The notes under the pieces were generated by a model. The model ran no database searches. It was not told the DNA's origin and saw only the letters and a list, made by a program, of their open reading frames with translations. 64,000 nt of DNA from Prauserella aidingensis. Its GTDB lineage: Bacteria; Actinomycetota; Actinomycetes; Mycobacteriales; Pseudonocardiaceae. The stretch lies in contig NZ_JAMTCN010000005.1 in the NCBI RefSeq assembly GCF_024171865.1, positions 124,001 to 188,000 of the forward strand. The letters are read 5' to 3'. Below, one piece after another: positions 1 to 64,000 of this stretch; position 1 is the first letter of the stretch; every line of letters begins with the position of its first letter. A program made the position numbers and the translations under genes.

Positions 1-2
1 TC

Positions 3-992
3 ATCTACATCCTGGCGATGGTGTTCTTCCTCGTCGAGCAGTCCTTCGGCAGGCGAGGCCGGGAGGTCGCCGAGCGCACCCGCAACCGGGAACTCGTCGG
101 CGCCGGAATCGACAACACGACCTCCCGAATCGGCAACACGGCGCCCGGAATCGACAACACGACCCCCGGAATCCACAACACGACCCCCGGAATCCACAAC
201 ACGGGCCCCGGGATCCGCAACACGGGCGGGGCGCCGACGCGGGCGGAGCGGTTCGGTCGCATGGGCATCGCGCTCACGGTGCTGGGCCTGCTGCTGCACG
301 GCTCGGCACTCGTGCTGCGCGGGCTCGCGACCAGCCGTGTGCCCTGGGGAAACATGTACGAGTACGTGATGATCACGTGCTTCGTCGCCGTCACGGCCTG
401 GTTGGTGCTGCTGCGTAAGCACCCGGTGCGACACCTGTCGATGTTCGTGCTGCTGCCGAACGTGATCCTGATGTTCATCGGCGGCACCTGGCTCTACGCC
501 GTCGCCGCGCCGCTGCAGCCCGCGCTCCAGTCGTACTGGCTGATCATCCACGTCGCGGCCGCCGCGGCGTCGTCCGGCGTGTTCCTCGTCCCCGGTGTCG
601 CGAGCATCTTCTACCTGATCAAGGCACGTAACGAGAGTCACCCGGAGAAGTTCGCGAAGTTCGCGGCGAAGCTCCCGGCGAAGGACGTGCTCGACCGCGT
701 CGCGTACCGGACGACGGTCTTCGCGTTCCCGGTCTTCACCTTCGGAGTGCTGTGCGGGGCGGTCTGGGCCGAAGCCGCATGGGGCCGGTTCTGGGGCTGG
801 GATCCGAAGGAGACGGTCGCGTTCATCGCGTGGATCGTCTACGCCGCCTACCTGCATTCCCGTGCCACGGCGGGCTGGCGCGGGAACCGTGCCGCGGTCA
901 TCAATGTGATCGGTTTCGCAGTCACGGTGTTCAACCTGTTCTTCGTCAACCTCGTCACCACCGGCCTCCACTCGTACGCGGGAGTTGGCTGA
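3..992 (+). CDS. ccsB: Cytochrome c biogenesis membrane protein CcsB/CcsA type (5' end outside window)
   Basis: Membrane subunit of the System II cytochrome c maturation complex, which delivers and ligates haem on the outer face of the membrane with a ResB-type partner. The open frame runs into the window from the left, so the start is missing. It shows WGNMYEY, the tryptophan-rich haem-handling motif WGRFWGWDPKET and several hydrophobic segments, and ends near GLHSYAG. Between the first and second membrane segments is a six-unit insertion of a 21-bp repeat (about 102-228), read as seven-residue units such as PGIHNTT. This loop is variable in the family, which may be why the insertion is tolerated. 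A ParA-like gene follows, as in mycobacteria. Confidence 0.93.
   Translation: MYILAMVFFLVEQSFGRRGREVAERTRNRELVGAGIDNTTSRIGNTAPGIDNTTPGIHNTTPGIHNTGPGIRNTGGAPTRAERFGRMGIALTVLGLLLHGSALVLRGLATSRVPWGNMYEYVMITCFVAVTAWLVLLRKHPVRHLSMFVLLPNVILMFIGGTWLYAVAAPLQPALQSYWLIIHVAAAAASSGVFLVPGVASIFYLIKARNESHPEKFAKFAAKLPAKDVLDRVAYRTTVFAFPVFTFGVLCGAVWAEAAWGRFWGWDPKETVAFIAWIVYAAYLHSRATAGWRGNRAAVINVIGFAVTVFNLFFVNLVTTGLHSYAGVG
102..228 (+). repeat. Family A 21-bp repeat array inside ccsB
   Basis: Six tandem units of about 21 bp with core ATCCACAACACG, translated in frame. The reverse complement of this unit recurs in ddaH (57680-57786) and in the gap before the VOC gene (59455-59625). Because the unit is seven codons long, expansion or contraction keeps the reading frame. 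Confidence 0.85.
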
Positions 993-1055
993 CGGAACCG
1001 TCGACCGCCGGGTAGCGTCGCACCTGGTACGACGACCATGCGAAGGATTGAAGCG

Positions 1056-2717
1056 GTGACCGCAGCGAACGACCCCAACGGGCAGGAACCGCAGAAGCCT
1101 CATGGGGCGCACCACCTGCATGACGCCGCGGACGCGGCGCGTGACGTCACGGATTCCACGCCCGCTCCGGTGGATCCGGGGCACGCGGACCCGTTGAGTG
1201 CGCCCGACAGCCCCGAGGTGACGCAGCGCGTCAGCCCGCCACAGCCGCAGCAACCCGGCTCCGTGCCGTCCGGCGAGGAGACCCAGCCCGCGGTGCACTA
1301 TCCGGCTCAGCAGCCGTACGACCCGAACCTCCCGCCGCTGACCCCGGACCAGGCGACAGGGGACGGTCAGCAGGCACAGGCGGCGGCGTACCAGCAGTAC
1401 GCGCAGTACTCCCAGTTCGCCCAGCACGACGCGGCCCACGGGCAGTCGCCTCAGCAGCCGGCCCAGGGGCAGCCGCAGCCCGGTCGGCCGCACCCCGAAC
1501 AGCCGCACCCTGAACGGCCACAGTACGAGCCTCCGCAGTACGCGCAGCCGCCCGAGGGACCGCGCGAGTCGTACGCCCAGCGGTACTTCGAGGGGCAGCC
1601 CGGCCAGTTCGGTGCGCCGCAGCAGCCACAGGGCATGCCGCCGCAGGGGCAACCGCAGGGCCAGCCGCCGCATCCCCAACAGCCACCGAATCCGCAGGCA
1701 CAGCACCCGCAGCAGGCGATGCCCCAGGGGCAGCAGCCGGGCGAGCAGGGCCTGCCGCCGTTGCCGCAGCCGCAGCGCACCGCGCAGGGATCGTCCGACC
1801 TGGCGGGCAACAGCCTCGTGAAGCAGACCAAACGGCCGCCGCGGTCGGGCTGGCGCAAGGCGCTCTACGTCGGCACGGGCAAGCTCGTCAACCCCGGCGA
1901 AGGCCCCGCCGACCGTGCGGAACGGGACTTGACCGCGCGGGTTCAGCAGCCGCTGCGCGGGTGCTACAAGATCGGCATCCTCAGCCTCAAGGGCGGCGTC
2001 GGGAAGACGACGACCACGACGACGCTCGGGTCGACGTTCGCGTCGCTGCGCGGTGATCGCGTCATCGCCGTGGACGCCAACCCGGACCGCGGCACGTTGG
2101 CGCAGAAGATCCCGATCGAGACGACGGCGACGGTGCGTCACCTGTTGCGCGACGCCGATCGCATCACGCGTTACAGCGACGTGCGGGCGTACACGTCCCA
2201 GGGCGGCAGCAGGCTGGAGATCCTCGCCAGCGAGCAGGATCCGGCCGTGTCGGAGGCGTTCTCGGAGAACGACTACCGCAGGGCCGTCGACCTGCTCGAG
2301 CACTTCTACAACATCGTGCTCACCGACTGCGGCACCGGACTGATGCACTCGGCGATGAAGGGCGTGCTCGACCTCGCCGACTCGCTGGTGATCGTCTCGT
2401 CCGGGTCCGTGGACGGCGCGCGCAGCGCCTCGGCGACGCTCGACTGGCTCGACGCGCACGGCTACGGCGAGCTGGTGCAACGGTCGATCACGGTGATCAA
2501 CTCGGTGCGTCCGAAGTCCGGATCGGTCGATCTCGACAAGCTCACGGCGCACTTCTCCGCCCGCACGCGCGGTGTCGTGAAGGTGCCGTTCGACCCGCAC
2601 CTCGAAGAGGGCGCGGAGATCGATCTGGATCGGCTGGACAAGGACACCCGCACCGCGCTGCTGGAACTGGCGGCCACCGTCGCGGACGGTTTCGCCATGG
2701 ATCGCATGGCCCACTAG
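1056..2717 (+). CDS. MinD/ParA-family ATPase with long Pro/Gln-rich N-terminus (Rv0530-like)
   Basis: About 553 residues. Roughly the first 240 are low-complexity Pro/Gln repeats and probably disordered. A basic patch follows, then a MinD/ParA-type P-loop ATPase domain with deviant Walker A motif KGGVGKT near residue 312, a VDANPDRG segment and a TDCGTG segment. A homologous gene lies after ccsA in mycobacteria, so the neighbourhood is conserved, but no precise role is known. The GTG at 1056 is preferred over the in-frame ATG at 1038 because AAGGA (1043-1047) sits eight bases before it. A role in positioning a membrane or secretion machine is inference from the ATPase family only. Confidence 0.85.
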   Translation: MTAANDPNGQEPQKPHGAHHLHDAADAARDVTDSTPAPVDPGHADPLSAPDSPEVTQRVSPPQPQQPGSVPSGEETQPAVHYPAQQPYDPNLPPLTPDQATGDGQQAQAAAYQQYAQYSQFAQHDAAHGQSPQQPAQGQPQPGRPHPEQPHPERPQYEPPQYAQPPEGPRESYAQRYFEGQPGQFGAPQQPQGMPPQGQPQGQPPHPQQPPNPQAQHPQQAMPQGQQPGEQGLPPLPQPQRTAQGSSDLAGNSLVKQTKRPPRSGWRKALYVGTGKLVNPGEGPADRAERDLTARVQQPLRGCYKIGILSLKGGVGKTTTTTTLGSTFASLRGDRVIAVDANPDRGTLAQKIPIETTATVRHLLRDADRITRYSDVRAYTSQGGSRLEILASEQDPAVSEAFSENDYRRAVDLLEHFYNIVLTDCGTGLMHSAMKGVLDLADSLVIVSSGSVDGARSASATLDWLDAHGYGELVQRSITVINSVRPKSGSVDLDKLTAHFSARTRGVVKVPFDPHLEEGAEIDLDRLDKDTRTALLELAATVADGFAMDRMAH

Positions 2718-2720
2718 AGG

Positions 2721-2768
2721 CCTGCCCGCTGGAGGCCTGCCCGCTGGAGGTCGGCCCAGTGGAGGCTG
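2721..2768 (+). repeat. Short 15-bp tandem repeat after the ParA-like gene
   Basis: Two exact and one diverged copies of GCCTGCCCGCTGGAG lie directly after the ParA-like stop codon. The CCCGCTGGAGGC core resembles part of the 39-bp repeat found in the nuo operon, but no coding gene follows on this strand. Confidence 0.5.
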
Positions 2769-2831
2769 TCCACCGGCGGCCGGGCGCACGCGCGAGCACG
2801 CGGTGGGACCACGTGGTGGGCCACACGAAAC

Positions 2832-2881
2832 ACGACGTCGGCCGCGGCCCATCCAACCGGACGGGCCGCGGCCGACGTCGT
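2832..2881. terminator. Bidirectional intrinsic terminator hairpin
   Basis: A perfect 19-bp inverted repeat (2832-2850 with 2863-2881) with a 12-base loop lies between two convergent genes. Short T runs flank it on both strands (TTT at 2881 on the plus strand and at 2828-2830 on the minus strand). It probably ends transcription from both sides. Confidence 0.8.
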
Positions 2882-2886
2882 TTCAG

Positions 2887-3081
2887 CTACTTGGTGTCGT
2901 CCTCGTCGGGGCGTTTCGGCTTCTGCTCACCGAGCTTGCGCAGGAATTCCGGGTCGTCGTCCGGCGCGACCGGGTTGGCGCGATTCGGCTTGGTGCCTGC
3001 GCCGACGCGCTCCTGGCTCAGCAATCGCCACACCACGACAGAGATCGTGATGGCGCCGACCACCGCGAGCAAATACAGCAT
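2887..3081 (-). CDS. Small single-pass membrane protein, function unknown
   Basis: Predicted 64 residues. One N-terminal hydrophobic segment (MLYLLAVVGAITISVVVW) is followed by a charged cytoplasmic tail rich in Lys, Asp and Glu. The ATG at 3081 is chosen because GGAAGGAG sits six bases upstream; the longer frame starting at 3147 lacks such a site. I do not recognise a named family. It is convergent with the ParA-like gene and downstream of bldC on the same strand. Confidence 0.7.
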   Translation of the reverse strand: MLYLLAVVGAITISVVVWRLLSQERVGAGTKPNRANPVAPDDDPEFLRKLGEQKPKRPDEDDTK

Positions 3082-3211
3082 GCCCGCTCCTTCCCATGGG
3101 CTGACTGGTACCAGCCTAGCGCGTCGGTGCGAGCCGCCGGACCGCAACGGGCGATCCGGACACCCCGTCGCGCGCCCGACGGGTCCGTCCCGCGCTCCCG
3201 CGAGGCGGACG

Positions 3212-3421
3212 TCAGGAGTGCTGTGGTCCGCCGGGGTCGGTGGTCAACTCCGCGAGCAGCTCGTTGACCTCGGCTTCCCGGAACCGGCGGTGTCCACCCG
3301 GGGTGCGGATGGAACCGATCCGACCCGCCGTGGCCCAGCGCGTCACCGTCTTCGGATCCACTCGGAACAACGCGGCGACCTCACCGGGGGTGAGCAGCCG
3401 TCCTCCTGTGGTTGCGGTCAC
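3212..3421 (-). CDS. bldC: BldC-like MerR-type DNA-binding protein
   Basis: A 69-residue winged-helix protein with LLTPGEVAALFRVDPKTVTR followed by WATAGRIGSIRTPGGHRRF, nearly the whole of the small MerR-like fold of Streptomyces BldC. BldC binds direct repeats cooperatively and controls the timing of development; homologues in non-sporulating actinobacteria are less well understood. The GTG at 3421 is preferred because AAAGGAGG lies seven bases upstream. The longer in-frame extension to 3592 is unlike the family and is rejected. Confidence 0.9.
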   Translation of the reverse strand: MTATTGGRLLTPGEVAALFRVDPKTVTRWATAGRIGSIRTPGGHRRFREAEVNELLAELTTDPGGPQHS

Positions 3422-3635
3422 GAATCCGCCTCCTTTGAACCACCGTCGATGTCTGTCCAGATGCAGGACTGTTCTGTAATCGTTGCACTCCGCCCGTCGG
3501 GTACTCGAACGGTGTTTGCCGAGTAAAGAGGAGGTAATGGACAAACGGGCCGGTTCGGACATTTGCCCAGGTCGTGGTGTTCCGGCGGCCAACCCGGGCG
3601 GGCGCGTCGTGTGGGGCGGCCGTTAACTTGTCGGC

Positions 3636-4112
3636 GTGGATCGTCTCGACCGCCAGATCATCGCCGCCCTCAGGGAGAACGGCAGGGCGACGTACGCCGA
3701 CATCGGCAGGACCGTGGGACTGTCGCCGTCGTCGGTGCACGAGCGGGTCGGCAAGCTCGAGGCCGCCGGTGTCATCACCGGCTACCACGCGACGGTCGAC
3801 CCGCGTTCCGTCGGACTCGGCGTGACCGCGCTCGTCGGCATCCAGCCCACCGACACGGGGTCCAACGACGAGATCGCCGACGAGATCGTCGAGCTCGCCG
3901 AGGTCGAGAGCTGCTATGCCGTGGCCGGGGACGAGGCGTTCGTCGTCAAGGTGCGCGTGGAGACCGTCGACGAGCTGGAGCACGCCCTCGGCAGGCTCCG
4001 CCGGATCGACGGCGTTGCGCGCACCCGCACGACCGTGGTGCTGTCGACCCGGTTCGAGGGCAGACCCAACAACCGTTTACTCGACGCCGACGACGACGGC
4101 GTAACCTCGTAA
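3636..4112 (+). CDS. Lrp/AsnC-family transcriptional regulator
   Basis: About 158 residues with GTG start. An N-terminal helix-turn-helix (LDRQIIAALRENGRATYADI) is followed by the effector-binding RAM domain with an FVVKVRVETVDELE strand. These proteins form ring-shaped oligomers and sense amino acids. The downstream gene encodes a cysteine-degrading enzyme, so amino-acid or sulfur control is plausible, but no ligand can be read from the sequence. The DUF4229 gene starts four bases after its stop. Confidence 0.88.
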   Translation: MDRLDRQIIAALRENGRATYADIGRTVGLSPSSVHERVGKLEAAGVITGYHATVDPRSVGLGVTALVGIQPTDTGSNDEIADEIVELAEVESCYAVAGDEAFVVKVRVETVDELEHALGRLRRIDGVARTRTTVVLSTRFEGRPNNRLLDADDDGVTS

Positions 4113-4115
4113 AAC

Positions 4116-4637
4116 GTGAACGCACCAGCATCTTCGGCCTCCAAGGCCCCGGCACACCTGGGGCGGGACCTGACGCTGTACCTGCTCGCGCGGTTCGCGC
4201 TCGTCGCCGTGATCGCCGCGGTGCTCACGCTGGTCGGCGTGCCGCTGTTGGTGGCCGTGCTCGTCGGCCTGGTCGTCGGTCTGCCGCTCGGCATGCTGCT
4301 GCTGCGTGGTCTGAACGCCCGGGTGACCGCCGGACTCGCCGAGCGGAACAAGCACCGCGCCCGTGAGCGTGCGCGGCTGCGTGCGGAACTGCGCGGCGAC
4401 CGTCGCGACCCGGACAGCGTGTCCGAGGATGGTGCATCGGAGGACAGCGTGTCCGAGGGCGGCGCATCCGGGGCCCCTCAGTCCAGGGACGCCGCATCCG
4501 GGGACAGCGCATCAGGGGACGACGGCTCCGGGGACAGCTCCTCCGGGGACAGCGCTTCCGGGGACAGCGGAGCCGGCGGGCCGGATGGGGCCGCCGACGC
4601 CGACGACGACGCGGGCTCCGGGAAGGCCCGCGAGTGA
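4116..4637 (+). CDS. DUF4229 membrane protein with acidic Ser/Gly/Asp repeat tail
   Basis: About 173 residues with GTG start. Two hydrophobic segments ([20 protein letters not shown] and the Leu/Val/Gly-rich stretch after it) and a basic helix match the actinobacterial DUF4229 family. After about residue 90 the protein runs into a low-complexity tail of Ser-Gly-Asp units encoded by 15-bp DNA repeats (about 4424-4580). The tail reaches the junction with the next gene, whose GTG overlaps this stop codon. Function unknown. Confidence 0.8.
4424..4580 (+). repeat. 15-bp tandem repeat encoding the DUF4229 tail
   Basis: Imperfect 15-bp units around TCCGGGGACAGCGC repeat through the 3' part of the DUF4229 gene and keep the frame open. 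The array stops just before the ribosome-binding region of the overlapping downstream gene. Confidence 0.75.
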
Positions 4638-5710
4638 CGGCGGCGCCGGCACCTCGCGAGTGGGTGCGGGAGGCGATCCGCATCATCGAGGCCGACGCGA
4701 ACCGCTCCGCGGACACGCACCTCCACGTCTTCCCGTTGCCGCCCGAGTGGGGCATCGACCTGTACCTCAAGGACGAATCGGTCCACCCGACCGGGTCGCT
4801 CAAACACCGACTCGCCCGGTCGCTCGTGCTGTACGGCCTCGTCAACGGGCAGATCGGCCCGGACACGACGTTGATCGAGGCCTCGAGCGGTTCGACGGCC
4901 GTGTCCGAGGCGTACTTCGCGCGGATGCTGGGCCTCGACTTCGTGACGGTCGTCCCGCGCAAGACGAGCCAGGAGAAGATCGACCTCATCGAGTTCTACG
5001 GCGGGCGCTGTCACTTCGTGGACGTGCCGATCGCGATGTACACCGAGGCCGAGCGGCTTGCCTCCGAGTGCGGCGGGCACTACCTGGACCAGTTCACCTA
5101 CGCCGAGCGGGCGACGGACTGGCGGGGAAACAACAACATCGCCGAATCGGTGTTCGCGCAGCTGGCACTGGAACGGCACCCGGTGCCCTCGTGGATCGTG
5201 GTCGGCGCGGGCACCGGCGGCACGAGCGCCACGTTCGGCCGCTACGCGCGCTACCGGCGGTACGACACCCGCATCGCCGTCGTCGACCCGGAGAACTCGG
5301 CGTTCCACGGCGCCTGGGAGACCGGCACCCGCGACTACTCCACCGGCATGCCCTCCCGCATCGAGGGCATCGGGCGGCCGCGGGTGGAACCGTCGTTCGT
5401 GCCGGAGATCATCGACGACATGATCCAGGTGCCGGACGCGGCGTCCATGGCGGCCATCCGGTTCCTGCGGGAGCGCACGGGGCACTGGGCGGGTGGCTCC
5501 ACCGGTACGAACCTGTACGGCGCGTTCACGGTCGTCGCGCGCATGCTGGCCGCGGGGGAGCGGGGCAGCGTGGTGACGCTGCTCTGCGACGGCGGCGAAC
5601 GCTACGCCAACACCTACTACGACGACGCCTGGATCGCCGAGCAGGGTTTCGACCTCGAACCGCACCTGGACGCCCTGCACCGTTTCCTGGACACCGGCCG
5701 CTTCCCGTAG
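4634..5710 (+). CDS. cds1: PLP-dependent cysteine desulfhydrase/cysteine synthase-family enzyme (Cds1-like)
   Basis: About 358 residues, fold type II PLP enzyme. The PLP lysine lies in [13 protein letters not shown]; the substrate loop [12 protein letters not shown] and the phosphate-binding [12 protein letters not shown] follow. It resembles mycobacterial Rv3684 (Cds1), which degrades cysteine to sulfide, pyruvate and ammonia, more than the biosynthetic CysK or CysM. The GTG start overlaps the DUF4229 stop, so the two are translationally coupled. Assignment to degradation rather than synthesis rests on family resemblance. Confidence 0.82.
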
Positions 5711-5754
5711 GTGATTCACTGCTGCCTCGAGGGCTTATGCAGGGCTGACGGCTG

Positions 5755-6450
5755 TCATTGATGGCTCACCGGTGGGCGGTCGGCGAGCAGTCGGGGGACG
5801 GTTGTGGTGGTTTCGAGGTACCGGCCGAGTTCGGGATCGAGGAATTCGGCGAGCCGGAGGAGTTCGTCGACACGGCTGTCGAGTCGAATGCGAAGAAGCG
5901 GTTCATGGTGCGCCACGCGATTGCGCAGCATGTGGAGTTCCGCAACGGGCGCATCGATGTCGCGGCGGTCGAGCGGGCGTGAGAAGGCCCGGTGAAGACA
6001 GGGAACCCACAGTGTCTTCTCGTGCGCCGCTGAACTGAGGTAGCGCCAGAACCCGAAGGAAAGCTCGGCGATGACCTTGCCGGCTGGGGCGTCGCGACCA
6101 CCGGCGTCGCGCCGGGCACGTTCGAGCGTTTCGCGGGGTTTGCGGTTGATGTCAACCTTGCGCCGGTTCCGTGTACGCCATAAGGGCGGGAAGAACCCGT
6201 GAGGGTGGGAGGTTCAGTGTGAGGGGCCCGACCAGTATTCGGTCAGTGCGTCGTTGTAGGCGTTGCGGAGGCCGACCTCAATGTGTGCCAGATCCCGGTG
6301 CAATGCGGCAGCCACCTGGCTGTTCCATTCGTAGAGCGCCAGAGCTCTTGCATGGTCGCCGCCGGCTGCGGCCAAGTAGACCGCGTGCCGGGGCGGTGAG
6401 AGCCACTTCTGGACCCAGCGGCCGGGTTCGGGGGTGTCATGTGTACTCAT
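5755..6450 (-). pseudogene. Abi-family (HEPN) abortive-infection gene broken by one in-frame TGA
   Basis: Read straight through, this frame encodes 231 residues of an Abi (AbiD/F-type) protein: N-terminal RWVQKWLSPPRHAVYLAAAG and HIEVGLRNAYNDAL, then GKVIAELSFGFWRYLSS, then the HEPN ribonuclease motif RNRVAHHEP near the C-terminus. Codon 79 (6214-6216) is TGA, giving ...GPSH-stop-TSHPHGFFPP; no base is gained or lost. A TGG codon for tryptophan would restore it, so a single G-to-A change is the simplest explanation. Stop-codon readthrough or a sequencing error are alternatives. A structured leader precedes it. The 5' fragment alone (79 residues) lacks the HEPN motif. Confidence 0.85.
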
Positions 6451-6459
6451 GAGTCCTTG

Positions 6460-6556
6460 CGGCTGATAAGCTGTACAGCGGAAAGCCCCGGTGGACCGAT
6501 GACCCTGAGCGGTTATGTCGCCGGGGCTCTGTTCTTTCCGGGGCTCTGTTCGGTTG
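6460..6556 (-). ncRNA. Candidate structured RNA upstream of the Abi gene
   Basis: On the minus strand, AGCCCCGG (6521-6528) pairs with CCGGGGCT (6484-6491) across about 29 bases, with an inner ACCG/CGGT pair. The left arm is present twice as a 14-bp direct repeat (6521-6534 and 6538-6551, 3 bases apart), so alternative pairings are possible. A 10-bp palindrome GCTGTACAGC follows toward the Abi start. Abi-2/AbiF-type proteins are known to be encoded next to structured RNAs that act as antitoxins; assignment here is by position and structure only. Confidence 0.5.
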
Positions 6557-6590
6557 GCGTGCCTGCCGCCCTGCCCGGGTGGCCCGGCTC

Positions 6591-7463
6591 TCAGGAGAAG
6601 GCGAGCGCGACGCCTGCGAGGACGGCCCACGCGAGCATCGCCAGGCCCGTGTCGCGCAGCACCGGCACGAGGTCCAGGCCGGTGTGACCGCCGACGACCA
6701 CGCGTACCGGTTTGACCAGCAGCAGCGTGGCCGCCAGGGCGACGAACGCAAGCGGGTGTGCCAGTCCGACGGCTACCGTCACCAGTACCGACACCGCGGC
6801 CAGCGCGACGTACAGCCAGCGGGTACGGGTGTCCCCGAGCAGCACAGCCAGGGTGCGCTTGCCGGACTCGGTGTCGGTAGGAATGTCGCGCAGGTTGTTG
6901 GCCACCAGCACCGCCGACGACAGCGCGCCGACCGCGACCGCGCAGCCCAACGCCGTCCAGTTCAGCCTGCCCGCCTGGACGTACACCGTGCCCAGCACCG
7001 CGGCGAGTCCGAAGAACACGAACACGGTGACCTCGCCGAAGCCCTTGTAGCCGTACGGGCTGCGCCCGCCGGTGTAGAACCACGCCGCGGCCAGGCACAT
7101 GCCGCCGAGTAGCAGGAGCCGCCAGTGCCCCGTCGCGACGACGAGGGCCAGGCCGAACACCGCGGCCGCGGCGAGGCAGCTCACGGCCGCCGTCAGCACC
7201 TGGATCGGCAACGCCGCCCCGGATCCGACCAGCCGTAGCGGGCCCACGCGGTCGGCGTCGGTGCCGCGGACGCCGTCGGAGTAGTCGTTGGCGTAGTTCA
7301 CGCCGACGATCAGCGCCAGCGCCACCAGCAACGCCAGCAGCGTCCGCCACCACGAGAACGCCCCCAGCTGAGCGGCCACGCCCGCACCCGCGAGGACGGG
7401 TGCGACGGCGTTGGGCAGCGTGCGCGGACGTGCGCCTTCGATCCACTGTGCGACTGTCGCCAT
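6591..7463 (-). CDS. menA: 1,4-dihydroxy-2-naphthoate polyprenyltransferase MenA
   Basis: A 290-residue UbiA-family membrane enzyme that attaches the polyprenyl chain to 1,4-dihydroxy-2-naphthoate, making demethylmenaquinone. The first Asp-rich prenyl-diphosphate motif is [14 protein letters not shown], and [16 protein letters not shown] and [18 protein letters not shown] follow. About eight or nine hydrophobic segments are visible. The start at ATG 7463 gives [20 protein letters not shown], the usual family N-terminus; the long frame upstream is spurious. The gene follows menE on the same strand, with a palindromic repeat in the gap. Confidence 0.95.
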
Positions 7464-7530
7464 GCCCGCATTCTTTCGCGAACCCTGTGTTGCGCCGTAG
7501 GCAGGAGGGCGAGAGTCGGCCCCAAGGCGA

Positions 7531-7583
7531 GCCCCGGGGGCACCTTGGTTGCACTCAACGCAACCAAGGTGCCCTTGGGGGAC
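7531..7583. repeat. Family B palindromic repeat between menE and menA
   Basis: A perfect 15-bp inverted repeat (7538-7552 with 7560-7574), core GGGCACCTTGGTTGC, with a 7-base loop. Near-identical copies occur at 18791-18842 and inside nuoG at 36012-36064. It could form a strong hairpin between menE and menA, but there is no T run typical of an intrinsic terminator. Confidence 0.88.
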
Positions 7584-7585
7584 GC

Positions 7586-8884
7586 TCAGTCGTCGAGGAC
7601 GGCGCGGACCGCGGCGCGGTCGACCTTGCCCGGGCCGATCAGCGGGAGTTCCGGCAGGTGGCGCAGCAGCTTCGGCACGGCGGCGCGGCCGAGCCGGTCC
7701 CGGACGAGTGCGCGCAGTTCCTCTTCCAGGGCCTCGGACAGTTGCTCTGCGGTCTCGGGCCCACCGGTGCCGCCGGTGTCGGGCTCGCCGGACGCGCCGG
7801 GCGTGTCCGTGTCGTCGGTGCCGGACTCTGCAGGCTCGGGGACGATCACCGCGGCGATCCGTTCGCCCCATTCGGGGTCCGGCAGGGCGACCACACAGGC
7901 CGCCCGGACCTGCGGGTGGGCCGTCAGCGCGGCCTCGACACCCGCGGCGGGCACCTTCACCCCGCCGGTGTTGAGCATGTCGTCGAGCCTGCCGAGCACG
8001 GCGAGGGTGCCGTCGTCGTACAGCGAGCCGACGTCGCTGGTGCGCAGCCACCCGTCGGCGGTGAACGCGCCGGAGGTGAGGTCGGGGCGCAGGCGGTAGC
8101 CGTGGCTCAACATGGGGCCCGCGAGCTCGATGCGGTCGCCCTCGCCGAGCCGGACCGACACGCCTTCGAGGGGGTAGCCGTCGTATACGCAGCCGCCGGC
8201 GGTCTCGCTCATGCCGTACGACGACACGGCGCGTACGCCCGCGTCCTCGGCGCGGCGGGCGAGTTCGTCGTCGAGCCGGGCGCCGCCGAGCACGATCGCG
8301 TCGTAGGCCGCGGCCGCCTCCACCGCTTCCGGTCCCGCGGCGAGGAGTCGGGCGAGCTGGGTGGGCACGAGCGCGGTGTAGTACGGCCCGTCGGCATGCG
8401 GCCCGGGCGCGTCACGCAGCTGCCGCGTCGCGGCTGTGAACGCGTCCGGGTCGAACCCGTCGGCGATGTCGAGCGTCACCGGTTCGACCCCTGCCAGCCA
8501 CGCGCGGGTGAGCACTTGCAGCCCGCCGACGTAGTTGGCGGGCGTCGCGAGCAGCCAGCGGCCGGGGCCGCCGAGCCGGGCGTGCGTGGCGCGGGCCGAC
8601 GCCAGCAGCGCCGACGCCGACAGCAGCACGCCCTTCGCCTCGCCGGTCGACCCGGACGTCGGGATGATCACGGCGGTGTCCGGTTCGCCGGGTTCGTCGG
8701 GGGCCATCGCCTCGCGCAGACTCTCGGCGCGCGGACTGCGGGGATCCAGCGGCAGCAGTGGTTCGCCGCCGTCGAGCGCGCGTTGCAACGCCTCGTCGAG
8801 TTCGGCGACCGACGCGGGCGAACCGTCCGTGAACACGACCTGCACCGCACCAGCGTAGGCCCCGCCGTCGCGGTTCGTGATCAC
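7586..8884 (-). CDS. menE: o-succinylbenzoate-CoA ligase MenE
   Basis: An AMP-forming acyl-CoA synthetase of the menaquinone pathway that activates o-succinylbenzoate. It has the P-loop [28 protein letters not shown], the hinge [11 protein letters not shown] and the C-terminal catalytic lysine in [10 protein letters not shown]. At about 432 residues it is short, as usual for actinobacterial MenE. A Gly/Thr/Asp-rich linker (about 35 residues after VIVPEP) is unusual. The start may be GTG 8884 or GTG 8845 ([10 protein letters not shown]); neither has a clear ribosome-binding site. Confidence 0.92.
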
Positions 8885-8922
8885 CCGGCGTCGAGGTGTC
8901 GGTGCGGCGCGTTCCTATACGT

Positions 8923-8950
8923 TTGACGTGTTATACGTTGTCCGTATAAT
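8923..8950 (+). promoter_or_regulatory. Strong sigma70-like promoter of the first HigBA pair
   Basis: TTGACG (8923-8928) and a perfect TATAAT (8945-8950) are separated by 16 bp. The toxin GTG is at 8957, seven bases after the -10 box, so the mRNA is probably leaderless. TATACGT occurs at 8916-8922 and 8932-8938, 16 bp apart, and may be the antitoxin's binding sites overlapping the promoter. Confidence 0.75.
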
Positions 8951-8956
8951 CAGTGT

Positions 8957-9235
8957 GTGATCCAGTCGTTTGCCGACAAGCAGACCGAACAGGTGTGGAA
9001 CCAGGAACGCACCAGGCTGCATCCGGCCTTGCAGCGCGCAGCGCACCGCAAGTTGCAACTACTCCATGGTGCGGGCGTGGTGAACGATCTGCGTGTACCA
9101 CCGGGTAACCGACTGGAGAAACTGCGCGGTGACCGGAAGGGTCGCTACAGCATCCGTATCAACGATCACTGGCGCATCTGCTTCATCTGGACCGCTGCCG
9201 GACCTGAGGAGGTCGAGATCAGTGACTACCACTGA
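8957..9235 (+). CDS. higB: HigB/RelE-family toxin
   Basis: A 92-residue type II toxin, likely a ribosome-dependent mRNA endonuclease. Family hallmarks are LRVPPGNRLEKLRGDRKGRY and SIRINDHWRICFIW followed by a C-terminal EISDYH. The GTG start gives VIQSFADKQTEQVW, matching the second pair in this window (IRSFANKNTEKIW). Toxin precedes antitoxin, the usual HigBA order, and the two genes overlap by 14 bp. Confidence 0.9.
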   Translation: MIQSFADKQTEQVWNQERTRLHPALQRAAHRKLQLLHGAGVVNDLRVPPGNRLEKLRGDRKGRYSIRINDHWRICFIWTAAGPEEVEISDYH

Positions 9236-9530
9236 CAAGGCGCACGAGCCGATCCACCCGGGCGAGATCCTCCGTGAGGAATTCCTCGAGCCGCTCGGCA
9301 TCAGTGTCAACCGGCTCGCGCGGGAGATCCACGTGCCGCAGTCGCGCATCGCCGAGATCGTTGCCGAGCGGCGCACCATCAGCGCCGGCACAGCGCTGCG
9401 GCTGTCTCGCTTCTTCGGCATGTCCGAAGGGTTCTGGACCGCTCTGCAGGCCGACTACGACCGCCGCCTCGCGCTGGACGAGATCGGCGATGACCTCGAC
9501 ACCATCACGCCGATGGCGAGCGCCGGCTGA
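9222..9530 (+). CDS. higA: HigA-family antitoxin
   Basis: A 102-residue helix-turn-helix antitoxin: PIHPGEILREEFLEPLGISV, then RLAREIHVPQSRIAEIVAER and LRLSRFFGMSEGFW. It neutralises the toxin and represses the shared promoter. GTG 9222 is chosen because it lies inside the 3' end of the toxin gene and gives the normal family length; the longer frame to 9093 would run through the toxin. Confidence 0.9.
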   Translation: MTTTDKAHEPIHPGEILREEFLEPLGISVNRLAREIHVPQSRIAEIVAERRTISAGTALRLSRFFGMSEGFWTALQADYDRRLALDEIGDDLDTITPMASAG

Positions 9531-9592
9531 CCCCGGTAGGCCACCCGTTTGTCACGAGCTTCTCCTGCTGTGGTGCCCGTCTATAGCAAGGC

Positions 9593-9997
9593 TCATACGG
9601 TGGTCCATTCGATGACGGTTGGACGTTGCCCGGTTCGGACGAACTGCTCCAGTGCGGCGAAGACGTCCTCTAGTGGCACTTCTGCTCGTGGTGGGAAGCC
9701 GCCGGGGTGGGCGCCGCCTAGCTGGTAGTCGACGTCGTCGTCGTTGGTGCCGTGTGCCGGGACGTAGATGGTGTCGCCGGTGCCGAAGGTCAGGGCGCCT
9801 GTGCCGGGTTGGGTGCTGATGCCGAATTCGAGTTCGAGGTGGTCGTCGTGGGTGGGGTCGTCAGGTCCTGCGGCGACGGCCCACATGTGCGGGACCTCCA
9901 CGCCGCGGGCGGCGAAGTCGCGGACTTCGGCGATGAACGCGGTTACGTCGGTGATGTCGTCGACGTGGAAGCCGATGCGATCGAGGAGGTTGGTCAC
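9593..9997 (-). CDS. Imm1-family immunity protein
   Basis: A 134-residue acidic protein (VTNLLDRIGFHVDDITDV at the start; FGTGDTIYVPAHGTNDDDVD and GGFPPRAEVPLEDVFAALEQF later) that resembles Imm1 immunity proteins of bacterial polymorphic toxin systems. Its GTG start overlaps the stop of the deaminase toxin frame, the expected arrangement for a toxin-immunity pair. It probably binds the deaminase and blocks its active site. The family name is by resemblance; the pairing is supported by the overlap. Confidence 0.78.
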   Translation of the reverse strand: MTNLLDRIGFHVDDITDVTAFIAEVRDFAARGVEVPHMWAVAAGPDDPTHDDHLELEFGISTQPGTGALTFGTGDTIYVPAHGTNDDDVDYQLGGAHPGGFPPRAEVPLEDVFAALEQFVRTGQRPTVIEWTTV

Positions 9998-10515
9998 GGT
10001 GTGGTCCCCTTGTAGGTGCGTGTGAACGGGTTGCCGTTGGCGTCGGTGCCGTGGACGGTCAGCGAGAACCCCGGCGGCAGGATACGGGGGAGGTAGTCGT
10101 GGCAGCCGCCGGTTTCGCCGGGTTCGGAGCCGCATGGCGCGTGGTTGAGGGTCAGTGTGCCGTGGCGTTCGCCGAGTCGGATCATCATCGCGGCTGTTTT
10201 CATTTCGACGTGGTGGGCCATGCGGCGGGCGATGACGGCTCGGAACCCGCGTTTGACCAGTTCCTTGTGCGCTTCGGTGGTCCATGGGTCGTCGCGGTTG
10301 GGCGTGATGTGCCCGAGCTTGCGGCCGCCCAGTTCGGGGTAGGCCACGAGCCGTGAATTCGGCGACCCTTTGACGACCCGCGGTGGGAGCTTGTCGGGGG
10401 TGGGAGCGGCTTCGGCCGGATATCGGTCGCCGTGCGGGTTGCGGATCCCCGCCGCGGCCGGCGGCGTCGGTGTGATGGTGGGAGTCGGCTGCGCCTGGGT
10501 CTCAGCCTTGAAATC
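9994..10515 (-). CDS. DddA-like (SCP1.201-family) cytidine deaminase toxin domain, lacking its own start
   Basis: This frame encodes a Pro/Thr-rich linker and then a deaminase domain with active site HVEMKTAAMMIRLGERHG, zinc-binding NHAPCGSEPGETGGCHDYLP and LPPGFSLTVHGTD. The HVE, PCG and GC ligands are all present, as in the DddA family, some members of which deaminate cytosine in double-stranded DNA. No credible start codon exists in this frame. The helical N-terminal domain that normally precedes such a domain is in the adjacent frame (10502-10762), one base out of phase, so the toxin is either frameshifted or made by ribosomal slippage. Confidence 0.8.
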   Translation of the reverse strand, partial: DFKAETQAQPTPTITPTPPAAAGIRNPHGDRYPAEAAPTPDKLPPRVVKGSPNSRLVAYPELGGRKLGHITPNRDDPWTTEAHKELVKRGFRAVIARRMAHHVEMKTAAMMIRLGERHGTLTLNHAPCGSEPGETGGCHDYLPRILPPGFSLTVHGTDANGNPFTRTYKGTTP

Positions 10516-10762
10516 GTTGCAGCGTGGCGTCGATGCCCTCCTTGAGCTGCGCCATCGCTGCCGTGGCCGTTCTGAGTGCTTCTGTGGCTTGGGCTGCTTG
10601 GCCGTGGAGCAGGGTGCCTGCCTCGGTGTTGCCGAGTGCGGCCAGGAGTTGCTGCACGATGTTGTCCACTTCTTGGGTTTGGGCGTGGATGCCGCCTTGG
10701 ATCTCGTGGCATCGGCCTGACGCCATGTGCAGCGCTGCGAGGGTTTCTTCATGGGAGGCCAT
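10502..10762 (-). CDS. Helical N-terminal domain of the deaminase toxin (frame ends just before the deaminase)
   Basis: An 86-residue, mostly helical Ala/Gln-rich protein (MASHEETLAALHMASGRCHE ... LKEGIDATLQRFQG). Related deaminase toxins carry a similar domain fused to the enzyme, probably for secretion or dimer formation. GGAGGAAGG lies just before ATG 10762. The stop (10502-10504) falls in the linker, and the deaminase continues in the +1 frame. It may be translated as a free protein. It overlaps the end of the upstream zinc-ribbon gene. Confidence 0.65.
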   Translation of the reverse strand: MASHEETLAALHMASGRCHEIQGGIHAQTQEVDNIVQQLLAALGNTEAGTLLHGQAAQATEALRTATAAMAQLKEGIDATLQRFQG

Positions 10763-11132
10763 CGCTGTCCTTCCTCCGGACTTCGTCGTGGTCGTGGTGT
10801 TCGCCGAGGGTTGCGGCGAGGGCGGTTTTGATTCCGTTGATCTGGACCTGCATCTGATGGAGGGTGCGTTCGATCGCCTCCAGTCGCGCTGTCGGCAGGC
10901 CGGGGTTCCGGGCTCCCTGGGGTGACGTGGTCAGGCAGCGCTCGCAGGGCATGCCCGAGGGGTTGTCGAGCCGTTGCAGTTGGCCTGGGCCGAATGACGC
11001 GCCGCAGAGGGCGGTGATCCGGCGTGGGGGTGCCGGGGTGGCGGGGATCGGGAACACGTGGCTGATCCGCTGGGACTCGTTCACCAGGCCGGGGATCGGC
11101 CGCGCGAGCATCACGCCGTCCGCCGCCGTCAT
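10749..11132 (-). CDS. Small zinc-ribbon-like protein upstream of the deaminase toxin
   Basis: About 127 residues: MTAADGVMLARPIPGLVNES at the start, a Cys-containing centre ALCGASFGPGQLQRL ... GMPCERCLTT that looks like a metal site (C..CERC), and a C-terminal helical stretch (LEAIERTLHQMQVQINGIKT). It overlaps the preceding zinc-ribbon gene (ATGA) and runs 14 bases into the toxin N-terminal domain, so all belong to one transcript. I do not know a function. A truncated relative (DGVMLARR) lies at 13804-13860. Confidence 0.65.
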   Translation of the reverse strand: MTAADGVMLARPIPGLVNESQRISHVFPIPATPAPPRRITALCGASFGPGQLQRLDNPSGMPCERCLTTSPQGARNPGLPTARLEAIERTLHQMQVQINGIKTALAATLGEHHDHDEVRRKDSDGLP

Positions 11133-11572
11133 TGGCCTGCCTCCGTCCCGTGGTATCCGGTGGGAGCGAGCGCGGAGGGGGTGGGCAGCTCGCTCCCACC
11201 GGGGTCGGGTTCCGACCGCGGGGCACGCCCCGGTCGGGGGCAGGACAGAGCGCTGGCCGGGGTGGGGACGGCACGGCCAAGGAGGCGGCGCACGATGCCG
11301 GGTCGTCTGGAGTGCTTGTCGTGCCGAGGAGGGTTGCGGTCTTCGTGGCCGTTGAGCACTGCACGGCACCTCGAACAGCGCGGACCGTTCGGCAGGATCG
11401 CCGGCGATGCCGTGACGGTGTGGCCGCAGACGGCCCGGTATTCGCCTGCTCCACGAGCCCTGCCCGTGGCGAAGGACTCGTCCTCGACCGCATGGTCGTT
11501 GCCGTCCGCTGAGCAGAGAAACCATGTGGTGAAGAGCCTTTGTGATGTGGTCGCAGCTGTCATAGGAGTCAT
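11129..11572 (-). CDS. Small zinc-ribbon-like protein, function unknown
   Basis: About 147 residues. The centre holds AVCGHTVTASPAILPNGPRC-SRC, a CxH...CxxC pattern suggesting zinc binding, followed by a basic, proline-rich tail. Its stop overlaps the start of the next small gene (ATGA). Similar two-gene pairs accompany XRE regulators in Pseudonocardiaceae as far as I can recall, and the divergent XRE gene at 11747 fits. The start is uncertain between ATG 11572 and ATG 11563. Confidence 0.6.
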   Translation of the reverse strand: MTPMTAATTSQRLFTTWFLCSADGNDHAVEDESFATGRARGAGEYRAVCGHTVTASPAILPNGPRCSRCRAVLNGHEDRNPPRHDKHSRRPGIVRRLLGRAVPTPASALSCPRPGRAPRSEPDPGGSELPTPSALAPTGYHGTEAGQ

Positions 11573-11746
11573 TCCGTTGCCGGTGGTTGGGCGGCCGAAC
11601 GAGGGGAACGTTATGGACGCTGCAAGGCCGGAGATGCCCTCTTCGTGCATGACTCTTATGCGCGAGACGCATTCGGTTGCTGACCAGCGGTTACACTGCC
11701 GGGCGCGGGAGCAGCACAGGCCACCACTGGGAGGGGGTGGGTGCGG

Positions 11747-13099
11747 ATGGGCCGGTACTGCATGCGCTGCGGTAGTCGCCTTGCACGCGAGAGCCGTGTG
11801 AGCGTCTGCGCGCCCTGTCGGCAGGTCAGCGGCATCGGATCAGACCAAGCGCCGGATCTCGGGCAGGACTTCTGGCACACGGACCAGATGCGAGACGCGT
11901 TCGCGACCCGCGACATGGGAACGGTCTTGCGCGCGTATCGCTACCACCCTGCGCATGGCCATCGGGCGTTGTCGCAGGAAACCGTCAGCCGGTGGCTGGG
12001 AACGGTGACGCAGTCACAGCTGAGCCGTATCGAGTCGGGCCGTAACAAGGTCGATGCGCTGGACAAACTCGTCCACTATGCGCAAGCGCTGAAGATGCCG
12101 CCCGAACTGCTGTGGTTCTCCCTGCCTGAGAGTCAGCAGGCTCCGGCGCACCGCTCGGCAGATGTGTTCGCTCTGCCCGATGGCCCGATCGTGGCCGCGA
12201 CGAGCATGCATACCGACTCCGCTCTGGCCGACATGCTCTTGCGCACGTTGGACCAGTACTCGAGCACCGACAACCTGGCGGGGCCGCAGTCCGTGCTCAG
12301 CCTGGTGCCGTTGCAGCTGCGGTATGTGGAAGAGCTACTGACCAGTGCCAGGGGCAACGACCGCCGGCAACTGCTGTACGTCGGCGCGCGATACGCGGAG
12401 TTCGCCGGGTGGGCATACCAAGACACCGGGCAGCTCGATCACGCGATGCAGATGTCCAGCACCGCGTTGGACTATGCGCAGGAAGCTGCCGACGACACGT
12501 TGGCTTCCTACGTGCTCATGCGGCGCAGCAACATCGCCACCGATGCGAGACGGTCGGATCTGGCCTTGCGGCTTGCCGATTCGGCGCTGGAACAGGGATC
12601 GCGGCTGCCCCCGGGTTACCGGGCGGTCGCCTTGCGCCAGCGTGCCTACGCGCTGGCCCAGCTGGGCGAGGCGAAGCAATCTGCGGAGGCGATCAACGAG
12701 GCGCATCTTCTCGCTCAGCGGCGCGTGGCCGACTCTGAGCTCGACCTCACGCAGTACTGCACACCCGAATATGTCGAGATGGAAGCGGCGAACTGCTGGG
12801 TCGAGCTCGGCCAGGCCGCCGAGGCGATCAGCACGCTGCAGGACAGCCTGGCCCGCTGGCAACCGGAGTTTCGTCGTGACCTGGGGCTGTGCCTCGCGCG
12901 GCTCGCAGTGGCCCATGCGACCGACGGGCAGGTCGACAACGCGTTGATCGTGGCTGACCGTGCGCTGGGCATCACGCAGGAAACGAGGTCCTCGCGCACA
13001 GAAGATCAACTCACGAGAATCCCAAGTATGCTCGCCGCAGCGGGCGCAACCGAGCAGGCTCGGCGATTCGAGAGGCAAGTGCAGGTCCTGCGGACGTGA
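11747..13099 (+). CDS. XRE-family regulator with N-terminal zinc ribbon and TPR-like C-terminal domain
   Basis: About 450 residues. A CxxC...CxxC zinc ribbon (MGRYCMRCGSRLARESRVSV, then CAPC) leads into a helix-turn-helix (ETVSRWLGTVTQSQLSRIES) and about 300 residues of helical repeats (YAEFAGWAYQDTGQLDHAMQ and similar) like the TPR sensors of Pseudonocardiaceae regulators. ATG 11747 is favoured: GGAGGGGG lies nine bases upstream, while GTG 11741 is too close. It is divergent from the zinc-ribbon/toxin cluster and followed eleven bases later by the creatininase gene. Confidence 0.85.
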   Translation: MGRYCMRCGSRLARESRVSVCAPCRQVSGIGSDQAPDLGQDFWHTDQMRDAFATRDMGTVLRAYRYHPAHGHRALSQETVSRWLGTVTQSQLSRIESGRNKVDALDKLVHYAQALKMPPELLWFSLPESQQAPAHRSADVFALPDGPIVAATSMHTDSALADMLLRTLDQYSSTDNLAGPQSVLSLVPLQLRYVEELLTSARGNDRRQLLYVGARYAEFAGWAYQDTGQLDHAMQMSSTALDYAQEAADDTLASYVLMRRSNIATDARRSDLALRLADSALEQGSRLPPGYRAVALRQRAYALAQLGEAKQSAEAINEAHLLAQRRVADSELDLTQYCTPEYVEMEAANCWVELGQAAEAISTLQDSLARWQPEFRRDLGLCLARLAVAHATDGQVDNALIVADRALGITQETRSSRTEDQLTRIPSMLAAAGATEQARRFERQVQVLRT

Positions 13100-13109
13100 A
13101 GGGGAAGCG

Positions 13110-13814
13110 ATGCTGTTCACAACCGCGACGGCCGATGACGTCGCCGAGCAGGGTGCTTCCGTCGCCGTTCTTCCCGTCGGGAGTTTCGAACAGCACGGGA
13201 ACCATCTGCCACTCGCTACCGACACGGTCATTGCGTGCGTGATCGCCAACCGGCTCGCGGCCGAGCACGACCTCTTCACGTTGCCCCCGCTCACCCTGTC
13301 CTGCTCGCACGAGCACGAAGGCTTCGCGGGCACCGTGAGCGTGAGTTCACGAACGCTGGCCGGCGTCATCAGCGACGTCCAGGCATCGCTTGAACGGTCG
13401 GCGGTCCGGCACCTCGTGCTCGTGAATGGTCACGGCGGCAACTACGTGCTGTCCAACGTCGTGCAGGAAGCGAACGTGTCGGAGCGGAGACTGGCCCTGT
13501 TCCCGGGCGGCCACGCTGTCAACGATGCGCGCCGCCACGCTGGTATGGAAACCGGAGCGAGCGAGGACATGCACGGCGGCGAGTGGGAGACATCCATCCT
13601 GCTGAGCGAACACCCTGAGCTCGTGGGGCAGGCGTACGGGGACAGTGATCACGAAGCGTCCATCCGCCCGCACCTGCTGGTCACAGGAATGCGCGGCTAC
13701 ACGGACCGGGGCACCATCGGCCGCCCATCTTTGGCCAGCGCAGAGAAAGGGGCTGCTGCGCTCGACAGTCTCGTGCAGTCCTTCGCCGAGACTCTGAAGG
13801 TGCTTACCGAGTAG
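13110..13814 (+). CDS. Creatininase-family amidohydrolase
   Basis: A 234-residue metal-dependent hydrolase. Ligand motifs are VGSFEQHGNHLPLATDT, VNGHGGN and MHGGEWETS. The family includes creatininase, a GTP-pathway amide hydrolase and the mycofactocin protein MftE; no other mycofactocin gene is present, so the substrate is open. GGGGAAGCG precedes ATG 13110. It follows the XRE-TPR regulator closely and is probably in one operon with it. Confidence 0.85.
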   Translation: MLFTTATADDVAEQGASVAVLPVGSFEQHGNHLPLATDTVIACVIANRLAAEHDLFTLPPLTLSCSHEHEGFAGTVSVSSRTLAGVISDVQASLERSAVRHLVLVNGHGGNYVLSNVVQEANVSERRLALFPGGHAVNDARRHAGMETGASEDMHGGEWETSILLSEHPELVGQAYGDSDHEASIRPHLLVTGMRGYTDRGTIGRPSLASAEKGAAALDSLVQSFAETLKVLTE

Positions 13815-13860
13815 CTGACCACAGCGGGATCCGGCGGGCGAGCATGACACCGTCGATCAT
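13804..13860 (-). pseudogene. Truncated remnant of the small zinc-ribbon gene
   Basis: Reads MIDGVMLARRIPLWSATR then stop. DGVMLAR is identical to the start of the protein encoded at 10749-11132 (MTAADGVMLARPIPGL), and the surrounding DNA is also similar. The rest of the gene is absent. It overlaps the 3' end of the creatininase gene on the opposite strand and is probably the scar of a duplication or deletion in this island. Confidence 0.55.
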
Positions 13861-13913
13861 GAGCCTCCGTCCGTCTGATGAACAGCTGCGCCGGTGACAA
13901 GGCGGGAGATGCG

Positions 13914-14345
13914 ATGGGTGAGATGCCGAAGCACTCGGTCAGCGTCGCCGGCGTTGTCGTCGATTCCGACGGCCGTGTCCTCGTGATCCGTCGCCGCGAC
14001 GACGGGCGCTGGGAGATGCCCGGCGGTGTGCTCGAGCTGGGGGAGTCGTTCGAGGACGGCGTGCGTCGTGAGGTCGCCGAGGAGACCGGCATGACGGTCG
14101 AGGTGGAACGGCTGACCGGCGTCTACAAGAACCTCAGCCGCGGCATCGTTGCGCTGGTGTTCCGGTGCAGCCCCGGCAGCGACCTCGCCGCGCAGACCGA
14201 CGAAGCGCGCGAAGTCCGCTGGATGAACCGCGACGAGGTCACCCGATCCATGAGCCCGGCCTTCGCCATCCGCGTTCATGACGCGTTCGACACCCGGCCG
14301 CACACGCGAGCGCACGACGGTGTGCAGCTCGTGGCGACGACGTAG
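13914..14345 (+). CDS. NUDIX hydrolase
   Basis: About 143 residues with the NUDIX box GGVLELGESFEDGVRREVAE-ETGM, preceded by VLVIRRRDDGRWEMP. The fold hydrolyses nucleoside diphosphate-linked substrates; this subgroup is often annotated MutT-like, but the substrate cannot be told. ATG 13914 (MGEMPKHSVSVAG) is preferred over the upstream ATG 13878; ATG 13923 is also possible. Confidence 0.88.
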   Translation: MGEMPKHSVSVAGVVVDSDGRVLVIRRRDDGRWEMPGGVLELGESFEDGVRREVAEETGMTVEVERLTGVYKNLSRGIVALVFRCSPGSDLAAQTDEAREVRWMNRDEVTRSMSPAFAIRVHDAFDTRPHTRAHDGVQLVATT

Positions 14346-14359
14346 CGACAACGAAGCCC

Positions 14360-14402
14360 GAAGGCAGAACACGCGTGGCTGAATGCAGGACACGCGGGGG
14401 AG
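14360..14402. repeat. Family E interspersed repeat near the menB stop
   Basis: On the minus strand it reads CCCGCGTGTCCTGCATTCAG and continues to GTTCTGCCTTCGG. A copy with the same layout lies at 58095-58136 after ddaH, and a shorter match (CGCGAGTGTCCTGCATGCG) lies near 18709. The two longer copies differ at about eight positions out of 41. Confidence 0.65.
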
Positions 14403-14423
14403 CCGGTCTTCGAGGCCGCCCGC

Positions 14424-15347
14424 TCAGTAGTAGTACGGGTGGTCGGTCCAGTCGGGGTCGCGCTTCTCGAGGAAGGCGTCCCTGCCCTCGACGGCCTCGT
14501 CCTGCATGTACGCCAGCCGGGTCGTCTCGCCGGCGAACAGCTGTTGTCCGACGAGGCCGTCGTCGATCAGGTTGAACGAGTACTTGAGCATGCGCTGGGC
14601 CGTGGGCGACTTGCCGAGCGTCTTCAGGCCCCACTGCAGGGCCGTCGACTCCAGCTCGGCGTGCGGCACGGCCTTGTTGATCGCCCCCATCGCCTCGGCG
14701 TCCTCGGCGCTGTAGGCCTCGCCGAGGAAGAAGATCTCCCGCGCCTTCTTCTGACCGACCTGCCGCGCCAGGTAGGCCGAGCCGAACCCGCCGTCGAACG
14801 AGCCGACGTCGGCGTCGGTCTGCTTGAACCGGCCGTGCTCGACCGAGGCGAGTGTGAGGTCGCACACCACGTGCAGCGAGTGCCCGCCGCCCGCGGCCCA
14901 GCCCGGAACCACCGCGATGACGACCTTCGGCATGAACCGGATCAGCCGCTGCACCTCCAGGATGTGCAGCCGGCCCGCGCGCGCCGGATCGACCGTGTCG
15001 GACGTCTCCCCGTCGGCGTACTGATACCCGGACCGACCCCGAATACGCTGGTCACCACCGGAGCAGAACGCCCAGCCGCCGTCGGACGGCGACGGCCCGT
15101 TGCCCGTGATGAGCACGCAACCGACGTCGGAACTGGTCCGGGCGTCCTCCAGCGCGCGGTACAGCTCGTCGACGGTGTGCGGGCGGAACGCGTTCCGCAC
15201 CTCCGGCCGGTCGAACGCCACGCGGACGACGTGCTTGCCCGAGCGGCTCTCGGTGGAACGGTGGTAGGTGATGTCGGTGAAGTCGAAGCCCTCGACGGGC
15301 GTCCACGAGGCCGGGTCGAACAGTTCGGATACCTGGGTGTCATGCAC
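14424..15347 (-). CDS. menB: 1,4-dihydroxy-2-naphthoyl-CoA synthase MenB
   Basis: A 307-residue crotonase-fold enzyme that cyclises o-succinylbenzoyl-CoA in menaquinone synthesis. Oxyanion-hole segments are AFCSGGDQRIRG and PGWAAGGGHSLHVVCD; the catalytic Asp/Ser region is VGSFDGGFGSAYLARQVG, and the C-terminal tyrosines are in WTDHPYYY. GTG 15347 (VHDTQVSELF) is chosen; the long upstream frame is out of context. It is divergent from menD with a 48-bp gap, so the two promoters must overlap. Confidence 0.95.
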   Translation of the reverse strand: MHDTQVSELFDPASWTPVEGFDFTDITYHRSTESRSGKHVVRVAFDRPEVRNAFRPHTVDELYRALEDARTSSDVGCVLITGNGPSPSDGGWAFCSGGDQRIRGRSGYQYADGETSDTVDPARAGRLHILEVQRLIRFMPKVVIAVVPGWAAGGGHSLHVVCDLTLASVEHGRFKQTDADVGSFDGGFGSAYLARQVGQKKAREIFFLGEAYSAEDAEAMGAINKAVPHAELESTALQWGLKTLGKSPTAQRMLKYSFNLIDDGLVGQQLFAGETTRLAYMQDEAVEGRDAFLEKRDPDWTDHPYYY

Positions 15348-15395
15348 GCCTGGGACAATAGGCGGTTCCACCCGAACAGCCGAGGGGGCTCGCAC

Positions 15396-17081
15396 GTGAA
15401 CCCTTCCACCGCACAGGCGAGGGTCATCGTCGACGAGCTGGTGCGCAACACCGTGTCGCACGTCGTGCTGTGCCCCGGGTCGCGCAACGCGCCGCTGTCG
15501 CTGGCGCTGTCCGACGCCGAAGCCGCGGGCAAGCTGACCCTGCACGTGCGCATCGACGAACGCGGCGCCGGATTCCTCGCGCTGGGCATCGCCGCCCGCA
15601 CCGGACGTCCCGTGGCGCTGGTGTGCACGTCCGGCACCGCGGCGGCCAACTTCCACCCCGCGGTGCTCGAGGCCGACCGCGCCGGGGTGCCGCTCATCGT
15701 GCTCACCGCTGACCGGCCGCCCGAACTGCGCGCGGCGGGCGCCAACCAGGTCATCGACCAGCAGCACCTCTACGGCGGCGCGGTGCGCTACTTCGACGAG
15801 CTCGCCGTCGCCGAACGCCGCGCGGGGCAGAACGCCTACTGGCGCAGTCAGATCTGCCGCGCCTGGAACGCGGCCTACGGCGAGTGGCGCTGCGGCCCGG
15901 TGCACCTCAACGTGCCGTTCCGCGAACCGCTCGTGCCCGACGCCGGCGACGGCGTCGCGGGCGCCGCCGACTGGTACGAACCGCTCGACGGCAGGCCCCG
16001 CGGCGCGCGGTGGACCGAACTGCCCGAGTACGGCGCGCTGCCGTCGTCCGTCGTGCCGTCCGCGCGGCAGGGCCTGGTCATCGCCTGCGACGCTGGGGTG
16101 CACGCGGCGAGTGAATGGGCAGCCGAGCACGGTTGGCCCGTGCTGTCGGAGACGGGCGGCCTCGGCCTGGGCGGCGACACCGCCATCCCCGGCGGCCCGT
16201 GGCTGCTGGGCGTCGAGGAGTTCCTTGCCGAGCACAAACCGGAACAGGTGCTGTGCATCGGCAGGCCCACGGTGTTCCGCCAGGTGCAGCGGCTGCTGTC
16301 GGACCCGGCCGTCGAGGTGCTGCTGGTGCGGCCCGACGCGGACTGGCCCGCGCCCGCCCACAACGTCCGCCAGGTCGGGCAGTGGTTCGACGAGCCGACG
16401 AAACCCGCCGACCCGGAATGGCTCGCACGGTGGCAGCGCGCCGACGCCGCGGCCGTCGACGCCGTCCACGACACGCTCGGCCGCGAGCCGTGGCCCAGCG
16501 GCCTGCGCGTCGCCGAGGAACTGGTCCACGGCCTGCCGAAGGACTCGCTGCTCGTCGTCGGCTCGTCGAATCCGGCACGCGACGTCGCACTCGTCGGCGG
16601 CAGGCGGCCGGACGTGCTGGTGCACCGCAACCGCGGCGTCGCGGGCATCGACGGCACCGTGTCGACCGCCGTCGGCGCGGCGTGCGTCCACCGCGGCCCG
16701 TCGTACGCGCTGCTCGGCGACCTGACGTTCCTGCACGACATCAACGGCCTGCTGATCGGGCCCGCCGAGGACCGCCCCGACCTGGCGATCATCGTCGTCA
16801 ACGACGACGGCGGCGGCATCTTCTCGCTGCTCGAACAGGGCGCACCGGAACACAGCGACGGGTTCGAGCGGATCTTCGGCACCCCGCACGGAGCCGACCT
16901 CGCCGCCCTGTGCGCGGGCTACGGCGTGCCGTACCGGCGGGCCGGCGACCTGGACGAGTTCCGCGCCGCGCTGGCGCCCGAACCGGGGCTGCGGGTCATC
17001 GAGGTGCGCGCCGACCGGAGCAGGCACCGCGACCTGCACGCCGCGTTGCGGAACGCGGTGACGGCGGCCGTCACCGGCTGA
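15396..17081 (+). CDS. menD: SEPHCHC synthase MenD
   Basis: A 561-residue ThDP enzyme that condenses isochorismate and 2-oxoglutarate. N-terminal HVVLCPGSRNAPLSLAL, catalytic glutamate region RIDERGAGFLALG, CTSGTAAANFHPAVLEA, and the ThDP/Mg motif IIVVNDDGGGIFSLLEQG are present. GTG 15396 is preceded by CGAGGGGG. Its neighbours (menB divergent, DUF3592 downstream) match mycobacterial order. The 2-oxoglutarate it uses is also the likely substrate of korAB further along. Confidence 0.95.
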   Translation: MNPSTAQARVIVDELVRNTVSHVVLCPGSRNAPLSLALSDAEAAGKLTLHVRIDERGAGFLALGIAARTGRPVALVCTSGTAAANFHPAVLEADRAGVPLIVLTADRPPELRAAGANQVIDQQHLYGGAVRYFDELAVAERRAGQNAYWRSQICRAWNAAYGEWRCGPVHLNVPFREPLVPDAGDGVAGAADWYEPLDGRPRGARWTELPEYGALPSSVVPSARQGLVIACDAGVHAASEWAAEHGWPVLSETGGLGLGGDTAIPGGPWLLGVEEFLAEHKPEQVLCIGRPTVFRQVQRLLSDPAVEVLLVRPDADWPAPAHNVRQVGQWFDEPTKPADPEWLARWQRADAAAVDAVHDTLGREPWPSGLRVAEELVHGLPKDSLLVVGSSNPARDVALVGGRRPDVLVHRNRGVAGIDGTVSTAVGAACVHRGPSYALLGDLTFLHDINGLLIGPAEDRPDLAIIVVNDDGGGIFSLLEQGAPEHSDGFERIFGTPHGADLAALCAGYGVPYRRAGDLDEFRAALAPEPGLRVIEVRADRSRHRDLHAALRNAVTAAVTG

Positions 17082-17221
17082 GCCCGCCCAGCGCGGCTGC
17101 AACGAGCTGTGGAACGTCGACCGGACTTCTGGCCACCTGGTGCGTCCACGGCAGCCAGGCTGCCTCGTCGGCGTGGGTGGTCGGGGGAACCGGGCGGGAG
17201 GGAGCACTAGGATCACGAGCC

Positions 17222-17692
17222 GTGACCGCTTCCGATCCGCGCAGGCAGCGCGCGTGGCGCATCGGCGCGTGGGTCGTGCTCGGGCTCGCGCTGCTGATCA
17301 CCCTCGAGTGCGCCGTGCTCTCCGCGGGCGCGTGGGTCAACGACCGCGACATCGCCGAGAACCGCGGCGCCGCGGTCGCGCAGGTCGAACAGGTCACGTG
17401 GGACCGCACCCTCATCCGCTTCGACACCCCCGACGGCGAGTCGCACAACCCCGACCTCGGCGTGCTGTACCCGCAGGGGTTGAGCGAGGGGCAGCTCGTG
17501 CGCGTCGAGTACGACACCACCGAACCGGACCTGGTGAAGGTCGCTGGCCGCACGTGGGTGCTGACGCTCCTGCCGACGGGCACGACCGCACTGTTCACCT
17601 GGCTGGTCGCCGGTCCGCTGCTGTGGTTCCTGCGCCGGCAGGCGGGCGGCCGCATCGCACCGCACCGCTGGCGCAGATCCGCGGCAGCCTGA
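17222..17692 (+). CDS. DUF3592-type membrane protein (Rv0556-like)
   Basis: 156 residues with GTG start. Two hydrophobic segments (near residues 14-34 and 118-140) flank a beta-rich domain (QVTWDRTLIRFDTPDGESHN, VRVEYDTTEPDLVKVAG) typical of DUF3592. The homologous gene between menD and the mannosyltransferase in mycobacteria supports conservation. Function unknown. It is convergent with the inositol monophosphatase-like gene. Confidence 0.78.
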   Translation: MTASDPRRQRAWRIGAWVVLGLALLITLECAVLSAGAWVNDRDIAENRGAAVAQVEQVTWDRTLIRFDTPDGESHNPDLGVLYPQGLSEGQLVRVEYDTTEPDLVKVAGRTWVLTLLPTGTTALFTWLVAGPLLWFLRRQAGGRIAPHRWRRSAAA

Positions 17693-17863
17693 CCTCATCG
17701 GGTCCGGCCGCGTGTGGCGCTTGAGTCTGGAGAGCCACGGGTGCCCGGGCGCCTGGCCCCGTCTGCGCCTTCCCCGGCCCCGTTGCCGCCGGTGCCGGCA
17801 GGGCCGTTGTCCGGGGGGCGGCCGCAGGCGCCCGCAGGTCACGCTCCGACCGGTGCAGCGCCG

Positions 17864-18691
17864 TCACTCGCGGCAGCCCGACCACCAGGTGAGGACCTCG
17901 TCGGCCACGTCGGGTGCGGCCACGAGCAGCCCGTCGAGCGGCAGCGTCGCCTCACCGCCGCGCCGGTCGAGCACCACGGCCCCCGCTTCCCCCGCGACTC
18001 CCAGCGCGCCGGCGACGTCCCACTCGCGATATCCGTGCAGCACCGCGGCGACGGCGTGGCCGAGCGCGACCTGCGTGACCGCCAGCGCCGACGAGCCGAG
18101 CACGCGCGTGCCCGTGTGCGCCGCCGCGGCGCTCTCCAGGAACCGCGACAACCCCGGCCACGCGTTGCCCCCGCTGAGCTCGGTGCACACGATCGCCCCT
18201 GCCGTCCTCGTGCGCGCGGGCACCCGCACGAGCGTCCCGTTGGCGCGCGCGCCGCGGCCGCGGCCCGCCGTGTAGATCTGCCCCCGATACGGGTCCGCCA
18301 CCACGCCGACGACCGGCCCGTCCCCGTCGACCAGGGCGAGGCTGTACGAACACCACGGGATGCCCGCGACGTAGTTGGCGGTGCCGTCCACCGGGTCGAC
18401 CACCCAGCGGTACTCGGCCCCGTGCGCGCCCGCGTCGTCGCCGTACTCCTCACCGACGACCGGGATGTCGGGGAACTCGGTGGCCAGCACGCGGCGGGTG
18501 TGCCGTTCCAGGGTGCGATCGGTGTCGGTGACCCAGTCGAACGGCGATTCCTTCGTGGTCGGCCGTGCTCCGCGGCCCGCCGTCGCGGTGATCACGTCGG
18601 TGGCGTCGGTGGCGAGCCTGCCTGCCACCTCCAGTGCCTGGGAGAGCAGGCCGGGGTCGACCGGGCGCAGCGTTCGGGACGAGAGGGTCAT
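17864..18691 (-). CDS. Inositol monophosphatase-family phosphatase
   Basis: 275 residues. Metal- and phosphate-binding motifs are DWVTDTDRTLE, VVGEEYGDD, WVVDPVDGTANYVAGIP and the C-terminal EWDVAGALGVAGEAGAV. The family dephosphorylates inositol phosphates, histidinol phosphate, PAP or fructose bisphosphate; in actinobacteria inositol phosphate for phosphatidylinositol mannosides or mycothiol is likely. The divergent mannosyltransferases nearby fit a phosphatidylinositol mannoside link. ATG 18691 gives MTLSSRTLRPVDPG; the longer frame reads through a family B repeat. Confidence 0.88.
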   Translation of the reverse strand: MTLSSRTLRPVDPGLLSQALEVAGRLATDATDVITATAGRGARPTTKESPFDWVTDTDRTLERHTRRVLATEFPDIPVVGEEYGDDAGAHGAEYRWVVDPVDGTANYVAGIPWCSYSLALVDGDGPVVGVVADPYRGQIYTAGRGRGARANGTLVRVPARTRTAGAIVCTELSGGNAWPGLSRFLESAAAAHTGTRVLGSSALAVTQVALGHAVAAVLHGYREWDVAGALGVAGEAGAVVLDRRGGEATLPLDGLLVAAPDVADEVLTWWSGCRE

Positions 18692-19027
18692 GCCGCTCCA
18701 ATGTGGCGGCCGCGAGTGTCCTGCATGCGAAGTGGAGATGACACCTCGCTCGCGATCCGACGACGACTCGACCGGGGGAAGGGTGGCCGCGCCCCCAGGG
18801 GCACCCTGGTCGCACTGAACGCCACCAAGGTGCCCTTGGGGCATCGAACGCAGTCACGCGTCAGCGCGCCCGGGAGGGGGTCGGGCCGACGGGCGGCCGC
18901 GAGCCACGAATCGTCCCCTCGCGACGTCCCTCGGCGGTGCGGCTTCGGCGACAGTGTTCGGTGACCGTTCCACAGCCCGTTACGCGGGAGTAGTGGGACG
19001 GCCGTCGGGGCGGTCGATGCTGGGCCC
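18692..19027. other. Gene-free stretch with repeats between phosphatase and mannosyltransferase
   Basis: A 336-base divergent intergenic region. It contains a fragment of repeat family E (about 18709-18727), the family B palindrome (18791-18842) and presumably the promoters of both neighbours. I see no convincing coding frame and no clear -35/-10 pair. Confidence 0.6.
18791..18842. repeat. Family B palindromic repeat upstream of the mannosyltransferase
   Basis: Inverted repeat with 23-base left arm (18791-18813), seven-base loop and right arm to 18842, including GGTGCCCTTGGGGC. The arms have a few mismatches. It is closely similar to the copies at 7531-7583 and in nuoG. Confidence 0.85.
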
Positions 19028-20146
19028 GTGCGCGTTGCCATCGTCACCGAGAGCTTCCTGCCGCAGGTGAACGGCGTGACCAACTCCGTGCTGCGGGTCG
19101 TGGAGTACCTGACGGCCCGCGGTGACGACGTGCTGGTGGTCGCGCCGGGCGCCGGGCCCGAGGAGTACTGCGGCGCACCCGTGGTGCGGGTGCCCGCGGT
19201 GGACCTGCCGGTGGTGAACACGCTTCCGGTGGGCGTTCCCACCCGCACGGTGCTGACGGCGCTGGCGACGTTCGCCCCGGACGTGGTGCATCTGGCGTCG
19301 CCGTTCGTGGTCGGCGCGCGGGGACTGGCCGCGGCCCGCAGACTCGGCGTGCCGACCGTGGCGGTGTACCAGACCGACATCCCCGGGTTCGCCGAGGCGT
19401 ACGGGCTCGGCCTCGGCGCCAGGGCCGCGTGGCGGTGGGTGCGCAGGTTGCACTCGCGTGCCGACCGCACGCTCGCGCCGTCGTCGGACTCGGCACACCA
19501 GTTGCGGCTGCACGGCGTCCCGCGGGTGCACCGCTGGGGCCGGGGCGTGGACGTCGACCGGTTCGACCCGGCCCACACCGACCCGGAGCTGCGCGCCGAA
19601 CTGGCCCCGGGTGGCGAACTGCTCGTCGGCTTCGTCGGCAGACTCGCCCCGGAGAAGGAGGTCGGCAGGCTCGCCGCGCTCGCGGACGTGCCCGGGGTGC
19701 GCGTGGTGATCGTCGGCGACGGGCCCGAGCACGAGTCGCTGCGCGAGGCGTTGCCCGATGCGGTGTTCCTCGGCGTGCGGTACGGCGAGGAACTCGCCCG
19801 CATCTACGCCAGCCTCGACGTGTTCGTGCACACCGGACCGCACGAGACGTTCTGCCAGACGGTGCAGGAGGCGATGGCCTCGGGGCTGCCCGTGATCGCA
19901 CCGGCGGCGGGCGGGCCGCGCGACCTCGTCGACCACGGCCGAACGGGTTACCTGCTCCCACCCGACCACGGCGAGTTCACCCGCGTGCTGCCCGGCGTGA
20001 TCGACACGCTGCGGGATCCGGACCTGCGCGACGGTCTCGGCGAGGCGGGGCGCACCGCGGTGCTCGGCCGCACCTGGCCCGCCGTCTGCCGCAAGCTGAC
20101 CGGCCACTACGACGCCGTCCGCGGGCAGATCCTGCGAGCCGCGTGA
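19028..20146 (+). CDS. mgtA: GT4 alpha-mannosyltransferase, MgtA/PimB-like (Rv0557-like)
   Basis: A 372-residue GT-B glycosyltransferase. N-terminal [20 protein letters not shown], donor-site [38 protein letters not shown] and the EX7E-type motif [20 protein letters not shown] are present. Position after menD and the DUF3592 gene matches mycobacterial mgtA, which uses GDP-mannose in glycolipid synthesis. A family B palindrome lies upstream. A second GT4 gene follows immediately. Confidence 0.88.
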
Positions 20147-20166
20147 CGGTCACGGGAAGGGCGCGC

Positions 20167-21324
20167 GTGGCGATGGCCGGTGGCAGAGTTCGAGAGCCCG
20201 CACGTCGACCCCGGATGCACATCGTGCAGCTCGCCAACTTCTACGGGCCGCGTTCCGGCGGGCTGCGCACCGCGCTGCATCACCTCGGCGCCGGGTATGT
20301 CGAGTGTGGACACCGCGTGACCCTCGTCGTGCCCGGGGCGTGCCACGACGACACGACACTGTCGACCGGGGTGCGCAGGCTGACACTGCCCGCACCGCGG
20401 ATTCCCGGCACCGGCGGGTACCGGGCCGTCGATCCGCTGCGGGTGCGCACGTTGCTGCGCGACCTCGAACCCGATCTGCTCGAGGTGTCGGACCGGCTGA
20501 CACTGCGCGGGATGGGCGCGTGGGCACGCGAGCACGGCGTGCCCAGCGTGGTGATCTCGCACGAACGCCTGGACCGGCTTCTCCAGCAGTTCCTGCTGCC
20601 GCGGCCGCTCGCCGAACGGGCCGCCGACGCGGCGAACCGCCGGATGGCGCGCAGCTACGACACGGTGGTGTGCACGACGGCGTTCGCGCGGGGCGAGTTC
20701 GACCGCATCGGCGCGCCGAACGTGCGTCGAGTCCCGTTGGGCGTCGACCTGACCACGTTCACCCCGGACCGCCGCGACGGCGACTGGCGGCGTGAACTCA
20801 CGGGTGGTGCCGACGCGCTGATCGTCCACTGCGGACGCCTGTCGCCGGAGAAACACGTGGAACGCAGTGTCGATACGGTCGCCGAGCTGACCGAGTCCGG
20901 CGCGAACGTGCGGCTGGTGATCGCGGGCGACGGGCCGCGGCGGCGAGCCCTCGAACGCCGCGCACGGGGCCTGCCGGTGCGGTTCCTCGGCCACCTCCCG
21001 CAGCGCGGCGACGTCGCCCGGCTGCTGGCGAGCGCCGACGTGTCGCTCGCCCCGGGACCGCACGAGACGTTCGGACTGGCGGCACTCGAGGCGTTGGCGT
21101 CCGGCACGCCCGTGGTGGTGTCCGAGTCCTCGGCGTTGCGCGAGATCGTCGAACCGGGCTGCGGCGCAGCCGTGGCCGACCGTGCGGGTGCGTTCGCCGG
21201 GGCCGTGACCGGCCTGCTCGGCAGCCCCGAGCCGGTGCGCCGCAGTCTCGCGCGGGCGCGGGCCGAGGAGTTCACCTGGCCACGCTCCGTCGACGGGATG
21301 CTGCGGGTCCTCACCTCCGCCTGA
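20167..21324 (+). CDS. GT4-family glycosyltransferase
   Basis: About 385 residues, a second GT-B enzyme: MHIVQLANFYGPRSGGLRTA near the N-terminus, VHCGRLSPEKHVERSVDTVA, VIAGDGPRRRALERRARGLP and the donor-binding PHETFGLAALEALASGTPVV. It probably transfers a sugar to a membrane glycolipid, in series with the preceding mannosyltransferase, but donor and acceptor are unknown. The start is uncertain: GTG 20167 has GGGAAGG six bases upstream, with ATG 20173 and ATG 20215 as alternatives. Confidence 0.85.
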   Translation: MAMAGGRVREPARRPRMHIVQLANFYGPRSGGLRTALHHLGAGYVECGHRVTLVVPGACHDDTTLSTGVRRLTLPAPRIPGTGGYRAVDPLRVRTLLRDLEPDLLEVSDRLTLRGMGAWAREHGVPSVVISHERLDRLLQQFLLPRPLAERAADAANRRMARSYDTVVCTTAFARGEFDRIGAPNVRRVPLGVDLTTFTPDRRDGDWRRELTGGADALIVHCGRLSPEKHVERSVDTVAELTESGANVRLVIAGDGPRRRALERRARGLPVRFLGHLPQRGDVARLLASADVSLAPGPHETFGLAALEALASGTPVVVSESSALREIVEPGCGAAVADRAGAFAGAVTGLLGSPEPVRRSLARARAEEFTWPRSVDGMLRVLTSA

Positions 21325-21535
21325 CCGCGCTGAGAGGGCTGTGGGCCGATCGTGTGGCGGCCGCTCCGCCCCGGAACGCGGGGGAGCGCAGTGGCCGTCG
21401 AAGCTGCGGCAGCGGTCGGCGGGTGGCTGCGTGTGGTTCCGGTCGCGATATCCGGCATTCCGACCCCGGACGGTCGCCGGTCCGATACGCTGGGCCGCTG
21501 CGAGACCTGAGGTGAGCAACGGGGGAAGGTCCGTC

Positions 21536-21847
21536 ATGGCTGACGAGGGCAGCGCCGGTGGGGTCGGCGCGGAGGCATTCGCAGGCGTCGAGGCCAGTGG
21601 TGAGGTCAGTACGAGCGGCGGCTCCGGGGGCGGTTCCGGCGACAGCTTCTGGGACAAGGCCGTTTTCGCCGTCCAGGGCGAGAAGGGCACCGCGACCGCG
21701 GACGGCTGGGCGATGGGCACGGTGACCGGCGGCGGTCCTGCCGGTGGGGATTCAAGATGGACCCCGAGACCGCCGAAGGCATGGTCCGCAAAGCCAAGTG
21801 GATCGCCGACCAGATGCAGGGGAACTACGAACGGGCCAAAAGCTTGA
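21536..21847 (+). CDS. N-terminal part of a type VII-secretion-type protein, out of frame after about base 21746
   Basis: Starts MADEGSAGGVGAEAFAGVEA with GGGGGAAGG upstream and reads FWDKAVFAVQGEKGTATADG-WAMG before a Gly/Pro stretch. After GGTGGGGATTC the frame turns into a basic, proline-rich sequence typical of an incorrect frame. Adding one G to the run of four (21746-21749) joins it to the following frame as PAGGGFKMDPETAEGM, the kind of junction seen in related proteins. A one-base deletion, sequencing error or slippage would explain the split. Confidence 0.6.
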   Translation: MADEGSAGGVGAEAFAGVEASGEVSTSGGSGGGSGDSFWDKAVFAVQGEKGTATADGWAMGTVTGGGPAGGDSRWTPRPPKAWSAKPSGSPTRCRGTTNGPKA

Positions 21848-22062
21848 CTCGAAGCGAGCCGCCTGCCACGGACCCTGGTAGTCAAGCGTTCCAGAAGGTC
21901 GCGCACGGGCTGTTCGATCTGGGCTCCGGAAGCATGAAGGCCCAGTGGCAGCGCTATGTCGACATCGCAGAGAAGCTGCAGAAGGCGCTCGACGTGTACA
22001 ACGAGGTCGACGAGCAGGCGGGCAAGGACGCGAAGAAGGCCGGCGGAGGGATGTTCGGTTGA
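21757..22062 (+). CDS. WXG100/PPE-like helical protein, C-terminal part of the split gene
   Basis: 101 residues of predicted helical hairpin: MDPETAEGMVRKAKWIADQM, then AFQKVAHGLFDLGSGSMKAQ and WQRYVDIAEKLQKALDVYNE. Such helical hairpins are characteristic of ESX (type VII) substrates. It may start alone at ATG 21757 or continue the preceding frame after a one-base correction. The next gene's TTG start overlaps its stop. Confidence 0.65.
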   Translation: MDPETAEGMVRKAKWIADQMQGNYERAKSLTRSEPPATDPGSQAFQKVAHGLFDLGSGSMKAQWQRYVDIAEKLQKALDVYNEVDEQAGKDAKKAGGGMFG

Positions 22063-22706
22063 AGTACCTGGTCAGGGTCGTGGCGTTGGCCGCCGTATCG
22101 CTGGTGGCGGCGGCGTGCGGAAGCGAGTCCGACGGTCAGGCCCAGCCCGAGCCGTCCGGTGTGGGGCCCTCGAGCGCGTCCGCCGCACCAAGTAGCGCCG
22201 AGGACGGTGGTCAGGAGCTGCCGCACAGTGGAGCTCCCGCCGTCACGAATCCGCTCCCAAAGTCCGTTCTCGATGGCGACCCGTGTACTGATGCGTTGAC
22301 GCAGGCGCAAGCCAAGAAATTCCTCGGAGATGCCGTCACGAGCGTGGACGCTGATGAGCCGAGACTTGGCCCGGGATGTCGTTGGTCGAACCGGAGCGTG
22401 TTGGCCTCGTTCACATTGAACTACGACACGGCTGTGGGTCAGGGGTTGAGCGCGACGTACGCCAACGCGAAGACCCAGGAGGACAACTTCGCCGAGATCG
22501 ATCCGATCGGGGGCTTTCCCGCGGTGCAGTACTGGGATGACGGTCAGGAGCGCAACTGCAACACCGTCGTTGGCGTGGCCGATGAGTACGCGGTGGGCAT
22601 AAGCCTGACGCTCGGCACCAATAGTGCTGAAGAAGGTGAAGATCCGTGCGAGGCTTCACGGACGGTCATGGAACGTGTCGTCGGCAATTTGAAGGCGAAG
22701 GCCTGA
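22059..22706 (+). CDS. DUF3558-type lipoprotein, first copy
   Basis: 215 residues. A hydrophobic signal ending in a lipobox-like LVAAAC at about residue 20 is followed by a Ser/Pro/Gln linker and a DUF3558 domain (LPKSVLDGDPCTDALTQAQA, PGCRWSN, GFPAVQYWDDGQERNC). The start is TTG 22059, overlapping the upstream stop, with GGAGGG nine bases before. The same TTG context occurs in the paralogue downstream, which supports this choice. It probably sits on the outer face of the membrane. Confidence 0.82.
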   Translation: MKYLVRVVALAAVSLVAAACGSESDGQAQPEPSGVGPSSASAAPSSAEDGGQELPHSGAPAVTNPLPKSVLDGDPCTDALTQAQAKKFLGDAVTSVDADEPRLGPGCRWSNRSVLASFTLNYDTAVGQGLSATYANAKTQEDNFAEIDPIGGFPAVQYWDDGQERNCNTVVGVADEYAVGISLTLGTNSAEEGEDPCEASRTVMERVVGNLKAKA

Positions 22707-22743
22707 CGGCCGGAGTGAAGCAGTCCGGCGGAGGGCTGGTCGA

Positions 22744-23388
22744 TTGAGGTACCTGGTCAGGACCGCGGCGCTGGCTGCCGTGGCCGTGGTGGCGACCGCG
22801 TGTTCGAGCGAGTCCGACGGACAGGCGCAGCCCGAGCCGTCCAGTACGGCGGGCTCGATGCCGTCTGCGGCACCGAGTAGCGCGGCAGGCAGTGGCCAGG
22901 AGCTGCCGCACAGCGGGGCACCCGCCGTCACAGACCCGCTTCCGAAGTCCGTGCTTGACGGAGATCCGTGTACTGACGCGCTCACGGAGGACCAGGCCAA
23001 GGAGATTCTGGGCGATGCTGTCACCAGTGAAGATGACGATCTGCGGCCCTTGGGGCCTGGATGTCACTGGTCGAATCAGGAGACCTTGGCGTCGTTCGGC
23101 CTGAACTACGACGTGCGGACGGGCCAGGGCTTGAGCGGGGCCTACGCCAACGCGCAGTCACGTAGGCAATTCACGGAGATCGCGCCCATCGGAGGTTTTC
23201 CTGCGGTTCAGTACCACGAGAGTGACGTGGACCGGGCGTGCACCACGGTGGTCGGGCTTGCGGACGAGTATGCGGTGGTCATGTCACTGGCCGTCGGTAC
23301 GAAGGGTGCTGAAGAGGGCGACGATCCGTGCGAGGCTGGTCGCCTGGTCATGGAACGTGTCGTCGGCAATTTGAAGGCGAAGGCCTGA
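22744..23388 (+). CDS. DUF3558-type lipoprotein, second copy
   Basis: 214 residues, closely related to the preceding protein: both share ESDGQAQPEPS, ELPHSGAPAVT, PLPKSVLDGDPCTDAL and the C-terminal MERVVGNLKAKA. The lipobox is VVATAC. The start is TTG 22744 preceded by GGCGGAGGG, the same leader as the first copy, so the duplication included the translation start. It probably arose by tandem duplication and has diverged mainly in the middle. Confidence 0.82.
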   Translation: MRYLVRTAALAAVAVVATACSSESDGQAQPEPSSTAGSMPSAAPSSAAGSGQELPHSGAPAVTDPLPKSVLDGDPCTDALTEDQAKEILGDAVTSEDDDLRPLGPGCHWSNQETLASFGLNYDVRTGQGLSGAYANAQSRRQFTEIAPIGGFPAVQYHESDVDRACTTVVGLADEYAVVMSLAVGTKGAEEGDDPCEAGRLVMERVVGNLKAKA

Positions 23389-23434
23389 CGGTCGGAGCCG
23401 GCCTGCACAGCGGCAGGTGAAGGGGGAGTACGCG

Positions 23435-24874
23435 ATGGGGAAGTTGTTCGGGCCCCAGGACGAACTGGCCGAGCAGAAGTCCAAGATCCTGATCGAGCAG
23501 GTCAACCCGTTCTCGGGGGCGATGGACCTGCACGAGCTGGTGCGCCGCGTTCGCGAGGGGGACTCGGCGAAGTGGCAGACCACGTCCCATGAGATGGCTG
23601 TCGTCGCCTCCGGCAACGAGCAGGCCGCCAACGCCGGTCAGGAGATGCTGCAGGCGCTGGAGAGTTCCTGGTCCGGTGAAGGTGCCGACGCGGCATCGCA
23701 GGCCATCCGGTCCAGCATCAAGGTGACGCAGGACGCGTCCGACGTCTACCAGCGCAACTCCGACCACTTCACGACGAACTCCGGGCAGTTCGAGGACATC
23801 AAGAATCGGCTCCCCGACGTGCCCGCCAAGCCGCCCGAGACGGGCATCGTCGACACCATCACGCCCTGGGACACCGACGCCGAGGACAAGGCCAACCAGT
23901 ACAAGGCCGACGTCGACGCCGCCCGCTCGATGTACTCCGGCTACGAGGGCAACGTCCACCGGTCCGCCTACGACATGCAGGCCGACTTCGGGCAGATCAA
24001 GGACCTCGGCGGCGAGTTCGGCTCCATGGAGCGCGACCGCTCGGGATCCGTCGAGGACTCGGGCTCGGGCGTCATCGACATCCCCGGCTCGGACGGCGGC
24101 GGGGACTCCGGCCGCCCCGGCACGTACGACGGCTCGGTCGGCGGTTCGGACCGGAGCGGCATCACGTCGGTGCCGCCCGGTGGTGGGTACCAGTCGTCGA
24201 ACCCGTCGAACCCGTCGCACGTCCCGACGGCGCCGTCGCCGTCGAACGACAACACCGGCACGTCCGGGTACACCCCGCCGAGCACGGTAACCCCGCCCGC
24301 CGCGAACTACCCGGGACCGAACGGTCCGGGTGGCGGAATGCCGGGCGGAACCGGGTTCGGCCCGCACGGCAACACCCCCGGCACCACGGGCTTCGGCAAC
24401 ACGGGCTTCGGGCCGACCGGCACACCCGGCGCAGGCCCCGGCGGTTCGTCCGGCGGCGGCACCGGAGGTGGCCGGTTCTCCCCGCCCGGCATGGGACGTG
24501 CGGGCGGCTACTCGGCCGGTGCGGGTGGCGGCGCAGGCGGCTACTCGGCAGGTGGTGGTGCCCCCGGGTCCGGTGGCAGTGCGCCGGGTGCGGGCAGGAT
24601 GACCGGAGCCTCTCCCGGCGGTTTCGGCCCGGCCGGCTCCGGCGGTGCGGCCGCCGCGGGTGGCGGTTCGGCCGCAGGTGCCGCAGGTGGCCGCGGCGGA
24701 ATGATGGGCGGAATGGGCGGCGCGGGCCGCGGCGGCCAGGGCGGCGAGGACGAGGAGCACCAGCGCAAGTACCTCGCCGACAGCGACGAGGCGTTCTCCC
24801 TCACCGAGGACGGCGAAGTGCTTCGCGACCCGGTCACCGGCCACGTCGTCACCCCGCCGACCATCGGCGAGTGA
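23435..24874 (+). CDS. PPE-like type VII secretion substrate with Gly-rich C-terminus
   Basis: 479 residues. The N-terminal ~180 residues are helical and contain a WxG turn (SSWSGEGADAASQAI) like PPE/WXG proteins. The rest is a long Gly/Pro/Ser-rich region with GFGNTGFGPTG-type repeats, ending in DEAFSLTEDGEVLRDPVTGH. AAGGGGGAG precedes ATG 23435. An EspG gene follows, overlapping by GTGA; EspG proteins are the chaperones for PPE substrates, so these two probably work as a pair. No ESX core genes are in the window. Confidence 0.82.
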   Translation: MGKLFGPQDELAEQKSKILIEQVNPFSGAMDLHELVRRVREGDSAKWQTTSHEMAVVASGNEQAANAGQEMLQALESSWSGEGADAASQAIRSSIKVTQDASDVYQRNSDHFTTNSGQFEDIKNRLPDVPAKPPETGIVDTITPWDTDAEDKANQYKADVDAARSMYSGYEGNVHRSAYDMQADFGQIKDLGGEFGSMERDRSGSVEDSGSGVIDIPGSDGGGDSGRPGTYDGSVGGSDRSGITSVPPGGGYQSSNPSNPSHVPTAPSPSNDNTGTSGYTPPSTVTPPAANYPGPNGPGGGMPGGTGFGPHGNTPGTTGFGNTGFGPTGTPGAGPGGSSGGGTGGGRFSPPGMGRAGGYSAGAGGGAGGYSAGGGAPGSGGSAPGAGRMTGASPGGFGPAGSGGAAAAGGGSAAGAAGGRGGMMGGMGGAGRGGQGGEDEEHQRKYLADSDEAFSLTEDGEVLRDPVTGHVVTPPTIGE

Positions 24875-25617
24875 CCGCCATGGCCGTACTGCACCGTCCC
24901 GTCGTCCTGCGCAGGGAAACCCTGCTGCACGTGTGGGAACTCGAAGGTCTCGGCGACACCCACCCGGTCCTCGGCGCGCGCACGAAATACGTTCCGATGG
25001 ACCTCACGGGCGAGACGAACCGGGAATGCTTTCGCGTCCTGGCCGAACTGGGACTCGCCGCGGGCGAAACGCCCACGCGTGAATTCCGCGTCGCGCTTCG
25101 GGTGCTGAATTCCCCGGACCGCGACCTGTACTGCTACAGCGAAACCGTCCGCGGGAAACTGCAGTTCGCCGCGGCCTCCGGCGGCGGCGTGACCGTCGGC
25201 GTGCAGGTCGACGGTGACCTCGTGACACTCGCGACCACCGGCGAGGACGACCTTGTGGACGGATTCATCTCGGAACTGCCCGAATACCCGCCCGCGTCCA
25301 TTCCTCCGCTCCACACGACGAAGCGGGAATTCGAACAGCGCGACGAGAACCACGACATGTTCGCCGCGAAACAGAGTCCGGCGAAGCAACTCGAGAACGC
25401 GATGCAAGCCCCACGCCTGGGCGTGCACCAGGTGTACGCGGGAGGCCGCACCTCCGACGGCGGGTACCGCAACAGCAAACCGTTCACCGTCATCGACATC
25501 CGCGACCGTGGCCGCGTCGTCACCTTCGCCGACCCCGACGGCGGAATCCACTGCCTGCCCGGCGACACCGCCACCCTGACGAAGACGTTCCTCGCCACCT
25601 GGCAGTCCCTGCCCTGA
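24871..25617 (+). CDS. espG: ESX secretion-associated chaperone EspG
   Basis: About 248 residues matching the EspG family: LRRETLLHVWELEGLGDTHP at the start, FRVALRVLNSPDRDLYCYS in the centre and APRLGVHQVYAGGRTSDGGY then FTVIDIRDRGRVVTFADPDG near the end. EspG binds the tip of PE-PPE pairs in the cytoplasm and keeps them soluble before export. GTG 24871 overlaps the PPE-like stop; ATG 24880 is the alternative start. Confidence 0.88.
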   Translation: MTAMAVLHRPVVLRRETLLHVWELEGLGDTHPVLGARTKYVPMDLTGETNRECFRVLAELGLAAGETPTREFRVALRVLNSPDRDLYCYSETVRGKLQFAAASGGGVTVGVQVDGDLVTLATTGEDDLVDGFISELPEYPPASIPPLHTTKREFEQRDENHDMFAAKQSPAKQLENAMQAPRLGVHQVYAGGRTSDGGYRNSKPFTVIDIRDRGRVVTFADPDGGIHCLPGDTATLTKTFLATWQSLP

Positions 25618-25640
25618 CCGAGCCGCACCGCGCGGCCGTC

Positions 25641-25805
25641 TACGCCCGCCCGTCTCCCACCGCCACCCAAAGCGACACGCTCCGCGTGGCCCCCTAGGCC
25701 CACCGTCTCCCACCACCGCCCAACAGGACGCGCTGCCGCGCGGCCCCCTACGCCCGCCCGTCTCCCACCGCCACCCAAAGCGACACGCTCCGCGTGGCCC
25801 CCTAG
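25641..25805 (+). repeat. Three-copy ~55-bp tandem repeat upstream of menG
   Basis: A 57-bp unit (TACGCCCGCCCGTCTCCCAC at its start, GTGGCCCCCTAG at its end) is present twice without change at 25641-25697 and 25749-25805, with a diverged copy between them. It ends ten bases before the menG start codon, so it contributes to that gene's leader. The copies between EspG and menG do not encode a plausible protein. Confidence 0.85.
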
Positions 25806-25814
25806 TCTCGAACC

Positions 25815-26558
25815 ATGTCTCGTGCGTCGCTGGACAAGGATCCTCGCGAGGTCGCCGCCATGTTCGACGGCGTCGCCGCAGGCTACGACCGTGCCAACTC
25901 GGTGATGACGTTCGGCTTCGACCGGCGCTGGCGGACCACCACGGCCGGAGCACTCGACGCGCGCGAAGGCGAACGAGTGCTGGATCTCGCCGCGGGCACC
26001 GGCGTGTCCACCGAGGAGTACGCACGCGACGGCGCGTGGTGCGTCGCCGCCGACTTCTCCCTCGAGATGCTCCGCAACGGCCGCGACCGGGGCCTGCCGA
26101 TGATCGCCGCGGACGCGCTGCACCTGCCGTTCGCCGACGAGTCGTTCGACGCCGTGACCGTGTCCTTCGGGCTGCGCAACTTCGTCGACACCAAGGCCGC
26201 GCTCGTCGAGATCATGCGGGTCGTCAGGCCCGGCGGCAGGCTCGTGATCTGTGAGGTGTCGACGCCGACGTTCGCGCCGATCCGGTTCGTGTACCGCAAG
26301 ATCGTTCTGCGACTGCTGACCTGGCTCGGCCGCCGCGCAGCCTCCAACCCCGAGGCGTACGGCTATCTCGCCGAGTCCATGCTGACCTGGTACGACCAGC
26401 GGTCGCTGGGCGAGGTCATCGCCTCGGCGGGCTGGACGAAGGTCGAATGGCTCAACCTCACGTTCGGCGCCGTCGCCCTCCACCGGGCCCGCAAACCCGA
26501 GCCCGAACAGCCACCGGCGCCCGAGCCGCACGGCAGCCCTGCGAAAATCGACCCATGA
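25815..26558 (+). CDS. menG: Demethylmenaquinone methyltransferase MenG (UbiE)
   Basis: 247 residues, SAM-dependent methyltransferase that makes menaquinone from demethylmenaquinone. Family motifs are MFDGVAAGYDRANSVMTFGF, RVLDLAAGTGVSTEEYA, SFGLRNFVDTKAALVEIMRV and GYLAESMLTWYDQRS. The C-terminus carries a Pro-rich extension. Its stop overlaps the menJ start (ATGA), so the two last quinone modifications are coupled. Confidence 0.95.
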   Translation: MSRASLDKDPREVAAMFDGVAAGYDRANSVMTFGFDRRWRTTTAGALDAREGERVLDLAAGTGVSTEEYARDGAWCVAADFSLEMLRNGRDRGLPMIAADALHLPFADESFDAVTVSFGLRNFVDTKAALVEIMRVVRPGGRLVICEVSTPTFAPIRFVYRKIVLRLLTWLGRRAASNPEAYGYLAESMLTWYDQRSLGEVIASAGWTKVEWLNLTFGAVALHRARKPEPEQPPAPEPHGSPAKIDP

Positions 26559-27826
26559 CTCAGGATGCCGAGGTCATCGTCGTCGGAGCAGGGCCGGCGG
26601 GATCGACCGTCGCCACGTACCTCGCCCGGGCGGGCGTCGACGTGCTGCTGCTGGAGAAGACCACGTTCCCGCGCGACAAGGTCTGCGGCGACGGACTGAC
26701 CCCACGGGGCGTCAAGCAGCTGATCGACCTCGGCCTGGACATGAGGCCCGAAGCAGGCTGGACGTTCAGCAAGGGCCTGCGGATCATCACCGGTGACCTG
26801 CACCTGCAGCTCGACTGGCCGGACCTGGCGAGCTACCCGCCGTACGGCGTGGCCCGCACCCGGCACGACTTCGACGAGCTCCTCGCGCAGACCGCCGTCG
26901 AGGCGGGCGCGCGGCTGCAGGAGCGCACCACCGTCACCGGCGCGGTCACCGACGAGCGCACGGGCCGTGTCGTCGGTGTCGAAGGCAAGTTCGGACCCGA
27001 CAAGCAGCCCGTGAGCTACCGGGCCCCGTTGGTGCTCGCGTGCGACGGAGTGTCGGCGCGGCTGGCGCTGTCGGTCGGCATCGAGAAGGACGACAAGCGG
27101 CCCATGGGGGTCGCCGTTCGCCGGTACTACACGAGCCCGCGCCACGACGAGGAGTACATCGAGGGACACCTCGAGCTGTGGGATCGCGCGGACCCCGCGA
27201 ACCCGAAGCTGCTGCCCGGCTACGGCTGGGCCTTCCCCCTCGGCGACGGCACGGTCAACGTCGGCCTGGGGATGCTGTCGACGTCGAAGTCGTTCCGCAA
27301 CATCGACTACCGGCAGCTGCTGCGTTCCTGGCTCGACGGCACGCCCGAGGAATGGGGCTACCGCGAGGAGAACGCCGTCGGGAAGGTCGGCGGCGCGGGC
27401 CTGCCGATGGGCTTCAACCGCACGCCCCACTACCGCGACGGGCTGCTGCTGCTCGGCGACGCGGGCGGCATGGTCAGCCCGTTCAACGGCGAGGGCATCT
27501 CGGCCGCGATGGAGTCGGCACAGCTGGCCGCCGAGCACGTGCTGCAGGCCCTGGCGCGGCCGGAGGGGCCGTCGCGGGAACGTGCTCTCGAGGGCTACCC
27601 GCGTGCCGTGGCGGAGCTGATGGGCGGCTACTACCGGCTGGGTAACACGTTCGCCAAGCTCATCGGCAAGCCGAAGGTCATGCGCGCGGCCACGAAGTAC
27701 GGACTGCGCGTCAACCCGATCATTCCGCTCGTCTACAAGGGCCTGTCGGGGTGTTACGACGCGAAGGGCGGCGACGCGGTGGACCGCATCATCGCCGCGA
27801 TGTCGCGCGTCACGCCGAGTGCCTGA
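26555..27826 (+). CDS. menJ: Menaquinone side-chain reductase MenJ (geranylgeranyl reductase family)
   Basis: 423 residues. Rossmann FAD motif VIVVGAGPAGSTVATYLARA, family motif KVCGDGLTPRGVKQL, then LLLLGDAGGMVSPFNGEGIS near residue 300. In M. tuberculosis MenJ (Rv0561c) saturates one isoprene unit of menaquinone; the order menG-menJ-prenyl synthase is kept here apart from the nuo insertion. Start ATG 26555 overlaps the menG stop. Confidence 0.9.
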   Translation: MTQDAEVIVVGAGPAGSTVATYLARAGVDVLLLEKTTFPRDKVCGDGLTPRGVKQLIDLGLDMRPEAGWTFSKGLRIITGDLHLQLDWPDLASYPPYGVARTRHDFDELLAQTAVEAGARLQERTTVTGAVTDERTGRVVGVEGKFGPDKQPVSYRAPLVLACDGVSARLALSVGIEKDDKRPMGVAVRRYYTSPRHDEEYIEGHLELWDRADPANPKLLPGYGWAFPLGDGTVNVGLGMLSTSKSFRNIDYRQLLRSWLDGTPEEWGYREENAVGKVGGAGLPMGFNRTPHYRDGLLLLGDAGGMVSPFNGEGISAAMESAQLAAEHVLQALARPEGPSRERALEGYPRAVAELMGGYYRLGNTFAKLIGKPKVMRAATKYGLRVNPIIPLVYKGLSGCYDAKGGDAVDRIIAAMSRVTPSA

Positions 27827-28043
27827 ACCCGCCACACGGAGCGGGGTCACGTGGGATAGATCACGTCGGTTTTCATGATCGACATGGCCGCTGCCTTCCC
27901 GATCCTTTTTGCGCTGGTGATGCCAGGTGTGGCCGTCGCAGCGGGCCTCTGACATGCGGCCGACTTAGGTCTGCCTTATATGCCGGGGATGTACCGGGGG
28001 CTAGCGACAGCGTGTGACTCGCGTCCTACACTGACCCCATGCT

Positions 28044-28061
28044 TTGTGAAGCGGTTCACAA
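28044..28061. promoter_or_regulatory. Rex operator 1 (perfect consensus)
   Basis: TTGTGAAGCGGTTCACAA matches the Rex consensus TTGTGAA-N4-TTCACAA at every fixed position. Rex represses respiratory genes when NAD+ is high relative to NADH; nuo is a known Rex target in Streptomyces. No rex gene is in the window. Confidence 0.82.
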
Positions 28062-28075
28062 CCACGACGGAGTGC

Positions 28076-28093
28076 TTGTGAACGTTTTCACGA
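28076..28093. promoter_or_regulatory. Rex operator 2 (one mismatch)
   Basis: TTGTGAACGTTTTCACGA, one mismatch from the Rex consensus, 32 bp downstream of operator 1 (three helical turns), so two Rex dimers could bind on the same face of the DNA. Confidence 0.65.
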
Positions 28094-28135
28094 CGTCAGT
28101 GCGGCGCGTGCCACGTAGGGCGCACGCACGAGCAC

Positions 28136-28154
28136 GCAGATCACTGTGATCTGC
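28136..28154. promoter_or_regulatory. Perfect 9-1-9 palindrome in the nuo leader
   Basis: GCAGATCAC-T-GTGATCTGC. It could be a second regulator's site or an RNA hairpin about 105 bases before nuoA. I do not recognise the binding protein. Confidence 0.5.
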
Positions 28155-28259
28155 ACCGCCGACGTCGTGGCCGGGGCGTAGCCCGGGTCACGAGGTCGGC
28201 ACCCCGGCAGCACACCCGATACGTCCGAACGCAACGCCGCGGAAAGGATGGTGCCCGCA

Positions 28260-28769
28260 GTGAACGTCACGTTCGCGCCGGCCGGATTCGCTTCGGCGAG
28301 CCGGGCTCCGGCCGAGCACGCGCCGACAGGCCCTGGTCTCACGGAGACTCCGGCCGACCAGGTGCTGGCCGGCGGGCAGGTACTGGCCCAGGAGGCGGCC
28401 GCGGGCATCGGGATCTACCTGCCCCTGGTGCTGCTGATCGTTCTCGCGGCAGGCTTCGGCGTCTTCTCCGTGCTGCTGGGCCCGCTCGTCGGCCCCAGCC
28501 GCTACAACAAGGCCAAGACGGCCGCCTACGAATGCGGGATCGAACCGTCGCCGCAGCCGATCGCGGGCGCGGGCCGGATGCCTGTCGCCTACTACGTCAC
28601 GGCGATGCTGTTCATCCTCTTCGACATCGAGATGGTCTTCCTCTTCCCGTACGCCATCGCCGCGGACGCGCTCGGGTTGTGGGGTCTGGGCGCGGTGGCA
28701 CTGTTCATCGCGACCTTCTTCATCGCCGACTTCTACGTGTGGCGCCGCGGCGGCCTGGATTGGAACTGA
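28260..28769 (+). CDS. nuoA: NADH-quinone oxidoreductase subunit A
   Basis: 169 residues, membrane-arm subunit at the junction with the peripheral arm of complex I. Three hydrophobic segments and the hallmark KTAAYECGIEPSPQP, YYVTAMLFILFDIEMVFLFP are present. The first ~50 residues (Ala/Gly/Pro-rich) are an unusual N-terminal extension; NuoA is normally near 120 residues. GTG 28260 has AAAGGATG upstream; a later start is possible. First gene of a complete nuoA-N operon. Confidence 0.92.
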   Translation: MNVTFAPAGFASASRAPAEHAPTGPGLTETPADQVLAGGQVLAQEAAAGIGIYLPLVLLIVLAAGFGVFSVLLGPLVGPSRYNKAKTAAYECGIEPSPQPIAGAGRMPVAYYVTAMLFILFDIEMVFLFPYAIAADALGLWGLGAVALFIATFFIADFYVWRRGGLDWN

Positions 28770-28775
28770 TGCGCC

Positions 28776-29324
28776 ATGGGTCTCGAGGAGAAACTCCCCA
28801 ACGGAATCCTGCTGACGTCGCTCGAGGGTGTCGTCAACTGGGCGCGCAAGAACTCGATGTGGCCCGCGACGTTCGGTCTCGCGTGCTGCGCCATCGAGAT
28901 GATGACCAGTGGCGGATCGCGGTACGACCTCGCGCGGTTCGGCATGGAGCGCTTCAGCGCGACGCCCCGGCAGGCCGACCTGATGATCGTCGCGGGCCGG
29001 GTGACGCAGAAGATGGCGCCGGTCCTGCGCCAGATCTACGACCAGATGGCCGAGCCGCGCTGGGTGCTCGCGATGGGCGTGTGCGCCTCGTCCGGCGGCA
29101 TGTTCAACAACTACGCGGTCGTGCAGGGCGTCGACCACATCGTGCCGGTCGACATGTACCTGCCTGGCTGCCCGCCGCGGCCGGAGATGCTGCTCGACGC
29201 GATTCTCAAGCTGCACGCGAAGGTCCAGGACGAGCCGATCAACGCCCGCCGCGCGCAGTTGCGCGAGGAGAGCGGCGCGAAGACCGAGATCATCCCGTCG
29301 TCCGTCAAGTACGCGAAGAAGTAG
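28776..29324 (+). CDS. nuoB: NADH-quinone oxidoreductase subunit B
   Basis: 182 residues, carries the terminal [4Fe-4S] cluster N2 that hands electrons to quinone. Cluster ligands are in [26 protein letters not shown] and [10 protein letters not shown]. Six bases after nuoA; the ATG follows GATGCGCC with no strong ribosome-binding site, suggesting coupling. Confidence 0.97.
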
Positions 29325-29333
29325 GGCGAGGCC

Positions 29334-30092
29334 ATGGCTGACGAGGACACGCAGAACCCGCGCACCGGTGGCGAGAACTCGAGCGCCGAACGGCCCGAGG
29401 GAGGCCTCGAGCCGCGCGGTGCCGAACCGGCACGGGTGGTCGCCGGTCACGAACGCAGGGGCATGTTCGGTGTCTCCGGCAGCGGCGACACGTCGGGCTA
29501 CGGCGGACTGCGCCTGCCCGCCTACTCGCCGCCGCCCGCGGAACGCCCGTACGGCGGCTGGTTCGACGACTTCGCCGACGAGTTCTACGCCGCGCTCGCC
29601 GACAACGGCATTCCCGCCGAGGCGATCCTGCAGGTGACCGTGGACCGCGGCGAGATCACCTTCTACGTCGACCGCGAGCATCTCGTCGCGATGTGCCGCG
29701 TGCTGCGCGACGACGAGGGGCTGCGCTTCGAGGTGTGCAGCTCGGTGTCCGGTGTGGACTACGGCGAGGACGTGCCGCAGCGGCTGCACTCGGTGTACCA
29801 CCTGCTGTCGATGACGTACCGCCGTCGCATCCGTCTCGAGGTGACGATGGACGTCGAGGACCCGCACGTGCCGTCCATTGTGGAGGTCCACCCGACGGCG
29901 GACTGGCACGAGCGCGAGGCCTACGACATGTTCGGCATCGTCTACGACGGCCACCCCGCGCTGACCCGCATCCTCATGCCCGACGACTGGGAAGGGCATC
30001 CGCAGCGCAAGGACTACCCGCTCGGCGGCATCCCCGTGGAGTACAAGGGCGCGGAGATCCCGCCGCCGGACACGCGGAGGTCGTACTCGTGA
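29334..30092 (+). CDS. nuoC: NADH-quinone oxidoreductase subunit C
   Basis: 252 residues of the 30-kDa subunit. The first ~60 residues are a hydrophilic extension ([20 protein letters not shown]); the conserved part includes [39 protein letters not shown] and the end [16 protein letters not shown]. NuoC and NuoD are separate here, as in most actinobacteria. The stop overlaps the GTG of a repeat-encoded small frame. Confidence 0.96.
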
Positions 30093-30247
30093 GCTTTCCG
30101 CCGAAGTACGTGTTCCCGCTGGAGGCGCGGGAGATGCCGCCGAAGTACGTGTTCCCGCTGGAGGCGCGGGAGATGCCGCCGAAGTACGTGTTCCCGCTGG
30201 AGGCGCGGGAAGCACAGTCCGCTTTCTTCCCGCTGGAGGCGCCATGA
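30089..30247 (+). CDS. Repeat-encoded 52-residue open frame bridging nuoC and nuoD
   Basis: GTG 30089 overlaps the nuoC stop (GTGA) and the stop TGA (30245-30247) overlaps the nuoD ATG (ATGA). The frame is three 39-bp repeats plus a diverged fourth, giving [13 protein letters not shown] units of 13 residues. Each unit carries GGAGG some nine bases before an in-frame ATG, so the array is a string of translation-start-like segments. It may serve only to couple nuoC and nuoD translation; a real peptide is possible. No family is recognised. Confidence 0.5.
30097..30243 (+). repeat. Family C 39-bp repeat array between nuoC and nuoD
   Basis: Units read CCGCCGAAGTACGTGTTCCC then GCTGGAGGCGCGGGAGATG; the first three are almost identical and the fourth is diverged. 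The last unit supplies the GGAGG ribosome-binding site of nuoD. Related copies lie before nuoF (32468-32496), in nuoG (34497-34533, reversed), between korA and korB, and at the start of the ABC ATPase gene. Confidence 0.9.
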
Positions 30248-31617
30248 CCACTAGCGACAACATCGCCGACGTGTCCACCGGCACGGACACGAGCCCGGAG
30301 GGGTCGGACAGCGCTCCGTACGCCGAGCCGCGGGAGACCACCGAGGGCCCGGTCTACACGGTCAGCGGCGGTGACTGGGACGACGTGCTGTCGGACGCCT
30401 CGCACGACGAGCGCATGGTCATCAACATGGGCCCGCAGCACCCGTCGACGCACGGCGTGCTGCGGCTGGTGCTGGAGATGGAGGGCGAGACCGTCACCCA
30501 GCTCCGGTCGGTGATCGGCTACCTGCACACGGGTATCGAGAAGAACTGCGAGTACCGCACGTGGACGCAGGGCGTCACGTTCGTGACGCGCATGGACTAC
30601 CTGTCTCCACTGTTCAACGAGATGGGCTACTGCCTCGCGGTGGAGAAGCTGCTCGAACTCGAGGTTCCTCGCCGGGCGCAGCTGTTGCGGGTGCTGCTCA
30701 TGGAGATCAACCGCATCGGTTCGCACTTCGTCTACATCGCCACCGGCGGTATGGAGCTCGGTGCCACGACGGCGATGACGCTCGGTTTCCGCGAGCGCGA
30801 AGAGGTGCTGCACCTGCTCGAGCACCTGACGGGACTGCGGATGAACCACGCGTTCATCCGGCCCGGCGGGCTGGCGCAGGACATGCCGGAGGACTTCGTC
30901 GAGAAAGTCACCGAGTTCTGCAAGGTGATGGACGAGCGGCTGCCGCTGTACGACAAGCTCTTCACGGGCCAGCCGATCTGGCGTAACCGGCTCAAGGGCG
31001 TGGGCTACCTGCCGTTGGACGCGTGCCTGGCGCTCGGCGTCACGGGTCCGGTGCTGCGTTCGGCGGGTGTGGCGTGGGATCTGCGCAAGACGGATCCGTA
31101 CTCCTGCTACGACGAGTTCGACTTCGAGGTGCCGACGTCGACCGACGCCGACTGCTGGGCCCGCTACCTGCTCCGCGTCGAGGAGATGCGCCAGTCGGTG
31201 CGGATCATCCGGCAGGTGCTGGAGAAGTTGGAGCCCGGTCCGGTGATGGTCGAGGACCGCAAGATCGCGTGGCCCGCGCAGTTGTCGGTCTCGAGCGACG
31301 GCATGGGCAACTCGCTCGACCACGTCCGCAAGATCATGGGCCAGTCGATGGAATCGCTGATCCACCACTTCAAGCTGGTCACCGAGGGCTTCCGGGTGCC
31401 GCCGGGTCAGGTGTACTCGACGGTCGAGTCGCCGCGCGGTGAGCTCGGGTTCCACCTCGTCTCCGACGGCGGCACGCGGCCCGCGCGGGTCCACGTGCGC
31501 GAACCGAGCTTCGTGAACCTCCAGGCGATGCCGGCGATGTCGGAGGGCGGCCTGGTCGCCGACGTCATCGCGGCCGTCGCATCGATCGACCCGGTGATGG
31601 GGGGAGTGGACCGATGA
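30244..31617 (+). CDS. nuoD: NADH-quinone oxidoreductase subunit D
   Basis: 457 residues, 49-kDa subunit that helps form the quinone site with NuoB. Motifs: [68 protein letters not shown]. The first ~55 residues are a hydrophilic extension. The start overlaps the repeat-encoded small frame; the stop overlaps nuoE (ATGA). Confidence 0.97.
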
Positions 31618-32387
31618 GTAGTCCGAAGGGCGGCCCCGCCGACGGCGGAGCCTCGACGACGTCGACCACGTTCGGCGAGGACACGGTCGCGGAGGCACGC
31701 GAGTTGATCTCGCGCTATCCGCAGTCGCGGTCCGCGTTGTTGCCGTTGCTGCATCTGGTGCAGTCGGTCGAGGGGTACGTCAGCCAGGAGGGCATGACGT
31801 TCTGTGCGCAGCAGCTCGGGCTGTCGGAGGCCGAGGTCGCGGCGGTCGCGACGTTCTACACGATGTACAAGCGCAGGCCGTGCGGCGAGCACCTGGTGAG
31901 CGTGTGCACGAACACGCTGTGCGCGGCGATGGGCGGCGACGCGATCTACAAGCGGCTGCAGCAGCACCTCGGCTCGGAGGGTGCGCCGCTCGGCCACGAG
32001 GACGTGGCGGGCACGCCGGGGGAGAGCGGCTCGGTGATGCTCGAACACGCCGAGTGTCTCGCGGCGTGTGACCTGGCGCCGGTGCTGCAGGTCAACTACG
32101 AGTACTTCGACAACCAGACCGAGGACAGCGCGGTCGAACTGGTCGACGCGTTGCGGCGCGGGGACAAACCGCACCCGACGCGCGGCGCGCCGCTGTCGGA
32201 CTTCAAGACCGTGGAGCGGCGCCTGGCGGGGCTGCTTCCCGAGGACGACGACGAGTTCTGGACCGATGTGGACGGACCGTCGCAGGCTGTCGAAACGGTC
32301 CGCGGCGCCCAGCTGGCCGCGGACCGCAACTGGACGGCGCCTGCTGCGCCGGAGGACGTGCCGCTGCCGGAGGTGGAGGCGAAATGA
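31614..32387 (+). CDS. nuoE: NADH-quinone oxidoreductase subunit E
   Basis: 257 residues, thioredoxin-like [2Fe-2S] subunit (cluster N1a). Ligands are in SVCTNTLC and [18 protein letters not shown]. The C-terminal ~60 residues (after about [12 protein letters not shown]) are an actinobacterial extension. The stop overlaps an ATG that opens a 26-residue frame. Confidence 0.96.
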
Positions 32388-32467
32388 ACGACCATCGTGT
32401 GCTCGTTTGTTCATGGAGCCGACCGGGTGCGGAGCTCCGCAGGACACAGGTGGAGGCGAAATGAACG
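32371..32467 (+). repeat. 20-bp direct repeats flanking the nuoE-nuoF spacer
   Basis: AGGTGGAGGCGAAATGAACG occurs at 32371-32390 (end of nuoE) and again at 32448-32467 (start of nuoF). The first copy contains the nuoE stop and the second the ribosome-binding site and ATG of nuoF. Such repeats fit a duplication or an insertion with homologous ends between the two genes. Confidence 0.85.
32384..32464 (+). CDS. 26-residue open frame bridging nuoE and nuoF
   Basis: ATG 32384 overlaps the nuoE stop (ATGA) and its own stop (32462-32464) overlaps the nuoF ATG at 32461. The peptide would be [20 protein letters not shown] plus TQVEAK. The start lies in the first and the end in the second 20-bp direct repeat. 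Like the nuoC-nuoD frame it could couple translation; there is no evidence for a stable peptide. Confidence 0.4.
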   Translation: MNDHRVLVCSWSRPGAELRRTQVEAK

Positions 32468-33852
32468 CCGAAGCACGCTTTCCCGCTGGAGGCGCGATGA
32501 ACGGCCCGGAGAAGGCTCCGTTGACGCCGGTGCTCACGAAGCGCTGGTTGTCGCCGCAGTCGTGGCGGTTGGAGACGTACGAGAAGCTCGAGGGCTACAC
32601 CGCGATGCGGAAGGCGCTGAGCGGATCGCCGGACCAGGTCATCCAGCTCGTGAAGGATGCGGGCCTGCGCGGTCGTGGTGGTGCGGGGTTCCCGTCGGGT
32701 GTGAAGTGGGGCTTCATGCCGAAGGACGAGGAGAAGCCGCACTACCTGGTGATCAACGCCGACGAGGGTGAACCCGGTACGTGCAAGGACATTCCGCTGA
32801 TGATGGCGGACCCGCACGCGCTGATCGAGGGTTGCATCATCGCGGCGTACGCGATGCGCTCGCACCACTGTTTCATCTACGTCCGCGGTGAGGCGCTGCA
32901 TCCGATACGGAGGCTGCACGCGGCCGTCCGCGAGGCGAAGCAGGCCGGCTACCTGGGTCACGACATCCTCGGTTCGGGGTTCGACCTGGAGATGACGGTG
33001 CACGCGGGTGCGGGTGCCTACATCTGCGGCGAGGAGACGGCGCTGCTCGACTCGCTCGAGGGCCGTCGTGGCCAGCCGCGGCTGAAGCCGCCGTTCCCCG
33101 CGGCGTCGGGGCTGTACGCGGCGCCGACGACGGTCAACAACGTGGAGACGATCGCGACGGTCCCGTCGATCATCAACGGCGGTTCCGACTGGTTCCGTGC
33201 GATGGGCAGCGAGAAGTCGCCCGGGCCGAAGATCTACTCGGTGTCCGGCCACGTCGAGCGTCCCGGCCAGTACGAGGCGCCGCTCGGTACGACGCTGCGG
33301 GAGTTGCTCGAGATGTGCGGCGGGATGTCCGGCGGCATCCCGCTGAAGTTCTGGACGCCGGGCGGTTCGTCGACGCCGCTGTTCACCGCCGACCACCTGG
33401 ACGTGCCGCTGGACTTCGAGGGCGCTGCCGAGGCCGGTTCGATGCTGGGCACGACGGCGGTGCAGGTGTTCAACGAGACGGTGTCGGTGCCGTGGGCCGT
33501 GATGAAGTGGACGCAGTTCTACGAGCACGAGTCCTGCGGCAAGTGCACGCCGTGCCGTGAGGGCACGTTCTGGCTGGCGCAGGTTCTCGAGCGCATGGTC
33601 GACGGCCGGGGCAGCGAGGAAGACATCGACACGCTGCTGGACGTCTGCGACAACATCGGCGGACGGTCGTTCTGCGCGCTCGGCGACGCCGCGGTCAGCC
33701 CGATCCAGAGTGGCATCAAGTACTTCCGTGACGAGTTCCTCGCGCTGTGCGAGTCGAACAGGCCCGCGCGGGCGGCCGGGGCGGTCGCGTCCCCGGAACC
33801 CGCGCCCGGCAGTGAGTCCCAGGCCGCGCAACCGGTTGGAGCACAGGCATGA
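32461..33852 (+). CDS. nuoF: NADH-quinone oxidoreductase subunit F
   Basis: 463 residues, binds NADH and FMN and carries cluster N3. Motifs: [20 protein letters not shown], the NADH/FMN segment [12 protein letters not shown] and the cluster ligands [16 protein letters not shown]. The start may be ATG 32461 (with GGTGGAGG) or ATG 32497 ([10 protein letters not shown] with GCTGGAGG); the twelve codons between them are a family C repeat copy. A Pro/Ala-rich tail ends just before the nuoG ATG, which overlaps this stop. Confidence 0.96.
32468..32496 (+). repeat. Family C repeat copy at the start of nuoF
   Basis: CCGAAGCACGCTTTCCCGCT followed by GGAGGCGCG, ending directly before ATG 32497. The copy supplies a ribosome-binding-site-like GGAGG to that start and is read in frame if translation begins at ATG 32461. 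Confidence 0.75.
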
Positions 33853-36395
33853 CCGTGGCACCGGAGAAGTCCGATGTGGACGTACCGGAGGGGTACGTCA
33901 AGCTCACCATCGACGGCGAGGAGGTCGTCGCACCGAAGGGTGAGCTGCTGATCCGCACCGCCGAGCGGCTCGGCACGGTGATCCCGCGGTTCTGCGACCA
34001 CCCGCTGCTCGACCCGGCGGGCGCGTGCCGGCAGTGCCTCGTCGAGGTGGAGATGAACGGCCGTCCGATGCCGAAGCCGCAGGCCTCGTGCACGATGACG
34101 GTCGCCGACGGCATGGTCGTCAAGACGCAGGTGACGTCGGAGGTCGCCGACAAGGCCCAGCAGGGTGTGATGGAGCTGCTGCTCATCAACCACCCGCTGG
34201 ACTGCCCGATCTGCGACAAGGGCGGGGAATGCCCGCTGCAGAACCAGGCGATGGCCCACGGCCGCACCGATTCACGGTTCGTCGACAAGAAGCGCACGTT
34301 CCCGAAGCCGCTGCCGATCTCGTCGCAGGTACTGCTCGACCGGGAGCGCTGCGTGTTGTGCCAGCGCTGCACCCGGTTCTCCGACCAGATCGCGGGCGAC
34401 CCGTTCATCGACCTGCTCGAGCGGGGCGCCCACCAGCAGATCGGCACCGCGGAGACGGCGGACGTGCTCGACGCCGCCTCACACACGTCGGAGTCCGATT
34501 CCGCCTCAGCGGGAAAGAGTGCTTCGGCGGGCGGCCAGCCGTTCCAGTCGTACTTCTCCGGCAACACGATCCAGATCTGCCCGGTCGGTGCGCTCACCAG
34601 CGCCCAGTACCGTTTCCGTTCGCGGCCGTTCGACCTGGTGTCGACGCCGAGCGTGTGCGAGCACTGCTCGTCCGGCTGTGCGGAGCGGACGGACTTCCGC
34701 CGCGGCAAGGTCATGCGCAAGCTCGCGGGCGACGACCCCGAGGTCAACGAGGAGTGGATCTGCGACAAGGGCAGGTTCGCCTTCCGTTACGCCACCGCGG
34801 AGCAGCGCATCCGCAGGCCGCAGGTGCGCAACGCCGAGACCGGGGAACTGGAGGAGGCGTCGTGGACCGAGGCGCTCCGCGCGGCGGCCGACGGGCTGGC
34901 GAAGGCACGTGACGGCAAGGGCGTCGGGGTGCTACCCGGTGGCCGGGTGACGCTCGAGGACGCCTACGCCTACAGCAAGTTCGCGCGCGTGGCGCTGCGC
35001 ACGCACGACGTCGACCATCGCGCACGGGCGCACTCGGCCGAGGAACTGGACTTCCTCGCCTCCCGGGTGGCGGCCGACGGCGGCCCGGCCGGAGGCGGCG
35101 TGACGTTCGCCGACCTGGAGAAGGCGCCGATCGCGCTGTGTGTCGCCCTCGAACCGGAGGAGGAGGCGCCCGCCGTCTTCCTGCGGCTGCGCAAGGGTGC
35201 GCGCGCGAACGACGTCAAGGTGGTCCACATCGGACAATGGGCGTCGCCCGCGGTGGAGAAGACCTTCGGGGAACTGCTCGCCTGTGCCCCCGGCGGTGAG
35301 GCGGGTGCCGTCGACGGCATCGCCCAGCACGCCCCGGACGTCGACGAGGCGCTGCGTTCCGAGGGTGCGGTCGTGCTCGTCGGCGAACGCGCCGCCGAGG
35401 TGCCGGGCCTGCCGACGGCGCTGCACCGGCTGGCCGAACGCACGGGCGCACGTCTCGCGTGGATCCCGCGCCGGGCGGGCGAACGCGGCGCCGTCGAGGC
35501 GGGCACGCTGCCGACGCTGCTGCCCGGTGGGCGGCCCGTCACCGACGCCGACGCCCGCTCGGAGGTGGAACGCCACTGGGGGATCGAACCCGGGACGTTG
35601 CCCGCGGAACCGGGCCGCGACGTGACGGGGATGTTGAACGCGATCGTCACGCGCGACCTGGACGGCCTGCTCGTCGGTGGCGTCGACCTCGACGACCTGC
35701 CCGACCCGGCGCTGGCCCGCAAGGCGTTCGATGCGGCCGGGTTCGTCGTCTCGCTGGAACTGCTGCCGAGCACGGTCACGCCGTACGCCGACGTGGTGCT
35801 GCCGATCGCGCCGGTCGACGAGAAGAGCGGCACGTTCGTCAACTGGGAGGGCCGCCGCAGGCCGTTCACCGTGACGCTCGACGGCACGGGCGCACTCGCC
35901 GACAGCCGGGTCCTCGACACGCTCGGCGTCGAGATGGACGCCGACCTGTTCACCCAGACCGCCGACGCCGCACGCGGCGACCTCGACCGACTCGGCGCTC
36001 ACGAGGGAACTGCCCCCAAGGGCACTTCGGTTGCACTCAGTGCAACCAAGGTGCCCCCGGGGGCGTCGGCCGAACCGCCTGCACCCGGGGACGGGCAGGC
36101 GCTGCTGGCGACGTGGCGGCAACTCATCGACGACGGCTCGCTGCAGATCGACGAACCCGCGCTCGCGGGTACCGCCCGGCGCGTCGTCGCCCGCATGTCC
36201 CGCGCGACCGCCGACGGCCTCGGCGACCACGTGACGGTGTCGACCGACCGCGGGTCGGTGACGCTGCCCGTCGAGGTGACCGACCTGCCCGACGGCGTCG
36301 TCTGGCTCCCCGGGAACTCGCCGGGCTCGAAACTCCGCGCCACCCTCGGCGCCGGACACGGCGCGGTCGTCGACATCGCCGGAGGTGACCGGTGA
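33849..36395 (+). CDS. nuoG: NADH-quinone oxidoreductase subunit G with two in-frame repeat insertions
   Basis: 848 residues, the large iron-sulfur subunit. [2Fe-2S] ligands lie in [20 protein letters not shown], further clusters in [15 protein letters not shown] and [10 protein letters not shown] with ICPVGALTS, and a molybdopterin-type domain begins at VCEHCSSGC. Near residue 217, GKSASAGGQ (34497-34533) is a reversed family C repeat inside an unusually long loop before [10 protein letters not shown]. Near residues 722-739, [15 protein letters not shown] is a family B palindrome read in frame. Both lie in loops outside the cluster ligands, so the protein is probably functional. Confidence 0.95.
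34497..34533 (-). repeat. Family C repeat copy inside nuoG (reversed)
   Basis: On the minus strand the copy reads GCCGAAGCACTCTTTCCCGC then TGAGGCG. It is part of a ~25-residue insertion ([19 protein letters not shown]) before [10 protein letters not shown] that is not expected in NuoG. Confidence 0.65.
36012..36064. repeat. Family B palindromic repeat inside nuoG
   Basis: A copy of the palindrome at 7531-7583 (reversed, ~90% alike) read in frame in nuoG. The 53-bp element is an imperfect inverted repeat; the arms centre on CACTCAGTG. An entire palindrome inside a conserved respiratory subunit gene is unusual. Confidence 0.88.
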
Positions 36396-37768
36396 TGACG
36401 CCGTTTCTCGCGCAGGCGGCCACGGAGCCCATCAACCGGGCGGAACTGCTCGCCGACGACCCGTTGTGGCTGATCCTGCTCAAGGCCGTCGTGGTCATGC
36501 TGATCGGCCCGATCTTCACGGTCGTGCTCATCGTCGGCGAGCGGAAGACCGTCGGCCGGATGCAGAACCGGCCCGGTCCGAACCGCGTCGGCCCGTTCGG
36601 CATGCTGCAGTCCCTCGCCGACGCGATCAAACTGCCGTTCAAGGAACAGGTCATTCCCGACACGGCCGACCGGAAGATCTACTTCCTCGCGCCGGTGATC
36701 GCGGTCGTGCCCGCGCTGATCGGCCTCGCCGCGATCCCGTTCGGCGGCGAGGTGACGATCTTCGGTGAACGCACCGTGTTGCAGCTGATCGAACTCCCGG
36801 TCAGCGTGCTGCTCGTGCTCGCGGGCGCGTCGATCGGCGTGTACGGCATCGTGCTCGGCGGCTGGGCCTCCGGGTCGCCCTACCCGCTGCTCGGCGGACT
36901 GCGGTCGGCGGCGCAGGTCATCTCGTACGAGATCGCGATGGGCCTGTCGATCATCGGCGTGGTGCTGTACTCGCAGTCGATGGCCACCAGCGGCATCGTC
37001 GCTGCGCAGGCCGAAGGCGGTTGGTACTTCTACCTGCTGTTGCCGAGTTTCGTCATCTATCTGATCTCGATGGTCGGCGAGACCAACCGCGCCCCGTTCG
37101 ACCTCCCCGAGGCGGAGTCCGAGCTGGTCGGCGGGTTCCACACCGAGTACAGCTCGATGAAGTTCGCGATGTTCTTCCTCGCCGAGTACTCGAACATGGT
37201 GATCGTGTCGGCGTTCGCGACGACACTGTTCCTCGGCGGCGGGATGTTCCCCTTCTTCGGCGCCGACGCCGCGATCAACCAGGGCTGGTGGCCCGCCCTG
37301 TGGTTCCTGGCGAAGATGTGCGTGATCCTCTTCGGCTTCATCTGGCTGCGCGGCACGCTGCCCCGGTTCCGCTACGACCAGTTCATGAAGCTGGGCTGGA
37401 AGGTCCTGGTGCCTGCCGCGCTGGTGTGGCTGCTGCTGATCGCCACGGTCCGCGCGCTGCGCAACGCCGAGGGCGTGTCCACCGGGCAGATCCTCATCAT
37501 CGGTGGCGTGGCGATCGTCGTGGTCGTCCTGCTGATGCTGCTGATCCCGGAGAAGGAGATCCCGGAGGACGAGGGCGTCGTGACGACGAGTGGCGGCGGC
37601 CACCCGGTGCCGCCGCTGGATCTGAAGGTCCCGGAGACCACGCCGCGCCGGAAGGCCGTCGAGGCCAGGCGCAGGTCCGAGGAGAAGCAACAGGCGGAGT
37701 TGAGTCCGCAGGCGGCGGGCGCGCCCGGTGAAGGCTCGAAGGAAGGAGAGTCCCATGGGGATCTTTGA
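36392..37768 (+). CDS. nuoH: NADH-quinone oxidoreductase subunit H
   Basis: 458 residues, membrane subunit joining the quinone site to the proton pumps. Motifs: [60 protein letters not shown] and [20 protein letters not shown]. About eight hydrophobic segments and a charged C-terminal tail of ~90 residues. GTG 36392 is preceded by GGAGGTGA; ATG 36395 is also possible. It overlaps the start of nuoI by 14 bp. Confidence 0.96.
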
Positions 37769-38321
37769 TCCGGTCAAGGGATTCGGCGTCACCTTCGGGA
37801 TGATGTTCAAGAAGGTCGCCACCGAGGAGTACCCGGAGATCGGCGCTCCCGCCGCCCCGCGGTACCACGGCAGGCACCAGCTGAACCGCCATCCCGACGG
37901 CCTCGAGAAGTGTGTCGGCTGCGAGTTGTGCGCGTGGGCGTGCCCCGCCGACGCGATCTTCGTCGAAGGCGGCGACAACACCGAGGAGGCGCGGTACTCG
38001 CCCGGTGAACGCTACGGCGCGGATTACCAGATCAACTATCTGCGCTGCATCGGTTGTGGACTGTGCGTCGAGGCGTGCCCCACGCGGTCCCTCACGATGA
38101 TCAACTTCTACGAGCTCGCCGACGACAACCGGCAGGACCTCATCTGGACGAAGGAGGACCTGCTCGCCCCACTGCTGCCCGGCATGGAGCAGCCGCCGCA
38201 CCCGATGCGTCTCGGTGACGACGAGCAGGACTACTACGTCAACGGCCCGGAACTGGCCCGTGGCCGCGGGGTTCCGGAACAGGAGACGGTCGAGACCGAC
38301 ACCGAGGAGGCGGTCCGATGA
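37755..38321 (+). CDS. nuoI: NADH-quinone oxidoreductase subunit I
   Basis: 188 residues, ferredoxin-like subunit with two [4Fe-4S] clusters: [20 protein letters not shown] and [26 protein letters not shown] lies before ATG 37755. It starts inside nuoH and ends on the nuoJ ATG. Confidence 0.97.
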
Positions 38322-39220
38322 GGACGGAGACGCCGCTGGTGCTGGCCCAGGCCGGGGCCGACGCGACGGTGTCGACCGGCGAGGCCGTCGCGTTCTGGGT
38401 GCTCGGCCCGATCGCGGTGGCCGGCGCGCTCTGCATGATCTTCGCGCGCAACGCGGTGCACTCGGCGTTGTGGCTCGTGATGACGATGCTGTCGCTGGGA
38501 ATGCTCTACATGCTCCAGCAGGCGCCGTTCCTCGGCTTCACACAGATCATCGTCTACACCGGCGCGATCATGATGCTCTTCCTGTTCGTGCTGATGATGG
38601 TCGGCAGGGAGTCGTCGGACTCGGTGCTGGAAGTGCTGCGCGGCCAACGGCTCATGGCCGCGGTGCTCGGCATCGGCATCGCCGGCGTGCTCGCGGGTGC
38701 GCTCACCCGCGCGCTCACCGACGTGCCGCCCGCGCCCGCGATGAACCCGTGGACGCCGGAAGGCGGCGGCGCGGGCGGACTCGCCCGCGTGATCTTCCAG
38801 GACTACCTCTTCCCGTTCGAGCTCACGTCGGCGTTGCTGATCACCGCTGCGGTCGGCGCGATGGTCCTCGCGTTCACCGACCGGCACTCGAAGCAGGGCA
38901 AACGCAGCCAGCGTGACCTCGTCGAGGCGCGGTTCCGTGGCGAGTACGAACGCCCCTCGCCGAAGCCCGGACCCGGCGTGTACGCGACGTCCAACTCCGT
39001 CGCCACGCCCGCGCTGCTGCCCGACGGGTCGATCGCGCCGGAGTCGCTGTCGTCGCTCATCGAATCGACCCCGACGGCGCAACTCCAGGCCCACCGCAAG
39101 CAGCTCGAGAGCCGCGCGGCCGGACCGGACACGCACGCGCTCCTCGACCCCGAGGACGGCACCGGTGACGGCGACGCGCCCGCGGGCGCCGCGGCGACGG
39201 CCACGGAGGACAAGGCATGA
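38318..39220 (+). CDS. nuoJ: NADH-quinone oxidoreductase subunit J
   Basis: 300 residues. Five hydrophobic segments with [20 protein letters not shown] in the third; then a long hydrophilic C-terminal tail of about 100 residues (from [20 protein letters not shown] onward), longer than in Gram-negative NuoJ. Overlaps nuoI and nuoK by ATGA junctions. Confidence 0.95.
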
Positions 39221-39516
39221 CCCCGACGTACTACCTGCTGCTGTCGGCGCTGCTGTTCAGCATCGGCGCAGTCGGCGTACTGGTGCGGCGCAACGCGATC
39301 GTCGTGTTCATGTGCATCGAGCTGATGCTCAACGCCGTGAACCTGTCGCTCGTCACGTTCGCGCGCATCAACGCCGACCTCGACGGACAGGTCATGGCGT
39401 TCTTCGTGATGGTCGTGGCCGCAGCGGAGGTCGTGGTCGGACTGGCCATCATCATGGCGATCTTCCGCACCCGCCGGTCCGCCTCCATCGACGACACCAA
39501 CCTCCTGAAGTACTGA
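39217..39516 (+). CDS. nuoK: NADH-quinone oxidoreductase subunit K
   Basis: 99 residues, three hydrophobic segments. The conserved glutamates used in proton movement are in [17 protein letters not shown] and [20 protein letters not shown]. Start overlaps the nuoJ stop. Confidence 0.97.
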
Positions 39517-39535
39517 ACAGGGCTAGGGGCAAGTT

Positions 39536-41452
39536 GTGATCGCATCATCGTGGCTGCTGGTCGCGTTCCCGGCGCTCGGTGCGCTCGTGCTGCTCGTCGG
39601 TGGCAAGCGCACGAACTCGTGGGGCCACCTGCTCGGCTGTGCGACCGTCGCGGCGTCCTTCGTGTACGCGCTGGCGTTGTTCGCGTCGGAATCGCTGAGT
39701 CAGGCGGTCGACACGACGCTCTGGTCGTGGATCCCGGTCGAGGCGCTGCAGGTCGACTTCGGGCTGCGGATCGACCCGCTGTCGATGACGTTCGTGCTGC
39801 TGATCACGGGCGTCGGCGCGCTGATTCACGTCTATTCGATCGGCTACATGTCCGACGACCGGGACCGCAGGCGCTTCTTCGCCTATCTGAACCTGTTCGT
39901 CGCGTCGATGCTGATCCTGGTGCTGGGCAACAGCTTCGTGATGCTGTACCTCGGCTGGGAGGGCGTCGGCCTCGCGTCGTACCTGCTGATCGGCTGGTAC
40001 ACGGACCGCCCCGCCGCGGCGACCGCGGCGAAGAAGGCGTTCCTGATGAACCGCGTCGGCGACGTGGGACTCGCGATCGCGATCTTCCTGATGTTCAAGC
40101 ACATCGGCAGCACCAGCTACGACGCGGTGTTCGCCGGCATCGGGGACGTCTCGCCGGGTGTGGTCACGGCGATCGCGCTGCTGCTGTTGCTGGGTGCGTG
40201 CGGTAAGTCCGGTCAGTTCCCGCTGCAGGCGTGGCTGCCGGACGCCATGGAGGGTCCGACGCCGGTGTCGGCCCTGATCCACGCCGCGACGATGGTCACC
40301 GCGGGCGTCTACCTGATCGCCCGCGGCTCGCCGATCTACAACCTGACCGAGGACGGCAGGCTGGTGGTCGCGCTCGTCGGTGCCTTCACGTTGCTGCTCG
40401 GCTCGATCATCGGCTGCGCCTACGACGACATCAAGAAGGTGCTGGCCTACTCCACGGTGAGCCAGATCGGCTACATGATGCTCGCCGTCGGGCTCGGCCC
40501 GTTCGGCTATGCGCTCGCGATCGCGCACCTGCTGACGCACGGCTTCTTCAAGGCCGGACTGTTCCTCGGCGCCGGCTCGGTCATGCACGCCATGAACGAC
40601 GAGGTCGACATGCGCAAGTTCGGCGGCCTGGCGAAGAAGATGCCGATCACGGCGGTGACGTTCGGACTCGGCTACCTGGCGATCATCGGCTTCCCGTTCC
40701 TGTCGGGCTACTTCACCAAGGACGCCATCATCGAGGCGGCGTTCGGCCAGGAGGGCTGGCGCGGCTGGGTGCTCGGCGGGTCGGCGCTGCTGGCCGCGGG
40801 CATCACCGGCTTCTACATGACGCGCCTGATGCTGCTGACGTTCTTCGGCAAGGAGCGCTGGCGCGAGACGACGTCGGCCGACGGCCGCGAGTTCCATCCC
40901 CACGAGTCGCCGCCGACGATGACGGCACCGATGATCGTGCTGTCGATCGGCTCGGTCGGCGCGGGCGCGCTGCTCATCGGCGGGGACACGCTCGCCGAGT
41001 TCCTCAGCCCGTCGGTCGGCGCATTGCAGGAGAGCCACCACGGAGTGCTGCCGCACGCGCTGATCCCGTGGTTGACGGTTCTCGTGTCGGCGCTCGGCGT
41101 GCTCGGGGCGTGGGCACTGTTCGGCCGGCGTGACGCAGAGTCCTCGAAGTACACGTCGGTGCAGCGGCCCGAGCGGGTGTCGTGGCCCGTGCGCGCCGCG
41201 CGGAAGGACCTGTACGGCAACGCGCTCAACGAGGCGCTCGTCGCGACGCCGGGCATGTGGCTCACGCGCTCCGCGGTGTTCCTCGACAACCGGGGCGTCG
41301 ACGGCGCCGTCAACGGGCTCGCCGCCGCGTTCGGTGGCGGTTCCGGACGGCTGCGCCGGATGCAGACCGGTTTCGTCCGCTCGTACGCACTGTCGATGCT
41401 CGGCGGCTCGTTCCTGATCGTCGGCGCACTGTTGTTGGTGAGGTTCGGATGA
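39536..41452 (+). CDS. nuoL: NADH-quinone oxidoreductase subunit L
   Basis: 638 residues, the most distal antiporter-like proton pump with the long lateral helix. Motifs: [54 protein letters not shown] and [21 protein letters not shown] 39536; the upstream GGGGC is a weak site. Stop overlaps the nuoM ATG. Confidence 0.97.
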
Positions 41453-42996
41453 CCTGGCTGCTCGCACTGATCCTGCTGCCGCTGCTCGGCGCGGTGGCCG
41501 TGGCGTTCCTGCGCCGCGACGACCGGCTGGCCACGATGACCGCGTTCGCGGTGTCCATTGTGGAGCTCGTGCTGATCCTGCCCCTGTGGCTGAGCTACGA
41601 CCCGGGCGGCGAACGGCTCCAGCAGGTGTCGTCGCTCGAGTGGATCCCCGCGTTCGGGGTGCACATCTCGTTCGGTATCGACGGCATCGCGCTGCTGATG
41701 ATCGCCGTGATCGCACTGCTCGTCCCGGTGGTCATCGCGCTGCTGCGCTCGACGGACAAGATTCCCGAGGGCAAGGACGTGGGCGGCCTGCTGTCGCTGA
41801 TCCTCGTGCAGCAGTCCCTCACGATCGCGGTGTTCGCCGCGACGGACGTGTTCCTGTTCTACGTCCTGTTCGAGATCATGCTCATCCCGATGTACTTCCT
41901 CATCGGCGGCTACGGCGGGCCGAGGCGGCAGTACGCGGCGGTGAAGTTCTTCCTCTACTCGTTCCTCGGCGGGTTGATCATGCTGGCGTCGGCGATCGGC
42001 GCCTACTCGCTGGCCGCCGACGAACTCGGCGAGGGCACGTTCGACTGGGCCACGTTGGTGGAAGTCGTCAGCGAGGCTCCGCTCGAGACGCAGATATGGC
42101 TGTTCCTCGGCTTCTTCCTCGCGTTCGCGATCAAGGCGCCGCTCGTGCCCTTCCACACCTGGCTGCCCGATGCGGCGAGCCAGGCGCCGGTGGCCGTGAC
42201 GGTGCTGCTCGTCGGTGTGCTCGACAAGGTCGGCACGTTCGGCTTCCTGCGCTACAGCCTGCCGATGACACCCGACGCGAGCGCCGAACTCGCCCCGGTC
42301 GTGCTCGTGCTCGCGGTCGTCGGCGTGATCTACGGTTCGATGCTCGCGGCCGGGCAGACCGACATGCGGCGGTTCGTCGCGTACGTGTCGATCGCCCACT
42401 TCGGATTCATCGCGCTCGGTATCTTCGCCTTCACGCAGCAGGCCGTGGCCGGCTCGGCGACGTACATGCTCAACCACAGCCTCGCCACCGGCATGCTGAT
42501 CCTCGTGCTCGGCATCGTCGCGGCGCGCGGCGGCCACACCCGGATCGACGCGTTCGGCGGCATGGCCAAGGTGACACCGGTCCTGGCGGCGATGCTGCTC
42601 ATCGCGGGCCTGTCGGCGTTGTCGCTGCCGGGTACGAACTCGTTCATCAGCGAGTTCCTCGTGCTGCTGGGGGCGTTCGACACCCGGCCCGCGTACGCGG
42701 TCGTCGCCACGGTCGGCATGGTTCTGGCCGCGGCGTACGTGCTGTGGCTGTACCAGCGGATCATGACCGGGCCCGTGCGCGGTGACGCGATGCTGGCCGC
42801 GGCGCCCGGGCCGGGCACCGCGGCGGCACCGGAGGCGGGCGCCCGTAAGACGATCCGCGACCTGGGCGGACGGGAGATCGCGGCGCTCGCGCCGCTCGTG
42901 GTGCTGATCATCGGGCTCGGCTTCTACCCGAAACCGGTGCTGGACACCGTCAACCCGTCGGTCGAACAGACCATCACCGCGGTGCAGGAAAGGTAA
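41449..42996 (+). CDS. nuoM: NADH-quinone oxidoreductase subunit M
   Basis: 515 residues, antiporter-like pump subunit. Motifs: [60 protein letters not shown] and [16 protein letters not shown]. Start overlaps nuoL stop; a Gly/Ala-rich loop precedes the last membrane segment. Confidence 0.97.
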
Positions 42997-43005
42997 CCGG
43001 CCATC

Positions 43006-44577
43006 GTGAATCCGTTTCTCGCGCAGCAAGTGCAGACCGTCGACGCCCCCGGGATCGACTGGGGCGCGATCCTGCCCATGGTGATCGTGTTCGGCGCCGC
43101 GTGCGTCGGCGTGCTGATCGAGGCGTTCGTGCCGAAGCACCAGCGCTGGTCCGGACAGGTCGTGCTCACGCTCGGGTCGATCGCCGCAGCGGGCATCGCG
43201 CTCGGCGCGTACGTGAGCGGACGGCCCTCCCACGGCGTACTGACGATGGCGGGGACGCTGTCGATCGACACGCCCGCGCTGTTCCTGTGGGGCACGCTGC
43301 TCGCACTGAGCGTCGCCGCGGTGCTGATGATCGCCGACCGGTCCGTCGAGCCGGGCGGGTCGTTCGTCGCGCAGGCGGGCATCGCGCCCGGCACGGTGCA
43401 GGACCGCGCGCAGGTGCAGTCCACCGGCATGCAGACCGAGGTGTTCCCGCTCGCGCTGTTCGCGCTCGGCGGCATGATGGCGTTCACCGCCGCCAACGAC
43501 CTGCTGACGATGTTCATCGCCCTCGAGGTGCTGAGCCTTCCGCTGTACCTGATGTGCGGCCTCGCCCGCAGGCGGCGGCTGCTGTCGCAGGAAGCGGCGG
43601 TCAAGTACTTCCTGCTCGGGGCGTTCGCCAGCGCGTTCTTCCTGTACGGCCTGGCGATGCTGTACGGCTACGCGGGCTCGGTGAAGCTCGCCGACATCGC
43701 CACCGCCGCCGCGGGCACGGACCGCAGCGACACGCTGCTGTTCGCCGGTCTGGGCCTGCTGATGGTCGGCCTGCTGTTCAAGGGCTCGGTCGGCCCGTTC
43801 CACACCTGGACGCCCGACGTCTACCAGGGCGCGCCGACGCCGGTGACGGCGTTCATGGCGGCGTGCACCAAGGTCGCGGCGTTCGGCGGGATCCTCCGCG
43901 TGCTGACCGTGGCGTTCGAGGCCACCAGCTGGGAGTGGCGCGGCGTGATGTGGGCCGTGGCGATCATCTCGATGGCCGTCGGCGCGGTACTGGGCCTGAC
44001 CCAGACCGACCTCAAGCGGATGATTGCCTACTCGTCGATCGCGCACGCCGGGTTCCTGCTCATCGGCACGATGGCGCTCACCGACGAGGGGCTGTCGGGC
44101 ACGCTGTTCTACCTGCTCGCCTACGGCTTCACCACGCTCGCGGTGTTCGGCGTGATCTCGCTGGTCCGGGACTCCTCCGGCGAGGCGACGCACCTGTCCG
44201 CGTGGGCGGGCCTGGCCAAGCGGTCACCGCTGCTGGCAGGGGTGTTCACGTTCCTGCTGCTCGCACTGGCGGGTATTCCGTTGACCAGCGGATTCGTGGG
44301 CAAGTTCGTCGTGTTCTCCGCGGCGCTCTCGGACGGCATGGCCCCGCTGGTGGTGATCGCGCTCGTCTTCAGCGCCGTGGCCGCGTTCTTCTACCTGCGG
44401 GTCGTCGTGCTCATGTACTTCTCCGAGCCCGCGTCCGACGGGCCGACGGTCAGCGTGCCCGGCGCGTTCACGACGGCGTCGATCGCACTGGGCGTGATCG
44501 TCACGCTGCTGCTGGGGCTGCTGCCGACGTTCGCACTGGACTGGGCGGGAGCGGGTGGTTTCGCGCTCGGCGGGTGA
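43006..44577 (+). CDS. nuoN: NADH-quinone oxidoreductase subunit N
   Basis: 523 residues, last gene of the operon. Motifs: MFIALEVLSLPLYLMCGLAR, FKGSVGPFHTWTPDVYQGAP, AFMAACTKVAAFGGILRVLT and AYSSIAHAGFLLIGTMALTD. A Gln/Thr-rich loop near residue 130 is uncommon. GTG 43006 starts nine bases after nuoM. Confidence 0.96.
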   Translation: MNPFLAQQVQTVDAPGIDWGAILPMVIVFGAACVGVLIEAFVPKHQRWSGQVVLTLGSIAAAGIALGAYVSGRPSHGVLTMAGTLSIDTPALFLWGTLLALSVAAVLMIADRSVEPGGSFVAQAGIAPGTVQDRAQVQSTGMQTEVFPLALFALGGMMAFTAANDLLTMFIALEVLSLPLYLMCGLARRRRLLSQEAAVKYFLLGAFASAFFLYGLAMLYGYAGSVKLADIATAAAGTDRSDTLLFAGLGLLMVGLLFKGSVGPFHTWTPDVYQGAPTPVTAFMAACTKVAAFGGILRVLTVAFEATSWEWRGVMWAVAIISMAVGAVLGLTQTDLKRMIAYSSIAHAGFLLIGTMALTDEGLSGTLFYLLAYGFTTLAVFGVISLVRDSSGEATHLSAWAGLAKRSPLLAGVFTFLLLALAGIPLTSGFVGKFVVFSAALSDGMAPLVVIALVFSAVAAFFYLRVVVLMYFSEPASDGPTVSVPGAFTTASIALGVIVTLLLGLLPTFALDWAGAGGFALGG

Positions 44578-44755
44578 CAATGGCGGGCCGTCGGCGCCGC
44601 GGGCGGTGTCGACGGTCACGTCTGAGCAGGGCTGATGCGTGATCGCCCCGTAAAGACTTGCCAGTAGGCTGGGACCGGTTTTGGCCGGACGCCAGACGCG
44701 GCGCCCGGAGGAGAACCGGCCGTGCAACCCAGTGCCGAGAGGGCGGGAGCGAGTA

Positions 44756-45784
44756 GTGTCAGTGCGTGACGGCGCCATCGAAGAACTGCGGGCCTCCGTC
44801 GGACTGCGGATCGACGACGAAGCGCTGCTGACCGATCTCGCGAGTGGCCTGGGCTCGGTGGAGCAGCTGCTGCGTGAGGTCGTCCGCAGCGACGTCGCCG
44901 CGGTCAACGAGGCCGCGCGGCACCTGGTCGAAGCCGGGGGCAAACGTTTTCGCCCCTTGTTCACGCTGCTGTCGGGCCAGTTCGGCACCGCGGGCGAGGA
45001 CGCACGCGACGGGGTGATCACCGCCGCCGCGGCCGTCGAACTCGTGCACCTGGCGACGCTGTACCACGACGACGTCATGGACGAGGCCACGATGCGCCGC
45101 GGTGCGGAGAGCGTCAACGCGCGCTGGGACAACACCGTCGCGATCCTCACCGGCGACTTCCTGTTCGCGCACGCCTCGCGGCTCGTCGCCGACCTGGGCA
45201 CCGACGCGGCGCGGATCATCGCCGAGACCTTCGGTGAGCTGGTCACCGGCCAGATGCGGGAAACCGTCGGCCCCGGTGAGGGCGAGGACCCGATCGAGCA
45301 CTACCTGACCGTCATCGGGCAGAAGACGGGCTCGCTGATCGCCACGTCGGGCCGGTTCGGCGGCATGCTCTCCGACGCGGCCGACGAGCACATCGAGGCG
45401 CTGCGGCGGTTCGGCGACCTCATCGGCACGGCGTTCCAGATCTCGGACGACATCATCGACATCGACTCGCCGTCGGACGAGTCGGGGAAGTCGCAGGGCA
45501 CGGACCTGCGCGAGGGCGTGAAGACGCTGCCGATGCTGTACGAACTGGCCGAGGACAGGCCCGACCCGCGGCTCGCCGAGCTGCTCAGCCGCCCGATCAC
45601 CGACGACGCCGAGGTCGCCGAGGCATTGACACTGTTGCGTTCGTCGCGTGGCCTGGAACGCGCACGCACCACTCTTTCAGGCTACGCTCAGCGCGCGAGG
45701 ACGGAGCTGGCGGCGTTGCCGCCGACACCGGCGCGGGATGCCTGCGAATCGGTCGCCGATTACCTCGTCGCACGCACCCACTGA
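44756..45784 (+). CDS. Polyprenyl diphosphate synthase (GrcC1-like)
   Basis: 342 residues, trans-isoprenyl diphosphate synthase. First Asp-rich motif LYHDDVMDEATMRRG, second FQISDDIIDIDSPSDESGKS, plus GGKRFRPLFTLLSGQ. The homologous gene follows menJ in mycobacteria, so it is a good candidate to build the menaquinone side chain that MenA attaches and MenJ reduces. Chain length cannot be read from the sequence. GTG 44756 has GGGAG six bases upstream; GTG 44762 is an alternative. Confidence 0.88.
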   Translation: MSVRDGAIEELRASVGLRIDDEALLTDLASGLGSVEQLLREVVRSDVAAVNEAARHLVEAGGKRFRPLFTLLSGQFGTAGEDARDGVITAAAAVELVHLATLYHDDVMDEATMRRGAESVNARWDNTVAILTGDFLFAHASRLVADLGTDAARIIAETFGELVTGQMRETVGPGEGEDPIEHYLTVIGQKTGSLIATSGRFGGMLSDAADEHIEALRRFGDLIGTAFQISDDIIDIDSPSDESGKSQGTDLREGVKTLPMLYELAEDRPDPRLAELLSRPITDDAEVAEALTLLRSSRGLERARTTLSGYAQRARTELAALPPTPARDACESVADYLVARTH

Positions 45785-45801
45785 GGGAGGACACCGCACC
45801 A

Positions 45802-47841
45802 ATGTCCATTTTCGGGCAGGTCTGGGTGTTCAGCGCGATCGCTTTCGCGCTGGGCGCCTTCCTGGCCTGGGTTTTCCTGGTTCGGCCCGCGCGTAAGCAG
45901 ATCCGCAGCCTCGAGGAGAGACTCGTGGCCCGCGAGGCCGATCTCCGCCGTATCTCCGAGCCCGCCCTCGGTGCGGCCGGTACGGCGCAGACGCGGACGG
46001 AGCGCAGTGATCCGTTCAGCGACGCCGACGAAGCCCTGGCAGGGACGGGCGCACACGGCAACAGCGGGGACGTCGACGCGGGCGACAGACCGGAACCCGA
46101 GACCTCGTGGCTCGAGCGCGACAGCCTCGGCGGCTACGCGGGCGACGGTTATGCGGGCGGCGGCTACGAGGACGACTTCGACCTCGCTGACCGGCCGGAG
46201 GACCTCGAGGTTCCCGGCGACCGCGGTGCCCACGACGCGGACTACGACGCCGGTTACGCCGACGGATACCGGGCCTTCGCCCCGGCCGACGACGCTCACG
46301 GGCCGTACGACGACGGCCGTCCCGGCGCGGAGGCCACCGGCGGCGACGACCGGGACGACCACGCCCGCCCCGGCTACGCCGAGTCCGGATACGGCGCCCC
46401 GGACTACGACGACGGGCACTACGAGGACGCGGACTACGACGACACGGAGTACGACGCCGGCCGCTACGACGACAGGCACTACGACGACGTCGGGTACGGC
46501 GAGCACCCCGACGACCGGACGCGGTACGTGCCCGCCGATGCGGGTGCGGACGAGGACGCGCCGGTCTCATCGGTACTCGACCCGGACGAGATGCGCAGTG
46601 TGCCGGGCACGGCCGACACGGACGCCGACGTGGCCGACGCGGAGTCGACCCGGTTCATCGGCGTCGACTCCCTTCCCGGCGCGGGTGACCCCGCCGTCGC
46701 GGCCGCGCCCGAACAGGGCGCGGGTCCCGAGGAGCGGGACGCCGATCCGGCGGGCGACCGGCCGGGCACGTCCGCTGCGGCCGGTTCCGCGTTGCATCTC
46801 GGGGCGCCGTTCCAGCCCGTCACGTCGTTCGACGCCACCACCGAGTTCTCCGTCGACGCGCTCCGTGACAGTGGACTCGACGATCCGGCGGGCCGGTCCG
46901 GCGGTGCGGACCACGCCGACCCCGCCGAGTCGGTCGCAGGTGATCAGGGCGACGCGGGTGACCAGGCGAGGTACCGGGCCGAACGGCCGGGAAGCCTGTT
47001 CGATCCTGCCCCGGCCGACGACGACGTTGCGGACGCCCCGGTCGACGACGATGCGGATGCCGATGCCCCGGACGTGGACCGGCCCGATGCGGACACGGCG
47101 AGCGCACCGGAGCCGGGAGCCGGGAAGCCGGTGGCCGCCGACGCGGGGGACCTCACGTCGAACGGTGCGGGCGAACTCCCCGCGGATCCGCCTGCGTACG
47201 CGTTCGGCGGGCCGGACGCCGGCCCTGACGAGGACCCCGCGGAACAGACGAACGTGTTGCCGAAGCGCACGCCGCGGCAGCGGCCGCCGGGCGGGTTCGA
47301 CGCGCCGAAGCCGGTCCAGCCGTCGATGCGGGCGATCACCCGTCGCGAACCCGATGCCGCGGCGCAGAGCGGTTCGTTGTTCGAACCGGCCTCGCCGGGC
47401 GAGTCGTCCGCGTCCGAGCCCGCCGCCGAACCCGCCGCGGACGCGGGGCACCAGGCCGGGCAGCCGTCGTCGGGTGCGCAGCAGCTGACGAAGTTCGTGA
47501 CTCCTGCCGGCCAGGTGCCCACCGGGGACGAGCCGATGTCCGGAGAACTCGGCGCGAGCGAGCCCGCCACGGCCCGGGAGGACGTCGCGGCGGAGACTGC
47601 GGCGGAGGAGCCGGCCGAGCAGGCGGACACCGACGCGCCGAAGCCCGGACCGTTCGGACCCGGATCGGCGATGCCGCTACCGGGAGGTGGCAGCCCGTCG
47701 CCGGAGTTCACGGTGAAGGCGAGTGTCACGGCGCTGCGGTACGTCACGGACGCCTCGCCGCAGTATCCGCGCATGGTGGCCGAGGTCTGGTTCCGCAGCC
47801 CCGCCGACGCCGAACGCGTGGGCTTCCGCCCGTTGAGCTGA
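45802..47841 (+). CDS. Single-pass membrane protein with long acidic disordered region and sunset-like C-terminal domain
   Basis: 679 residues. One hydrophobic segment (VWVFSAIAFALGAFLAWVFL) at the start, about 550 residues of Asp/Gly/Tyr/Ala-rich low-complexity sequence (YDDGHYEDADYDDTEYDAGR and similar), then a C-terminal domain FTVKASVTALRYVTDASPQY followed by MVAEVWFRSPADAERVGF. The last resembles the sunset domain of ArfC-type actinobacterial proteins. Role unknown. GAGGGAGGAC precedes the ATG; it probably follows the prenyl synthase in the same transcript. Confidence 0.8.
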   Translation: MSIFGQVWVFSAIAFALGAFLAWVFLVRPARKQIRSLEERLVAREADLRRISEPALGAAGTAQTRTERSDPFSDADEALAGTGAHGNSGDVDAGDRPEPETSWLERDSLGGYAGDGYAGGGYEDDFDLADRPEDLEVPGDRGAHDADYDAGYADGYRAFAPADDAHGPYDDGRPGAEATGGDDRDDHARPGYAESGYGAPDYDDGHYEDADYDDTEYDAGRYDDRHYDDVGYGEHPDDRTRYVPADAGADEDAPVSSVLDPDEMRSVPGTADTDADVADAESTRFIGVDSLPGAGDPAVAAAPEQGAGPEERDADPAGDRPGTSAAAGSALHLGAPFQPVTSFDATTEFSVDALRDSGLDDPAGRSGGADHADPAESVAGDQGDAGDQARYRAERPGSLFDPAPADDDVADAPVDDDADADAPDVDRPDADTASAPEPGAGKPVAADAGDLTSNGAGELPADPPAYAFGGPDAGPDEDPAEQTNVLPKRTPRQRPPGGFDAPKPVQPSMRAITRREPDAAAQSGSLFEPASPGESSASEPAAEPAADAGHQAGQPSSGAQQLTKFVTPAGQVPTGDEPMSGELGASEPATAREDVAAETAAEEPAEQADTDAPKPGPFGPGSAMPLPGGGSPSPEFTVKASVTALRYVTDASPQYPRMVAEVWFRSPADAERVGFRPLS

Positions 47842-47879
47842 CACCACCGGGAACCTCCCACCTGATCGAGCGGTTTTCC

Positions 47880-47914
47880 GAAGGGGCCGCCGGACACGTT
47901 CCGGTGGCCCCTTC
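47880..47914 (+). terminator. Intrinsic terminator after the sunset-domain gene
   Basis: GAAGGGGCCGCCGG (47880-47893) pairs with CCGGTGGCCCCTTC (47901-47914) through 14 bp with one G-U pair and a seven-base loop. It lies 39 bases after the stop; the following sequence is only weakly T-rich. Confidence 0.7.
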
Positions 47915-48093
47915 GTCGTGTCGGGGTGGCGCCGCGGGACGCATGCGTGCGCGCTGTTTCCGCTCGCGTGACTGTGGGTACGACGTGCTCGCGCCGTCGG
48001 CGTCGGAAAAGGGGGACACGCTGTGACCGTTCGGCCTGCGGTCCCGCGTCCGGCGGGAGATGCGGCGGGAACGCCGATCGGAGGTGAGACCGC

Positions 48094-50037
48094 GTGACCG
48101 AATCGCACGAAGGTGACGGAGTCGCCGCGGAGACCGCGGACCCGCCGGATTCGGCTCACGAGGAGCAGCACTCCGAACGGGAACACACCGACGAGAGCGT
48201 CGACGAGCAGCTGCGCAGGCACGGCGTCCGGATCGGCCGCGGCGGCATCACACCCGCGGTGTTCTGGCCCGCGTTGCTCGTCGTGGCCGGGGTGTCGCTG
48301 ATCGCCATCGTCTTCCCCGGTCCGACGGGCGAGGTGCTGAGGTCGGTGCAGAGCGGCGTCGTCAGCGGCGCGGCGTGGTTCTACAGCGTCGCGATCGCCG
48401 GTTTCATCGTGTTCGCGGTCTGGATGGGTGCCGGCCGGTTCGGCACGATCACGCTGGGCAAAGAGGACGAACCACCGGAATTCGGCCTGATGTCGTGGTT
48501 CGCCATGCTGTTCGCGGCCGGAATGGGCATCGGGCTGGTCTTCTACGGCGTGGGCGAACCGTTGGCGTTCGCCACCTCGGACCCCAAGCCCGGCACCGAG
48601 GGATCCGGCACGGAGCTGGCCCAGCTCGGCATGGCACAGACCTTTCTGCACTGGGGTTTCCACCCCTGGGCGGTGTACGCGGTGATCGGCTTGGCGCTGG
48701 CGTACGCGATCCATCGCCGGGGCAGGCCGGTGTCGATCCGGTGGGCGCTGGAGCCGTTGCTCGGGGACAGGGTCAAAGGCCGCATCGGTGACCTGATCGA
48801 CGTGCTCGCCGTCATCGGCACGGTGTTCGGCGTGGCCACGTCGCTGGGGCTGGGCGTGCAGCAGATCGCCACCGGCCTGTCGACGATGGGTGTGCTGAGC
48901 GAGGCGAGCGATGCCGCACTCGTGGTGCTGATCGCCGTCGTCACCCTCCTGGCCCTCATCTCGGTCGTCAGCGGCCTGTCCAGGGGCATCCGGTGGCTGT
49001 CGAACATCAACCTGACGCTGGGCGCGGTCCTGCTGATCTCCGTGTTGTTACTCGGGCCGACGCTGTTCCTGCTGCGCGACCTCGTCGAGTCGTTCGGCGT
49101 CTATCTGACCAACGTGCTCGGCATGAGCTTCGACGCGGCGACCTACACCGGCGACGCGGGCCGCGAATGGCAGGGCACGTGGACGATCTTCTACTGGGGA
49201 TGGTGGATCTCCTGGGCGCCGTTCGTCGGCGTGTTCATCGCACGCATCTCGCGCGGCCGCACCATCCGGGAGTTCGTCGCCGGCGTGCTGCTCGTTCCCA
49301 CCGTCGTCGTGATCGTCTGGTTCGCGGTCCTGGGAGGCACCGGTATCCACCGGCAGCTGCTCGGTGCCGGTGACCTGTGGTCGCCGGGTGAGGAACTGGT
49401 CGCCGAGGAGAGCCTGTTCACCGTCCTGGGAGGACTGCCGCTCGGCACGGTGCTGTCGGTGATCGCGCTCCTGCTGTTGGCGGTCTTCTTCGTCACCTCC
49501 TCGGACTCCGGATCGCTCGTGGTCGACATGCTCGCCTCCGGGGGACATCCGGATCCTCCGGTGTGGAGCCGGGTCCTGTGGGCCGTGCTGGAAGGGCTCG
49601 TCGCGATCGGCCTGCTGCTCGCCGGTGGTCTGGAGGCGTTGCAGGCCGGGGCGATCGCCACGGCGTTGCCGTTCAGCATCGTGCTGATCCTGATGTGCGT
49701 CGCCACGTACCGGGCACTGCACAGGGAACACCGGAAGTTGATGGCGGCCGAGCGGCGGATGCGCCGCCGGCGGTTGGCCGACGAGCTGGAGCAGAACTTC
49801 GAGGAGTACTTCGGTGAGGAGGTCGACAAGCGCATCGACTACGCCCTGAGTCGCACCGCCGGTATCCGGAACCGCGGAGCCGAACGCACGCCCATCCGCA
49901 CGCTGTCCCGCCTCCGCCGACGCAGGGACCGGGCGGAAGGCGCCACCGGGCCCGACGACCACGCCGAACCGCACCGCGAGCCCGACCGAGCTCCGCGCGA
50001 ACAGCACGGACGTCCCGATCGCCAGGAGGAACCATGA
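48094..50037 (+). CDS. BCCT-family betaine/carnitine/choline transporter
   Basis: 647 residues with twelve predicted membrane segments. Hallmarks: FGLMSWFAMLFAAGMGIGLV, WTIFYWGWWISWAPFVGVFI and ARISRGRTIREFVAGVLLVP. Both ends are long hydrophilic tails, often osmosensory in this family. It probably takes up an osmoprotectant with sodium; substrate unproven. GGAGGTGAG precedes GTG 48094. Its stop overlaps the SDR gene. Confidence 0.92.
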   Translation: MTESHEGDGVAAETADPPDSAHEEQHSEREHTDESVDEQLRRHGVRIGRGGITPAVFWPALLVVAGVSLIAIVFPGPTGEVLRSVQSGVVSGAAWFYSVAIAGFIVFAVWMGAGRFGTITLGKEDEPPEFGLMSWFAMLFAAGMGIGLVFYGVGEPLAFATSDPKPGTEGSGTELAQLGMAQTFLHWGFHPWAVYAVIGLALAYAIHRRGRPVSIRWALEPLLGDRVKGRIGDLIDVLAVIGTVFGVATSLGLGVQQIATGLSTMGVLSEASDAALVVLIAVVTLLALISVVSGLSRGIRWLSNINLTLGAVLLISVLLLGPTLFLLRDLVESFGVYLTNVLGMSFDAATYTGDAGREWQGTWTIFYWGWWISWAPFVGVFIARISRGRTIREFVAGVLLVPTVVVIVWFAVLGGTGIHRQLLGAGDLWSPGEELVAEESLFTVLGGLPLGTVLSVIALLLLAVFFVTSSDSGSLVVDMLASGGHPDPPVWSRVLWAVLEGLVAIGLLLAGGLEALQAGAIATALPFSIVLILMCVATYRALHREHRKLMAAERRMRRRRLADELEQNFEEYFGEEVDKRIDYALSRTAGIRNRGAERTPIRTLSRLRRRRDRAEGATGPDDHAEPHREPDRAPREQHGRPDRQEEP

Positions 50038-50897
50038 GCACCAGCCCCGAGGACTCGCCCCCACCGCAGCAGCAGGACCCGCCCGGCGGCAGCGGCGGGC
50101 TGGCCCCGCAGCCGCGGGACGAGATGCGTGACTGGACCGGCCGCGACCTGCTCGCCGGGAAGGTCGCGCTCGTCACCGGCGGCGACTCCGGCATCGGCCG
50201 CGCGGTCTGCGCGGCCTTCGCCAAGGAGGGTGCCGACGTGGCACTCGCCTACCTGTCCGAGGACGGCGACGCCGAGCACACGGCGTCACTCGTGCGGGAA
50301 CAGGGGCGTCGCTGCCTGACGTTGCGCGGCGACCTCGGCGACGCCCGCCACTGCGTGGACGTGGTCGAGCGCACCGTCGGCGAGCTCGGCCGGCTCGACG
50401 TCGTGGTCAACAACGTGGCCACGCAGGAACCCTACGACCGGCCGGACGACATCGGCGACGAGCAGTGGCTGCGCACCTTCGAGGTGAACATCCACAGCTT
50501 CTTCCGGGTCGCCAAGGCGGCGCTGCCGCACCTGGGATCCGGGTCGGCGATCATCAACACCGGCTCGGTCAACGGGCTGCGCGGCAACAAGAGCCTCATC
50601 GACTACTCGGCCACCAAGGGCGCGGTGCAGTCGCTGACGTACTCGCTCGCCCAGTCCCTGATGGACCGCGGTATCCGGGTCAACTGCGTCGCGCCGGGTC
50701 CGGTGTGGACACCACTTATCCCTGCCACGATGCCGGAGGAGAAAGTGGAGGACTTCGGCGAGCAGGCGCCGATGGGACGGGCCGCCGACCCGGACGAGAT
50801 CGCGCCGTCGTTCGTGTTCTTCGCGGCGAACCAGCTGTCGTCGTACTACACGGGCGAGGTGCTGGCCCCGGTCGGCGGCGAGACGATGCCCGGCTAG
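50034..50897 (+). CDS. SDR-family oxidoreductase (glucose dehydrogenase/YhdF-like)
   Basis: 287 residues. A Pro/Gln-rich N-terminus leads to GKVALVTGGDSGIGRAVCAA, NNVATQEP, SGSAIINTGSVNGL and the catalytic YSATKGAVQ. The subfamily (general stress proteins of the YhdF/YghA type) often sits with stress genes; coupling to a BCCT carrier fits osmotic stress. Substrate unknown. It converges with the NDH gene, the two overlapping by four bases. Confidence 0.9.
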   Translation: MSTSPEDSPPPQQQDPPGGSGGLAPQPRDEMRDWTGRDLLAGKVALVTGGDSGIGRAVCAAFAKEGADVALAYLSEDGDAEHTASLVREQGRRCLTLRGDLGDARHCVDVVERTVGELGRLDVVVNNVATQEPYDRPDDIGDEQWLRTFEVNIHSFFRVAKAALPHLGSGSAIINTGSVNGLRGNKSLIDYSATKGAVQSLTYSLAQSLMDRGIRVNCVAPGPVWTPLIPATMPEEKVEDFGEQAPMGRAADPDEIAPSFVFFAANQLSSYYTGEVLAPVGGETMPG

Positions 50898-52300
50898 CGC
50901 CGGGCCTCGTCGCCGGTGCCCACGTCGGTGCCGGAGTCGGAGCGGGAGTCGGAGCCGGCACCGGCGCTGGCGTCGGACTCTGCGCTCGCCGGTTCCGGGC
51001 GTGGCTGCGGCAGTTCGGGAGAGGCGGTGTCCAGCGGCACACTCCCGGAACGGACCAGTCCCAGCTGGACACGCGGCCGCGTCGTCGCCGCCTCCAGCGC
51101 CCAATCGGTGGCGACCCGCAGTCGATTGGCGGGCATGGCCGCCAGGTGGTAGCCGCGCGTGGCGACCTTGGCTGGCAGTCCCGAGAGCGGGATGTGCAGC
51201 GGGTTGGCGGCCGCCTTGCCCGCACCGAGGTCCACGACGAAACCCAGGTCGCGGTGCCGATAGGACGCGAACGTGCCGAGGCCCAGCGAAGCGGCGACGT
51301 TGCGCGCGGCCAGCTTGCCCTGCCGCACCGCGTGCTGCGCCGTCATCGGGGTGAGCCGGTCGGGATGGCTCGGATCGGTCACCGCGGCGGCGTCCCCGCA
51401 CGCGAACACGCGAGGATACGGCGGCACCGACAGGTGTTCGTCGACCACGAGCCTGCCCTGCTCGGTCTCCAGGCCGAGCGACTCCACGAGCGGATCGGGA
51501 CGGACCCCCACGCACCACACCAACGACCGGGTCGGCACGAACTCGTCGGTGCTGAGTGTGACGCCGTCCTCGGTGCTCTCGGTGATCGAGGTCTCCGTCA
51601 GGATCTCGACGCCGCGCTCCCGCAGCACGGCGTCCGCCGTGCGCGACAACCGCTCGTCGAGCTCCGGCAGCACCCGCGGCGCGAGGTCCAGCAACTTCCA
51701 GCGCATCGGCTGGTCACGCAGTTCCGGATGCCGCGCGGCCAACGTCTCGGTGAGCAGCGGTCCCTGCGCGGCGACCTCGGTACCGGTGTAACCGGCACCG
51801 ACCACGACGAACGTGCAGCGGGCGTCCCGCTCCCGCTGGTCGTCGGTCATGGCAGCCAGCTCGATCTGCCGTGTCACGTGGTCGCGGAAGTACAGCGCCT
51901 CGGGCACGCCGCGGAACCCGTGACCGTGCTTGGCCACTCCCGGGATCGGCAGGAGCTTGTTGACACTGCCCGCGGCCAGCACCAACCGGTCGAACGACAA
52001 CGAGCCCGTGTTGCCCTCCGGGTCCTCGTAGGACAGTTTCTGGCCGTCCGGGTCGACCGTCGTGACCTCGCCGAGCACCAACCGGACGTTCGGCAGCGTT
52101 CCCGGCAGCGAGATGGTGATCGAGCGAGGGTCGACGACCCCCGAACCCACCTCCGGCAACAGCGGAACGTACAGGAAGTAGTCGGTCGGATTGACGAGCA
52201 CGATGTCGACCTCGCCGTGGTCCACCGTCTTCGTCAGCTGCCGCGCCGCGTGGTATCCGGCGAATCCTCCGCCGACGATCACTACTCGGGTTCGGGTCAT
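50894..52300 (-). CDS. NDH-2-like NAD(P)/FAD-dependent oxidoreductase
   Basis: 468 residues. FAD motif RVVIVGGGFAGYHAARQL, NAD motif FVVVGAGYTGTEVAA and FACGDAAAVTDPSH place it with type II NADH dehydrogenases, which pass electrons to quinone without pumping protons. It would be a bypass for the nuo complex. The C-terminal ~50 residues are Ser/Ala/Asp-rich repeats, not the usual amphipathic anchor, so membrane attachment is uncertain. Starts at ATG 52300. Confidence 0.85.
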   Translation of the reverse strand: MTRTRVVIVGGGFAGYHAARQLTKTVDHGEVDIVLVNPTDYFLYVPLLPEVGSGVVDPRSITISLPGTLPNVRLVLGEVTTVDPDGQKLSYEDPEGNTGSLSFDRLVLAAGSVNKLLPIPGVAKHGHGFRGVPEALYFRDHVTRQIELAAMTDDQRERDARCTFVVVGAGYTGTEVAAQGPLLTETLAARHPELRDQPMRWKLLDLAPRVLPELDERLSRTADAVLRERGVEILTETSITESTEDGVTLSTDEFVPTRSLVWCVGVRPDPLVESLGLETEQGRLVVDEHLSVPPYPRVFACGDAAAVTDPSHPDRLTPMTAQHAVRQGKLAARNVAASLGLGTFASYRHRDLGFVVDLGAGKAAANPLHIPLSGLPAKVATRGYHLAAMPANRLRVATDWALEAATTRPRVQLGLVRSGSVPLDTASPELPQPRPEPASAESDASAGAGSDSRSDSGTDVGTGDEARR

Positions 52301-52465
52301 GCTGCCCCTTCGTCGAGTCGGCTTGCGACCCGAGGCCTTCCCGGTCGGCCGTGCGGCGAAACCGGCGCTACGCGGCGCGGCGTGCTCGACGAGTCATCGT
52401 CGTGACCGGATTACGTGAGTCGGAGCGATGCTTGCGCACCTCGCTAGTATTGGCGTACGTTAGTA

Positions 52466-52482
52466 CTTGTGAAGTTCACAAG
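52466..52482. promoter_or_regulatory. Palindromic operator of the second HigBA pair
   Basis: CTTGTGAA-G-TTCACAAG, a perfect 8-1-8 inverted repeat ten bases before the toxin ATG. It is the likely antitoxin binding site. It resembles a Rex site, but the spacer is one base rather than four, so Rex binding is not expected. A TAGTAT (52445-52450) may be the -10 box. Confidence 0.65.
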
Positions 52483-52491
52483 CATGGCGCC

Positions 52492-52770
52492 ATGATCCGA
52501 TCGTTCGCGAACAAGAACACCGAGAAGATTTGGCGCCGTCGCGACACCCGGCTGCCACCCGACGTTCGACGACGGGCGTGGACGGAGCTCGCGATGCTCG
52601 ACAAGGCAGGGCAGCTCGACGACCTTCGAGTTCCGCCCGGCAACCGACTCGAACAACTACGCGGCGACCGCGCAGGACAACACAGCATCCGCATCAACGA
52701 CCAGTGGCGCATCTGCTTCACCTGGACCGACAGCGGACCCGAGCACGTCGAGATCGTCGACTACCACTAG
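52492..52770 (+). CDS. higB: HigB/RelE-family toxin, second copy
   Basis: 92 residues: MIRSFANKNTEKIWRRRDTR at the start, LRVPPGNRLEQLRGDRAGQH and SIRINDQWRICFTW in the core, EHVEIVDYH at the end. It is closely related to the toxin at 8957-9235. Likely an mRNA endonuclease of the RelE fold. The antitoxin gene follows ten bases later. Confidence 0.9.
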   Translation: MIRSFANKNTEKIWRRRDTRLPPDVRRRAWTELAMLDKAGQLDDLRVPPGNRLEQLRGDRAGQHSIRINDQWRICFTWTDSGPEHVEIVDYH

Positions 52771-52780
52771 GGAGCGAGAC

Positions 52781-53080
52781 ATGACCACCGCGCCCACCAT
52801 GCCGCCGGTGCACCCCGGCGAGATCCTCAAGGAGGAGTTCCTCGAGCCGATGGGCATCACCGCGTACCGGCTCGCGAAGGCCATCGGCGTCGATCAGGGA
52901 CGCCTGTCGCAGATCATCGCTGGACGTCGCAGCATCACCGCAGACACCGGGCTGCGCCTGTCGCGGTTCTTCGGCATGTCCGAGGGGTTCTGGACCGGAC
53001 TGCAGGAACTTTACGACCGCGAGATCGCGCGCGATGCGCTCGGCGACGAGCTGGAGCAGATCCAACCGATCTCGGCGTGA
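52781..53080 (+). CDS. higA: HigA-family antitoxin, second copy
   Basis: 99 residues: VHPGEILKEEFLEPMGITAY, RLAKAIGVDQGRLSQIIAGR and LRLSRFFGMSEGFWTGLQEL. Helix-turn-helix antitoxin paired with the toxin upstream and relative of the antitoxin at 9222-9530. Followed by a strong terminator. Confidence 0.9.
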   Translation: MTTAPTMPPVHPGEILKEEFLEPMGITAYRLAKAIGVDQGRLSQIIAGRRSITADTGLRLSRFFGMSEGFWTGLQELYDREIARDALGDELEQIQPISA

Positions 53081-53110
53081 TGTCCGGCTGATTCGGCAGT
53101 CCGTAGTGCA

Positions 53111-53156
53111 CACGCAGAACGCTCGGCCGGGAGACCCCGGCCGAGCGTTCTGCGTG
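53111..53156. terminator. Bidirectional terminator after the second HigBA pair
   Basis: A perfect 20-bp inverted repeat (53111-53130 with 53137-53156) with a six-base loop, between higA (plus) and korB (minus). No T run follows on either strand. The very stable stem probably separates the two convergent units. Confidence 0.82.
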
Positions 53157-53249
53157 ACCTACTGACAACCACATAGGCCGTCAGGTGCCTGCGAGGATCC
53201 ACGGAATCCGCCATGAGCCGACCCGGGCCCTCGCCTCAGGCCCGGGTCG

Positions 53250-54314
53250 CTACTCGACCGTCCAGGTGTCCTTGCCGGTGAGCAGGGCCTGCAGGTCGCC
53301 GGGCTTGGCCTCCTGCGCCTGCTGCACCTGTGCGCGGGCCTGGTCGTCGTAGGTCTCCCGCTGGACCTGACGGAAGATTCCCGTCGGGATGTGGCTGAGG
53401 TGCTGGTCCCCGAGGCGGGACAGCGCGAAACCGTAGGCCGTGTCTTCGATCGAGGGGTCGTGGGTGACGAGGTTGTCCTCGCCGATGTCGGCGACCTTGC
53501 CCACGTCGAGACCGCCGTAGCCGGTCGTGGTGACACCGAACTCGCCCTCGGGGCCGAACCGGATCGGCTCACCCGGCGTCAGCGGGATGATCCGCTGGGC
53601 GGCTTCGCCGGAGTCCTTCAGCATGTCGAACGCGCCGTCGTTGAAGATCGGGCAGTTCTGGTAGATCTCCACGACCGCACTGCCGCGGTGCTCGGCGGCG
53701 GCGCCGAGCACCTCCGTGAGGCCCTTCTTGTCCGAGTCCAGCGCGCGGCCCACGAACGTCGCCTCGGCGCCCAGCGCCAGCGACACCGGGTTGAACGGCG
53801 TGTCCACCGACCCCATCGGCGTCGACTTGGTGACCTTGCCCGGCTCGGACGTCGGCGAGTACTGGCCCTTCGTCAGGCCGTAGATCCGGTTGTTGAACAA
53901 CAGGATCTTCAGGTTGACGTTGCGGCGCAGCGCGTGAATCAGGTGGTTACCGCCGATGGACAGGGCGTCGCCGTCACCGGTCACGACCCACACCGACAGG
54001 TCCGGCCGGGTCGTCGCCAGGCCGGTGGCGATCGACGGCGCGCGGCCGTGGATCGAGTGCATGCCGTAGGTGTTCATGTAGTACGGGAACCGGCTCGAGC
54101 AGCCGATCCCGGAGATGAACACGATGTTCTCGCGCTTGAGCCCCAGCGTCGGCAGGAACGACTGGATGGTGTTGAGCACGATGTAGTCACCGCACCCCGG
54201 GCACCAGCGCACTTCCTGGTCGGACTTGTACTCCTTGGCCTTCTGCGGCTCGTCGGTCGTCGGGACCAGATCGAGCCCGCCCATGCTGGGCAGGCCCAGG
54301 TCGGTGGCTGTCAT
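53250..54314 (-). CDS. korB: 2-oxoacid:ferredoxin oxidoreductase beta subunit KorB
   Basis: 354 residues, ThDP-binding subunit. CPGCGDYIVLNTIQSFLPTL, GIGCSSRFPYYMNTYGMHSI, HGRAPSIATGLATTRPDLSV and VVTGDGDALSIGGNHLIHAL are typical, with CxxC and distal Cys ligands of a [4Fe-4S] cluster. With KorA it converts 2-oxoglutarate and CoA to succinyl-CoA and reduced ferredoxin. It starts on the stop of a repeat-encoded small frame after korA. Confidence 0.93.
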   Translation of the reverse strand: MTATDLGLPSMGGLDLVPTTDEPQKAKEYKSDQEVRWCPGCGDYIVLNTIQSFLPTLGLKRENIVFISGIGCSSRFPYYMNTYGMHSIHGRAPSIATGLATTRPDLSVWVVTGDGDALSIGGNHLIHALRRNVNLKILLFNNRIYGLTKGQYSPTSEPGKVTKSTPMGSVDTPFNPVSLALGAEATFVGRALDSDKKGLTEVLGAAAEHRGSAVVEIYQNCPIFNDGAFDMLKDSGEAAQRIIPLTPGEPIRFGPEGEFGVTTTGYGGLDVGKVADIGEDNLVTHDPSIEDTAYGFALSRLGDQHLSHIPTGIFRQVQRETYDDQARAQVQQAQEAKPGDLQALLTGKDTWTVE

Positions 54315-54475
54315 GCTGCCGCCTCCGCGGAGAAGAGTGCGTCGTCGGTGTTGCTGCCCGCCTTCGCGGGACCGAGTGCGTCGTCGGTGTTGCTGCCCGC
54401 CTCCGCGGGACCGAGTGCGTCGTCGGTGTTGCTGCCCGCCTCCGCGGGACCGAGTGCGTCGTCGGTGGTGGTCAT
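54311..54475 (-). CDS. Repeat-encoded 54-residue open frame bridging korA and korB
   Basis: ATG 54475 overlaps the korA stop (ATGA), and the stop (54311-54313) overlaps the korB ATG (54314). The frame is four 13-residue units such as TDDALGPAEAGSN from 39-bp repeats, each with a GCGGAGGCGG segment. The last unit provides the GGAGG of korB. The arrangement is the same as in the nuoC-nuoD gap. It may only couple translation; no family is recognised. Confidence 0.5.
   Translation of the reverse strand: MTTTDDALGPAEAGSNTDDALGPAEAGSNTDDALGPAKAGSNTDDALFSAEAAA
54330..54470 (-). repeat. Family C 39-bp repeat array between korA and korB
   Basis: Four tandem copies (three close to identical) with CCCGCGGAGGCGGGCAGCAA in the centre. 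The unit length is the same as in the nuo array and the sequence is related. Confidence 0.88.
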
Positions 54476-56391
54476 GCTGCGTTGACCTCCCTGATGATGT
54501 CGGTGAAGACGCCTTCGAGTTCTTCGGCCTTGAAGGGCAGTCCGGCGACCTTGGTGTAGGACTGGATGTCGGTCAGGTACTTCGCGCGCAGCAGCATCGC
54601 CAGCTGGCCGAGGTTCATCTCCGGAACGACCACGTGGTCGTAGGAGCCGAGGACCTCGCCGAGGTTGCCGGGCAGCGGGTTGAGGTGGCGCAGGTGGGCC
54701 TGGGCGATCGGCATGCCCTTGGCCCGCACCCGCCGGGCCGCCGCGCCGATCGGACCGTAGGTCGACCCCCAGCCCAGCACCAGCACGCGCGCGTCACCGC
54801 CGCTGGGGTCGTCGACCTCGACGTCCGGCACGTCGACACCGTCCACCTTGGCCTGCCGCAGCCGCACCATCTTGTCGTGGTTGTCGGGGTCGTACGAGAT
54901 GTTGCCCTTGCCCTCGGCCTTCTCCAGACCACCGATGCGGTGCTGCAGACCGGCCGTGCCGGGCAGCGCCCACTCGCGGGCCAGGGTCTCCGGGTCGCGC
55001 TGGTAGGGCCAGTGCTCGCCGGACCCGTCCGGCGCGTTGGGCTCGGTCGCGAACGCGACCGACAGATCCGGCAGCGTGCTCGCGTCCGGGATCAGCCACG
55101 GCTCGGAGCCGTTGGCGACCGCCCCGTCCGAGAGCAGCAACACCGGCGTGCGGTACGTCAGCGCGATCCGCGTGGCCTCGAGGGCGATGTCGAAGCAGTC
55201 GGCCGGAGTCGACGGCGCGACGATCGGCACCGGGCACTCACCGTTGCGGCCGAAGTAGGCCTGCAACAGGTCGGCCTGCTCGGTCTTCGTCGGCAGACCC
55301 GTCGACGGCCCGCCGCGCTGCACGTCGATGACCACCAGCGGCAACTCGGTCATCACGCCGAGCCCGATCGTCTCGGCCTTCAGCGCGATACCCGGCCCCG
55401 ACGTCGACGTGACGCCCAGCGCACCGCCGTAGGCCGCACCGAGGGCGGCGCCGATGCCGGCGATCTCGTCCTCGGCCTGGAACGTGGTGATGCCGAAGTT
55501 CTTGTGCTTGGACAGCTCGTGCAACACGTCCGAGGCCGGCGTGATCGGGTACGTACCGAGCAGCACCGGCAGCTTCGACTGCTGCCCGGCCGCCACGATG
55601 CCGTAGGCCAGCGCCGTGTTGCCCGTGATCTGCCGGTACGTGCCCGACGGCAGCTTGGCGGGCGCGATCTCGAACGTCGTGCCGAACGCCTCGGTCGTCT
55701 CGCCGTAGTACCAGCCGGCGCGGAAGGCCAGCACGTTCGCCTCGGCCACGTCGGGCTTCTTCGCGAACTTCTCCCGCAGGAACGCCTCGGTGCCCTCGGT
55801 CGGCCGGTGGTACATCCACGACAGCAGCCCGAGCGCGAACATGTTCTTGCACCGCTCGGCGTCCTTCTTGCCGAGGCCGGTGTCGGCCAGCGCGCCCTGC
55901 GTCAGGGTCGACATGGCGACCTCGTGCACCTCGAACGCCGACAGCGAGTCGTCCTCGAGAGGGTTCGACTCGTAGTCGACCTTGGCGAGGTTGCGCTTCC
56001 CGAACTCGTCGGTGTTGACGATGATCGTGCCGCCCTGGGGCACGTCGGCGACGTTGGCCTTGAGCGCCGCCGGGTTCATCGCCACCAGCACGTCGGGGCG
56101 GTCACCGGGGGTCAGGATGTCGTAGTCGGCGAAGTGCACCTGGAAGCTCGAGACGCCGGGAATCGTGCCCTGAGGTGCGCGGATCTCGGCGGGGAAGTTC
56201 GGCAGGGTCGCCAGGTCGTTGCCGAACGCCGCCGCTTCCGACGTGAACCGGTCGCCGGTCAGCTGCATACCGTCGCCGGAGTCGCCGGCGAACCGGATCA
56301 CGACACGCTCGAGCCGATTGACCTCCGTCGGCCTCGATGCCGACAACGCCTCGGTGCCGGCCGCTGCGCTGCCGTTCGCACTCGTGCTCAT
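54472..56391 (-). CDS. korA: 2-oxoacid:ferredoxin oxidoreductase alpha subunit KorA
   Basis: 639 residues. A gamma-type domain comes first (RVVIRFAGDSGDGMQLTGDR, TIPGVSSFQVHFADYD) and the pyrimidine-binding alpha domain second (AYGIVAAGQQSKLPVLLGTY, TSTSGPGIALKAETIGLGVM, QRGGPSTGLPTKTEQADLL). This gamma-alpha fusion is typical of actinobacterial KorA. ATG 56391 (MSTSANGSAA) is preferred, with GAGGGA upstream; the frame extends further but looks non-coding. It is upstream of korB on the same strand. Confidence 0.93.
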   Translation of the reverse strand: MSTSANGSAAAGTEALSASRPTEVNRLERVVIRFAGDSGDGMQLTGDRFTSEAAAFGNDLATLPNFPAEIRAPQGTIPGVSSFQVHFADYDILTPGDRPDVLVAMNPAALKANVADVPQGGTIIVNTDEFGKRNLAKVDYESNPLEDDSLSAFEVHEVAMSTLTQGALADTGLGKKDAERCKNMFALGLLSWMYHRPTEGTEAFLREKFAKKPDVAEANVLAFRAGWYYGETTEAFGTTFEIAPAKLPSGTYRQITGNTALAYGIVAAGQQSKLPVLLGTYPITPASDVLHELSKHKNFGITTFQAEDEIAGIGAALGAAYGGALGVTSTSGPGIALKAETIGLGVMTELPLVVIDVQRGGPSTGLPTKTEQADLLQAYFGRNGECPVPIVAPSTPADCFDIALEATRIALTYRTPVLLLSDGAVANGSEPWLIPDASTLPDLSVAFATEPNAPDGSGEHWPYQRDPETLAREWALPGTAGLQHRIGGLEKAEGKGNISYDPDNHDKMVRLRQAKVDGVDVPDVEVDDPSGGDARVLVLGWGSTYGPIGAAARRVRAKGMPIAQAHLRHLNPLPGNLGEVLGSYDHVVVPEMNLGQLAMLLRAKYLTDIQSYTKVAGLPFKAEELEGVFTDIIREVNAA

Positions 56392-56571
56392 GGGCCAGGA
56401 AATCCCTCTCTGACGATTGGCGCGCCCAGCGCGCAATACTTCGAGATTACTTGTTGTTTTCGGGGCGAGCGGACCGGTGTGATTTGCCTTACCTATGACG
56501 CGTCCGTAGTAGTCCCTCGATTCCACGACCTGAGACGACGGCGGGGTCGCCGGGCGTCCGTTTCAGGGTAA

Positions 56572-57018
56572 TCATTCGCCTGGATTCGGGGAACGCTCCA
56601 GAAGAGTCGACAACACGACGGTCGACACGGTGCGGTCGATGATCTCCAGGCCGCGGAGACGTTCGAGCGCCGATTCCAGGTGGTGGATGTCGGATGCGCG
56701 CAGGTGCACGATCGCGTCGGCAGCACCCGAGACAGTGTAGGCCGCGACGACCTCGGGCAGTGGCTCCAGGTGCGAACGGATGCGCCCGGGGGAGACGTTG
56801 CCCTGGCAGTGCACCTCGACGAACGCCTCCGTGCCCCACCCGAGAGCCTCCGGGTCGACCACCGCCGTGAACCCGCGCAGCACGCCGTCGTCGAGCAGGC
56901 GGTCGACGCGGCGTTTCACCGCGGGCGCCGACAACCCGACCTCCTTGCCGATCTCGGCGTAGCTCGACCGCGCGTTGGCCACGAGCCGGGAAACGATCCG
57001 CTGGTCCAAGGTGTTCAT
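56572..57018 (-). CDS. Lrp/AsnC-family regulator beside ddaH
   Basis: 148 residues. Helix-turn-helix ARSSYAEIGKEVGLSAPAVK, then a RAM domain (VPEV-type GRIRSHLEPLPEVVAAYTVS, DAIVHLRASDIHHLESALER). It is divergent from ddaH over a short gap containing repeated ATGCGCAAT, so it probably regulates itself and ddaH, perhaps in response to arginine or a related amino acid. ATG 57018 gives the usual N-terminus MNTLDQRIVSRL. Confidence 0.9.
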   Translation of the reverse strand: MNTLDQRIVSRLVANARSSYAEIGKEVGLSAPAVKRRVDRLLDDGVLRGFTAVVDPEALGWGTEAFVEVHCQGNVSPGRIRSHLEPLPEVVAAYTVSGAADAIVHLRASDIHHLESALERLRGLEIIDRTVSTVVLSTLLERSPNPGE

Positions 57019-57047
57019 GCGCAATGATTAGCACACTGATGCGCAAT
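57017..57047. promoter_or_regulatory. Candidate Lrp operator between lrp and ddaH
   Basis: ATGCGCAAT occurs at 57017-57025 and 57039-57047, 22 bp apart (two helical turns). The first copy overlaps the lrp start codon. Repeats spaced like this suit the multimeric binding of Lrp proteins. Confidence 0.45.
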
Positions 57048-57091
57048 CTTCGTCGATTGTTTGCGTGACCGGGCGGTTCTACATTCGAAGC

Positions 57092-58093
57092 ATGACAGGC
57101 GACCACGCGCTGCCCGTACGTGTCCCGACGCCCCGCCACTATCTGATGTGCCCGCCGCGGTACTTCGCGGTGGAGTACTCGATCAACCCCTGGATGGACC
57201 CCGATCGGCCCGTCGACACGGAGCTGGCCATGCGCCAGTGGACGACGCTGCGCGACACCTATCGCGAGCTGGGCCACACGGTCGACGAGGTGCCGCCGCA
57301 GCCAGGGCTGCCGGACATGGTGTTCGCCGCCAACTCGGGCACCGTCGTCGACGGCCGCGTACTCGGATCGCGGTTCCGCGCACCGGAACGGGCCGCCGAG
57401 GCCGAGCACTTCCGTCGCTGGTTCGTCGAGAACGGGTTCCGCGACGTCACGATGCCCCGGCAGATCAACGAGGCCGAGGGCGACTTCGTCTGGACGGGCC
57501 GGGTGCTGCTCGCCGGTACCGGCTTCCGCACCGACCCGGGTGCCCACGCCGAGGCGCAGGAGGCGCTCGGCGTGCCGGTCGTGTCGCTGCACCTGATCGA
57601 CGAGCGCTACTACCACCTGGACACGGCGCTGTTCGTGCTGTCCGGCGAATCCGACGGTGCGACCCCCGCCGAGACACCCGCCCGTGTTGCGGATCCGGGG
57701 GCCCGTGTTGCGGATTCGGGGGCGCGTGTTGCGGATCCCGGGGCGCGTGTTGCGGGCTCGGGGGATCGTGTTGCGGGTTCCGGGGGAGACGGAGGCGGTG
57801 CCGCCGGTCCTGCCCGGGCGCAGATCGCCTACTACCCGGAGGCGTTCTCCGAAGGCTCACGGCGTGTGCTGGCGCGGCTGTTCCCGGACGCGGTGCAGGC
57901 CACAGCCGCTGACGCGGAATGCTTCGGGCTCAACGGAATCTCCGACGGCCGCCACGTCGTCCTGCCCGTCGAGGCGACCGGCCTGGGCGACCAGCTCACC
58001 GAGCGGGGCTACGAGGTGCGGTTCGTCGACATCTCGGAGCTGCGCAAGGCGGGCGGCGGTCCGAAGTGCTGCACCCTGGAGATCCGCAAGTAG
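57092..58093 (+). CDS. ddaH: Dimethylarginine dimethylaminohydrolase/amidinotransferase-family protein with 21-bp repeat insertion
   Basis: 333 residues of the amidinotransferase fold. HYLMCPPRYFAVEYSINPWM, LPDMVFAANSGTVVDGRVLG, HLIDERYYHLDTALFVL and the C-terminal catalytic cysteine in GGPKCCTLEIRK are as in DDAH. It probably acts on arginine-type guanidino compounds, alongside the Lrp regulator. Between residues about 195 and 235 is an insertion of seven-residue units (ARVADPG) from the 21-bp family A repeat, before AQIAYYPEAFSEGSRRVL. Start ATG 57092 or GTG 57065. Confidence 0.87.
   Translation: MTGDHALPVRVPTPRHYLMCPPRYFAVEYSINPWMDPDRPVDTELAMRQWTTLRDTYRELGHTVDEVPPQPGLPDMVFAANSGTVVDGRVLGSRFRAPERAAEAEHFRRWFVENGFRDVTMPRQINEAEGDFVWTGRVLLAGTGFRTDPGAHAEAQEALGVPVVSLHLIDERYYHLDTALFVLSGESDGATPAETPARVADPGARVADSGARVADPGARVAGSGDRVAGSGGDGGGAAGPARAQIAYYPEAFSEGSRRVLARLFPDAVQATAADAECFGLNGISDGRHVVLPVEATGLGDQLTERGYEVRFVDISELRKAGGGPKCCTLEIRK
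57680..57786 (+). repeat. Family A 21-bp repeat array inside ddaH
   Basis: Five units of about 21 bp around CGCGTGTTGCGGATCCCGGG, read in frame. The reverse complement is the ccsB repeat. The insertion is absent from typical members of the family, as far as I can tell, and sits in an exposed loop. Confidence 0.88.
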
Positions 58094-58094
58094 C

Positions 58095-58136
58095 CCGCGT
58101 GTCCTGCACTCGGACTCGCGAGTTCTGCACTCGGCG
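58095..58136. repeat. Family E interspersed repeat after ddaH
   Basis: Begins CCCGCGTGTCCTGCACTCGG and ends GTTCTGCACTCGG. It matches the element at 14360-14402 in reverse. It lies just after the ddaH stop, in the gap to the MBL gene. Confidence 0.65.
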
Positions 58137-58214
58137 CTGCCCGTCTCTCACCGGCGCGTCGGCGGGTTGCCACTCACCGCGTCTCCTGCGCTCGGGCTCG
58201 CGGCACCGGGGTCG

Positions 58215-58982
58215 TCAGACGGTGAACGCCCGCCTCGGCGCCGCGTAGGCGACGTCCCTCCCCAGGCGGTCGGCGGCACGCTCCGCGGCGTCGGCCGGCG
58301 TCATCGACCGGCCGACGTGTGTGACGACCAGCCGGCGTGCCCGTGCGGATCGGGCGGTGTCGGCGGCGTCCTCCGGCGTGTGGTGCACCTGGGGCTCAAC
58401 GGCGGGCGCCTCGTCACTTTCCGCCTCGCACAGCAGGGTGTCCGTGTCGGCGGCGAGCTCGGTGAGCGCGGCGCACGGCCCGGTGTCACCCGAGTAGGTC
58501 AACGACGCCTCGGCGGTGTCGATGCGCACGGCGAACGCCGGCATGCCGTGGTCGACGGCGCGGCTGGTGAGCGTCGTCGCGGCGATCGTGGCCCGGTGAC
58601 CGTCGTGGAGTTCGTGGAACGCGAACGCCGATTCGACAGGGCTGCGGTCGGTGCCGTTGGTGAGGAAGTGCGCCAGCCGGTCGGCGGTGCCCGGTGGGCC
58701 GTACAGCGGGATCGGCGCGGCGACGTCGATGTCGGCGAAGAGCAGTGCGTAGTAGGCCGTGAGCAGGTCGGCGCTGTGGTCGGCGTGGAGGTGCGAGATC
58801 CAGATCGCGTCGAGTTCGTCCACGCGGACGTGCCGTTGCAGTTCGGCGAGGGTTCCGCTGCCCGCGTCGACCCAGATCCGCGCGCCGGCGTGGGTGACGA
58901 GGTAGCCCGAACACGGGTTGTCGACCGTGGCGTACGGCGTTGCCGAACCCAGCACGGTGACCATGAGCTGATCGTGCGGCAT
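58215..58982 (-). CDS. MBL-fold metallo-hydrolase (RNase Z-like group)
   Basis: 255 residues. Metal-binding IWISHLHADHSADLLTAYYA, AFAVRIDTAEASLTYSGDTG, and RRLVVTHVGRSMTPADA. The group includes RNase Z-like phosphodiesterases, but the RNase Z exosite arm is not evident, so the substrate is unknown. Start ATG 58982 or ATG 58964 (MVTVLGSATPY). It converges with ddaH. Confidence 0.85.
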   Translation of the reverse strand: MPHDQLMVTVLGSATPYATVDNPCSGYLVTHAGARIWVDAGSGTLAELQRHVRVDELDAIWISHLHADHSADLLTAYYALLFADIDVAAPIPLYGPPGTADRLAHFLTNGTDRSPVESAFAFHELHDGHRATIAATTLTSRAVDHGMPAFAVRIDTAEASLTYSGDTGPCAALTELAADTDTLLCEAESDEAPAVEPQVHHTPEDAADTARSARARRLVVTHVGRSMTPADAAERAADRLGRDVAYAAPRRAFTV

Positions 58983-59046
58983 CCGCGCAGGTTACGGCCG
59001 TTCCCGCTGCGGTGCGAGGCGTTTTCCGGGCGAGGGGCGCTCGGCG

Positions 59047-59421
59047 CTAACCGCCGTGTGCGGTGTCGATGATGCAGAAGCGGTTTCCTTCGGTGTCGGC
59101 GAGCACGACGAAATCCGGATCGTCGGGGTAGAACTCCCAGTCGACCCGCGACGCGCCCAGCGACACCAGTCGTTCGACCTGTGCCTCCTGCTCGTCGGCG
59201 TCGTCGGCATAGAGGTCGAGGTGCACTCGCGGGTACTCCTGAACCGGGGCCTCGCTCGAGTCGACGGACACTCCGTGGCCGTGGCCGTGCCGCGGGGTGA
59301 GTACCACGAAGTCGTCGTTGACCACGCCGTCGCGCGGCACGTAGTCGAGCGCGGCGCTCCAGAAGGCGACGGCCCTGCGGACGTCGGAGGCGCCCATGAC
59401 GATGGTTCCGATGCGCAGCAT
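59047..59421 (-). CDS. VOC-family (glyoxalase-like) protein
   Basis: 124 residues: MLRIGTIVMGASDVRRAVAF, PRVHLDLYADDADEQEAQVE and DPDFVVLADTEGNRFCIIDT, the pattern of a single-domain VOC protein. The metal ligands H and E are plausible but the substrate is unknown. The long frame upstream runs through the family A repeats, so translation probably begins at ATG 59421. Confidence 0.82.
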   Translation of the reverse strand: MLRIGTIVMGASDVRRAVAFWSAALDYVPRDGVVNDDFVVLTPRHGHGHGVSVDSSEAPVQEYPRVHLDLYADDADEQEAQVERLVSLGASRVDWEFYPDDPDFVVLADTEGNRFCIIDTAHGG

Positions 59422-59454
59422 GGGGGCACTGTCCACCCGGGACACGCCGACGTC

Positions 59455-59625
59455 AACCCGCGCCCCGGAGTCCGCAACACGCGCCCCCGAACCCGCAACA
59501 CGAGCCCCCGGATCCGCAACACGGCCTCCGGGATCCGCAACACGAGCCCCCAGAGCCGCAACACGGTCCCCTGAGAGCGCAACACGCGCCCCCAGACCCG
59601 CAACACGCGCCCGTCCCCGAATCCG
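59455..59625 (-). repeat. Family A 21-bp repeat array upstream of the VOC gene
   Basis: About eight units around CGTGTTGCGGATCCCGG lie in the gap between the ABC permease stop and the VOC start. This copy is probably not translated, although the frame stays open through it. It is the same unit as in ccsB and ddaH. Confidence 0.85.
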
Positions 59626-59655
59626 CGACAACGGTCCGGGCGCGGGACACGCGGG

Positions 59656-60522
59656 TCAGGGGCGGGCGCGGCGGCGGGCCACGAGGCCGCGGCGGGGAGC
59701 CAGTACCAGGGCGAGCACGAACAGCACGCCGCTGGTGAGGCCGATCGTGCCCGGGATGGAGGTGTCCAGCGACACCGCGACGCCGTGTCCCGCGATCGAG
59801 GCGACCCATCCGCAGGCCGCCGCGACGACGAGCATCGGCCCGAGACGCGCGGTGAGCAGCCGGGCCGTCGATGCGGGGACGACGAAGAACGTGATCACCA
59901 GGATCGCGCCGACGCTGTCGAACGCGACGACGGCGAGTCCCGCCACGGCGACGAGCAGCACCTGTCCGATCAACCGGCCGCGCAGTCCCGCCAGCTCGGC
60001 GAACGCCGGGTCGAACGACGCCGCCTGCAACGGGCGCCACAGTGTCACGACCAGCGCCACCACGGCGACCGTCGCGCCAGCGGTGATCACCAGCGACCGC
60101 GGCACGTCGGCCCCGAACAACGACATCGTGCGCAGCGGTGCGAACGTCAGGTCTCCGTAGATGGCCGAGTCCAGGTCGATGTGCGCGCCCGACGCGAAAC
60201 GGCTGATGCCGAGGATGCCCAGCGAGAACAGGGCGGGGAACACCAGGGCCAGTGCGGCGTCCGACTCGACGACGCCGCTGCGCCGTAGCCAGTCCGTGCC
60301 GAGCACGCACAGCACGCCGAACGCCGTCGCCCCGGCGACCGTCCACAGTGACGCCCGCTCGCCGGTCAGCAGGAAGATCAGCACGATGCCGGGGAGGACG
60401 GCGTGGCTGACCGCGTCGGGCAGCAGCGCCTGGCCGCGCAGCACGAGGAACCCGCCGAGCACCGCACACGACGTCGACAGCAGCCCGGCGATCACGATGA
60501 TCATCACGTCGTCGGGTGTCAT
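59656..60522 (-). CDS. Mn/Zn ABC transporter permease, second subunit
   Basis: 288 residues, ABC-3 family membrane subunit. MIIVIAGLLSTSCAVLGGFL, LRGQALLPDAVSHAVLPGIV and DSVGAILVITFFVVPASTAR are typical of ZnuB/MntB/TroC proteins. Eight or nine hydrophobic segments. It overlaps the stop of the preceding permease (ATGA). The two permeases probably form a heterodimer. Confidence 0.9.
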   Translation of the reverse strand: MTPDDVMIIVIAGLLSTSCAVLGGFLVLRGQALLPDAVSHAVLPGIVLIFLLTGERASLWTVAGATAFGVLCVLGTDWLRRSGVVESDAALALVFPALFSLGILGISRFASGAHIDLDSAIYGDLTFAPLRTMSLFGADVPRSLVITAGATVAVVALVVTLWRPLQAASFDPAFAELAGLRGRLIGQVLLVAVAGLAVVAFDSVGAILVITFFVVPASTARLLTARLGPMLVVAAACGWVASIAGHGVAVSLDTSIPGTIGLTSGVLFVLALVLAPRRGLVARRRARP

Positions 60523-61520
60523 CGCGCGCGCTCCTGTCGCAGCCTGCCCTGTCGCATCCGCCCCTGTCGCAGCCTGCCGGAGCGCGCCCGCGCGATGACG
60601 CCGCGCCGCGGCGCCAGTACGACCGACAGCACCGCGACGGCCGTCGCCAACAGCACGATCACCGGACCGGCCGGCAGTTCCGCACGTCCCGACAGGAGCC
60701 CGCCCGCCGCGCCGCACACCGCGCCGACGACGGCCGACAGCGGAAGCAGCGCCGCCAGTCGCGTCGTCAGCTGTCTCGCGGCGACGACCGGGGCGACCAG
60801 CAGCGCGACCATGAGGATCGCCCCGACGGTGCGTACGCCGAGCACCACGGCGAGCGCCAGCAGTCCCGTGCTCGCCGCGTCGACCACCCACGTGCGCACA
60901 CCCGCGACGGCGGTGAACCCCGGATCGAACGTCGCCGACCGCAGCAGTCGGAACCCGAGCAGGATCGCCGCGACGGCGACACCCGCCAGCGCGAGCGCGA
61001 CGACGACGTCGCGTTCGACCATCCCCGCGGTCTGGCCGAGCAGGTACTCGTCCAACCCGGACTGCTGCGCGTTGCCGCTCTCCGAGATGCCCGTGAGCAG
61101 CACGATGCCGAGCGTCAGCGACACCGACAGCACGACGCCGATCGCCGCGTCCGCGTGCAGCCGTCCCACGCGTTCCAACGCGATCATGGCGAACGCCGCG
61201 AGCGTGGCCGAGACCGCCGCGCCCAGGAGCAACAGTTCCGGCACCTTGGCGCCCGTGATCAGGAACGCGACGGCGACGCCCGCCAGGGTGCCGTGGCTCA
61301 TCGCGTCGCCGAACATGCTCCGCTGGCGCAGCACCGCCAACGGGCCGAGCAGGCCCGCGACGAAGCCGACGACCGCCGTGCCGACGACGACCACCGCGTC
61401 CGGATAGGACAGTGGCAGGGCGTCCAGCAACCCGCCGAGCGGCCCGGCCTGCACCCACCCGCCGAGCGGCCCGGCCTGCAACGACCCTGCCTGCAGTGTG
61501 CCCGTCACGATCGCGCTCAC
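60519..61520 (-). CDS. Mn/Zn ABC transporter permease, first subunit
   Basis: 333 residues, ABC-3 family. LGPLAVLRQRSMFGDAMSHG, then RTVGAILMVALLVAPVVAAR. It starts by GTG overlapping the ATPase stop. The N-terminus contains a short duplication (QAGPLGG twice), and the C-terminus ends in 15-bp repeats (RLRQGRMRQGRLRQERAR) up to the start of the next gene. Confidence 0.9.
   Translation of the reverse strand: MSAIVTGTLQAGSLQAGPLGGWVQAGPLGGLLDALPLSYPDAVVVVGTAVVGFVAGLLGPLAVLRQRSMFGDAMSHGTLAGVAVAFLITGAKVPELLLLGAAVSATLAAFAMIALERVGRLHADAAIGVVLSVSLTLGIVLLTGISESGNAQQSGLDEYLLGQTAGMVERDVVVALALAGVAVAAILLGFRLLRSATFDPGFTAVAGVRTWVVDAASTGLLALAVVLGVRTVGAILMVALLVAPVVAARQLTTRLAALLPLSAVVGAVCGAAGGLLSGRAELPAGPVIVLLATAVAVLSVVLAPRRGVIARARSGRLRQGRMRQGRLRQERAR
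60533..60580 (-). repeat. 15-bp repeat at the permease-permease junction
   Basis: Three copies of a unit such as GGCTGCGACAGGGGC encode the RLRQG-type tail of the first permease. The last copy supplies AGGAG some ten bases before the ATG of the next gene. Confidence 0.75.
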
Positions 61521-62371
61521 CGCGCGGCCAACGGCGCCATACCGTAGGCGCGCTCGAGGTGCTCCGGCGTGAGCACGTCGGCCGGCGCCCCCGCGGCGAC
61601 GACCGTGCCCGCCATCAACACCGCATGGTCGAACCGATCCCGCACGTCACGCAGATCGTGGTGCACGGCGATCACCGACACACCGTCGCGGCACAACCCC
61701 GTCAGGATCTCCAACAACGCCGCCTCGGTACGAGCGTCGACGGCCGTGAACGGCTCGTCCAACACGATCAGGTCCGCGCGCTGCGCGAGCGCCCGCGCCA
61801 GGAACACCCGCTGCCGCTGCCCACCCGACAGCTCGTCGATCGGCCGGTCCGCCAGCTCCGCGACCCCGACCTGCTGCATCGCGGCCGCCACACACTCGTC
61901 GTCCTCCGCCGTCAGCCTGCGCAACCAGCCCCGGTGCGGATACCGGCCCATCTCGACGACCTGCACAGCCGTGATCGGGAAGTCCTTCGCCACCGCATCC
62001 GACTGCGGGACGTACGCCACCCGCTTACGCACCCGCCGCAACGGCCGTCCCAGCCACCGCACCGTGCCCCGCACCGACGGCACCAGCCCCAGCGCCGCCT
62101 TCACCATCGTCGACTTGCCCGCACCGTTCGGCCCGACGACCGCACTCAACACCCCCGCGGGGATCTCCACGTCCACCCCGGTCAACACGGGCCTGCCGCC
62201 GTACGAGGCACTCATGCCCTCCAGGCGCAGCGCGGGTTCGGTCATCTCCGGAGCCTCCGAGGGGAAACGGGTATCGGGTGCGTCGACCGGGTCAGTCGCC
62301 GCCTCCGCGGCAGAACGTGCGTCGGCGGTGCCTTCTTCCGCCTCCGCGGGAGAACGTGCGTCGGCGGTCAT
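61517..62371 (-). CDS. Mn/Zn ABC transporter ATPase with repeat-derived N-terminus
   Basis: 284 residues if started at ATG 62371, or 242 from ATG 62245 (MTEPALRLEGMSASYGG), where the ABC domain begins. Walker A GPNGAGKSTMVKAALGLV, signature LSGGQRQRVFLARALAQ and Walker B LIVLDEPFTAVDA are present. The first 42 codons are 39-bp family C repeats (TADARSPAEAEEG units) inserted between the substrate-binding gene's stop and the original start, which keeps its own GGAGG-like site. Both starts could be used. Confidence 0.92.
   Translation of the reverse strand: MTADARSPAEAEEGTADARSAAEAATDPVDAPDTRFPSEAPEMTEPALRLEGMSASYGGRPVLTGVDVEIPAGVLSAVVGPNGAGKSTMVKAALGLVPSVRGTVRWLGRPLRRVRKRVAYVPQSDAVAKDFPITAVQVVEMGRYPHRGWLRRLTAEDDECVAAAMQQVGVAELADRPIDELSGGQRQRVFLARALAQRADLIVLDEPFTAVDARTEAALLEILTGLCRDGVSVIAVHHDLRDVRDRFDHAVLMAGTVVAAGAPADVLTPEHLERAYGMAPLAAR
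62246..62371 (-). repeat. Family C 39-bp repeats at the start of the ABC ATPase gene
   Basis: Two close copies (ACCGCCGACGCACGTTCTCC then CGCGGAGGCG) and a third diverged copy ending GGAGATG at the downstream ATG 62245. Unit length and sequence match the korA-korB and nuoC-nuoD arrays. Confidence 0.82.
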
Positions 62372-63384
62372 GCCAGGCCCTCCGCGAGGGTTGCCGCATT
62401 GGCACGCAGCATGCCCAGGTAGCTGCCGTCCGCACCGGTGGAGTCGGAGTGCAGCTCACCGCCGACCCGCACGTCCCCGCCGCGGTGCCGGGCCGCCGCG
62501 ATCATCGAATCGACCGTCTGCCGGGACACGCTCGTCTCGAGAAACACAGCGGGCAGGTCCTCACGCGCGAGCAGTTCGGCAACGCGGGCGACGTCGGCCG
62601 TCGTCGCCTCCTGTTGTGTCGACATGCCCTGGATGGCGACGACGTCCATGCCGAACGCGTCACCGAAGTAGCGGAACGCGTCGTGCGAGGTGACGAGCGT
62701 GCGCCTGCCCGCGGGGATGCGGTCGATGGTGCGCCGCACCTGCTCGGCCGTGGCGCGGACCTCGTCGTTGTAGGCGGCCGCGCGGCGATGGAAGTCGGCG
62801 GCGTGTTCCGGGTCGAGCTCGGCCAGGTGATCGGCCACGGCGTCGACGACGCGGGTCCACAGCTCCGGGTCGTGCCAGATGTGCGGGTCGTACTCCTCCT
62901 CGGGAGCCGACCCCGCGGGCGGACTGAGCAGCTCATCGGCCGGCACCGCCTCGCCCGCCAGCAGCACCGGCTTCGTACGGCCCACCTCGTCGAGGGTCTG
63001 CTGCAACGAACCCTCGAGGTAGAGCCCGACGGCGATCACCCCGTCGCTGCGGCGCATCTCCCGCAGGTCGCCCGCCTTGGCCTGGTACAGGTGCGGATCG
63101 ACGCCGGGGCCCATCAGTCGCACCGTCTCGACGTCGTCGCCGCCGACGTGACGCACGGTGTCGTCGAGGAACGTCGTGGTGGTCACGAGGCGCAGCGTCG
63201 CGTTGTCCGTGCCGGTGGGTTGGAGGGCGTAGCCGACGGCGCCGGAGATCGCCAGGACGAACGCCACACCGAGGGCCACGAGCGCGCGACGATCACGGCG
63301 CCGCGCCCGCCTGCGCCGCCGCGCGTGCCGGTGATGCGCGGCGGCGCCCGCGGTGGTGATACGGCCGTCACCAGTGTCGTTCAT
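62368..63384 (-). CDS. Mn/Zn ABC transporter substrate-binding protein (TroA/ZnuA family)
   Basis: 338 residues. A basic, Arg-rich N-terminus precedes a signal anchor (ALVALGVAFVLAISGAVGYA). Metal ligands: GPGVDPHLYQAKAGDLREM, EYDPHIWHDPELWTRVVDAV and a later LVTSHDAFRYFGDAFGMDVV. The GVDPHLYQ pattern is like manganese-type TroA proteins, but zinc cannot be excluded. No lipobox, so it is probably membrane-anchored by the N-terminal helix. ATG 63384 overlaps nothing upstream; a palindrome lies 16 bases before it. Confidence 0.88.
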   Translation of the reverse strand: MNDTGDGRITTAGAAAHHRHARRRRRARRRDRRALVALGVAFVLAISGAVGYALQPTGTDNATLRLVTTTTFLDDTVRHVGGDDVETVRLMGPGVDPHLYQAKAGDLREMRRSDGVIAVGLYLEGSLQQTLDEVGRTKPVLLAGEAVPADELLSPPAGSAPEEEYDPHIWHDPELWTRVVDAVADHLAELDPEHAADFHRRAAAYNDEVRATAEQVRRTIDRIPAGRRTLVTSHDAFRYFGDAFGMDVVAIQGMSTQQEATTADVARVAELLAREDLPAVFLETSVSRQTVDSMIAAARHRGGDVRVGGELHSDSTGADGSYLGMLRANAATLAEGLA

Positions 63385-63398
63385 GCTCCACCCTCGGA

Positions 63399-63414
63399 TT
63401 TCGGCGTGCCGAAC
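63399..63414. promoter_or_regulatory. Palindromic operator candidate before the metal transporter operon
   Basis: TTTCGGCGTGCCGAAC, with TTCGGC and GCCGAA around a two-base centre. It lies 16 bases upstream of the substrate-binding protein start on the minus strand. DtxR-family (MntR-like) metalloregulators bind palindromes of this kind; binding here is inferred from position. Confidence 0.5.
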
Positions 63415-63606
63415 TCTACTGTACGACGCAGCGAACACCGACGCCGACGCGGTGTGATATACGCCCCGTTACCTCGTCCGAAGTAGACTCGCACGCCGCT
63501 GACGTGGAACTTCGCCGGACCTGCGGACGTTGGACCGGATGCAGGCCACCGCGGTGGCGGCATGCACGGGATGTTCCCGCCCGCGGACCGGGAGGAGGGT
63601 GAGCCG

Positions 63607-64000
63607 GTGCACAGGCACCACAACGGTCTCAAGACGGCGCTGCTGCTGGGTCTCATGAGCGCGCTGATCATCGGCATCAGCGGCATGTTCGGCAGGGGGG
63701 CACTGATCATCGGATTGGTGATCGCCCTGGCCATGAACGGCTACGCCTACTTCAACTCCGACAAGCTCGCGTTGAAGGCCATGCGCGCCCAGCCTGTGTC
63801 GCAGGCGCAGCAACCCGCGATGTATCGCATCGTGCGGGAGCTGGCGACGTCGGCGCGACAGCCGATGCCGCGGCTGTACGTCAGCCCCACTCGCGCGCCC
63901 AACGCGTTCGCCACCGGGCGCAATCCGCGCAACGCCGCCGTATGCTGCACCACGGGCATCCTCGAGATCCTCGACGAACGCGAGCTGCGCGCCGTCCTCG
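63607..64000 (+). CDS. htpX: HtpX-family membrane zinc metalloprotease (3' end outside window)
   Basis: The frame is open to the window end. GTG 63607 has GGAGGAGG eight bases upstream; an in-frame ATG at 63571 lacks such a site. It reads [59 protein letters not shown] and [20 protein letters not shown], all typical of HtpX. The HExxH catalytic motif would follow just past the end. It degrades misfolded membrane proteins. In mycobacteria htpX follows the prenyl synthase, so the gene marks the right flank of the conserved region. Confidence 0.93.

Follow-up and report, generated by a model that had tools for sequence, protein, structure and literature searches.

ERIC, REP and BOX are short multicopy bacterial repeats without a transposase of their own, and they are mostly hairpin elements located between genes; bridging overlapping genes is, to our knowledge, not one of their defining traits. 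MIRUs, which have so far been treated as a mycobacterial feature, come closer to the element considered here. They are described as tandem copies in variable number (Supply et al., 1997, as reported by Brown and Wade, 2025, PMC12548453), which insert at start codons, keep a coupling distance of -4 nt and have a minimal effect on the gene (PMC12548453), and their units are given a range of 40-100 bp (PMC2734929). The enterobacterial RU-1 to RU-3 elements are portrayed as small mobile repeats with open reading frames, found inside genes, and in these respects they resemble our element; however, they are described as 103-168 bp long and MITE-like, unlike the 38/39-bp element (PMC2759123).

The element was encountered in a window of 64,000 nucleotides from Prauserella aidingensis (contig NZ_JAMTCN010000005.1, positions 124,001 to 188,000), between the ORFs of nuoC (29334..30092, forward strand; Pfam PF00329, E 1e-47) and nuoD (30244..31617, forward strand; PF00346, E 5e-116). 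The stop codon TGA of nuoC lies inside a GTGA (30089-30092) and the start codon of nuoD inside an ATGA (30244-30247). The original prediction that a small frame fills this gap exactly, from GTGA to ATGA, was borne out: a forward-strand mini-ORF of 52 codons plus stop (30089..30247) shares 4 nt with the nuoC stop through its GTG and 4 nt with the nuoD start through its TGA, and the distance from its start to that of nuoD is 155 bp. Three 39-bp units and one diverged unit had also been predicted, and Tandem Repeats Finder agreed (30098-30210, period 39, 2.9 copies, 100% matches, score 226); the array is a minisatellite, as proposed. On the forward strand, the units occupy 30095..30133 (its first three bases deviate), 30134..30172 and 30173..30211, and the decayed fourth, about 30212-30243, gives a partial profile match at 30224-30242 (C6:154224-154242). 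Each unit contains a Shine-Dalgarno-like GGAGG, as had been noted, although the in-frame ATG said to come after it is present only after units 1 and 2. Unit 3 is followed by GAAGCACAG, without the in-frame ATG, and the fourth GGAGG stands immediately 5' of the nuoD ATG, the frame of which differs from that of the mini-ORF. Moreover, the congeners read ACA where the window genome has the in-frame ATG; units in general do not carry this codon.

The original prediction proposed to compare repeat number across related genomes, and at nuoC-nuoD it varies between the seven Prauserella species in a MIRU-like manner, from 0 to 4 units. The start-to-start distances are 155, 34, 155, 80, 118 and 116 bp in six genomes, while the seventh (G006) is without the insert. 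Since other assemblies of the genus carry the same unit at the same site in other copy numbers, an assembly artefact is unlikely as the source of the array. The bridge is exact in four of the six filled copies. The two that miss it belong to P. alba and P. rugosa (34 and 118 bp, both 1 mod 3), where the mini-ORFs stop at a TAG a few codons into nuoD; NuoC identity to the window genome is 96% in P. alba, 95% in P. salsuginis and 93% in P. rugosa. Variation of this kind could mean that the array is a regulatory minisatellite, in which repeat number sets the translation of NuoD relative to NuoC. The spread of 0 to 4 units among seven congeners agrees with such a role, and a precedent is described for M. 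tuberculosis, in which a shorter variable repeat results in a lower transcript level of the gene behind it (PMC2734929). However, four of six filled copies retain the 4-nt overlaps although their repeat numbers differ, the variation was found between species only, and the element is dispersed across unrelated operons, all of which make this explanation unlikely. The frame-keeping geometry suggests that the array would hold coupling largely independent of repeat number.

A profile built from 11 units and run against the seven Prauserella genomes gave strong matches at seven sites, five of them in the window, where they span about 33 kb. The sites are nuoC-nuoD, nuoE-nuoF, the interior of nuoG, the junction of a ZnuA-like binding protein with an ABC ATPase, korA-korB, the interior of a long, helicase-like ORF on another contig, and argC-argJ, the last filled in one Prauserella genome. 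At the nuoF start, a single unit of the 39-bp family (32461..32496, forward strand, 36 bp) reads in frame into NuoF, and its counterpart in P. alba bridges, at 35 bp. The unit inside nuoG (34490..34528, reverse strand) is antisense and in frame, adds 13 codons, and is missing from three of the seven genomes. The ZnuA-like/ABC ATPase ATGA (62250..62371, reverse strand) carries two units plus a decayed third, joined in frame to the ATPase N-terminus. Between korA and korB (2-oxoacid:ferredoxin oxidoreductase), four units (54311..54475, reverse strand) form a 54-aa mini-ORF which bridges from ATGA to ATGA, with 161 bp from start to start. The filled korA-korB junctions of the genus measure 38, 38, 38, 38, 131 and 161 bp, each of the six being 2 mod 3. 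The korA-korB site of one genome (G005) is empty. In the nuo-region tree this genome is nested among filled species, so that a precise loss is the simplest reading. The copy in the long helicase-like ORF, named by eye (L159-L162, G000:C4:144897-144963 and relatives), is also antisense and runs in 39-bp steps, with two units in the window genome and about five in G002. A further antisense copy lies, apparently in frame, in an ORF that by eye resembles malate synthase (L199, near 1501-1532).

The element is not confined to the genus. A search by pattern, with three mismatches allowed, was uninformative (34 matches against 31 with the reversed pattern), and therefore profiles were used. With a family-wide profile built from 24 units and a threshold of E<=0.001, the element was detected in 75 of 249 sampled Pseudonocardiaceae genomes (chance expectation about 0.25) and in 22 of the 46 genera sampled, with up to 31 matches in a single genome; such dispersal in many copies is again MIRU-like. 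Order-wide, 23 of 298 genomes match, 20 of these belonging to Pseudonocardiaceae, and phylum-wide 5 of 296, namely the window's own and four with a single weak match each (E 4e-4 to 8e-4). Some junctions are shared across genera: argC-argJ by three, korA-korB by two and nuoC-nuoD by three. Many arrays outside Prauserella have a 38-bp period with an NTGA in each unit, and this gives a chain of 13-codon mini-ORFs, for instance the chain of four at L202. Among the open-licence papers listed in literature searches, none describes the 38/39-bp repeat or contains any one of four of its 21-22-letter stretches. The distribution also bears on how the array arose. The unit had been predicted to be copied locally from the region where nuoD translation starts, but it is interspersed at other operon junctions, both in the window genome and in those family genomes. 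Local slippage at the nuoC-nuoD ribosome-binding site alone, with no mobile element involved, would account for the identity of the three units and for copy-number steps of 39 bp, which resemble slippage. Nevertheless, this is a most improbable origin, as local sequence does not supply the first unit, which is met again in other genera and at junctions unrelated to this one; on the ground of this recurrence, slippage was rejected as its source. Slippage may well lie behind the growth of the array.

The context of insertion was determined for 89 copies, the best-scoring among the matches listed in Pseudonocardiaceae. They come from 30 and 60 loci, less one (L241), which was missed by the pattern and left out; three further sites (L268-L270) are also outside the count, and as some of the copies are orthologous, the distinct junctions number 70. 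Among the matches listed, 65 of the 89 copies have, at most 22 nt upstream, an NTGA that ends an ORF of 100 codons or more, whereas random positions drawn from these loci do so in 783 of 26,261 cases (3.0%). In this respect the element resembles a MIRU, being placed where the stop and start of co-directional genes overlap. With a limit of 50 codons, the upstream NTGA is present in 67 of the 89 (among the matches listed) and at 1642 of 26,259 random positions. When bridging is defined as a second NTGA opening a long frame, 51 of these 67 copies among the matches listed bridge exactly, 13 are read through in frame, and the remaining 3 show neither pattern. The exact bridges would place an ORF at -4 nt to both neighbours, which is another MIRU-like property. 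The 13 fused copies were regarded as weak evidence and were not used, since control frames, too, were open under the same loose test in 127 of 134 cases. The script did not detect the NTGA in 22 of the 89 copies among the matches listed; by eye, at least five of these have an NTGA and two a TAATG, and others lie within coding sequence.

An insert of 2 mod 3 yields a mini-ORF that shares 4 nt with each neighbour. The frame was examined in single units with an NTGA on both sides, so that bridging was not assumed. Among the matches listed, 30 of 33 such copies have a start-to-start distance of 2 mod 3 (23 at 38 bp, 5 at 41 and 2 at 35; the exceptions are 39, 40 and 48 bp), and so do 23 of 26 when each distinct junction is represented once (binomial p = 8.7e-9). 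In each of the 74 bridging steps among the matches listed, a GAGG precedes the next start, its end lying 4, 5 or 7 nt from it. Since a length of 38 bp is already 2 mod 3, what the frame bias shows is an element built for bridging. The bias could accordingly be built into the element rather than arise from selection at each site, and only the lengths of 35, 41, 131 and 161 bp argue further; they suggest that the frame may also have been maintained after insertion.

The mini-ORF had been proposed to produce a repeat peptide, and the frame is indeed open across all units in the window genome. However, in 32 register-matched units out of 50 distinct 38-bp steps, the three codon positions are equally variable (mean entropy 0.50, 0.48 and 0.49), so that codon-level selection is not seen. 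The third-position GC of the mini-ORFs is not gene-like either (0.71 against 0.93 in the genes behind them). Two frames are in use as well: among the matches listed, 69 of 74 steps share a single reading phase of the core, the remaining 5 have a different one and form one junction cluster in other genera, and in the window nuoC-nuoD and korA-korB are read in different phases. A functional 13-residue repeat peptide was therefore rejected on the codon-position entropy and the absence of a Pfam match, and its probability is minimal. Since the codon positions vary equally and the frames differ between sites, what is maintained is apparently the openness of the frame, not a peptide.

A structural RNA or DNA element, such as a REP-like hairpin, a terminator or a protein-binding site, would exert its effect independently of translation. 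The core has complementary ends, CCGCC and GGCGG, and one of four folded versions is marginally more stable than its shuffled counterparts (z -1.84). The other three gave z of 0.60, 0.57 and -0.47, the array is without an Rfam match, and the scan of 29000-33000 returned one sub-threshold match, which lies outside the array. RNA structure was rejected because a single fold reached -1.84 and the rest were near zero or positive. As such an element would also leave the NTGA targeting and the frame bias unexplained, this reading is very doubtful.

It is thus likely, judging by the sequence comparisons, that the nuoC-nuoD array represents one copy of a dispersed repeat that lacks a transposase and usually targets the NTGA overlap of coupled genes. 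Most likely the repeat would be mobile and would leave translational coupling intact, in the way suggested for the mycobacterial MIRUs. On insertion, the upstream NTG of the target would become the start codon of the inserted cassette. The body of the cassette would stay open, the GGAGG near its 3' end would provide a new ribosome-binding site, and its end would form a new NTGA. A ribosome that ends the upstream gene could then re-initiate on the mini-ORF, unfold the inserted stretch and re-initiate once more on the downstream gene, because the insert is 35, 38 or 41 bp long (2 mod 3). In the case of nuoC-nuoD, the ribosome would leave NuoC, restart at the GTG, read the mini-ORF and restart on nuoD, with the last GGAGG assisting. 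When an array grows, steps of 39 bp would give one longer mini-ORF, and steps of 38 bp a chain of mini-ORFs. Coupling is reported to be best at -4 to +3 nt and about 3- to 10-fold lower toward about +40 (PMC12548453), and therefore a frameless insert of 155 bp should weaken it, by that account. We infer mobility from the dispersed copies and from sites filled in some genomes and empty in others, and translation of the mini-ORF and a kept NuoC-NuoD coupling are likewise read from the sequence. Neither a mobility enzyme nor a clear target duplication beyond the shared TGA was found.

The element would therefore work like a MIRU, although it is not classed as one: its unit is shorter (38/39 bp against 40-100 bp), its host is Prauserella and not a mycobacterium, and the likeness is one of described properties. 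It also differs from MIRUs in that the Prauserella units merge into one mini-ORF and that some copies lie antisense inside genes. A non-MIRU family with MIRU geometry, present in many genera and at the same junctions, makes the idea that coupled start/stop sites offer a safe landing testable by frame statistics and reporters. The korA-korB lengths of 0, 38, 131 and 161 bp offer a natural series for gauging the distance over which a ribosome can be handed on. Moreover, such mini-ORFs or N-terminal extensions should not be annotated as functional peptides.

The nuoC-nuoD junction was surveyed at 86 loci (80 from a homologue search and six others). Direct NTGA overlaps account for 42 of them, TGATG overlaps for 30, exact bridges for 10 and inexact inserts for 4; the 4-nt overlap, the TGATG overlap or an exact bridge thus occurs at 82 of 86. 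Five of the bridges are made without this element, in Actinopolyspora, Pseudonocardia, Blastococcus, Salinispora and Micromonospora. In the window, a second, unrelated element is present at the nuoE-nuoF ATGA (32384..32464, forward strand), with 77 bp between starts and a bridging mini-ORF of 26 aa. It is bordered by copies of GGTGGAGGCGAAATGA, occurs at nuoE-nuoF in three other genomes of the genus with 85-88% identity, and is more weakly related to sequences at further NTGA junctions of the genus (L285-L289). Two such families thus share one operon of the window, and at least six unrelated inserts bridge nuoC-nuoD. It is conceivable, though we hold this only tentatively, that several unrelated geneless mobile families of actinobacteria converged on NTGA targets, a 2 mod 3 length, a ribosome-binding site and an open frame, because with the last three features an insertion at NTGA would be nearly silent. 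If this is true, selfish DNA would find a general safe harbour in sites of translational coupling.

Several other repeats were observed. The nuoC-nuoD junction of Amycolatopsis rubida (L019) carries an unrelated insert in two copies, echoing the end of nuoC, AGGTCCTACTCATGA. Tandem Repeats Finder reported a 54-bp tandem repeat of 3.4 copies at 25624-25804 of the window. Three tandem arrays in the window (98-225, 57680-57786 and 59454-59612) consist of 21/42-bp units similar to one another, about CAACACGNGCCCCCGGAATCCG or its reverse complement, and are apparently another dispersed repeat.
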